Below are positions 1 through 31,495 of a DNA stretch of 31,495 nt, piece after piece (within the stretch, counting starts at the first letter, position 1; every line of letters begins with the position of its first letter). The stretch lies in the IMG/VR virus record IMGVR_UViG_3300008450_000263, positions 1 to 31,495 of that record; one strand, given 5' to 3'. The notes beneath the pieces were generated by a model that was not told the DNA's origin, did not search any database, and saw only the letters and a program-made list of their open reading frames with translations. A program made the position numbers and the translations under genes. This DNA comes from a virus.

Positions 1-61
1 TAGCTGTGTCTTTACCACAATCTACACACATAGAGCCAACATCAATAACAGGAAGTTTCAT
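1..61 (-). CDS. Partial small protein with CxxC (runs off left edge)
   Basis: Reading leftward from an ATG at 59-61, 20 codons are visible before the window ends. They include MCVDCGKDTA, a CxxC pair followed by G-K that looks like the first half of a zinc ribbon. It follows the gene ending at 64 with a 2-nt gap, so it continues the same operon. The rest of the gene lies outside the window and no function can be assigned. Confidence 0.6.
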   Translation of the reverse strand, partial: MKLPVIDVGSMCVDCGKDTA

Positions 62-63
62 TA

Positions 64-288
64 TTAGTCCTCGTAGACATAATCTTCATATGGAATATCT
101 TTAATAAAGATACTGAGATCAACCATATTAGGAGTAGTTGTGCAATAAGATTCAAGTTCTTCTTTAATAAGATTAGTGATAGCTAAATCAAAAAGCTCAT
201 TGTTTAGAACGACATCTTCACTAATAGCGTTGATTTTATTATCATCAACACTTACCTTTAAAAACATTGGAATAGAAAAGTCAGCCAT
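64..288 (-). CDS. Hypothetical small protein (74 aa)
   Basis: Not recognised. The open frame extends upstream, but the ATG at 286-288 (MADFSIPMFLKV...) is preferred because it sits just after the stop of the preceding gene (ends at 290). The protein is acidic, starts with a beta-like segment, and has a helical middle (LFDLAITNLIKEELESY). The C-terminus is rich in Asp, Glu and Tyr. There is no clear SD, so translation may be coupled to the upstream gene. Confidence 0.6.
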   Translation of the reverse strand: MADFSIPMFLKVSVDDNKINAISEDVVLNNELFDLAITNLIKEELESYCTTTPNMVDLSIFIKDIPYEDYVYED

Positions 289-289
289 A

Positions 290-505
290 TCAATAACCAT
301 CCACAACCGAAGCATTAGCAAAATCTAGAAAATCTACAGGAATATGAACATGATCATTAAACAGAGGGATCTGTTCACGAAGCCTTTTCTCAACAGTGCT
401 TTCGAAATTAAACATTGTCAGATTATCAAACTCTTCAGGAGTCATTTTAATCGTCACAGTAGTAGGAACTTCAACATAATACATAGTCGTCTTTGAATTA
501 ATCAT
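290..505 (-). CDS. Hypothetical small protein (71 aa)
   Basis: Not recognised. I chose the ATG at 503-505 (MINSKTTMYYVEVP) because a GAGG lies about 9 nt upstream and the start overlaps the stop of the 53-aa gene ending at 498. The protein has a YYVEVPTTVTIKMTPEEF segment that resembles a beta-hairpin followed by a helix. In general character (an N-terminal strand, then an acidic helix) it resembles its operon neighbours. No catalytic or metal-binding pattern is visible. Confidence 0.65.
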   Translation of the reverse strand: MINSKTTMYYVEVPTTVTIKMTPEEFDNLTMFNFESTVEKRLREQIPLFNDHVHIPVDFLDFANASVVDGY

Positions 506-659
506 TTTCTTTGTCCTCAATATCAAAAATACTACCCGAAAAAACTATCTCAACATTCTCCTCCAAAAGAGAATCCCAATTCCAATCTGACGGTTTACTA
601 GAATAGTAGGGATCATACTCAATCTTCAAAGTAATATACTGAGCTTTTCTAGCCTCCAT
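498..659 (-). CDS. Small acidic protein, member of a tandem paralogous pair (53 aa)
   Basis: Starts MEARKAQYITLKIEYDP and ends IEDKEND. It is clearly related to the adjacent 48-aa protein at 659-805. Both share QY-[IV]-x-[LI]-[KE]-[IV]-x-YDP, a central W-[ND]-W or W-D-W segment, an E-[ND]-[IV]-E-[IV] strand and an acidic tail. The pair looks like a recent tandem duplication. Its start shares one base with the upstream stop (TAATG junction), so the two are probably co-translated. The function is unknown. The size, acidity and aromatic residues would suit a small protein-binding inhibitor, but that is speculation. Confidence 0.7.
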   Translation of the reverse strand: MEARKAQYITLKIEYDPYYSSKPSDWNWDSLLEENVEIVFSGSIFDIEDKEND

Positions 660-805
660 TACTCATCCTTATCTGAATCAAAGAATTCACTGGCATAAAG
701 CACTTCGATATCTTCACCATAAAGTAAAGTCCAATCCCAAACATTTGGGGCATCGATAACTTCAGGATCATAGCTCACTTCAATAACAACATACTGGCTT
801 TTCAT
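659..805 (-). CDS. Small acidic protein, paralog of next gene (48 aa)
   Basis: Starts MKSQYVVIEVSYDPEV and ends FFDSDKDE. An AAGAAAGG SD-like tract lies just upstream of the ATG at 803-805. It aligns over its whole length with the 53-aa product of 498-659 (QYVVIEVSYDP against QYITLKIEYDP; WDWTLLYGEDIEVLY against WNWDSLLEENVEIVF). That similarity, with the TAATG coupling, is the main evidence that both tiny frames are real genes. Function unknown. Confidence 0.7.
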   Translation of the reverse strand: MKSQYVVIEVSYDPEVIDAPNVWDWTLLYGEDIEVLYASEFFDSDKDE

Positions 806-819
806 AACAATAACCTTTC

Positions 820-1002
820 TTAGTTAAATGGATTAGTCCATGTTTCATACTGACGCAAAGTAATTTGATTGCTCTTACATAAAGAGTCAGTCCAATCATT
901 CCACGCAGTTCTAATAGCAACTTTATCTGTTTCCCCGAACCATTTAATTACTCCGGGCAAAACAAAAGCTTTGAAATCAGCAACTGCTGTATTCTTTGTC
1001 AT
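820..1002 (-). CDS. Small conserved-looking phage protein (60 aa)
   Basis: MTKNTAVADFKAFVLPG... ending QYETWTNPFN. A good SD (GAAGGTGAAAG) precedes the ATG. The W-N-D-W-T-D-S-L-C-K-S-x-Q-I-T-x-R-Q-Y-x-T-W-T pattern resembles small proteins I recall from phages of Gram-positive hosts, where the fold looks helical, but I cannot name the family. It overlaps the end of the 49-aa gene by 26 nt. Function unknown. Confidence 0.7.
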   Translation of the reverse strand: MTKNTAVADFKAFVLPGVIKWFGETDKVAIRTAWNDWTDSLCKSNQITLRQYETWTNPFN

Positions 1003-1126
1003 CTTTCACCTTCTCATTGTGATTATCAATTTCAATATTAATAGCAGATAAAGCAAACTTCAAGGCATCTTTAAAACCTTGCTCGTAACCAGTAAGATAA
1101 TCTTTCTGTCTCAACTTTTTACCCAT
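977..1126 (-). CDS. Hypothetical small basic protein (49 aa)
   Basis: Starts MGKKLRQKDYLTGYEQGF at 1124-1126 and ends at the TGA at 977-979. It overlaps the stop of the upstream 140-aa gene by 8 nt and the start of the 60-aa gene by 26 nt. The Y-x-x-G-Y-E-x-G-F-K-D-A-L pattern is a helix-type motif seen in many small phage proteins, with an amphipathic helix following. It fills a stretch that would otherwise be unexplained. Function unknown. Confidence 0.6.
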   Translation of the reverse strand: MGKKLRQKDYLTGYEQGFKDALKFALSAINIEIDNHNEKVKDDKEYSSC

Positions 1127-1541
1127 AAACTAACTTCCCAAACAAAGCATATTGAACAATACAATCAGCAGCTTCAGCATCACAATCTTCACGAAGATCA
1201 TAAAAACCTACACCATGCAAATCACAATATTTCTCAATACCACGAATCATAGCGGAAAGCGTAAGAATATATTCTGATGGAGATCCATCATCACAAACAT
1301 CTTCTGCATCATACAAAGCAATATCATAACCTCTACTCAAACATTGGCTTACATATTCAACTTCATTAGGCCAAGTATCAACATAAGGTTTAGCTTGACA
1401 ACACCAATAAGTAATACCACCCTCAAAAGCCGCTGAAAGAAAATTATCAATATCTTCAGCAGAAACTTCAATTATAGAAGTAATCGTACCTACAGTACGA
1501 AGTACATAAGGGTTACCGTAATTAACACTTTCTTCAATCAT
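1119..1541 (-). CDS. Hypothetical phage protein with WCC motif (140 aa)
   Basis: I prefer the ATG at 1539-1541 (MIEESVNYGNP): GGTGGAAAGC precedes it and it overlaps the upstream stop. The middle, FEGGITYWCCQAKPYVD, followed by a Y-[DE]-I-A-L-Y-D-A-E-D segment, resembles a domain widespread in Gram-positive phages (often E-G-G-I-x-Y-W). The C-terminal half contains a Cys/Asp/Glu-rich part (DLREDCDAEAADCIVQYA) that looks helical. Its role is not known to me. It is acidic, as are several operon neighbours. Confidence 0.7.
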   Translation of the reverse strand: MIEESVNYGNPYVLRTVGTITSIIEVSAEDIDNFLSAAFEGGITYWCCQAKPYVDTWPNEVEYVSQCLSRGYDIALYDAEDVCDDGSPSEYILTLSAMIRGIEKYCDLHGVGFYDLREDCDAEAADCIVQYALFGKLVYG

Positions 1542-1768
1542 GCTTTCCACCATCCTTCATCTGGATCATCACAAATATACAATTCTTCAGAACAACCACA
1601 AGGGCATTGAAAACCAGTTACCCAAAACCCTTGCCACATAGGTTCAAAATAACTAGCACCTGAACAATAAGGAGTCCCACAATATTTATCGGCAGGCCTA
1701 CTTTCAAACTCTCCAAAAAAATCTGGAGCATCAAAATCAGGTTTATCACTTAATAAATCACTGCTCAT
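1538..1768 (-). CDS. Cys-rich, probably zinc-binding small protein (76 aa)
   Basis: The frame is open further upstream, but that part overlaps the 91-aa gene. I take the ATG at 1766-1768 (MSSDLLSDKPDF), with AGGAG about 10 nt upstream, as the start. The body carries KYCGTPYCSG, QCPCGCSEELYIC and DDPDEGWW. The paired Cys groups strongly suggest a structural zinc site. An acidic N-terminus precedes it. No family is recognised. Confidence 0.65.
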   Translation of the reverse strand: MSSDLLSDKPDFDAPDFFGEFESRPADKYCGTPYCSGASYFEPMWQGFWVTGFQCPCGCSEELYICDDPDEGWWKA

Positions 1769-2033
1769 TCTTAATGATCTCCTCATGCTTAGAATGATTC
1801 TCATCAACTTTTCTAAACTTAGAACCAGAAGGATTAGAAAAATATTCAGCAATAGGCCCAACTTCTTCGCCGGCACCATACTCAAAGATACGGAAATACC
1901 AGTTACTCAAATTGACACCATACTGATTTTCAATAATCCTAGCTGCTTTCCTAGACGCTTCTTCAGGTGTTAATGCTTCTGTAATCTGAATAGCGATCCT
2001 AGCCTCTACAACATAATAATTTTCATTAGCCAT
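1758..2033 (-). CDS. Hypothetical protein (91 aa)
   Basis: Start at the ATG at 2031-2033 (MANENYYVVEARIAIQ), preceded by GGATGTGGGC. It overlaps the upstream gene by 8 nt. An N-terminal strand is followed by a helix TPEEASRKAARIIENQYGV, then NWYFRIFEYG. The pattern (a beta strand, an EEA-rich helix, then a Tyr-rich strand) is common in small phage proteins of unknown role. No motif allows a functional call. Confidence 0.65.
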   Translation of the reverse strand: MANENYYVVEARIAIQITEALTPEEASRKAARIIENQYGVNLSNWYFRIFEYGAGEEVGPIAEYFSNPSGSKFRKVDENHSKHEEIIKNEQ

Positions 2034-2328
2034 GCCCACATCCAATCTGACCGCATTGGCCACAAAAATCATTAACATCAATCAAAGTCAATTGGGAAAT
2101 ATCAAAGTCAAACCTTCTGTCATCTCCAACCATATAACATTCTACAACAGAATCGGAAACAACTTCAACTTCTTCCCAACCGAAAAATACTTCACCGGAA
2201 TCATCAGATTCAAAGTATTCGACATACTGCTCTTCGATACTTTTAGCCCAATCATCAATCCAGAAAGCAATGCCACCATATTCCTCTACAGTAACATACT
2301 TACCGAAGTCTACTTCTTCAACTTTCAT
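2026..2328 (-). CDS. Hypothetical acidic protein with Cys/His C-terminus (100 aa)
   Basis: Start at the ATG at 2326-2328 (MKVEEVDFGKYVTVEEYGG), with GAGG five bases upstream (GAGGTTAAAATG). The body is very acidic, and the C-terminus DFCGQCGQIGCGHG carries a compact C-x2-C-x4-C-x-H group that could bind zinc. It follows the 43-aa membrane peptide by 7 nt. Function unknown. Confidence 0.65.
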   Translation of the reverse strand: MKVEEVDFGKYVTVEEYGGIAFWIDDWAKSIEEQYVEYFESDDSGEVFFGWEEVEVVSDSVVECYMVGDDRRFDFDISQLTLIDVNDFCGQCGQIGCGHG

Positions 2329-2335
2329 TTTAACC

Positions 2336-2467
2336 TCACAATAGAGCGAAAAGAAACAAAACTGGAACTGCACAAAGAAGCAACAAAATAATACCAAACA
2401 CTCCAGCAACACCTATCACAATAAAAGTGCATAGCAGAATGAAAAGAAAAAGCTGTACGTGCAACAT
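2336..2467 (-). CDS. Very small membrane protein (43 aa)
   Basis: ATG at 2465-2467, preceded by a strong SD (AAGGAGATATATTTTC). The product starts MLHVQLFLFILLC and is almost wholly hydrophobic, with one long or two short membrane segments. It ends in FLFALL and the TGA at 2336-2338. The strong SD and the close fit between neighbours (40 nt after the 459-aa gene, 7 nt before the next) support a real gene. It may be a small membrane effector, but no function can be assigned. Confidence 0.6.
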   Translation of the reverse strand: MLHVQLFLFILLCTFIVIGVAGVFGIILLLLCAVPVLFLFALL

Positions 2468-2507
2468 GAAAATATATCTCCTTAGTATCTACTTTATAGT
2501 AGTCCCA

Positions 2508-3887
2508 TCAATTACCTCCATCATAAAGACGAACAAGAAGATTACCAATATGCTGATCAGCAACCGCACGAAAACCCGATTCCTCATCAGTAAACATAGT
2601 TGCAATATGATCATACTCATGAACAAGAGTAGAAGTAAGAAGTTCTAAATCATCAAGAATAACAGCAGACAAATACACTTCATTTGTCTTCATATTAGCA
2701 ACACCATAAATACAATCTTGCTCACCATGAGGCAAAAAGAACTTCACATCTTGCACAAAATGATCAAAAGAAGGAATGAACTCTGTAACAATAGACTTAG
2801 CTCTATTGTAGAAATCAACTTTCTCCGCTGGAAGATCGAAAAAGTCATACTCAATTTCATCACCGAGAACACTAGAAGCACACGGAACACCAATTCTTTC
2901 CAGCATCTTATAGAGAACTTCACTCTTAACTTCTACGATCTCACAATCACGCAAAGAAAATTGTGCTTTATACTTCATCAACTCAGTAGGAACAGCAATC
3001 TTATCACCATGAATATTCTTCCAAGCAACACGGAAAGCCGAAAACTCAGTCTCAACAAAATAGCTATCAATATAGTGAGAAGGAATTGTCCATTCCCAAA
3101 TAGCATTATGGGAATTATTAATCAATCTTGAAGCAATATCAATATGACTATCATCAGTAGCAGACAGAATAGAGAAACAATGAGAGACTTTTGAATAGAT
3201 ATCCCAATTGTTACGAACACGACGTTCCTCATTCAAAACAACTGAATTCAACTCATAGTCAAACAGTGAACGACAATTGCTATTGTCATCAGTATGAACA
3301 AGAACACCCTTATAAAAGAAACGAGCGTTATCAGCAGAAGAATCATAAATCTTACAATTATTGTAAAACTTTGCAATCTCAGTACGCTGAATAGAGAAAT
3401 ACTTATCGAAGTTATCAACAATATCTAACAACTCAGGAACAGCAGTCAAATAAACAGCAAAAACTCCAGGCTCATACTTAACTTCATCGACAATATCTAC
3501 AGAATAAGAATTACCACCGGAAGTAAACTCATCTAACGCATTAGAAAAAGCTTCACGGAAAATTTGAAACTCACTATCCCAAGAAAGAACACCAGCATCA
3601 ACAGTAAAAGAAGAAGACTTCAAATCTGAATCATTGTAAAGATAAAAAATACAATCGATTCCACTTTCTTCCATCGAAATATATTGCATCTTGTAAGGAC
3701 CAAGATCATCCTCACCAACATTAATCCATTCCCAACCATTTCTTAATGCTGCAATTGGAGCGAATTTTGAACCTGAACCGAATTGACCAATTGTAAGATC
3801 ATCATCTCGTTTTGTAGAAAGACCTAACTTTTCCAAATACAAACGATTTACATTCTCTGCTTTATTGGCTATTCTAATGTAAGACAT
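2508..3887 (-). CDS. GHKL-like ATPase / HExxH metallopeptidase-type fusion protein
   Basis: 459 aa, ATG at 3885-3887 with AGGAG eight bases upstream. Near the N-terminus, LTIGQFGSGSKFAPIAALRN (about 32-49) resembles the Gly-rich ATP-lid box of GHKL ATPases. FREAFSNALDEF (about 110-121) resembles the N-box (E-x3-N-A-x-D). The C-terminus has LVHEYDHIATMFTDEESGF, with HEYDH at about 423-427, a zincin-type HExxH motif with acidic residues downstream. Known GHKL proteins include Hsp90, MutL, histidine kinases and phage rIIA-like proteins; a peptidase tail is unusual. It is the first gene of the accessory operon, behind a long regulatory region. A role in host takeover or anti-defence is inference. 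ATPase-like motifs 0.65, peptidase motif 0.6. Confidence 0.75.
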   Translation of the reverse strand: MSYIRIANKAENVNRLYLEKLGLSTKRDDDLTIGQFGSGSKFAPIAALRNGWEWINVGEDDLGPYKMQYISMEESGIDCIFYLYNDSDLKSSSFTVDAGVLSWDSEFQIFREAFSNALDEFTSGGNSYSVDIVDEVKYEPGVFAVYLTAVPELLDIVDNFDKYFSIQRTEIAKFYNNCKIYDSSADNARFFYKGVLVHTDDNSNCRSLFDYELNSVVLNEERRVRNNWDIYSKVSHCFSILSATDDSHIDIASRLINNSHNAIWEWTIPSHYIDSYFVETEFSAFRVAWKNIHGDKIAVPTELMKYKAQFSLRDCEIVEVKSEVLYKMLERIGVPCASSVLGDEIEYDFFDLPAEKVDFYNRAKSIVTEFIPSFDHFVQDVKFFLPHGEQDCIYGVANMKTNEVYLSAVILDDLELLTSTLVHEYDHIATMFTDEESGFRAVADQHIGNLLVRLYDGGN

Positions 3888-3936
3888 TTAATGCTCTCCT
3901 AAGAAGCGATAATTATTGGATGTCCTTATAGAGTCC

Positions 3937-3945
3937 ATCTTAGCA
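3937..3945 (-). promoter_or_regulatory. Candidate promoter of the accessory operon
   Basis: On the minus strand TGC-TAAGAT is an extended -10 element of TANNNT type, with TTGAGA as a possible -35 about 15 nt upstream (a short spacer). It lies about 50 nt ahead of the 459-aa gene's ATG. An A8 tract (T8 at 3990-3997 on the plus strand) lies further upstream and could act as an UP-like element. The call is motif-based. Confidence 0.35.
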
Positions 3946-4052
3946 CCGATAAAGCTCTCTCAAAGATATTTAACCGATCCTCACAGATATTTTTTTTAGG
4001 CTCTCGCATAGACCTGGAGTTAGATTTCTGAGTTATTTCGAGCGAACACAAA

Positions 4053-4096
4053 TAGGAACATAATTATGCGGCCAGCAAATTAGGTACATAATTATG
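4053..4096. promoter_or_regulatory. Pair of directly repeated palindromes, operator-like
   Basis: TAGGAACATAATTATG (4053-4068) and TAGGTACATAATTATG (4081-4096) match at 15 of 16 positions and start 28 bp apart. Each contains the perfect 10-bp palindrome CATAATTATG (4059-4068 and 4087-4096). Two identically oriented palindromic sites in a non-coding region upstream of an operon are typical of cooperative repressor or activator binding. Which regulator would bind is unknown; the MerR-like, WhiB and AT-hook-like proteins in this window are candidates. Confidence 0.5.
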
Positions 4097-4110
4097 GTGG
4101 AATTTAATAC

Positions 4111-4146
4111 AAAAAAATGGGAGCTAATTTTTAGCTCCCATTTTTC
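4111..4146 (-). terminator. Rho-independent terminator after the Rpf-like gene
   Basis: TGGGAGCTAA (4118-4127) pairs perfectly with TTAGCTCCCA (4131-4140) around a 3-nt loop. On the minus strand the stem is followed by seven T residues (A7 at 4111-4117), and on the plus strand by five, so it could work in both directions. It lies about 150 nt downstream of the Rpf-like stop and separates that operon from the accessory operon. Confidence 0.85.
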
Positions 4147-4196
4147 CGAAAAAAGTATTCAATTTTATTTATAATAAACAACCATACAAAAAATAA

Positions 4197-4304
4197 CCTT
4201 TATAAGATCTTATTTAAAAAGCCCAGATTTCACCTTTATAAGACCTGTTTTCAAAAGCCCAGATTTGACCTTTATAAGATCATTTTTCAAAAGCCCAAGT
4301 CAGA
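4197..4304. repeat. Three tandem 36-bp repeats downstream of the Rpf-like gene
   Basis: Units at 4197-4232, 4233-4268 and 4269-4304 are each 36 bp. Adjacent units match at 31/36 and 29/36 positions. CCTTTATAAGA at the start of the unit and AAAAGCCCA in its second half are invariant. The unit next to the gene overlaps the Rpf-like stop codon (4300-4302). There are no spacers, so this is not a CRISPR array. Possible roles are iterons of a replication origin, protein-binding sites or an mRNA 3' element. Confidence 0.85.
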
Positions 4305-4839
4305 GCCAGCCAAATTTGCGGCTACACCCCGGCCAAGCTCTCCATCCGGAACTAGCAAGAACCTTTTCAGCAACAACTATCTGCTGCTCTCTAGAAGCTT
4401 CCCACGGATGCGGAGCAAACTCTCCGCCACCAAAAGAAAGCCAAGTTGAATAACTATTTTGGTGCATGAATTGGAGTCCTCCACCAAAACCATTTCCAGT
4501 ATTAGTAGCCCAATTTCCGCCAGCCTCGCATTGAGCTAATTGATCCCACCTAGATCCATCGCCGGCATCATAATTAGGTTCAATCGCCGGCTTCGGTGCC
4601 TCAGGTGCCTCAGGTGCGATATACTGTGTCGTTGTCGTCGTATTCAGAAACGACAAGTCAATTGTGGTAGTCGTAGTCTCAACGACAGGTTCCACGATAA
4701 CTTCTGCAATTTGCACTTCCTCTATAACAAAAGCTTCATCATTTCCACCAGACTCGCCAAAAGCGGCCTGCTGGGTGACAAAGCCCAATACCAACACTAC
4801 AAAAACAATACTTGCAACAATAATCTTGTTCTTACTCAT
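4300..4839 (-). CDS. Rpf-like transglycosylase (cell-wall lysin)
   Basis: 179 aa from the ATG at 4837-4839, preceded by GAGGATATA. Residues about 6-26 form a signal or membrane segment (IIVASIVFVVLVLGFV). A low-complexity linker follows, with two Thr runs (TTTTT) and APEAPEAPK, whose DNA shows 9-bp repeats. The C-terminal ~80 residues match the resuscitation-promoting-factor fold: SRWDQLAQCEAGGNW, with catalytic Glu about 105, G-G-L-Q-F, and paired Cys about 104 and 172. Rpf domains cleave peptidoglycan and are typical of Actinobacteria. In a phage this suggests a lysin or secreted muralytic enzyme acting outside the membrane. It ends in the tandem repeats, ahead of a strong terminator. Confidence 0.9.
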   Translation of the reverse strand: MSKNKIIVASIVFVVLVLGFVTQQAAFGESGGNDEAFVIEEVQIAEVIVEPVVETTTTTIDLSFLNTTTTTQYIAPEAPEAPKPAIEPNYDAGDGSRWDQLAQCEAGGNWATNTGNGFGGGLQFMHQNSYSTWLSFGGGEFAPHPWEASREQQIVVAEKVLASSGWRAWPGCSRKFGWL

Positions 4840-4852
4840 TATATCCTCATTT

Positions 4853-5077
4853 CTACAGTCCACACTCTACGGAGGAAATGGCTAAGTACGGAATGAATTT
4901 CACATTCTCTACCCTGATCTCTTGATCATCGCCCATCTCCGCAGTCACAAAAACGCCATCCACATTGATGACTCGGATATACCCTTTGCATACCCTATCT
5001 GCGAGGTGGAAATTTATATTAACGAATTGACGTTTTTTAGCCAATTCTTCGAAGTATTCGATTTTAGTATTCCACAC
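4853..5077 (-). CDS. Hypothetical protein, possible small beta-barrel (74 aa)
   Basis: The frame opens at a TTG (5081-5083), but GAGG then sits only 3 nt away. The GTG at 5075-5077 has a good 9-nt spacing and is preferred. The product (VWNTKIEYFEELAKKRQF...) has a helical start, then alternating strands (FVNINFHLADRVCKGYIRVINVDGV) like a small SH3- or Sm-like barrel. It is the first gene after the promoter at 5099-5107 and lies 13 nt ahead of the Rpf-like gene, so the two are probably co-transcribed. Function unknown. Confidence 0.65.
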   Translation of the reverse strand: MWNTKIEYFEELAKKRQFVNINFHLADRVCKGYIRVINVDGVFVTAEMGDDQEIRVENVKFIPYLAISSVECGL

Positions 5078-5098
5078 AGTCAAATACCTCGGTTATAT

Positions 5099-5107
5099 AT
5101 TATACCA
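5099..5107 (-). promoter_or_regulatory. Extended -10 promoter for the Rpf-like operon
   Basis: The minus strand reads TGGTATAAT, a perfect extended -10 hexamer, 21 nt upstream of the GTG of the 74-aa gene. The same 9-mer occurs before the small terminase gene (8993-9001). No clear -35 is visible, as expected for TGn-TATAAT promoters. A short inverted repeat (ATGGC...GCCAT, about 5111-5128) sits just upstream, at the end of the preceding gene. Confidence 0.55.
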
Positions 5108-5108
5108 A

Positions 5109-5414
5109 TTATGGCTTTTTGATGCCATTCCAGAGCATTTCCCAGCTCTTTTTATCTGAAATCATGGAATAATCGTCAAAGTTTTCACCCTTTAACGCGC
5201 CCAAAAAGATATGCCCCGGCCCATTGCCTTCAGCATCCCTTGAAATTTCAGCTTGAATCACATTACCATACTTATCCTGAAAAACTAGAATCGGCCAAAC
5301 ATCGCCCTCTTCATCTGCTGAGCCATCAATCTGAATGACTGTAGCCCCAACAAGACCGGAAAGAAGATCCTTAGTCCACTGCTTACTAGCGTCGATATTA
5401 GACATATTACTCAT
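5109..5414 (-). CDS. Conserved small phage protein, unknown role (101 aa)
   Basis: Start at the ATG at 5412-5414 (MSNMSNIDASKQW): GAGGAG lies 7 nt upstream and the start overlaps the upstream stop. The body LVGATVIQIDGSADEEGDVW continues to a segment ending QAEISRDAEGNGPGHIFLG. The I-E-[IV]-S-R-D-x-E-G-N-G-P-G motif is one I associate with small actinophage proteins of unknown function. It is likely a compact beta-sheet protein. No enzymatic motif is seen. Confidence 0.75.
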   Translation of the reverse strand: MSNMSNIDASKQWTKDLLSGLVGATVIQIDGSADEEGDVWPILVFQDKYGNVIQAEISRDAEGNGPGHIFLGALKGENFDDYSMISDKKSWEMLWNGIKKP

Positions 5415-5592
5415 CCTTGCACTCCTCAAAATTTTTCTTAATAAAGAGACGTAGATCCAAGCAAAAATCTTGAACCTTATAACTATCCACAAGTTTCTGA
5501 TTACTAATAGAAGTCAGGAACTCATCTATATTGGAGAAAAGCTCCCTGCAAGAATTTGCAGGGAGCTTTTCAGCCTCATCGATATCGATCAA
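5407..5592 (-). CDS. Doubtful small ORF overlapping a terminator-like hairpin (61 aa)
   Basis: The frame begins at a TTG (5590-5592) that overlaps the upstream stop codon, with GAAG four bases before it, and ends just inside the next gene. Its first third is built from a perfect 15-bp inverted repeat (5537-5570). Either it is translationally coupled and the hairpin lies inside the message, or only the C-terminal part is real, or it is a chance frame. The C-terminal 40 residues (DEFLTSISNQKLVDSYKVQD...) look like an ordinary amphipathic helical protein. Confidence 0.4.
   Translation of the reverse strand: MIDIDEAEKLPANSCRELFSNIDEFLTSISNQKLVDSYKVQDFCLDLRLFIKKNFEECKDE
5537..5570 (-). terminator. 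Terminator-like hairpin after the AT-hook-like gene
   Basis: AAAAGCTCCCTGCAA (5537-5551) pairs perfectly with TTGCAGGGAGCTTTT (5556-5570) around a 4-nt loop. On the minus strand the GC-rich stem ends in GCTTTTC, so the U-run is only four long. It lies 19 nt downstream of the stop of the 92-aa gene. It probably ends or attenuates that transcript, with partial read-through into the following small genes. Confidence 0.65.
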
Positions 5593-5867
5593 TCTTCTTC
5601 GACTTTGAAGCCGTGGAAGTAAAGATCTCCAACCTCAAGGTTATCTTCATGCTTACGGTAAACAATCTTCACCTTAAGGCCCATAGATTGTGCAGCTTGA
5701 CGAATACGCTGCTGAAGTGCATTGTACTTGTTTCCTGCTTCCACATCCTTGACAACCTGAATTTCACCACTAACGAGAGCGTCTTGAATCTGCTTACGCT
5801 CTTCAGAAGGACGGCCACCACCACGGCGAACCGGAGGCAGTTGATCAGTAGTTTCAATATTAAGCAT
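5589..5867 (-). CDS. Small DNA-binding-like protein with AT-hook-type motif (92 aa)
   Basis: Start ATG at 5865-5867 with AGGAGC upstream. The N-terminal region PPVRRGGGRPSEERKQI contains an R-G-G-G-R-P core like that of AT-hooks and of small phage proteins thought to bind DNA. The rest is a helix (ALQQRIRQAAQSMG) followed by strands and an acidic end. The gene has a long 5' leader with its own candidate promoter and a terminator-like hairpin just after its stop, so it may be expressed strongly on its own. Direct DNA binding is inference. Confidence 0.75.
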   Translation of the reverse strand: MLNIETTDQLPPVRRGGGRPSEERKQIQDALVSGEIQVVKDVEAGNKYNALQQRIRQAAQSMGLKVKIVYRKHEDNLEVGDLYFHGFKVEED

Positions 5868-6028
5868 TTAAAGCTCCTATGATTTTTATTTTATGAGTTT
5901 GCGCAGAGTCACCGGGATGAAACCACCCTGCTGCCCTGCTGTTGAACAGTATAGCGGACCTTCGCCCCGAACATACCGATTTCCAAGATTTTTTTTTACG
6001 GCCAGACTCTAACTGATACAAGGCTAGC
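5868..6028 (-). promoter_or_regulatory. Intergenic leader with candidate promoter and A9 tract
   Basis: 161 nt between the WhiB-like stop and the 92-aa gene. On the minus strand an A9 tract (5989-5997) precedes a TATACT -10 candidate (5948-5953). A GC-rich segment containing two CAGCAGGG/CAGCAGGG-like copies follows (plus strand CCCTGCTGCCCTGCTG, about 5927-5942). No convincing -35 was found. The same order (A9, TATNCT, CAGCAGGG) occurs at 9337-9415. The leader of about 75 nt could carry a regulatory RNA structure. I see no ORF with a start signal in it. Confidence 0.45.
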
Positions 6029-6289
6029 TCAGGTTAACTTGGGCTTCTTTGACGAGTAATATGAACGCACAATCTTCCCACGCTTAAAGAAGACACCGCC
6101 CCACACTCCATACCCATCGCGCTGCGACATACCATACTCCCTGCACTGTTTAACCACAGGACAGCTTTCGCATACCGCAATAATATCCCTCTTTTCTTTA
6201 GCAGTCATGAGCTCGAAATCCTCGAAAAACAAAGAAGTATCAAGACCCTTTTCTTTGCAAAGAGCTTTACTTAAATCATTCTTATTCAT
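6029..6289 (-). CDS. whiB: WhiB-family iron-sulfur transcription factor
   Basis: 86 aa, ATG with GGAG six bases upstream. Four Cys in WhiB arrangement: C11, then C40-x2-C43-x5-C49 (CESCPVVKQC), followed by the signature G-V-W-G-G turn at 61-65 and a basic tail (FFKRGKIVRSYYSSKKPK). WhiB proteins bind a 4Fe-4S cluster through these Cys, contact the primary sigma factor, and are found in Actinobacteria and their phages. It directly follows the large terminase gene by 7 nt, at the end of the packaging operon, where it could redirect host or late phage transcription. Confidence 0.92.
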   Translation of the reverse strand: MNKNDLSKALCKEKGLDTSLFFEDFELMTAKEKRDIIAVCESCPVVKQCREYGMSQRDGYGVWGGVFFKRGKIVRSYYSSKKPKLT

Positions 6290-6296
6290 ATCACTC

Positions 6297-8084
6297 CTAG
6301 ATAATTTGAAGCCAGTCTTTTATATCCTCAGGAATCGCCTTCTCTTTGTTCGAAGACTTACCGGAGGAACCAATAATTGTCTTAGATGCCCCATCGGCAT
6401 CGTAAGATGTCAACACATCATAATCAACTTCCTGCAAAATTTCAATATCAATCTCAAAATCTGATGAAAGATTCGACACACACATGAAAGTTGCACCAGC
6501 AACAGAGTCAGCCAAATCCTTCGATCCAGTAGTTGGATGGTCAACCTTAGTGTTATTTATAAGCTTGAGCTTTAACAGCTCATCTTCAACAAGGATCTCA
6601 TTCCAATATCCCCGCAATCTACCATCGTAAATAGCAGTAGACAAAGTATCGTAATCTTTCTTCGCAACCGTATGAAGATCTGCGTTGATATTAAGAGCAC
6701 GAAGAGATTGGATCATATCAGCGCTATTCCATTGATCGAACGTCACAGAGACGACTGTGAAGCGTCTAGTGAGCTCTGTGATAGTAGAGCGGATAGAAGC
6801 AAAAGGAATCTCGGAGTTATCTTCAGCCTTCCAAGATTGAATGTAATCCATCTCAATAACAGGAAGGTTTTCTACACCACCAAGAGTTTTAATTTGCTTA
6901 AATCCAGGCGAATGAACCATACAAATAGCTGCACGATCTCGCTTCAACCCTAAATCGACATGAATATATCTTGGATGCTCATCGCTACCAGTAAACCACT
7001 CTCTAAATCTTCCCTCTTCATCAATCGGAGGTTGCTTAAATCTGAAAGCAGTACGAACAGATTCGGGATCTCTAAAGTAAGCATCAACCATCTCAGGAGG
7101 TTCACACATGAATCTAGCGCGCGCCATAATAGGATCACGCCTAAACTCATTCTCAAACTCTTCCTTGTGTCTAGTTGGATTAACTTCCCAAGTAGCAGCC
7201 TTCAAAGCCCAAGATTGAGCCTCGCGATATCCACCACGATTACCAAACTTCTCATCAAGCATAACTCCACCCTGCTCAGCTAAATCGTCAAGAACCGACT
7301 TGTATCTTTGCTGAATGAAGTCACCTTTGAAGCGAGGGAAAGAAAGAAGAACAACTTTCCCCACACTTGGAAAACGTGACGTAATAGACGCTCTAGCCAT
7401 CTCATAAATTTCAGACGCAGAACCCTTGTTTCTCAACTGGCCTTTAAGCTCAACGTCAGTCTTGAAGGCAGAGATTTCATCTAGAACAACCGTAAGAACC
7501 TCATAACCTTCCCAGCCTTCAGCCTCAGAGTGACCTGAGAACATTCGGACAGGACGATCAAACCAAAAGATCTCTTGAACACGCGGCTCAAAGCCGACAT
7601 CATTAGCCCAAGGAGATGCAAGCAAAAGATTCTTCAAAGGATCAAAGAAAACCTGCTGTGCCTGCTTAGCATTTACAGCTAAGTTAACCAAGTCGATATA
7701 AACACCGGCAGCTTTACCAAAATACTCAAGAGGATCACGAAGACAATGAAGAAGATAACTGATATAAGCAAGCGAAACTCTAGAGACGTGATCCTTACCT
7801 GATCCTTTACCCAACTGACAAATGACTTCATTGACTGTGTACTTGTTATAGTAATCAATCCCCTCTTGCTCTCCCATCAACATGGAAAGAGTCTCCGGCT
7901 TAAAAATCTGCGTAATATGCCTAGCAATCTCAACCTGAATATCACTCAGCGGAGGAAGGCCTAGATACTTCTTGTCTGTAACAAACCTCTGAATAGGAAC
8001 AGGCTCTTCATTTAGATCCTCATTCTTTAGAAGTCTATCGAAATCATCAAAATCTAAATTAGCACCGTAAAAATCTTCACCCAT
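6297..8084 (-). CDS. terL: Terminase large subunit (packaging ATPase/nuclease)
   Basis: 595 aa. The ATPase N-half has a P-loop variant LGKGSGKD (91-98) and Walker B LTVVLDE (about 197-203). The C-half looks like the RNase-H-type nuclease: YIHVDLG (Asp about 377), VTFDQWNS (Asp about 450) and a distal GSKDLADS. The enzyme pumps DNA into the prohead through the portal and cuts the genome. It overlaps the upstream membrane-protein gene by 8 nt and belongs to an operon with the small subunit. No portal or capsid gene lies nearby in this window; the next module downstream is regulatory and lytic. Confidence 0.93.
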   Translation of the reverse strand: MGEDFYGANLDFDDFDRLLKNEDLNEEPVPIQRFVTDKKYLGLPPLSDIQVEIARHITQIFKPETLSMLMGEQEGIDYYNKYTVNEVICQLGKGSGKDHVSRVSLAYISYLLHCLRDPLEYFGKAAGVYIDLVNLAVNAKQAQQVFFDPLKNLLLASPWANDVGFEPRVQEIFWFDRPVRMFSGHSEAEGWEGYEVLTVVLDEISAFKTDVELKGQLRNKGSASEIYEMARASITSRFPSVGKVVLLSFPRFKGDFIQQRYKSVLDDLAEQGGVMLDEKFGNRGGYREAQSWALKAATWEVNPTRHKEEFENEFRRDPIMARARFMCEPPEMVDAYFRDPESVRTAFRFKQPPIDEEGRFREWFTGSDEHPRYIHVDLGLKRDRAAICMVHSPGFKQIKTLGGVENLPVIEMDYIQSWKAEDNSEIPFASIRSTITELTRRFTVVSVTFDQWNSADMIQSLRALNINADLHTVAKKDYDTLSTAIYDGRLRGYWNEILVEDELLKLKLINNTKVDHPTTGSKDLADSVAGATFMCVSNLSSDFEIDIEILQEVDYDVLTSYDADGASKTIIGSSGKSSNKEKAIPEDIKDWLQII

Positions 8085-8388
8085 TAGCCTTCTTCTTTCC
8101 TATATATCGAATTATCTTCCCGACAATACCAATGGGATCATATTCACGCAAAAAATTTGGAGCACCAAGGTGCTTAACTAAAATCAAAATAATGAGCCAA
8201 ATAGGCCAGCGAGCAAAGGGATGCTCAACGCCACGCCAGCAACCATCAGAAAATGTTTCGTACTTAACATCAGAACTCCTAGATTTATTAATATTGTTTA
8301 AAGAAATTGCTATCACATCGTAAACAAGGATATAGGCAGCAAGCAAACCCCAAGCGAAAGTAGAGCGCTTAGGGAATCTATTACTCAA
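8077..8388 (-). CDS. DUF7427-like small membrane protein between terminase genes
   Basis: Two membrane segments are visible: FAWGLLAAYILVYDVIAISL near the N-terminus and PIWLIILILVKHLG later, then R-E-Y-D-P-I and a basic tail. The W-G-L-L-A-x-Y-x-x-Y-D ... P-x-R-W-P ... Y-D-P pattern fits a family (DUF7427) I recall from actinophages near terminase or lysis genes. The frame opens at a GTG (8419-8421), but the TTG at 8386-8388 fits better: it overlaps the upstream stop by 8 nt and has GCAGAG just before. Function unknown; a holin-like role is possible. Confidence 0.7.
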   Translation of the reverse strand: MSNRFPKRSTFAWGLLAAYILVYDVIAISLNNINKSRSSDVKYETFSDGCWRGVEHPFARWPIWLIILILVKHLGAPNFLREYDPIGIVGKIIRYIGKKKANG

Positions 8389-8986
8389 TAATCTCTGCGT
8401 CTTCGATGTCAACGTCTTCACCGGATTCCTTATTAGGATCGAAATCCTCGGAATTCATAATGCTAAATGCTTCTTGCAAAGCAACTCTAGCTTTTGGCTT
8501 ACACACTTCACAGTCAGCGACGATATCTTTGATAACCTTAGAAATCATCTGATTGACTGTTTCTGCCTTCTGCATTCGGGCAATGTATTCACCATCAGTT
8601 TTAGTCCCGCCCATCAGCTGATGAAGTTGGGCTTTCTTTGTCGCAACATCAAGACACAACTTTAAAGCCTGATTTCTTCCCGAAACCATTCCTTCTCTAG
8701 TCGCAATCTCAACAGTCTCCCAAGACTCCTTCGATATTTCATCGAACTCAGCGAGGGCCTTGATAGTATTAAACTGAACCTTCTCCAAGAAATAAGGATC
8801 ATCTTCTGCGCGATCTTCCAAGAAAGACTTATACTGAGCAATATAATCTCTCACAGTATTCGGAGAGATGTGTTCAAGCTCAGCAATATCGGCATTAGAA
8901 TAACCCTTAAGGCTAAGCAGACCTACCTGCTCAACCTTCTTGGCTTTATCAAAAATTGTTTCAGCTTTTTCTATACTATCAGCCAT
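8381..8986 (-). CDS. terS: Terminase small subunit (HTH DNA-recognition)
   Basis: 201 aa. The N-terminal part (VGLLSLKGYSNADIAELEHI, then S-x-N-T-V-R-D-Y) is a typical helix-turn-helix of the small terminase, followed by long helices and an acidic tail (SGEDVDIEDAEIIE). It recognises phage DNA and loads the large subunit. No SD precedes the ATG. Instead TGGTATAAT ends 6 nt upstream, so the message is probably leaderless. The TerL gene follows after one small membrane protein. Confidence 0.8.
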   Translation of the reverse strand: MADSIEKAETIFDKAKKVEQVGLLSLKGYSNADIAELEHISPNTVRDYIAQYKSFLEDRAEDDPYFLEKVQFNTIKALAEFDEISKESWETVEIATREGMVSGRNQALKLCLDVATKKAQLHQLMGGTKTDGEYIARMQKAETVNQMISKVIKDIVADCEVCKPKARVALQEAFSIMNSEDFDPNKESGEDVDIEDAEIIE

Positions 8987-8992
8987 ACGACA

Positions 8993-9001
8993 ATTATACC
9001 A
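8993..9001 (-). promoter_or_regulatory. Promoter for a probably leaderless small-terminase mRNA
   Basis: The minus strand reads TGGTATAAT, then 6 nt (TGTCGT), then the ATG of the small terminase gene. With transcription starting about 7 nt after the -10 hexamer, the start falls on or next to the A of ATG. There is no SD in between. Leaderless genes with this spacing are common in Actinobacteria. Confidence 0.6.
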
Positions 9002-9003
9002 TA

Positions 9004-9336
9004 TTAATCATTGATTGAATTCAGAATGTCTGTATCCTCAATGATCTCAACATCGTCGGAATCATCTTTCTTGCCTCTAGTCCTAGGCTTAGAAGCAGCC
9101 CTACGGCTAACAACAGCAGCAGCCTCAGTGTCATCGTCCGGAAGAACCGAACTTAACTTCTCAATGACATGACGAAACTCAGTCGTCAAGATAACAAGAA
9201 CCTTCTCAACCATTTCCTCATCATATGAGGAACCAATCATATACTTATTCAAGAGCTTCTTCGCATTCTCATACGACCCGAACTTGACAAGCTCACGTTC
9301 GACCAACCTAAACGCATCTTTTGTAGTGTTAGACAT
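9004..9336 (-). CDS. Hypothetical acidic protein upstream of terminase (110 aa)
   Basis: ATG with GGAG four bases upstream (GGAGAGATATG). The product has a helical N-half (DAFRLVERELVKFGSYENAK, then an EEMVEKVLVIL segment), then a low-complexity region with basic RRAASKPRTRGKK and an acidic end VEIIEDTDILN. The composite charge pattern suggests a flexible nucleic-acid- or protein-binding tail. Its place before the terminase genes suggests a packaging or head role, but nothing identifies it. Confidence 0.7.
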   Translation of the reverse strand: MSNTTKDAFRLVERELVKFGSYENAKKLLNKYMIGSSYDEEMVEKVLVILTTEFRHVIEKLSSVLPDDDTEAAAVVSRRAASKPRTRGKKDDSDDVEIIEDTDILNSIND

Positions 9337-9413
9337 ATCTCTCCGTTGACTCCCCCCTGCTGGGGCTGTGGTTTAATGGTAGCATACGCACTAGGCGCTT
9401 CGTAGATTTTTTT
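9337..9413 (-). promoter_or_regulatory. Intergenic promoter region ahead of the packaging block
   Basis: 77 nt. On the minus strand an A9 tract (9407-9415, overlapping the preceding stop) is followed 17 nt later by TATGCT, a TANNNT -10 candidate (about 9381-9386). A GC-rich hairpin CCCC-AGCA-GGGG (about 9354-9365) follows, then the SD of the 110-aa gene. The layout matches the region at 5868-6028. A -35 hexamer is not obvious. Confidence 0.4.
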
Positions 9414-9710
9414 TTAGCGATTCTTTTTACGGGCCTTCGCCATTGCACGCATACGCTCTTCTCTTTCACGATTAGGCCTCTTGCCCATAGACGCAGCTTT
9501 CTTAGCCCCACGAACATTGGCACCAATCTTACGACCCTTACCTCTATATTTTAGAAGATCGAACTTCACAAGCCAGTTATACACAGCCTGTGTTGTAACA
9601 CGAATGTTATATCTTTTCTCCAAAATTTCGCAGATGTCCTTCAGATTCATCCGCTTCTTCACATAATGATGATAAAGCCATTCCCTATCTTTATAAGGTT
9701 CAAGAGCCAT
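9414..9710 (-). CDS. HTH-type DNA-binding protein with basic tail (98 aa)
   Basis: The N-half (EWLYHHYVKKRMNLKDICEI, then TTQAVYNWLVKFDLL) reads as a helix-turn-helix like those of resolvase or homing-endonuclease DNA-binding regions. The C-half is strongly basic (YRGKGRKIGANVRGAKKA, then REREERMRAMAKARKKNR) and would contact DNA. The start overlaps the RuvC-like stop by 11 nt. It may be a regulator or a resolvase partner. The HTH fold call is fairly sure, the role is not. Confidence 0.75.
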   Translation of the reverse strand: MALEPYKDREWLYHHYVKKRMNLKDICEILEKRYNIRVTTQAVYNWLVKFDLLKYRGKGRKIGANVRGAKKAASMGKRPNREREERMRAMAKARKKNR

Positions 9711-10299
9711 CCGGCATCCCCCTATTCACAAAATCAAGGCCATAAAGACCTATACCAATAGCATCGCAAATATCATTATCTACAAGATGATCGATGCCAG
9801 AAATCTTTTCATGAACTATACGAATAGTCCTCTGCTTCCTTTCAGAAGCAGCTTTCTTCTTCGCTTCCTTCTCGCCAAGTTCGCTGTTCCATCTATCCTT
9901 TTCAGCCTTACTTACATTCTTGTAACCAATAAAGCTTTTCCAATTTGCAATCGGCACTTCCGACACATTATCGCAAAAATGAATACAAGTGCCAAGAACG
10001 TGCCCTGATATCTGAGACAGCACCCTGCTAGTCGCAGGATTCTGAATATAAATAGGTTGCTCAACAAAAACATAATCAATGTCATACTTAGAGAAAAACA
10101 TGGGGAAAAATTCAGATATAATCCTGAGCTTCACATTCATCTCTAGGTTATTGAGTCTGAGCTTAGATGTCTCTCTCAGGTACGTGCAGTCTTTCTGCTG
10201 ATCGAAGATAGATACCGCTATAGACGTAGAAGAAGCATCGACAGCCATAATAGTACAAGGGACGGGATCTTTGTGTTTCAGCATATTAACGATTCTCAT
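9700..10299 (-). CDS. ruvC: RuvC-like Holliday-junction resolvase
   Basis: 199 aa from the ATG at 10297-10299, which shares a base with the upstream stop (TAATG). The RNase-H-like acidic residues are in order: IMAVDASSTSIAVS (Asp about 21), YVFVEQPIY (Glu about 80) and DNDICDAIGIGLYG near the C-terminus. Between them SRVLSQISGHVLG fits the RuvC helix. RuvC-type enzymes cut four-way junctions and branched DNA before packaging. A Lys/Glu-rich insertion (SKAEKDRWNSELGEKEAKKK) precedes the last acidic pair. A second small resolvase-like nuclease is at 12004-12285. Confidence 0.82.
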   Translation of the reverse strand: MRIVNMLKHKDPVPCTIMAVDASSTSIAVSIFDQQKDCTYLRETSKLRLNNLEMNVKLRIISEFFPMFFSKYDIDYVFVEQPIYIQNPATSRVLSQISGHVLGTCIHFCDNVSEVPIANWKSFIGYKNVSKAEKDRWNSELGEKEAKKKAASERKQRTIRIVHEKISGIDHLVDNDICDAIGIGLYGLDFVNRGMPDGS

Positions 10300-10613
10300 T
10301 AATAAGACCAATCCTCTATTAATTTATCCCGATCCCATCCCCAAGAGCTTAGTCTATCGATAAGCCGATTGGTCTTACAAGCCTCACAAATATCTTCCTC
10401 ATTATACATTGATAAAAAAGTTACGCACTTATCGTTCTTGCAGACTCTCTTCTTGTCTGCCCGGCGCTCTTTTTTCTCATAATATCTATCAAGAACATTC
10501 TTATTTGTTACTACTTTTCGACAATCTGTACTACAATAAATAGCGTTGTGAACCTGAGGCTCAAATACTTCCTGACACTTCGGATTTGCGCAAATCTTCG
10601 GTTCTAAGTCCAC
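10299..10613 (-). CDS. Double zinc-finger-like protein (104 aa)
   Basis: GTG start at 10611-10613, 3 nt after the nuclease stop, with AAGGA about 10 nt upstream. Two Cys clusters are visible: C-A-N-P-K-C ... Y-C-S-T-D-C-R, and C-K-N-D-K-C ... C-E-A-C. Each could hold one zinc ion. The first resembles the short treble-clef zinc fingers of phage proteins involved in DNA metabolism. The C-terminus (WGWDRDKLIEDWSY) is Trp-rich. The position between two nucleases suggests a DNA-processing accessory role. Confidence 0.75.
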   Translation of the reverse strand: MDLEPKICANPKCQEVFEPQVHNAIYCSTDCRKVVTNKNVLDRYYEKKERRADKKRVCKNDKCVTFLSMYNEEDICEACKTNRLIDRLSSWGWDRDKLIEDWSY

Positions 10614-10616
10614 TGA

Positions 10617-11405
10617 TCATGAGTCCTTCTTCCTTAAGTTAACCGGAATGCCATTCTCTTGATCGGACCAACAATGGGTAAAAGCGTCACATCTACTGCA
10701 GTTTTGAGACTCTTTTTTGTAGGGCCTTTCTGGAATATTACCGTCCTTAAAGACTTTAAATATTTTAGCATACTTATTCATGGTTGTCTCAATAAACTTA
10801 TCATCACGCTTTACAAGCAGCGGAAGGATCGCAGAATCGTTCTTGCAGTAGTAAAACAAGAAGCCTGAATCATGGTTCTGAGACAGAAGATAGAACTGAA
10901 TCTGACGATAATGCTCGTCCTTAGGCTTATGATAAGCCTTACGGTAAGCAAATCCAGCCTCATTAATAGACTTACATTCGACAACCTTCTCCCCGTCCCA
11001 ATCGATAATAAAATCGATATAACCACGAACAGGAGCCGGATCATCGATATTCATCTCAATCTGAGAATCCACAAGAATGCCAAGATCAGTAAACATCTGA
11101 CCAACAGCATCCTCAATCCTATTCCCAAGATCAAAGATTCTCCTCGTCTGGCCCAAAATAGAGATTTCCTGCTGATAGCCACGAAAACGATAGACAGCAA
11201 ACCTAGGGCACTGATTAGTGCTAGAAGGAGCGAAGCTATTGCTCTGCTTCCAAAAAGTACCATTAGAAGCCTCAAGCTTCGTTGAAATAGCATCAACCAA
11301 AGACTTCTCAAGATTAAGATTATCCTCAGGAGTTACCTCAGGAAGCTTCTTAGGCTTCTTAGGTTCAGGCTGCATAGACTTTAAATTTTTAATAAGAGCT
11401 TTCAT
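10617..11405 (-). CDS. Cas4/RecB-like PD-(D/E)XK exonuclease with Fe-S cysteines
   Basis: 262 aa. The nuclease core is present in order: FDLGNRIEDAVG (Glu about 98), VRGYIDFII (Asp about 131), KVVECKS (Glu143-x-Lys145) and YRQIQFYLLS (Gln about 168-170). One Cys at about 66 (NQCPRF) and a C-terminal triad C236-x2-C239-x5-C245 match the 4Fe-4S site of Cas4/AddB-type nucleases. Such phage enzymes resect DNA ends during recombination. No other CRISPR component is present. The ATGA overlap with the upstream gene indicates coupling. Confidence 0.85.
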   Translation of the reverse strand: MKALIKNLKSMQPEPKKPKKLPEVTPEDNLNLEKSLVDAISTKLEASNGTFWKQSNSFAPSSTNQCPRFAVYRFRGYQQEISILGQTRRIFDLGNRIEDAVGQMFTDLGILVDSQIEMNIDDPAPVRGYIDFIIDWDGEKVVECKSINEAGFAYRKAYHKPKDEHYRQIQFYLLSQNHDSGFLFYYCKNDSAILPLLVKRDDKFIETTMNKYAKIFKVFKDGNIPERPYKKESQNCSRCDAFTHCWSDQENGIPVNLRKKDS

Positions 11406-11764
11406 CGACTATTCGACATCCCCGACTCAATCTTTCCAAGAAGCTTCAGAGTATTGATATTCTCCTCCAAAGCAGTGAACATTAACATAAGCAGATCCTT
11501 GCGCCTGCGCTGAAGAATAGACTTCTCAGAAGTCTTGTAATACTGAGCCCTAGCACCAAGCTTAGTTCTCAAAGCAGCAAGCTTAGCTGCATGAATAAGC
11601 GCCTCGGAACCCATCATAGCATTAGGCTGATCAAGGACACGCTGAACAATAGCCATGCAATCACTAAACTCGCGATACTCCTCTGCACTCAAAGCGCCGG
11701 CGATCTCATCAAGATCAACCTCAACATCTCCATCCGACATTTCCCTAGCTCTAGAGATCGTCAT
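11402..11764 (-). CDS. Hypothetical helical protein (120 aa)
   Basis: Start at the ATG at 11762-11764, preceded by GGAGG with suitable spacing and overlapping the upstream stop by 14 nt. An acidic N-terminus (MSDGDVEVDLDEIAGALS) is followed by a long, mostly helical region with Arg/Lys-rich stretches (KSILQRRRKDLLMLMF). No motif identifies it. Placed between the nuclease/recombinase genes, it may be a recombination accessory or a structural helper. Confidence 0.7.
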   Translation of the reverse strand: MTISRAREMSDGDVEVDLDEIAGALSAEEYREFSDCMAIVQRVLDQPNAMMGSEALIHAAKLAALRTKLGARAQYYKTSEKSILQRRRKDLLMLMFTALEENINTLKLLGKIESGMSNSR

Positions 11765-11987
11765 CCAACTCCTCCTTCAAATTATTCATACTTTCTTCCT
11801 CCGTCATCATTTCAACAAGTTCACCAATTGTATCCTCATGAGTCCAATTCTCAAACATTCCGCAGTGATATTCACACATAGGCATATCCGGAATCTCAAA
11901 AGGCATACGCATAGCCTTCACAGCAAGCTCACCACAAAAATTCTCATCATCCTCGGAAACCATGCAGAAGCAAGGTTCGCAACCCAC
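11751..11987 (-). CDS. Cys/His-rich, probably zinc-binding protein (78 aa)
   Basis: The frame is open further upstream, but that stretch overlaps the PD-(D/E)XK gene. The GTG at 11985-11987, 8 nt after GAAG, gives MGCEPCFCMVSEDDENFCGE. Four Cys in this segment plus C-E-Y-H-C later form likely zinc ligands. The second half is acidic with many Met (VEMMTEEESMNNLKEELDDD). It resembles short zinc-binding phage proteins. Function unknown. Confidence 0.6.
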   Translation of the reverse strand: MGCEPCFCMVSEDDENFCGELAVKAMRMPFEIPDMPMCEYHCGMFENWTHEDTIGELVEMMTEEESMNNLKEELDDDL

Positions 11988-12003
11988 AAAGATATCTTCA
12001 GAA

Positions 12004-12285
12004 CTACTTGTTCTTGAGTTCGATGAATTCGTCCCAATCGATGATTGCAACCATTCTTCCATCTCCAAAAATGACTTTAATTGCGGGGCTGTAGTGTCCG
12101 TCATTCCAAGCATCCTTGCAATGTTTTGACCAAGCAGTTGACTTAAGAGTAAAAGAAAACTCATTGTGTTTATAATCAATGAGCCAACTGTCATCAAGGA
12201 CAGCATCACCCTTGCGAAAACCCCTACCACTATTCTTAACAGGTTTAGCGCCATCTAACGCAGCCTCTCTCTTTTCACCCCTCAC
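12004..12285 (-). CDS. Small PD-(D/E)XK nuclease, Holliday-junction resolvase-like (93 aa)
   Basis: Motifs run K-G-D (25-27), D-D-S-W-L-I-D-Y-K (31-39, the D-x-K core), then FSFTLKSTAWSKHCKDAW, a helix with Ser/Lys contacts, and AIKVIFGDGRMVAIIDWDEF. The K-G-D...[DE]-x-K ... S-[FY]-S-[LF] arrangement matches a small resolvase-like family common in phages, which I recognise by pattern only. The start is a GTG overlapping the RecA-like stop by 11 nt. It probably cuts branched recombination or replication intermediates together with the RecA-like protein. Confidence 0.65.
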   Translation of the reverse strand: MRGEKREAALDGAKPVKNSGRGFRKGDAVLDDSWLIDYKHNEFSFTLKSTAWSKHCKDAWNDGHYSPAIKVIFGDGRMVAIIDWDEFIELKNK

Positions 12286-13237
12286 TAGAACTTACGTCCT
12301 CAGTTTCAAAAATCAATTCGATGTTCTCAAGATCAGAGAAAATCTTATCCATATCTTCTTCCGAAAGGGCTTTAATAAGTTTATCAGATCCATGATACCT
12401 CTCGCCACCGTACTCAAACCATGCGCCCTTCTTAGCGATCAAACCATGACGAACCGCAAGATGGAAAGCTTCCTTGTTATGATCGATCTCAGCACTATTA
12501 GGAGAGAACCAATAATCACCCTTAGTGCCCTGAACAGACTTCTGCTTAGACTTATCGATACGCCAAGTCACCTTACGGCTCACAATACGCTCATCATCAT
12601 CACGATCAAGATCAGCAGAAGCCTCACCAGCATTCAGGCGAATAATATTCGTAGCCCAATGGAAAGCAGCATTACCATACTTACCCTGAGTAACAAAATA
12701 CTGGCCCTTAGCAGCAATCGTCTGCTGAGCAATAAACACAACACAATGATTCACACCAGAAATCAGCTCATCAGCAACCTTCTGAATAAGGACACCCTGA
12801 GAGCGAGCATAAATGCCGATACCACCGACGCCATCATCATTCTTATAAAACTGCTCCATGACAATAGTATTAATCGAATCGAAGATAAAGAAGTACTTGG
12901 CATCCTTATCCCGGAACATTGGCATAATAACGCCAAGGATATCCTCAAGAATCGTAGAACGAATAACAATCCGGTCCTTAGTATCAATACCGCAATGCTC
13001 CATCCACTCATCAGTCGAAGAACCCTCGGCATCAATAATAACCGGCGTATAACCAAGCTTCTGAGCCTCCGCAGCAGCATGAAAGCACATCGTGGACTTA
13101 CCAGCCTGAGGATTACCCCAAACAATATGATAACGGCCACTCCACAAACCACCACCAAGGATATAATTCAACCCAAACGATGGAGTCGGAATAACTTCTG
13201 GAACGGGGATTTTCTCCCCACCCTTAACTACTAGCAT
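12275..13237 (-). CDS. RecA/UvsX-like recombinase
   Basis: 320 aa. Walker A is VWGNPQAGKST (about 39-49) and Walker B YFFIFDSINTI (about 114-124). The RecA-like core continues with VADELISGVNHCVVFIAQQT, an L2-like Gly/Gln-rich segment, and a C-terminal region rich in Glu/Asp. It lacks the long bacterial RecA C-terminal domain, so it is closer to phage UvsX/Sak4-type proteins. It would form filaments on ssDNA and catalyse strand exchange. It overlaps the polymerase gene upstream (14 nt) and the resolvase downstream (11 nt), consistent with a recombination-replication cassette. Confidence 0.85.
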   Translation of the reverse strand: MLVVKGGEKIPVPEVIPTPSFGLNYILGGGLWSGRYHIVWGNPQAGKSTMCFHAAAEAQKLGYTPVIIDAEGSSTDEWMEHCGIDTKDRIVIRSTILEDILGVIMPMFRDKDAKYFFIFDSINTIVMEQFYKNDDGVGGIGIYARSQGVLIQKVADELISGVNHCVVFIAQQTIAAKGQYFVTQGKYGNAAFHWATNIIRLNAGEASADLDRDDDERIVSRKVTWRIDKSKQKSVQGTKGDYWFSPNSAEIDHNKEAFHLAVRHGLIAKKGAWFEYGGERYHGSDKLIKALSEEDMDKIFSDLENIELIFETEDVSSSEG

Positions 13238-16200
13238 TGGCTTTCAACCTTTCTTCTTCAATGTCAACCAAGTTCATCTTACACCACTTCTCAGCAGAAA
13301 TGACATGAGAAAGCGAAAGAAGATCATTTTTACCACGAACAGTCTTGATCAACTTCCACTCAAACGAACGCTTCAACTCAGAATCATTCGCCATAACACC
13401 TTCACCAAACATAACAGTCTTAACCCAGCCCTGATCAGGAATATAAAAATACGACGAACACATATCCCTGTCAGTACGAGTCTTAAACTTCACAGTATTA
13501 ATCAAATACGCAAGCGTAGCCGACTTCCCATTAGGGACAATCTCACGCTTCACACCAAGATCATACAGAAAAGAAAACTCATCCATCGGATCGCCATCAA
13601 TCTGCCCCCGAAGAAACTTCGAAAACTTAGAATCAGACTTACCAGTCTCAATCTCATTGAAATCCTCAATATGATGAATCGTCTGATCACCAACAATAGC
13701 GATCACATAATCACGCTTATTGATAACAGCATCACTATTAGCGAACGAAGAAACAACACCAGTCGAATCCTCAACCTCCGCCCGGAAATACTTAGGAGTA
13801 CGCTTAGTTGACTTAACAACACCACGAACAATATAAAGATTGACCTCCTCCTTCGTATCCTGAGCAAGATTACAAGGCATGATGATCTCATCAAACGGAG
13901 ACTTATCATTCATAGTTACTGGATAATTAAGAAGTGGACCGAAATAGCGACGAGACTCATAAGGAGAATCGAAACCGATGCTATCGAAAGCACCAACCTT
14001 CTGAAGAGCTTCCAAGTTATTCGCCTTCACCTTAGAGCGAGCAACAGTATTGACAAAGTGATCGTAATCATCAAACGGCCTCTTCGTCATAATCTCGCTC
14101 ACAGCAGAAGCACCACAGCCAGCGATATTGCTCAGCCCAAATCTAAGTGCATCACCATCAAGAGAGAACGCTGCATCAGACTTGTTAACATCAGGACCAA
14201 GAATCTCAATACCGATCCTCTGAGCCTCGAAAAGATACGTCGTAATCTTTTCGCCCTCAGTCTCATTGGACAAAGTTGCCCAAATAAACTCTACTGGATA
14301 ATTAACCTTCAGCCACATGGTCTGATAAGAGACAAGAGAATACGCTGTAGCGTGAGACTTATTGAACATATAAAGAGACGCTTTCTCAATATCCGCCCAC
14401 AAAGCCTTAGCCTTGGACACGCTAATATATTGAGATGCGCCTTCAACAAACTCTTGCTTATACTTATCGAACTCGGCAATGTCCTTCTTCTTAGAAATAA
14501 TCTTCCGAAGACGATCAGCCTTAGCCCAAGAGAACCCAGCAAGCTCTACAGCGATCTTCATAACCTGCTCTTCAAAGATAAATGTTCCATAAGTCTCGCC
14601 AAGAATTCCCTCAAGAATCTCATGATCATAAGAAGTCACTTCACTTCCATCACGACGAGCCAAATACTTTTTACCCTGAGTCACATAAGACCCCGGACGA
14701 ACTAGAGCATTCGAAACGGCCAAATCATTAAAACTAGAAACTCCCATTTCACCAATGAGAGCAGCATAGCCAGCCCCTTCCGCTTGGAAGATGCCGATGA
14801 CGTTACCAGCGGTAAACTCGGCAAAGACCCTGCTATCTGGGTTGTCAATATCCAAACTATCTGCTGAGACGTCTCTGCCCGTTCTCTCTTTGATTGCAGA
14901 AATAGTATCTTTGATAACTGTGATTGCACGCACTCCAAGAGCATCAAATTTAATGAGCCCAAACTCACCTGTCTCATCTTTGTCATATGCGACTACGTTA
15001 ATCTTTCTCTTAGTACCGGCTTCCTCCCGAACCTCAATTGGAACAATAGTTTCAAGAGGGACATTCGAAACCACAACGCCAGCAGCATGAGCAGAAGCGT
15101 TCTTGTAACGCCCCGCAAGTCTCTCGGCAACCTTTATAACGTCAGGATTCTTTTTCCTAAACTTTGCAAGGCTATCCTTCTCCTTATACTCTTCGAATGT
15201 TTCGAACATCGGAGAGATAGCATTGGCCTCGGTATACGGAACAGCAAACGCACTTGCTACAGCTTTAATTGAGCCCTTAGGCTGGAACGTACCGTAAGCA
15301 GAGATACCAGCGACATTCTCCCCGCCCCATCTATTTCTCAGGTATTCCTTCGCTTCATCACGGCGACGATCTTCGAAATCCAAGTCGATATCCGGGAAAT
15401 CGTTTCTTTCAGGGTTGATAAACCGAAAAAAGAGAAGTCCATGCTTGACCGGATCGATATTTGTAATACCAAGAACATAAGACAGTAGAGATCCACCAGC
15501 GCTACCACGGGCAGGCCCACGGGCAATGCCGTCACTATCAGCCCAACTAATAAGATCCCAAAGGACCAAAAAGTAGTCAGAGAAATTCTTCCCTGCAATA
15601 ACAGTAAGCTCTTCCTCAAGACGATCAACATAGACCTGATCACCAGCGAGCCCCTTCTGCTGCAGCATAAAGAACGCAACATCCCGAAGATAGTCATTCG
15701 ATGACATATCAACCTTAATGTCTTTTGTGTAAGACGGAAGGAACATATTGTTCATCTTGATTTCGGTGTTGCATTTCTCGGCAATCTCCATAGTATTCTC
15801 TAGAATATCAAGGCGAGTAATGCCAGCGTCATTAAAGTGCTCAAGGACCTCCTTAGCGTCCATCAGATACAATGGAAGATTCTTGAAAGAAAGTCTGCGC
15901 TCAGGGTAAAGCAAATCCATCTTGTCAATTAGATCATGAACACCGCAAGCATGATCATAATTATCTCTAGCATGACGCTTCTGCCCTGCGTTCATCGAAG
16001 AGTTCTGACCAATAGCAAGAAGGACTTCCTCAACGCCAGCATCTTGCTTAGTCGGAAAGTGGCAGTCAAGTGTCCCGACAATCGGGATATTATAAGAGTC
16101 TCCGTAATCAATAAGCTTCGCATTAAGCTCAGGGGGATTATGAGGTTGAACCTCAAGATAATAATCATCGTTAAATATGCCCTGGAATTTGCCAAGAAGC

Positions 16201-16667
16201 TGCTCAGCACGCTTCTCATCACCATTCAAGATAGCCTGAGACAAAGCGCTTCCCATACAACCGGAAAGACAAATAAGGCCCTCGCCGTACTGCTCAAGAT
16301 TATTGAAATCAATACGGGGCTTATAGTAGAACTGCTCAGTCCATGCAACATTGTTGATGCGAAAAAGATTCTCCAACCCCTTGTCATTCTTCGCCAGCAA
16401 GATCAAGTGGAATCGTTCAGCCTTGTTAGTCTCATCATCCATCGAAACATCATCGACAAAATAAGCCTCAACACCAAAGATAGGCTTGACACCTTGACTC
16501 TTACAAGCTTTCTGAAATCTAATAAACCCGCCCATAGTGCCATGATCGGTAATTGCTGCTGCAATCTGACCATTAGTGCTGACAATGCTCGCCATCTCTT
16601 CAGGCGTTGTCATGCCATCAAGGAGAGAGTACTCACTATGATTGTGCAAATGCGTAAATTCAGCCAT
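13224..16667 (-). CDS. dnaE: DNA polymerase III alpha-type replicative polymerase (C-family)
   Basis: 1147 aa, close to bacterial DnaE length. The N-terminal PHP domain starts FTHLHNHSEYSLLDG, with metal-ligand His at 6, 8 and 10. The catalytic palm has RGPARGSAGGSLLSYV (383-398), PDIDLDFEDRRR (425-436; Asp pair) and LIKFDALG (Asp about 575). Fingers and thumb segments (FEEQVMKIA, KADRLRKIISKKK) follow. The C-terminus looks OB-fold-like (YIVRGVVKSTKRTPKYFRAE). It copies the phage genome. SD AAAGGG lies 4 nt before the ATG. A C-family polymerase is the host-type choice and makes this phage's replisome largely self-contained. Confidence 0.95.
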   Translation of the reverse strand: MAEFTHLHNHSEYSLLDGMTTPEEMASIVSTNGQIAAAITDHGTMGGFIRFQKACKSQGVKPIFGVEAYFVDDVSMDDETNKAERFHLILLAKNDKGLENLFRINNVAWTEQFYYKPRIDFNNLEQYGEGLICLSGCMGSALSQAILNGDEKRAEQLLGKFQGIFNDDYYLEVQPHNPPELNAKLIDYGDSYNIPIVGTLDCHFPTKQDAGVEEVLLAIGQNSSMNAGQKRHARDNYDHACGVHDLIDKMDLLYPERRLSFKNLPLYLMDAKEVLEHFNDAGITRLDILENTMEIAEKCNTEIKMNNMFLPSYTKDIKVDMSSNDYLRDVAFFMLQQKGLAGDQVYVDRLEEELTVIAGKNFSDYFLVLWDLISWADSDGIARGPARGSAGGSLLSYVLGITNIDPVKHGLLFFRFINPERNDFPDIDLDFEDRRRDEAKEYLRNRWGGENVAGISAYGTFQPKGSIKAVASAFAVPYTEANAISPMFETFEEYKEKDSLAKFRKKNPDVIKVAERLAGRYKNASAHAAGVVVSNVPLETIVPIEVREEAGTKRKINVVAYDKDETGEFGLIKFDALGVRAITVIKDTISAIKERTGRDVSADSLDIDNPDSRVFAEFTAGNVIGIFQAEGAGYAALIGEMGVSSFNDLAVSNALVRPGSYVTQGKKYLARRDGSEVTSYDHEILEGILGETYGTFIFEEQVMKIAVELAGFSWAKADRLRKIISKKKDIAEFDKYKQEFVEGASQYISVSKAKALWADIEKASLYMFNKSHATAYSLVSYQTMWLKVNYPVEFIWATLSNETEGEKITTYLFEAQRIGIEILGPDVNKSDAAFSLDGDALRFGLSNIAGCGASAVSEIMTKRPFDDYDHFVNTVARSKVKANNLEALQKVGAFDSIGFDSPYESRRYFGPLLNYPVTMNDKSPFDEIIMPCNLAQDTKEEVNLYIVRGVVKSTKRTPKYFRAEVEDSTGVVSSFANSDAVINKRDYVIAIVGDQTIHHIEDFNEIETGKSDSKFSKFLRGQIDGDPMDEFSFLYDLGVKREIVPNGKSATLAYLINTVKFKTRTDRDMCSSYFYIPDQGWVKTVMFGEGVMANDSELKRSFEWKLIKTVRGKNDLLSLSHVISAEKWCKMNLVDIEEERLKANASS

Positions 16668-16675
16668 CGGGCCCT

Positions 16676-16882
16676 TTAGCCTCTTCCGTGTACAATGCAG
16701 ACAATATCGATTGATTCATTAACCCAAAAAGAATCTTCATCAATTAGGGCGAGAGCCATATCCTCAACATACTTCTCATGAGTATGCTTCGCGTCCGGAT
16801 TCTCCCACACCCAATCATTGTAATCCTCTTCGGTGAAAGAAATTTCCGCACTCTGCGTTTTGTGAACCTTAGAAGTATACAT
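16676..16882 (-). CDS. Hypothetical small protein (68 aa)
   Basis: ATG at 16880-16882 directly behind GGAGG-CTTG, sharing a base with the dCMP deaminase stop (TGATG). The product (MYTSKVHKTQSAEISF...) has a DYNDWVWENPDAK segment and a helix KYVEDMALALIDEDSFW. It lies 8 nt before the polymerase gene, so it is in the replication operon. No family recognised. Confidence 0.65.
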   Translation of the reverse strand: MYTSKVHKTQSAEISFTEEDYNDWVWENPDAKHTHEKYVEDMALALIDEDSFWVNESIDIVCIVHGRG

Positions 16883-17364
16883 CAAGCCTCCATGAAAATA
16901 GGGGGGATCGTGTCCCCTTCAACAACATAAACATCAATGCCACCTTCCTGCAAGAGCTCAATCGCTTCCATCTGTGGATAGAAAGTCAAAGCGACAACCT
17001 TCTTGATTCCGGCGTTAATTAGAATTCTTGAACAAAAAACGCATGGCGTTGTAGTCAAGTACATAGTAGCACCATTTGTGCTGACACCGTTCATCGCAGC
17101 AGAAACGACAGCATTAAGCTCAGCGTGGATGGCCTTACACTTCCTCCATCCGCCCCCAGATTCCCTTGTAAGGCATTCTTCGCCACAATGTGACGTTCCC
17201 CTAGGGGAACCGTTATATCCCATAGAAATCACCTGATTAGTCTCAGGATTAATAATCACGCTACCAACCTTACGGCTGGGGCAAGTTGAACGCTTAGAAG
17301 TAGCCTTCGCTAGATTGAGGAAATACTCATCCCACGAAGGACGATCAATAATAATCTCACTCAT
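16882..17364 (-). CDS. dCMP deaminase
   Basis: 160 aa with the deaminase zinc motifs HAELNAV (80-86; His and catalytic Glu) and TPCVFCSR (PCxxC, 107-111), preceded by S-R-K-V-G and G-Y-N-G-S-P-R-G. It converts dCMP to dUMP, feeding dTMP synthesis. The start ATG overlaps the upstream stop, with GGAG five bases before it. It sits with a HAD deoxynucleotidase and a SLOG-like protein in a nucleotide-metabolism group just ahead of the polymerase. No thymidylate synthase is seen in the window. Confidence 0.92.
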   Translation of the reverse strand: MSEIIIDRPSWDEYFLNLAKATSKRSTCPSRKVGSVIINPETNQVISMGYNGSPRGTSHCGEECLTRESGGGWRKCKAIHAELNAVVSAAMNGVSTNGATMYLTTTPCVFCSRILINAGIKKVVALTFYPQMEAIELLQEGGIDVYVVEGDTIPPIFMEA

Positions 17365-17726
17365 AATTTCTCCACAACAAAAGCAGGAACCTCTGCATAG
17401 CGCAAGGCTCTATGAATTTCATACTTATCATACCCAAACAAAAATGCAAGATCTGGCTTTGCTTCTTTGACAATAGAAGACGCAACATCTTCTACTCCAT
17501 CACCAGACCAGTGCTCTATAACCCACGCTAAATTAAAACAATTTTTGGCGCTAGGGCCGGGCCATGTTTTATGAATCCACTCTTCGACAATATCGGAGAT
17601 ATAACCTTTGCCATAAAAGATTACACAAAGCTTGTCTTTGTACTGTGAGTACAGACCCTCAAGGAAAGTGGTTACGGCAATTTTATTAATCTGAGCAGAG
17701 TCAGAACCGGCGACGATCACACGCAT
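17361..17726 (-). CDS. SLOG/DUF2493-like nucleotide-binding protein (121 aa)
   Basis: The ATG at 17724-17726 (MRVIVAGSDSAQINK) is favoured over an upstream GTG. The M-R-V-I-V-A-G-S start and a distal K-P-D-L-A-F-L-F-G-Y-D match the small Rossmann-like SLOG superfamily (YspA/DUF2493). In cellular relatives this fold binds nucleotides or nucleotide-derived ligands. Here it lies between a deoxynucleotidase and dCMP deaminase, so a nucleotide-handling role fits the context. Overlap with the previous gene is 10 nt. Confidence 0.65.
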   Translation of the reverse strand: MRVIVAGSDSAQINKIAVTTFLEGLYSQYKDKLCVIFYGKGYISDIVEEWIHKTWPGPSAKNCFNLAWVIEHWSGDGVEDVASSIVKEAKPDLAFLFGYDKYEIHRALRYAEVPAFVVEKL

Positions 17727-18244
17727 TTGATATCCCACAAAGAATTAATCCTAAACTCAGGATCGACGTTGCCATTAGCATTATAAGGACGATTAAGAAG
17801 GAAAGCATTAATGCCCAAGTCTCTAGACTCTCTCACCATATCTGGATAATCATCTACATAAACGGAGACTTGGATTTGGCTCAGGAACTCCGGCTTGTTC
17901 TTTTCAAACACAACAAAATCTGCCGGAATATCCCACTCAAAAAACCAGTTCCATGTAACCTGAGTCAAGGCCGGATCTCTAGCAGTCAAATACATAATGT
18001 CGTATTGAGAGCTGTAATGATTAGTCCAATACCAAGCATCCTCAAACGCTTTAGCATTCTTGGCCAACAAAGGATTCTTTAGGAATAGATCAAGAACATC
18101 CCTATCAATATCGGGATAAATCTCACTCCAATGATACCCCTGCCATTTTTCCCAATGGTGAGGCGGATAGCCTGCTTCCTGAAGAACTGCATCCAGCTCC
18201 CCAAACATATCAGCTACCACTCCGTCAATATCAAGAACTATCAA
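17717..18244 (-). CDS. HAD-superfamily 5'(3')-deoxyribonucleotidase-like
   Basis: 175 aa. HAD motif I is LDIDGVVAD (DxD at residues 5 and 7), motif II YLTARDP, then EKNKPEF, and motif IV YVDDYPD. The spacing matches the NT5C-type 5'(3')-deoxyribonucleotidases, which dephosphorylate deoxynucleoside monophosphates. The open frame extends to 18295, but its first 17 codons are formed by a hairpin. The TTG at 18242-18244, with TAAGGAT about 7 nt upstream, places motif I at the expected N-terminal position and is preferred. The product may help balance dNTP pools. Confidence 0.8.
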   Translation of the reverse strand: MIVLDIDGVVADMFGELDAVLQEAGYPPHHWEKWQGYHWSEIYPDIDRDVLDLFLKNPLLAKNAKAFEDAWYWTNHYSSQYDIMYLTARDPALTQVTWNWFFEWDIPADFVVFEKNKPEFLSQIQVSVYVDDYPDMVRESRDLGINAFLLNRPYNANGNVDPEFRINSLWDIKCV

Positions 18245-18268
18245 GTCACATATCCTTATAAAGTCAGG

Positions 18269-18297
18269 AATTGGGGCCGGAAATACCGGCCCCAATT
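18269..18297 (-). terminator. Strong hairpin between SSB and nucleotidase genes
   Basis: AATTGGGGCCGG (18269-18280) pairs perfectly with CCGGCCCCAATT (18286-18297) around a 5-nt loop, a 12-bp stem with an 8-bp all-GC core. It lies 13 nt after the SSB stop. On the minus strand it is followed by CCTGACTTTATAAGG, with no U-run, so it is not a textbook terminator. An attenuator, an mRNA-stabilising 3' structure or a processing site is equally possible. It could set high SSB over downstream gene expression. Confidence 0.5.
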
Positions 18298-18310
18298 ACA
18301 AGATCAAACA

Positions 18311-18976
18311 TTACTTCCAGTCGTTAGAGCTAGAAGAATCGTCTTCAGCAATATAGAAGCCAGCCTGTTCAGCAGGGTTCATGATTCGATACACGCGAGT
18401 CAAATCGTGCATCGGAAGATTAGCAATGCTTTCATTCGCATCCTTAGGTGCAAGGGGAATGAGGTTGTACTTGGTTTGCTGCTTCTGACCAGTACGAGAA
18501 ATCTTGAAATCACGATCAAGAATAGTTCCATACTCACTAGCAAACGTAACAACAGTTTCAGCAACATGAGCACCCGTGAACTTCTGATCAAGAACACGCG
18601 GTTCCCAAACATCATCCTCGGCGTTGTAAACAGCAACATTCACAAGTAGATGCTGCTTGGCCTTCCAGCCACGATCACGAACAACTTGCTCGCAACCAAA
18701 GCATCGGTAACCAAACTCTTCATGATCACCTGTGCAAACTGCACTCTTACGGAAATCAAGAGGATTCGTGTGAACGGAAACGACATGAGCGACACCAGCA
18801 TCCTCAGAATAATTCTGCGAATCCTCAGTCAACTCTTGACGGAAGCGGATGAGAAAAGATTCTCCGGACTTTACAGTGAAATACCGCTGTACTCTTTCAC
18901 CGTCCTGAGCGCCACCTGCGCCCTTGTTTTCAATTGTGTTCTTCCTGAGATCAGAAAGAGTCTTGAACATACTCAT
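18311..18976 (-). CDS. ssb: gp32-like single-stranded DNA-binding protein
   Basis: 221 aa. A central zinc-type cluster is C81-x3-H85-x6-C92-x2-C95 (CTGDHEEFGYRCFGC). An OB-fold-like region with aromatic and basic residues surrounds it, and a flexible acidic tail ends DDSSSSNDWK. That combination is typical of phage ssDNA-binding proteins of the gp32 type, which coat single strands and recruit helicase and polymerase through the tail. SD AAGG precedes the ATG by 7 nt. The long leader and hairpin after its stop suggest high, separately controlled expression. Confidence 0.82.
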   Translation of the reverse strand: MSMFKTLSDLRKNTIENKGAGGAQDGERVQRYFTVKSGESFLIRFRQELTEDSQNYSEDAGVAHVVSVHTNPLDFRKSAVCTGDHEEFGYRCFGCEQVVRDRGWKAKQHLLVNVAVYNAEDDVWEPRVLDQKFTGAHVAETVVTFASEYGTILDRDFKISRTGQKQQTKYNLIPLAPKDANESIANLPMHDLTRVYRIMNPAEQAGFYIAEDDSSSSNDWK

Positions 18977-19042
18977 TTTTTTACCTTACCTTTCGACGTT
19001 ATAAACGTACATTATGTGGTTAACTAAGCGCACACTGGCGCA

Positions 19043-19219
19043 CTAGCTAGTATACCATCGATCCACCTCGCCCGCTACGGGAAGAGTGGGAATAAATTTG
19101 AGCATATCGCGAAGCTGCGAAACCTCATCAAGACTAAGCAGCACTATAGTCGTGAGAGCCTCCTCGCCAATTTCGAGCTCAACTATATCTGTTGTCAACT
19201 TCTTAATACGAAAAAACAT
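19043..19219 (-). CDS. Small hypothetical protein after the primase gene (58 aa)
   Basis: The ATG at 19217-19219 opens a frame of 58 codons ending at the TAG at 19043-19045. The product starts MFFRIKKLTTDIVELEIG, with a helix (LSLDEVSQLRDMLKFIP). The start overlaps the primase stop by 17 nt. The mix of strand and helix, the codon usage and the stop/start overlap match the operon's other small genes. Its last codons contain the candidate promoter of the SSB gene. Function unknown. Confidence 0.65.
   Translation of the reverse strand: MFFRIKKLTTDIVELEIGEEALTTIVLLSLDEVSQLRDMLKFIPTLPVAGEVDRWYTS
19049..19057 (-). promoter_or_regulatory. Extended -10 promoter candidate for SSB and downstream genes
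   Basis: TGGTATACT on the minus strand, inside the last codons of the 58-aa gene, about 70 nt upstream of the SSB ATG. It differs by one base from the TGGTATAAT sites at 5099-5107 and 8993-9001. The leader contains two GTGCGC copies. No clear -35 is seen. Confidence 0.4.
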
Positions 19220-20120
19220 TTTTAAAACTCCATGTAAAATAGTCTACAGACTTATCTATATGATCAGAGATCTGATCTTCAGTCATCTCTCCCGGATCTT
19301 TGCAGTCAGGATCTTGGAACTCAATTATTCTCAAATCCTTCCCGTAGCACTTAGAAATGATCTGATCTCGCATAGCATAACCAGCACTATCGTTATCAGA
19401 AAAAATGAAAATCTTATCAAAGTACTTGCTAAGCAGGAGCATATGACCATCGGTAATAGTGGCCCCTAGAGATGAAACAACATTCGGGAATCCAGCTTGA
19501 TGAACTTTCATAGCATCAAGACTTCCCTCAACAATAATACACGATTCATATCGCTTAGCATTGTTCAAGTTAAACAAAATATCTTTTCTAGGGAAGCCCT
19601 TCGAATATAGATACTTCGGCTGAACATCGGGATTAACCGCACGTCCAATAAATCCAATGACCTTGTGCTTCTCATTCCTAGCAGGGATCACAATCCTACG
19701 CTTCGAATCTGAATAGGCGATATCAAAATAAGACAGAGTTTTCTCTGTGAAGCCCCTGTCAGTTAGATATTTAACCTTGTCCAAATCCTCCGGGTAAGAG
19801 ATCATAATAGACTCAAGAGCCTCATCCCAGCTATTATCCTCATATATAATTTCACTATACATAAGATTTTTGTCAATATCATCCAAGGAATAGTCTCTAA
19901 CTATTTTCCCGTGATCGCCAAAAAAGCTCATCAAGTCTCGGATAGATCCAGTCTTTCCGCAGGAAGGATTGAAACATATCCAAAGACCAGTTGACTTATT
20001 GATATAGAAAGCAGGTGTATCCATGTTTGAGTGAAATGGACAGTAACAAGCAAGCTCTGAGCCATCGTCTCTCATAACTTGGATACCCTTACTTTCTACA
20101 TAAGACGTGATATCAAGCAT
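19203..20120 (-). CDS. dnaG: DnaG-type DNA primase (short)
   Basis: 305 aa. An N-terminal zinc finger has C27-x2-H30 and C49-x4-C54 in CHC2 spacing (CYCPFHSN, then WICFNPSCGK). The TOPRIM core has IIVEGSLDAM (Glu at about 198) and FIFSDNDSAG (acidic D-x-D near 242-244). The protein is about half the length of bacterial DnaG, so the C-terminal helicase-interacting region is mostly missing. The adjacent DnaB-type helicase probably works with it. It makes RNA primers on the lagging strand. The start overlaps the preceding gene by 8 nt. Confidence 0.9.
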   Translation of the reverse strand: MLDITSYVESKGIQVMRDDGSELACYCPFHSNMDTPAFYINKSTGLWICFNPSCGKTGSIRDLMSFFGDHGKIVRDYSLDDIDKNLMYSEIIYEDNSWDEALESIMISYPEDLDKVKYLTDRGFTEKTLSYFDIAYSDSKRRIVIPARNEKHKVIGFIGRAVNPDVQPKYLYSKGFPRKDILFNLNNAKRYESCIIVEGSLDAMKVHQAGFPNVVSSLGATITDGHMLLLSKYFDKIFIFSDNDSAGYAMRDQIISKCYGKDLRIIEFQDPDCKDPGEMTEDQISDHIDKSVDYFTWSFKNVFSY

Positions 20121-20313
20121 AAAATTCGATTGTAAAGTCGAAATGACCCTGATCGTTCATATTCCACTTGACATTAGTCTTGCGGAATTGCTTACCAGAA
20201 TTCTCCCTCACATAATCTTCAATGTAAGATCGCTGGCGAATGATTGTCTCCTGATCAATAGCAGTACCATTAATCACATGGACGGGCCTTCTATTCCGTC
20301 GCTTCGTGTTCAT
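20113..20313 (-). CDS. Small hypothetical protein between helicase and primase (66 aa)
   Basis: The preferred ATG at 20311-20313 (MNTKRRNRRPVHVING) has the strong SD GGAAGGAGATTT immediately upstream and overlaps the helicase end by 23 nt. A basic start is followed by a helix (RSYIEDYVRENSGKQ) and a beta-like end. Its position between helicase and primase suggests a replication accessory factor. Function unknown. Confidence 0.7.
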   Translation of the reverse strand: MNTKRRNRRPVHVINGTAIDQETIIRQRSYIEDYVRENSGKQFRKTNVKWNMNDQGHFDFTIEFYA

Positions 20314-21526
20314 AAATCTCCTTCCATTCACCAGAATCAAGGTTCCAGCGCAAATAAAATGCAAACGGGGCACAACGCCTAGTTTTGCGAGTAACTACCT
20401 GAAAAACATCACTGCCCGCAGAACGATGCACAGAAAGCACCATGTCAGCGTCATAAGAAAGCTGCTTACTCCAAGCGATCTCGCTAAGTTCCGGAGGACG
20501 TTCATCATGGCCGTCATCCATAGTCACACCCGATACATCAAGAATCGGAACACGATTACGAACAGCCATTCTCTTAAACGCCTTCGACAAGTTCTTAGCA
20601 CGCTCAGTCTCTGACCCACCCTTATTGGCATCATCAAAAAGTGTATGATAATCAAGAATAACAAGATCAGGCTTGTACTGTTCAATCTTAGACTGAACAA
20701 AGTGCTGATCCGCAGTCTCAATGCCATCTGAAGTCACTAGATGGATCGGAGGTTTACCTTCAAATGTTGACTTAGCCCATCCCTCATACTTATCAAGAGA
20801 AATGCCCTTACCATTTGTCAATTGAGTGTTAGTGAAAACTTCACCAGCATTCAGAATCGTATCCATTCGGAACTCTTCCTGAAGACGATCCATCTCAAGA
20901 GAAACAATAAGAGGAACATATCCAGCACGCCAAGCATTAGCAGCCATCAATCTAGTCAATGCTGACTTGCCAACACCAGTCCACCCAATTACAACAACAA
21001 AGTCGCCGGGCTGGAACCCTCCGAAGTGAGCATCAATAACCTTGATGCCACTTGTAACCCCGACAATCTTGTGATCAGGGTTCTGAATCCGATCCTTCAA
21101 AACATCGGCACGCTCAGAGTAATCAGCAATATTGGAATCCTTCAAACGACCCGAATCGCGAATAAGTTGAGCAGATTCATTCTGAATCAACGTCAAGATC
21201 TTCGCCGGATCATCACCGTTCTTAAGCGCCTCAGAAGCCTTAAACAAGGCACCACGGACACCACGGCCTAAACTCTGCCTCTTTGCATCATCAATGTAAA
21301 ACTGAAGCGGAGACTCGGCAGTAAAGAACTCAAATCCCTTGAAGTTTGTCTTCACAACATCCTTCGAAGGAGCTTGGCCATACTCATTGTTAAACTCAAG
21401 GATAAAGTTCCACACATCAGCGTATTCAGCAAATACGTGGTCCACACCCTGCTCAACACAAGCGGTAACATCACCAGTCTTGATAATGCTGTTAAGCAAA
21501 TTCAACTCATAATTCATCAAACTCAC
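20291..21526 (-). CDS. dnaB: DnaB-type replicative helicase
   Basis: 411 aa. The RecA-like motor has P-loop VIGWTGVGKSALTR (about 179-192), Walker B LVILDYHTL (288-296) and a C-terminal R-K-T-R segment. The N-terminal ~150 residues look helical, as expected for DnaB-like helicases. The enzyme unwinds the replication fork 5' to 3'. A GTG at 21524-21526, with GAGG close upstream, is used as start; an ATG three codons later is possible. Its context (loader-like candidate upstream, primase downstream) fits a phage primosome. It is clearly a RecA/DnaB-fold ATPase. Confidence 0.88.
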   Translation of the reverse strand: MSLMNYELNLLNSIIKTGDVTACVEQGVDHVFAEYADVWNFILEFNNEYGQAPSKDVVKTNFKGFEFFTAESPLQFYIDDAKRQSLGRGVRGALFKASEALKNGDDPAKILTLIQNESAQLIRDSGRLKDSNIADYSERADVLKDRIQNPDHKIVGVTSGIKVIDAHFGGFQPGDFVVVIGWTGVGKSALTRLMAANAWRAGYVPLIVSLEMDRLQEEFRMDTILNAGEVFTNTQLTNGKGISLDKYEGWAKSTFEGKPPIHLVTSDGIETADQHFVQSKIEQYKPDLVILDYHTLFDDANKGGSETERAKNLSKAFKRMAVRNRVPILDVSGVTMDDGHDERPPELSEIAWSKQLSYDADMVLSVHRSAGSDVFQVVTRKTRRCAPFAFYLRWNLDSGEWKEIYEHEATE

Positions 21527-21830
21527 GCATCCTCTGCTCCGTCTCTTTTACAAGACGATCAAAGCTTTCCTTCGACTTACGGAAGTCCAAAACTTTCTCC
21601 CTGATCTTACTGCTGTCCAAAGCAAAGTTATAAACAAGAATAGGATCTTGAGTATGCTTCACATATTCCGATATACAATCTTCCAGCACATCCAACGAAT
21701 AGTACTTGGAATAATAATTAACAAGACTCGTTATAATATCATCTTGACGGGGATCAGGGAGAAAGAGCTTCCCGTTCTCGTCGCATGACGACTGAAACAT
21801 AGACAGAATCTTCTCCGAAGATTGACTCAT
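21507..21830 (-). CDS. Unknown protein upstream of the helicase (107 aa)
   Basis: ATG at 21828-21830 (MSQSSEKILSMF), with GAAG about 6 nt upstream. A TTG four codons earlier is also possible. It overlaps the WhiB-like reading frame by 77 nt, an unusually long overlap. The protein is mainly helical (LVNYYSKYYSLDVLEDCISE, later KESFDRLVKETEQRMRE). Being encoded directly before DnaB, it could be a helicase loader or regulator, but no sequence signature supports that. Confidence 0.6.
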   Translation of the reverse strand: MSQSSEKILSMFQSSCDENGKLFLPDPRQDDIITSLVNYYSKYYSLDVLEDCISEYVKHTQDPILVYNFALDSSKIREKVLDFRKSKESFDRLVKETEQRMREFDEL

Positions 21831-22065
21831 TTTCGTCTTCAACTCTCTTCCACTGTAAAATTAAACGATCAAATTTAGATAAACCTGCAGAGATGAATGT
21901 TCCATCTACCTCGGCGTTAGCCATTATACACGGAACTCTCACCGTACATTCTTCGCAGATACTTTTTGCCTCAAGCACATCATCTCTGTGAAACGATGTG
22001 AACTTTTTATCAAACTTGCACAAAGCATCTTTAGTCCAATGAACCTTTTTAAGATTCTTAGACAT
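21754..22065 (-). CDS. WhiB-like iron-sulfur protein (divergent)
   Basis: 103 aa, ATG sharing a base with the upstream stop, SD GAAGG. Four Cys in WhiB spacing: C16, C37-x2-C40-x5-C46 (CEECTVRVPC). Instead of the usual G-V-W-G-G turn it has GTFISAGLSKFDR, and a long tail follows. It would still bind a 4Fe-4S cluster. The missing turn and atypical tail suggest altered sigma-factor or DNA contacts. It sits at the junction of the regulator group (MerR-like, zinc ribbon) and the replication genes. Confidence 0.8.
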   Translation of the reverse strand: MSKNLKKVHWTKDALCKFDKKFTSFHRDDVLEAKSICEECTVRVPCIMANAEVDGTFISAGLSKFDRLILQWKRVEDENESIFGEDSVYVSVVMRREREALSP

Positions 22066-22292
22066 CAGCCTTCAGCCAATCCCCGATCAGCGTCAAGGAG
22101 CTGAGCTTCAATCTGAGCCTGAACATCTTCCCAAAGATTCTTCCAAGCTTCATCCTTATCACTAGAAGGATCAATAGCGATACGAGAACCGGCATCAATA
22201 CGAAGCGATTCATAGTTCCCTAGATTTCTAGTAATACCAACAGAACACCAAATGGTATTCTGCTCGTCATTCTCCGGCACAAGGTTTGCCAT
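22065..22292 (-). CDS. Small conserved-type phage protein (75 aa)
   Basis: The start (MANLVPENDEQNTIWCSVG) overlaps the MerR-like stop as TAATG, with GAGG about 9 nt upstream. The pattern I-W-C-S-V-G-I-T-R-N-L-G-N-Y-E-S-L-R-I is a strand-turn-strand start seen in small phage proteins, followed by a helix (DEAWKNLWEDVQAQIEAQLL). Not otherwise recognised. It is coupled to both neighbours. Confidence 0.7.
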   Translation of the reverse strand: MANLVPENDEQNTIWCSVGITRNLGNYESLRIDAGSRIAIDPSSDKDEAWKNLWEDVQAQIEAQLLDADRGLAEG

Positions 22293-22753
22293 TATCTTTT
22301 ACCTCTCATATATAGAGCATCAAGTTTATCCTTGATAGCTTCTCGGTTAATTCCAGCGACGTTAGTACTAGCAGGTCTTCCAGCAGGCCTTCTGCTATCA
22401 AAGAATTCGGCTAGGACTTCAATGTCACTTGGTGAGTATACCCTAGTCCAATTCTTCCCGCTCCCATTCAGGGAAATTTTTTTTGCCTTGGGAAGTAAGC
22501 CTAAACTTTCATACTTTCGTATAGTAGGATTTTTCTTCCCAAACATTTTGGCAACTTCCCCTATCTTAAATAGAGGAGAAAAAGTTTGCTCAGCTTCGTC
22601 AAGACGAAACGACTCATTGCTGTGAGAGTCATAATTAACGGCTATAACGAGGTTTTTCCTCCAATTAACCTTTATAACCCTCACAGCAGAGCCATCAGAA
22701 GTTTCGTAAAATCTTCCGATCCTAATCTTCAGCGAAGAAGATTGATCAGACAC
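22292..22753 (-). CDS. MerR-like HTH transcription regulator
   Basis: 153 aa, GTG start with AAGG upstream. Residues about 62-90 (LFKIGEVAKMFGKKNPTIRK, then YESLGLLPK) are a clear MerR-type winged-helix DNA-binding motif, followed by a wing (WTRVYSPSDIEVL). The N-terminal 60 residues form a separate beta-rich part. The C-terminus carries R-R-P-A-G-R-P, similar to the R-G-G-G-R-P of the 92-aa protein. No obvious metal- or effector-binding C-terminal domain is present. A phage transcription regulator is the simplest reading; it could act on the operator-like palindromes at 4053-4096, but this is untested. Confidence 0.85.
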   Translation of the reverse strand: MSDQSSSLKIRIGRFYETSDGSAVRVIKVNWRKNLVIAVNYDSHSNESFRLDEAEQTFSPLFKIGEVAKMFGKKNPTIRKYESLGLLPKAKKISLNGSGKNWTRVYSPSDIEVLAEFFDSRRPAGRPASTNVAGINREAIKDKLDALYMRGKR

Positions 22754-22937
22754 GGACCTTCATAGCTTTCGCTAACTTGAGCTTGAACTCATTCCAGCCC
22801 TTTTCCTTCATATATCCTTTATGAGAACAAATATAGCAACCTATCTGCATAGTTCTCACATCATTCTGATCATAGAAAACTTCTTCTTCATAGAGGAAGC
22901 CTCCACATCTCTTGCACTTAAGCTGAAAGCTTAACAT
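22746..22937 (-). CDS. Zinc-ribbon protein (63 aa)
   Basis: ATG at 22935-22937 sharing a base with the holin-like stop, with AGGAG four bases upstream. Two C-x2-C pairs (CKRC, CYIC) separated by about 23 residues form a classic zinc ribbon. The C-terminus is basic (KLKLAKAMKVRV), so nucleic-acid binding is plausible. It overlaps the MerR-like gene by 8 nt, so the pair may work together in regulation. Confidence 0.75.
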   Translation of the reverse strand: MLSFQLKCKRCGGFLYEEEVFYDQNDVRTMQIGCYICSHKGYMKEKGWNEFKLKLAKAMKVRV

Positions 22938-23242
22938 CAAACTCCTACCTTCGTAGATCCAACACCAATACTTTCAAGCTTTGCGTTCACAGCCGTCCCA
23001 CCGAAATACTGCTGGTAGAACACCTGAGCAACCGTGAAGATAACTGCAAGATTCGCTACAAGCTGCTTCCAATCTCCAAGATTGACACCATTATCGACAG
23101 CAGTAATACCAACTGCGACAACAAGAGAAACGGCAACCGAAACAATTTGCTTAGTCTTCGATGACCAATCCGTATTCTTCAAGAAAGAAATAAAGAAAGG
23201 AACAATAAGACCAGCTAAAGCTGCAACTCCAACATTACCCAT
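22937..23242 (-). CDS. Holin-like small membrane protein (101 aa)
   Basis: ATG at 23240-23242 with AGGAGG at 7-8 nt spacing; a GTG three codons earlier lies inside the SD and is rejected. Membrane segments are visible at VGVAALAGLIVPFFISFL, IVSVAVSLVVAVGITAV and LVANLAVIFTVAQVFY. The short length, three segments, charged tail and position near a cell-wall or tail module fit a holin. The Rpf-like lysin is far away (4300-4839), so a lysis cassette is not contiguous. Holin is the best guess; other membrane roles remain open. Confidence 0.65.
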   Translation of the reverse strand: MGNVGVAALAGLIVPFFISFLKNTDWSSKTKQIVSVAVSLVVAVGITAVDNGVNLGDWKQLVANLAVIFTVAQVFYQQYFGGTAVNAKLESIGVGSTKVGV

Positions 23243-23255
23243 ATAATTCACCTCC

Positions 23256-24494
23256 TCAGATGACTTCTAAGTCCCTATAGGGACGTTCTGACTTATCAAT
23301 AACGAATGTCAAAGTTCCCGGACGGGAATCAACACCAGTTAAATCTTTAAACCATTCACTGCCACCATCCATAGCGGGACACTGCATATGGATCTTATCA
23401 TTATCATGCTCAATAACTGAGAAATGATGATAATGCCCCGTGATCAAAATATTTGCATGGCCGATAGGATTGTTGGTAAAAGTCTGAGACTTCCACCACT
23501 CCTTGATCTTCTTTTGAGGATCAGCACCATTGCTTGTAACATGACCATGAGCGAAGCCTAGATAGGTATCGCTCACCTCAACAATAACAGAAATTTCGTC
23601 CTCAGGAATGATAAATCTCACATGGCCATAAGCTTCTTGATTTGCAGAAAGAATCTCGGCAACCATCTCGAAAGCAGCAACGTCATCATTATCTCCCCTT
23701 GTAGTAAAGGACTTTCCTGACGCGTTTCTATTTTCACCATGATTTCCGGGAACTGCCAAGACAATAACCTCATTGAACATCTTCGCCCAAGAAGTAATCG
23801 CCTTAGTCAGAAGTCTACGAAGAACACGTACTTGCTGACGGCGATTGAGCTGAACAGTGAAAGTCTGCGTAGCATAATGCCCTTCGCAATTTTCCACCAT
23901 ATCACCAATCCCGGCAACAACAAGCGTCTTCATCTTTCTTCCTGACTTCTGAAGTTCACGAATACGTTCCGTGACACCATCAATCATATCAAGAATCCTA
24001 CCAATTGTGCCATCTGTCCCATCACCATCTGCCTTGCCAATCTGCCAATCAGAAAGGCATACGACAAACGTAGCATCTCCTGAGGCCTGCTTGTCGGACA
24101 TCGGGCGATGTTTCTTGATAAGCGTCACAAGATCCTTGTAGTCTTCATCACGGTATTGCGTAACACGCTTGGCTCTGATCCCGACCTTGTAAGAGTACAA
24201 TCGCTTCGTCTCGCCTTCGCCCGCAGGGGCATCCCATGAAGAAAGCTTAACCGGCTCAATAATTTCATAAAGTTCTGGGTCATAACCAAGCTCAACAAGG
24301 AGTTGATCCCAATCTCTCACAGGCTCGCTATAAACCTCTGAAGTAACCTGAACTTCCTCCCCGTCCCAATCGACGCTAGGCTTCAAGGATGACGGAGCTT
24401 TAATCGTAGTTTCTTTCTTGGGAGGACTATATTCCTTCCCATCCACGTTGGGAAGATTCAGAGAATCGTCCCCCTCGTATTTAAATTGTTTCAT
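23256..24494 (-). CDS. Calcineurin-like metallophosphoesterase
   Basis: 412 aa. Metal-site motifs in order: LSDWQIGK (about 148-155), GIGDMVENCEG (about 195-205), PGNHGENR (249-256), FAHGHV (about 314-319) and GHYHHF (353-358). The N-terminal ~130 residues (DWDGEEVQV...LGYDP...SSWDAP) form a region I recognise from phosphoesterases encoded in actinophage genomes. It may cleave nucleic acids or cyclic nucleotides; the substrate is unknown. Coupled to the HNH gene by an ATGA overlap. Relation to SbcD-type nucleases is possible but unproven. Confidence 0.85.
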   Translation of the reverse strand: MKQFKYEGDDSLNLPNVDGKEYSPPKKETTIKAPSSLKPSVDWDGEEVQVTSEVYSEPVRDWDQLLVELGYDPELYEIIEPVKLSSWDAPAGEGETKRLYSYKVGIRAKRVTQYRDEDYKDLVTLIKKHRPMSDKQASGDATFVVCLSDWQIGKADGDGTDGTIGRILDMIDGVTERIRELQKSGRKMKTLVVAGIGDMVENCEGHYATQTFTVQLNRRQQVRVLRRLLTKAITSWAKMFNEVIVLAVPGNHGENRNASGKSFTTRGDNDDVAAFEMVAEILSANQEAYGHVRFIIPEDEISVIVEVSDTYLGFAHGHVTSNGADPQKKIKEWWKSQTFTNNPIGHANILITGHYHHFSVIEHDNDKIHMQCPAMDGGSEWFKDLTGVDSRPGTLTFVIDKSERPYRDLEVI

Positions 24495-24949
24495 TCAACA
24501 CTACTTTCTTGTTCATTAGATTCAAGTGTAGCACCTTCCTCGGAAGTTTTCACAAACTTACCACCCTTTGTTCTTTTTCCTGTCTTAGCGCGCTCTTTGG
24601 CCAACTGGCCAGTCTTCTTCCTGCGCTCTTTGCTTTGCTTCTTGCCCTCACGATGAATGGCGCTATGCTCAGGGATAGTCGTAAGGTACAAATTATTCGG
24701 CCTATTATCAATCTTTATCTCATTTATATGATGAACAGTTTCCCAAGTCTGGAGAATGCGACCAAGCTGCTTCTCCAAGACAAGTCTATGCTCATAAACA
24801 TAGCCGCTGTTGCTGAAAGGGTGTTCGGGTTGTAGTACCCTAATATATCCTTTATCGTCAACATAACGGCCACCGTTAAAGTTTGGGTTTTTACTCCCAA
24901 AATTATCTCGGCCCCAAGATATGCTATTCCTTCTAGATGCTAGGCTCAC
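24491..24949 (-). CDS. HNH endonuclease
   Basis: 152 aa, GTG start overlapping the upstream stop. The N-terminal NPNFNGGRYVDDKGYIRV is followed by VYEHRLVLE (His about 54), TVHHINEI (His-His about 73-74), then N86 and His95/His99, the beta-beta-alpha-metal fold of HNH enzymes. The tail is Lys/Arg-rich and then Glu-rich. HNH proteins of this form are often free-standing homing endonucleases or help packaging. Here it is embedded without a gap in the tail-regulation operon (4-nt overlaps with both neighbours), so it may be domesticated. Confidence 0.85.
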   Translation of the reverse strand: MSLASRRNSISWGRDNFGSKNPNFNGGRYVDDKGYIRVLQPEHPFSNSGYVYEHRLVLEKQLGRILQTWETVHHINEIKIDNRPNNLYLTTIPEHSAIHREGKKQSKERRKKTGQLAKERAKTGKRTKGGKFVKTSEEGATLESNEQESSVE

Positions 24950-25479
24950 GATGATTGATTAATAAAAGGACCTTCATCTCTAATAATAAGAGAACATCTA
25001 CTTAAATTACCTATTTGAAGAGAGGTTACTGCATTATTAGATACAAACTGCGCAGAGGCAGTATGGGCCCCCTTGCTGAGCGCTGATGTAGGAATCCAAG
25101 TATAAGAAGCCGGACTTTCATACTCACCTGCGACTACAACGGTGCCAGAAATATCGCCAGTGTTAACATTGTCAATCAAAAGTGAAAATCTTACTTCTAC
25201 AGTGTTTGCTGGACAATGTAATCTTCCAGAATCAAATTCAAAACTTATCAGCCTGTTTTCTTCCACATTAAACGAAATATTAGATAAGTTTGTAATATTT
25301 TGCGCAATGCCTGTTGGAGTCCCATATGTTGAGCCAACCACCGACTTCCACGCAAGTACACCCCTCGGTGTGTCATCTACAATATCCTTTAAATACTGCT
25401 CATTAGACACCATCTGACCTAAACGCTGATAATCAACAGGAATACCCTTGCCCCACTGCACAAACTTATACTCACTCAT
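24946..25479 (-). CDS. Virion-associated protein after the hub (177 aa)
   Basis: Strong SD (AAGGAG, 5 nt spacing). The N-terminus SEYKFVQWGKGIPVDYQRLG is a recurring start of actinophage tail/structural proteins. The rest is beta-rich with Ser/Asn/Val stretches (ISGTVVVAGEYESPASYTW) and resembles a lectin- or fibre-like domain. It directly follows the large hub protein. Probably a minor tail or fibre-like component. Confidence 0.7.
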   Translation of the reverse strand: MSEYKFVQWGKGIPVDYQRLGQMVSNEQYLKDIVDDTPRGVLAWKSVVGSTYGTPTGIAQNITNLSNISFNVEENRLISFEFDSGRLHCPANTVEVRFSLLIDNVNTGDISGTVVVAGEYESPASYTWIPTSALSKGAHTASAQFVSNNAVTSLQIGNLSRCSLIIRDEGPFINQSS

Positions 25480-25488
25480 AAAAACTCC

Positions 25489-28400
25489 TTAACTCATGGG
25501 GAAGAATTCTCTACCCCCGCCGCCACCACTAGGCGGCGTATATGCTACTCCCGTAGATCCAAATGTGAACCCCGGCCTCTCTATTGTATCACCATAAGCA
25601 CGAAGAGACAAGCTATGCCTGATACCCCCGTCATAACTAATTGAGCTAGAAACGACCCAATATTTTTTATCAACAATACCAAGATCTTCAAGTTTGCTGA
25701 CAGTAATCAAATCCCCCAATTGAAGATTCGGGACAGCAAGAACCTCCATATCCAAAATTCTGACAGGTTCTTTATAATATCCAAGAACATAATCAGCAAC
25801 AAGTTTAGCATAATCTTTATTTTGAATAAAAGGATTATCAATCTTCAACTCTTTTACGCCATATCTTCTTATATTCGAAGTAACTTCAGAAGACATTTCG
25901 GTAATCAACTCTTCACTAGAAGAATTGCTAACAGCAATGCCAGCTAAAACAAAACCATCTTTTATAGTCGTCAACGCATTTGTCCCAGAAAGAAGATAAA
26001 CTGTGTCTTTAGGAGCATTCTCATTCACAGAAACAATTACTTCCGCAGAATTTGCTGAAGCAGAAAACCTGTCAATATCAATAAATGGATTAGTTACAAG
26101 TGGATACTTAACTGCAGCGGCGGGCTTCGAGGAATAGACAATATTGAAATATTTTGCTTCACGAACCAAAGACCCGACTGGATGCCAAGAGATAGCTGTC
26201 CCAAAATAACCCCTCTCCAAGCCAGTGAGGGTATTTCCACTAATGCCCGCATATCTAATAATTTCATCATCTATCTTAATATAACCAGAACTAAGCCAAT
26301 AAGGATCTGTGGTCGAAGCCAAAGTAATGCCAGATGACTGTGGCGTCATAGACGCCGCCAATGTTCCAGTAATAAGGCTCTCCCCATCAGAAGCAGACCA
26401 AAGGCCTGACGTTGAAGTACTCTCAATTGAAATTTTCTTTACAGCAACAGATATTTTATTTGTCTGCACTTCATTGACAAAGTTTCCCTCAATGATATTA
26501 GTGTCATCAGAAAAACTATATTGACTATTTTGATATCTCTCAAAAATTTCCTCATGAATAAAATTTCTAAACTCATATCTAAAGAATCCATATTCATCAA
26601 TATAAAACATACCTAAATCAGCAGTTGCAATATTTAACATTGCATCCCAGTAAGTTTCATCTGCAGTATACAAATATCGATAGGTGGAAATTAAAGCAAC
26701 AGATGATGAAACAAAATGATTATATATACTTTGATCTGACAAAGCGTAGTCATAAAAAGAAAAGTTGCTGACAAAAGTTTCTGTGGTATATCCACTCGAT
26801 GAGAAAATATAAAAATATACACAATTTGCTGTATTTATTGCCATAGAAGTCGAAAGAGTAGCGCTCACAACCCCATCGATGATCAAGTCAAAAACATTTG
26901 GAGAGCCACCAGTTTTTCTTACAACAATTTGGTGCGGTATTGAAGCGTCCACCGGAGAGGCCGTAATTTTTTGCTCCACGCCTGAAGTATTCATGAATGC
27001 CCACGAATATGTTATCTCAGAACCTGATACTTCATAATATAATAAGTAATTATAACTCGAAAAACTTGAATTTGCATTTTTCATAAACATAATCTCTGTA
27101 TCAAACTGAGCAAAATTATCAAGATCTACATAATGAAATAACTCAGTAGTCCAGCTATTTGTTGAATTACCAATAATATTTCCACTATCATAATCAGAAA
27201 AATACCCGCTCATTGAACCCTGCCTATAGTACGGCTCAAATGTTGATTCAATATTTGAAATTAATTTTCTTTCACTTTCATCTTGAATAGAAAGAGAATC
27301 TGAATATAACAAAGACTTGCCCAATAAAGTGTTCGGCAGAACCATATTCATATCAAGATATTGACAATGGTCAAAGAGATATGCGGTGCCCGATGCATCA
27401 AGAGGATCTACAGTACTCAACAACTCTTCGTAAGTGTCGTTGAATGGAATATATATTTTAGGTTGATCAAGAAAAATAACTTCATCATATTTATCAAGAT
27501 AAATAATTTTTCTTCTAGGAAATCCCGCAGCAAGCATTAAATCAGAAATCGCACGCCCAGCAGTAATGCCTTGACTTACATAGCCATCTACCGTTTTTTC
27601 CTGAAGATACTTAGAATAATCACGCAAAGAAACTTCCGTTGTCATAGATGAATTACTAAATGTCCAAGTATCAGAATACATTTCTGACGCAAGAACAATC
27701 TCCTCAGAAGTACCGTACTTGGTCAACTCATGATCAAGGGAAATGAAAAATGGGACATCCGGGGTTGTATATTGTCCGAACAAAGTATTCCCAAACATAT
27801 TGAATACTTTATCAGTATTATCAAGGACTAGGCTTCCGTTATTTGCCGCAGTAGCGCCGATGGGAAGTGAAGCATCATAATTATCCCTAACTTTTTCTAC
27901 AGAAAAAGAAATAACATAATCACTCAAATCAACTTCCCAAATAGGATTAATGCTAAATAATCTAGCATAGTCATAATTATTTACAGTTGCTGTGGGAATC
28001 ACTCTTATTGAAATAATATCTAAATACTCATCATCTAGCAATCCAAGATCAGATGCTGTGATGTACGTATAAGAATCACCAGAGAAGGCTTTCCCTCCGG
28101 AAATAGTAGTGAGATCGCTTTTTGTAATAATATAGTTAAAAGTATCAACTCTGCCGCTAAGATATCCAGTGGAAACAAAAATTTTATTACACTTTGCCGC
28201 ATCAAATGTTAATTCAACAAAATCAGTAGTTACAAAAAGCCCGTCACCATCAGACTGCAGTCTTGACATCCATCCATAATTTTCCTCAATATTAGCTTTA
28301 TTTGTAGTATTAGCCAAAGGACTAACGCTATAAATTGAATTATTAGCCTTAATAACTGAGCCTTTATTATTAAGCATATTAGTGAAAGCATAGGTAAATG

Positions 28401-30975
28401 TTTCTTCGGGCTTTCCGTCAATAATACATTCAGCATTGCAATAATCATCGACTGTTTGCTGGGCAAGAGTTGCTCCATTATCAACACTGTAATACAAAGC
28501 ATCTAAGTCTGTTTCTGTTAAAGCATAGTCGAACATAGCAAATTCACTAATGTAAGCGTAAGCAGCAAGATGATATCCAGCAGGATCTCCCAAAGTTGTT
28601 CCGGCATAATCTCCGCCAAACATAATATATGGTGTTTTACCTGTCACTACATCTTTTAAGACAAAATTTGCGGGAATATCATTTCTGGAAGCAACTTCCA
28701 CACCATCAATATATATAGAAAGTTTAGTGCTATTTTTAATAACAGATACATGATATAAAGTATTGTTAGTCAAAGTTGTCGAATTAAGTTCATACGAAGT
28801 TGAACTACTATTTATAAGAACATTTAGATAATCATTTGCGGCTTCAACATAAGAAATTCTTAGTGCTGTCTCTCTATCACTATTTCCTAGCCAAAAAATA
28901 GTATACTTACGATTTGTGCTAGATTGTTTATATAAATAAAAACTATAAGTAAAATTGCTAGCATTATTCAGAGATTGAAACTGAGTCGTCTTTGCAGAAG
29001 ACAAAGCGGTAGAGCTATACAAATATTTTTTCTCTGACGCGGTTGAATTATCATAATTAAAATAAAATGCACCAGAGAGAGAATCGAACCCGTAAGCAGC
29101 AAAGTAATAATATTGACACTCTAAAGCATATAGATTTGCCGTAGGATTAAGTGTTACTTGATTTCCAAATCCTAATGCGCATCTTTTTGCTTCATCAGTT
29201 CTAAGTTTTGGATGATCAAAATAACCCTGTCCGATTAAAGTTCCAGACGAAGCATTAGTCGGCTCTGAAGTTCCCATGTCATAGAGCAGAAAAAGATTGT
29301 ATTTAGCGTGGAATCTATAATAGTGAGTAGTGCTGAACGACGCCAAAGTTCCGGGATCAATATTGGCGAGAGGGATTGCATTACCATCAATAAAAGCAGT
29401 AATTGTAATCGGATATGTATAACTAAAACTACTAAAAGACAATGCAACACAGTTATCTTCATCAATAAATCTAGTATAAATATTTCTACCCTTGCCGCTA
29501 TCAACCCTAAAATCAACAAAATGATCTAAAGAATTTACCGGGGTAGATACATAATATAAATCATCATCAATAACACCATCAAGAAACTTTAATTTACCAC
29601 CAACACATTTCCATTTTGGATCATTTGCATCCCATGAATAATATGACATATCGCTGCTAGTAGCATCAACAGACCCACTTTTTGTAAAAAAATCTACACT
29701 ATTTCCATTATATATATTAATTGTAGTATAATTACCAGAAGCTGATGCTGAAGTATTCACCCTACCGGAAGAGATCTTATTAATAGCATTATAGTAAGAA
29801 GTATTTAAGTAAAATGTACCCGCGCCAATTCTGTCAACATAATATACTGTTGTCGTATTTATTCCAGACATACCACCAATTTCCTCAAACATTACAGGAG
29901 TCCCCGAAGCAAGACCATGAGAACCATAGGAAACTATAGCAGCGCTAGCTTTTGAAACATAAGCGTTCAATAAAAATCCGCTCTGACCCTTATTAAACGT
30001 ATCAATAAGTCTATTAGGCTCTAAAATTTGAATATGATTTTGAAAAGAATCGTGATAAGTATTTGCAGTCTGATCGTAAATAGGAAGTCCGGCATCTGAA
30101 GTCCCTAAAGCGACATCAAAAGCTTGTTCCCCATAATCCTTGACTCTATGCCCGCCCGCCACATTATTTGTCGCTTTATGAACAGTATAACTATAAAGAG
30201 TTCCAACTAAAGCGCTAGTTGTCTCAACCATACCCTCAGGTAAATTATTTACAGCATTTGAATAATTAGTATTTAAGTTAAATGTAGTCGCAGTTGAATT
30301 TTGGACATAATATATAGGCAAGTCACTTGATGCATCTAACTCGGTAATGCCCCCGGGCATAGTTCCGCCAAAAGTAGTTAAAACAATAGCATCTCCATCA
30401 GATAGCCCGTGATTGGCAGTAAAAGTGGCCCTAGCGCCAACAGTTACAGTGATGCCGGCAAGACCTATAGTTGGCCCGGCATAGTAATTGACAACTCTTC
30501 CCGTAGCAGAGCCCGACACGGCATTGGCTCTTGTAGTATTTAAATAAAAAGTATTGGCAGTTTTTTGTTGAACATAAAATCTATTAGTATAATGAATTTC
30601 TCCAGATTTAACTCCATACTCAATACCGCCAACAGTATCAAGAGGTAAACCAACGCTGGCATCAGTGGAAAAGACTATTTCATCGCCATTATTTAGCCCA
30701 TGAGCAGGAATTAGAACTTGTAAAGGACCAGTGTAGCTAGTCCATTGAAGCAGACAATCACTTATCCTTGTTGATGCACCAAAATCAGTTTGATCAAACT
30801 TCAAATACATTTGAGGGTTACGATCCAAAATCTGTTTCTCATAAGTATGACTAGAAGAATGAACCTTCAAGTTATTAAGAGAACGCAAATCAGACATCCA
30901 CGCCTTAACACTTGGACGCACAACTTGATTATCAGAACTTAAGCTCTCATTGAGCTCATCAGAAATAGGGATCAT
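25489..30975 (-). CDS. Large tail hub/fibre protein with HGL repeats and LamG-like regions
   Basis: 1828 aa, ATG overlapping the upstream stop, SD GAGGAA. The N-terminus has three related repeats, each starting with HGL (about residues 92, 189 and 353) and containing Y-Y-V or F-Y-V and T-F-x-L-N-T-x-x-x-N-A-[VI]. Two lectin-like (LamG/concanavalin-type) regions are suggested at about 630-830 and 1170-1425, with IYIDGVEVASRN and LIIDGVVSATL strands. Between and after them lies a hub-like part (ISFSVEKVRDNYDASLPIG; SLRDYSKYLQ; CDS end SGGGGGREFFPMS). It probably binds host surface carbohydrates and forms the tail tip. Confidence 0.85.
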   Translation of the reverse strand: MIPISDELNESLSSDNQVVRPSVKAWMSDLRSLNNLKVHSSSHTYEKQILDRNPQMYLKFDQTDFGASTRISDCLLQWTSYTGPLQVLIPAHGLNNGDEIVFSTDASVGLPLDTVGGIEYGVKSGEIHYTNRFYVQQKTANTFYLNTTRANAVSGSATGRVVNYYAGPTIGLAGITVTVGARATFTANHGLSDGDAIVLTTFGGTMPGGITELDASSDLPIYYVQNSTATTFNLNTNYSNAVNNLPEGMVETTSALVGTLYSYTVHKATNNVAGGHRVKDYGEQAFDVALGTSDAGLPIYDQTANTYHDSFQNHIQILEPNRLIDTFNKGQSGFLLNAYVSKASAAIVSYGSHGLASGTPVMFEEIGGMSGINTTTVYYVDRIGAGTFYLNTSYYNAINKISSGRVNTSASASGNYTTINIYNGNSVDFFTKSGSVDATSSDMSYYSWDANDPKWKCVGGKLKFLDGVIDDDLYYVSTPVNSLDHFVDFRVDSGKGRNIYTRFIDEDNCVALSFSSFSYTYPITITAFIDGNAIPLANIDPGTLASFSTTHYYRFHAKYNLFLLYDMGTSEPTNASSGTLIGQGYFDHPKLRTDEAKRCALGFGNQVTLNPTANLYALECQYYYFAAYGFDSLSGAFYFNYDNSTASEKKYLYSSTALSSAKTTQFQSLNNASNFTYSFYLYKQSSTNRKYTIFWLGNSDRETALRISYVEAANDYLNVLINSSSTSYELNSTTLTNNTLYHVSVIKNSTKLSIYIDGVEVASRNDIPANFVLKDVVTGKTPYIMFGGDYAGTTLGDPAGYHLAAYAYISEFAMFDYALTETDLDALYYSVDNGATLAQQTVDDYCNAECIIDGKPEETFTYAFTNMLNNKGSVIKANNSIYSVSPLANTTNKANIEENYGWMSRLQSDGDGLFVTTDFVELTFDAAKCNKIFVSTGYLSGRVDTFNYIITKSDLTTISGGKAFSGDSYTYITASDLGLLDDEYLDIISIRVIPTATVNNYDYARLFSINPIWEVDLSDYVISFSVEKVRDNYDASLPIGATAANNGSLVLDNTDKVFNMFGNTLFGQYTTPDVPFFISLDHELTKYGTSEEIVLASEMYSDTWTFSNSSMTTEVSLRDYSKYLQEKTVDGYVSQGITAGRAISDLMLAAGFPRRKIIYLDKYDEVIFLDQPKIYIPFNDTYEELLSTVDPLDASGTAYLFDHCQYLDMNMVLPNTLLGKSLLYSDSLSIQDESERKLISNIESTFEPYYRQGSMSGYFSDYDSGNIIGNSTNSWTTELFHYVDLDNFAQFDTEIMFMKNANSSFSSYNYLLYYEVSGSEITYSWAFMNTSGVEQKITASPVDASIPHQIVVRKTGGSPNVFDLIIDGVVSATLSTSMAINTANCVYFYIFSSSGYTTETFVSNFSFYDYALSDQSIYNHFVSSSVALISTYRYLYTADETYWDAMLNIATADLGMFYIDEYGFFRYEFRNFIHEEIFERYQNSQYSFSDDTNIIEGNFVNEVQTNKISVAVKKISIESTSTSGLWSASDGESLITGTLAASMTPQSSGITLASTTDPYWLSSGYIKIDDEIIRYAGISGNTLTGLERGYFGTAISWHPVGSLVREAKYFNIVYSSKPAAAVKYPLVTNPFIDIDRFSASANSAEVIVSVNENAPKDTVYLLSGTNALTTIKDGFVLAGIAVSNSSSEELITEMSSEVTSNIRRYGVKELKIDNPFIQNKDYAKLVADYVLGYYKEPVRILDMEVLAVPNLQLGDLITVSKLEDLGIVDKKYWVVSSSISYDGGIRHSLSLRAYGDTIERPGFTFGSTGVAYTPPSGGGGGREFFPMS

Positions 30976-31388
30976 GATTCCTCAAACTCCACAGAAAGCT
31001 CCCAGATAAAGTTGCCGGATTGAGGATCTCTCCTCACAAGTGTTTCCTGATAAGAGTTAACAAAGACAGTGAACTCTTCCCACTTCCCGTTTTGATAGAA
31101 GAAGCGCAAAGTATGCGATCCGTATTGATCTCCAAACAAATCCAACATAGTAGCTCTAGACGCATAGCCATCAATATTGCAGAGATCATCGTCAGCAAGA
31201 TAAGTCCAACTAGTGGAAAACGTATGCTTTACAGCCTTTGTATAACGCTTCCTAGTGCCATTCGCTAATTCATTTGTAACAAATCTTTCATCGCGCGAAC
31301 GCTGGATCGGAGCTCTACCCTGATCTGTGAGGGGGACATTATCGATCCAAATAGCTGCGGGGAAAAATAGCGTATTACCTGAAGTCAT
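30972..31388 (-). CDS. Tail protein upstream of the hub (138 aa)
   Basis: Start ATG at 31386-31388, SD AGGT. The protein is mainly beta (SWTYLADDDLCNIDGYASRA, then LRFFYQNGKWEEFTVFV) and ends ELSVEFEES. Its length and position directly before the hub fit a small distal-tail or minor tail component, but no signature is decisive. The end overlaps the hub start by 4 nt (ATGA). Confidence 0.65.
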   Translation of the reverse strand: MTSGNTLFFPAAIWIDNVPLTDQGRAPIQRSRDERFVTNELANGTRKRYTKAVKHTFSTSWTYLADDDLCNIDGYASRATMLDLFGDQYGSHTLRFFYQNGKWEEFTVFVNSYQETLVRRDPQSGNFIWELSVEFEES

Positions 31389-31495
31389 CGTAACCTGTAC
31401 CTGTCATTATAAGATGATACCACTCTTTTCTGCTGCCCTTCAATCTTTCTTTGGCGGGGAACAGTTTTCATGTTATATTTACTGGCCATCGAAGC
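31385..31495 (-). CDS. Partial gene, C-terminal 36 codons (runs off right edge)
   Basis: The frame is open from the right edge to the TGA at 31385-31387. The visible part includes KTVPRQRKIEGQQKRVVSSY and ends DRYRLR. It is basic and Arg/Gln-rich. An ATG lies at 31487-31489, but the frame continues open upstream, so this is probably the end of a longer tail-module gene. Stop/start overlap with the 138-aa gene (ATGA) supports it being real. Confidence 0.55.
   Translation of the reverse strand, partial: ASMASKYNMKTVPRQRKIEGQQKRVVSSYNDRYRLR
31406..31422 (-). promoter_or_regulatory. Possible promoter ahead of tail genes (weak)
   Basis: The minus strand carries TGGTATCAT (31414-31422), similar to the other TGGTATNNT sites, followed closely by TTATAATGAC, a second TATAAT-like hexamer (31406-31411). 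They lie 18-26 nt upstream of the 138-aa gene's start and inside the end of the partial gene. Chance occurrence is possible. Confidence 0.25.

Follow-up and report, generated by a model that had tools for sequence, protein, structure and literature searches.

A phage protein family that very probably joins a circularly permuted GHKL domain to a zincin-like domain

GHKL domains power Hsp90, gyrase, MutL, MORC proteins, and histidine kinases, and the adenine-binding Asp of their G1 box is usually invariant. Among the closest described systems, T4 RIIA (phrog_612) is likewise a phage GHKL protein, and its lid (S-T-K...IGxFGxGSK) and N-box (RE..xN..DA) match residues 20-126 of the protein described here once they are permuted. 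This protein is encoded in the window, a viral DNA stretch of 31,495 nucleotides (IMG/VR record IMGVR_UViG_3300008450_000263), and differs from RIIA in its swapped motif order, in carrying Asn for the G1 Asp, and in its C-terminal zincin-like domain. With Hsp90, HtpG, and TRAP1, it shares a predicted Bergerat fold with a middle domain (Z 7-8) and an almost identical lid (IGQFGxG), and HtpG is the best PDB sequence match of its family; in contrast to these chaperones, the window protein is permuted, has Asn at the equivalent of D79, and carries a protease-like C terminus in place of Hsp90's own C-terminal dimerization domain. MORC2/MORC3, GyrB, MutL, and Topo VI-B, GHKL proteins with an S5 transducer, align with model residues 1-240 or 1-252 over the ATPase and transducer; however, the window protein is permuted and has a zincin part, and no CW, coiled-coil, or Toprim region was seen in it. 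Its C-terminal part resembles Wss1/WLM and SprT-like peptidases and the minigluzincins selecase and abylysin in having a predicted zincin fold around HExxH, but it is fused to a GHKL domain and lacks the third-ligand His of Wss1/WLM and SprT-like enzymes, which Asp434 or Asp444 may replace. Last, phrog_8203 and phrog_6077, both of unknown function, are matched by 51/51 members of the family. Thus, the family is already numbered, but the PHROG entries say nothing of how its domains are arranged or of the permutation. A search of the open literature, which did not extend to subscription journals, returned nothing relevant on a permuted GHKL domain or on GHKL joined to a zincin.

The open reading frame at 2508-3887 is real and lies on the minus strand, which the earlier note had left unstated; its product has 459 amino acids, and the three motifs are exactly where that note had placed them, with IGQFGSGSK at residues 33-41, FREAFSNALDEF at 110-121, and HEYDH at 423-427. 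The ATG is directly preceded by an in-frame TAA, with an AGGAG ribosome-binding site upstream, and the product begins 7 residues ahead of N8. Thus, the start codon is secure and no conventional N-terminal half is missing; a wrong start was excluded by the stop codon abutting the ATG. Over 104 codons, comparison of this gene with that of the closest relative, L003, gave 9 synonymous and 4 nonsynonymous differences (pS 0.137, pN 0.016, pN/pS ~0.12). The gene and its features are as follows.

2508-3887, minus strand: whole gene, with permuted GHKL domain, transducer-like middle, and zincin-like domain (open reading frame, alignment, model, start signals)
3444-3887, minus strand: very probable circularly permuted Bergerat (GHKL) domain, residues 1-148 (hhalign permutation tests, AlphaFold2 model, VIA-align)
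3864-3866, minus strand: N8, where the G1 box (D-x-G) normally has its adenine-binding Asp (alignment of 51, hhalign with RIIA, VIA-align starts)
3765-3830, minus strand: ATP lid, G2 box S-T-K-R...I-G-Q-F-G-S-G-x-K, residues 20-41 (alignment, model, hhalign)
3516-3572, minus strand: N-box helix R111-E112...N116-A-x-D119, residues 106-124, after the lid and not before it (alignment, model, hhalign)
2862-3437, minus strand: transducer- or middle-domain-like region, residues 151-342 (VIA-align, with model residues 1-342 on the TRAP1 N-terminal and middle domains and 1-252 on MORC2)
3222-3230, minus strand: invariant E220-x-R222 (alignment of 51; the suggested role of R222 comes from the register)
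2511-2843, minus strand: zincin-like domain, residues 349-459 (VIA-align to Wss1 and selecase/abylysin; weak Pfam SprT-like match)
2607-2621, minus strand: HEYDH, the HExxH motif, residues 423-427 (sequence, family alignment)
2586-2588, minus strand: D434, candidate third metal ligand, 50/51 (alignment; HMMER pairing with Wss1)
2556-2558, minus strand: D444 in FRxxAD, alternative candidate third ligand, 47/51 (alignment)

A scan of viral contigs, queried with 5 aligned sequences, picked out 164 stretches, 116 of which encode relatives. The family thus has at least 116 relatives on viral contigs and is common in environmental ones. The best 80 were taken on, 70 distinct complete proteins were aligned, and a 51-member set was used for residue counts. 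In this set, N8, G22, S24, I33, G34, G37, S38, G39, G99, W103, R111, E112, N116, D119, E220, and R222 are invariant (51/51), and Q35, F36, K41, R49, D426, F439, R440, and A443 nearly so. In the zincin part, further nearly invariant residues are H423 in 47/51, E424 in 50/51, H427 in 49/51, D434 in 50/51, and D444 in 47/51 members. Conservation of the N-box, lid, and HExxH residues amounts to 92-100%. The motifs vary little or not at all across 51 relatives that are as little as ~20% identical, and they are not the product of chance; for HExxH, the chance expectation is 0.02 per protein of the same composition.

No Pfam or NCBIfam family matched the window protein above cut-off, and the weak Pfam matches (for example, Ras_bdg_2) and PADLOC matches were inconsistent and judged to be chance. 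The RIIA PHROG was weakly matched by 8/51 members. In a bacterial and archaeal collection, two relatives were found, one on a contig of an "archaeon" metagenome bin and one on a Tenacibaculum bin contig. A search for a bacterial chromosomal origin gave clear matches in only 2/296 genomes of one phylum, one of them the starting genome, and the family thus looks mainly viral. The contig filed in the "archaeon" bin (L087, NZBO01000077.1) has a member of this phage family on it and probably belongs to a phage that was binned wrongly. Among isolated phages, tblastn matched only two huge-phage genomes. With a huge-phage member as the query, further relatives were found in Stenotrophomonas phage Sonora, Synechococcus phage Ssp-JY42 (where the protein is annotated "HATPase"), and Brevundimonas phage StAshley; these are distant proteins that keep the swapped order. 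The same member, used alone as a single-protein query against the viral contigs, found no relatives. A subgroup of ~540-570 amino acids (L013, L021, L062, and others) carries ~90 extra residues past the zincin part, which the window protein does not have.

The canonical GHKL order is N-box, G1, and G2, while the window protein has a G1-like element, G2, and then the N-box. Both diagnostic motifs are present: the lid box G-x-x-G-x-G as G34, G37, and G39, and the N-box E-x3-N-(A)-x-D as E112, N116, and D119, equivalent to E33, N37, and D40 of Hsp90. A profile covering residues 1-240 was aligned by hhalign to one built from 12 RIIA proteins. RIIA in native order matched through the lid alone (39.8 bits, P 6e-5); next among the local matches came the N-box, in reversed order. 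Permuted templates were then made from the RIIA domain, with the cut point moved along in steps of four residues, and each was rescored. The score rose to 54-63 bits (typically P ~3e-8) when the cut fell after the N-box and before the lid, whereas it stayed at ~40 bits with cuts elsewhere; the maximum among 40 block-shuffled RIIA templates was 41.9. Repeating this with 22 HSP90 sequences gave 42.3 bits for the native and 54.5-58.7 for the permuted templates (P down to 4e-8). The gain was again restricted to cuts between the N-box and the lid, and the permuted alignment extended to about residue 153, through the strand after the N-box. Seen with each of two independent families, this rise provides direct evidence of a permutation. 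In addition, HMMER against PDB sequences gave as its top two matches E. coli HtpG and Wss1, both weak (E 0.1), with the lid and N-box of HtpG matched in swapped order; a profile of 3 relatives found nothing among the same sequences. A proposed match of residues 160-250 to the second domain of RIIA (LNEER versus PSREAL), convincing by eye, was not significant by hhalign (P 0.15).

AlphaFold2, run with a family alignment that left out two rows from phage records, predicted two domains (pLDDT 92.7, pTM 0.83), with the lid (residues 20-40) as the sole weak stretch. By Foldseek and VIA-align, residues 1-342 of the model fall on Hsp90, TRAP1, and MORC, and residues 349-459 on Wss1, selecase/abylysin, and SprT-type zincins. 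Residues 1-240 folded alone (pLDDT 89.8) had GHKL proteins in all of the top 50 VIA-align rows, as expected of a Bergerat alpha/beta sandwich, including MORC2 in an entry with DNA (Z 8.0, rmsd 4.4 over 192 residues), HSP90B (7.9), TRAP1 (7.8), GyrB (6.7), and Topo VI (6.5); singly, a Z of 7-8 is moderate, and the aligner keeps chain order. Full-length Hsp90 matches with an rmsd of ~14-15 were over-extended alignments and were set aside. In all 50 alignments, model residue 1 corresponds to the G1 strand of the target, and the preceding 60-150 target residues, which hold the N-box, are skipped. From these results, the N-box helix of the model would sit in the nucleotide pocket. As sequence and model show, the chain starts at the normal G1-box (DxG) strand and passes through the lid and the C-terminal Bergerat strands to the N-box helix, and the new termini lie in the hairpin that joins the strand after the N-box to the G1 strand.

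The earlier note had suggested that the reversed order could mean a circular permutation or a different fold, and had raised a Bergerat fold in the N-terminal and a zincin in the C-terminal part as something to check. The two-family profile tests and the structural alignments bear out the permutation, and the predicted model agrees with both folds and with the conservation of the motif residues. That a conventional, non-permuted protein of another fold merely carries look-alike motifs is highly improbable: the reversed order and the missing G1 Asp would fit it, but it is contradicted by the permutation tests, the confident model, and 50/50 GHKL matches in the correct G1 register. We therefore hold the permuted GHKL plus zincin architecture with high confidence. 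The protein is a GHKL protein by homology that departs from two formal features of the superfamily, the motif order and the G1 Asp.

At the position of that Asp, all 51 aligned members have Asn (N8), and one distant relative has Thr; hhalign pairs N8 with the Asp of the RIIA sequence RDFGPG. The VIA-align target starts were residue 72 for Hsc82, 81 for HSP90B, 86 for HSP90A, 151 for TRAP1, 142 for GRP94, 61 for MORC2, and 72 for M. tuberculosis GyrB. Seven residues further lie D79, D88, D93, D158, D149, D68, and D79, respectively, the adenine-binding Asp of each protein. Thus, N8 occupies the place of this Asp. In Hsp90, the D79N mutation abolishes ATP binding. Because every aligned member carries the replacement, ATP binding of the usual kind cannot be taken for granted. 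The permuted site may recognize adenine in another way, the invariant Asp-to-Asn change where the nucleobase is recognized may shift the nucleotide preference, or binding may be weak. The alignment ends would put R222 near the catalytic-arm Arg/Lys of Hsp90, TRAP1, and GyrB, a register that assumes no gap in the last 18 residues. By this register, R222 is a candidate for the transducer Arg/Lys that contacts the gamma-phosphate.

For residues 349-459, VIA-align gave the best match with Wss1 (5xbn; Z 10.4, rmsd 2.9, 106 residues), followed by selecase (Z 8.2; selecase/abylysin ~8) and 6mdx, an entry titled "protease dependent DPC repair" (Z 7.7). The Pfam SprT-like match (E 0.0013) fell under the gathering score, and the WLM match was also weak. 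The predicted model thus has the zincin fold and HExxH of SprT/WLM (Wss1) peptidases, but not their third His ligand: in the HMMER alignment, this His of Wss1 falls at position 433, which is variable (G/T/S/A). Asp434 is the next residue, and Asp444 is located in the helix that follows it. Because position 433 varies while D434 and D444 are conserved, the putative metal site would consist of HExxH plus an Asp, with Asp434 or Asp444 possibly replacing the third His. Distant relatives (L105, 1495-2679; L106, 1492-2685; L006; L086) keep the GHKL part and have EExxH for HExxH, as do the cultured-phage relatives where the C-terminal motif is still recognizable; in L005, the permuted GHKL part is kept and HExxH is degraded. 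Such motifs may represent a decayed or differently metallated site. Since the first His is lost in distant relatives, catalysis is not a superfamily-wide property, and the unconserved third His together with EExxH or no motif suggests that some branches of the superfamily may have an inactive peptidase or none. For the window protein itself, we consider peptidase activity more likely than not.

On balance, we favor a nucleotide-driven, RIIA/MORC-like clamp coupled to a probable metallopeptidase, with an RIIA-like counter-host role. Nucleotide binding would close and dimerize the GHKL-transducer part, as in Hsp90, MORC, MutL, and GyrB; the closed clamp would hold a client (a protein, or a protein on DNA) beside the metallopeptidase domain, which would cut it, and hydrolysis by E112 would reopen the clamp. 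Its most probable use would be against the host during infection, together with a small companion protein encoded downstream. That nucleotide gates the peptidase is a suggestion we make tentatively. With Asn in place of the G1 Asp, and lacking the customary third His, the protein allows the ATPase-controlled proteolysis and the host-takeover or anti-defense function raised in the earlier note to be put forward only as proposals. The boldest version, in which this would be the first natural circularly permuted Bergerat NTPase, with an altered nucleobase site and a nucleotide-gated metalloprotease that destroys host (for example, immune) proteins, is unlikely as a whole.

The EExxH motif of distant relatives that keep the GHKL part, together with the weak RIIA PHROG matches of 8/51 members, also fits an RIIA-like counter-immunity factor whose C-terminal domain serves for binding and has no protease activity, and PMC11879866 lends this some support. 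We regard it as unlikely, since HExxH is 92-98% conserved in the main family with D434 and FRxxAD, beyond what a scaffold needs, the motif order rules the protein out as a true RIIA, and an inspection of the adjoining genes, which used no RIIB profile, showed no RIIB. A role in DNA repair would draw on the closest solved folds, MORC2 (with DNA, Z 8.0) and Wss1 (Z 10.4), on the match to 6mdx, and on PMC5128727, according to which SPRTN acts on DNA-protein crosslinks. Here, a MORC-like DNA clamp and a Wss1/SprT-like protease would clear proteins stuck on phage DNA, either as DNA-protein crosslink repair or as removal of host roadblocks. However, fold similarity does not give the substrate, no DNA-binding motif was identified in the protein, and the gene adjoins a cell-wall transglycosylase and small genes, outside the replication block; we consider this role quite unlikely.

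A natural circular permutant would reveal which connections the GHKL fold and lid mechanics truly require, and the permutation explains why family searches miss these proteins. A GHKL-metalloprotease fusion would be an unusual design for energy-controlled proteolysis, and a nucleotide-gated metalloprotease, if true, would be the GHKL analogue of AAA+ proteases. Giving the family a name opens to testing the many genes now filed under "unknown function."

The region upstream of the gene, within 3888-4303, is as elaborate a control region as had been claimed, with a terminator, a dyad, and three 36-bp repeats. These elements and a downstream gene are as follows.

4113-4145, minus strand: intrinsic terminator ahead of the gene's presumed promoter (15-bp perfect stem, T-run, -19.3 kcal/mol)
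4050-4105, no strand assigned: operator-like dyad plus direct repeat, with CATAATTATG elements (L001, L003, and L007 have related sequence)
4196-4303, no strand assigned: three 36-nt direct repeats (repeat analysis; kept in L003)
1758-2081, minus strand: conserved downstream companion gene, ~95-107 amino acids, no known family (companion HMM, E 2.4e-37)

The terminator was also found in relatives: a script recognized it in L001 and L009, and visual inspection showed it in L003 and L007. The 36-nt repeats are present in the close relative L003 and were not found in L001, L002, L007, or L009. Because the upstream terminator and the operator-like dyad recur in relatives, the gene probably heads its own transcription unit, and small minus-strand open reading frames in 1-2412 make it plausible that it leads a putative operon of tiny proteins. 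The companion gene adjoins the permuted-GHKL gene downstream in 50/62 related loci, from which its HMM was built. Its product has no Pfam match, shows the pattern YYVVE...W..R.FEY...EYF.NP...FR, and could be a partner, regulator, or substrate of the clamp protein.

Elsewhere, the phage encodes replication genes (DNA polymerase, DnaB, primase, a UvsX-like recombinase, RuvC, and a Cas4-like nuclease), a WhiB protein (6029-6289, minus strand; Pfam E 6.5e-13), and an Rpf-type transglycosylase (4300-4863, minus strand; E 7.6e-29). WhiB-like regulators and Rpf-like transglycosylases are hallmarks of actinobacteria and their phages, and this pair thus suggests an actinobacterial host. A tail protein of 1828 amino acids (25489-30975, minus strand) contains a laminin-G/concanavalin-like lectin domain at about residues 661-823, which is a candidate receptor-binding module.
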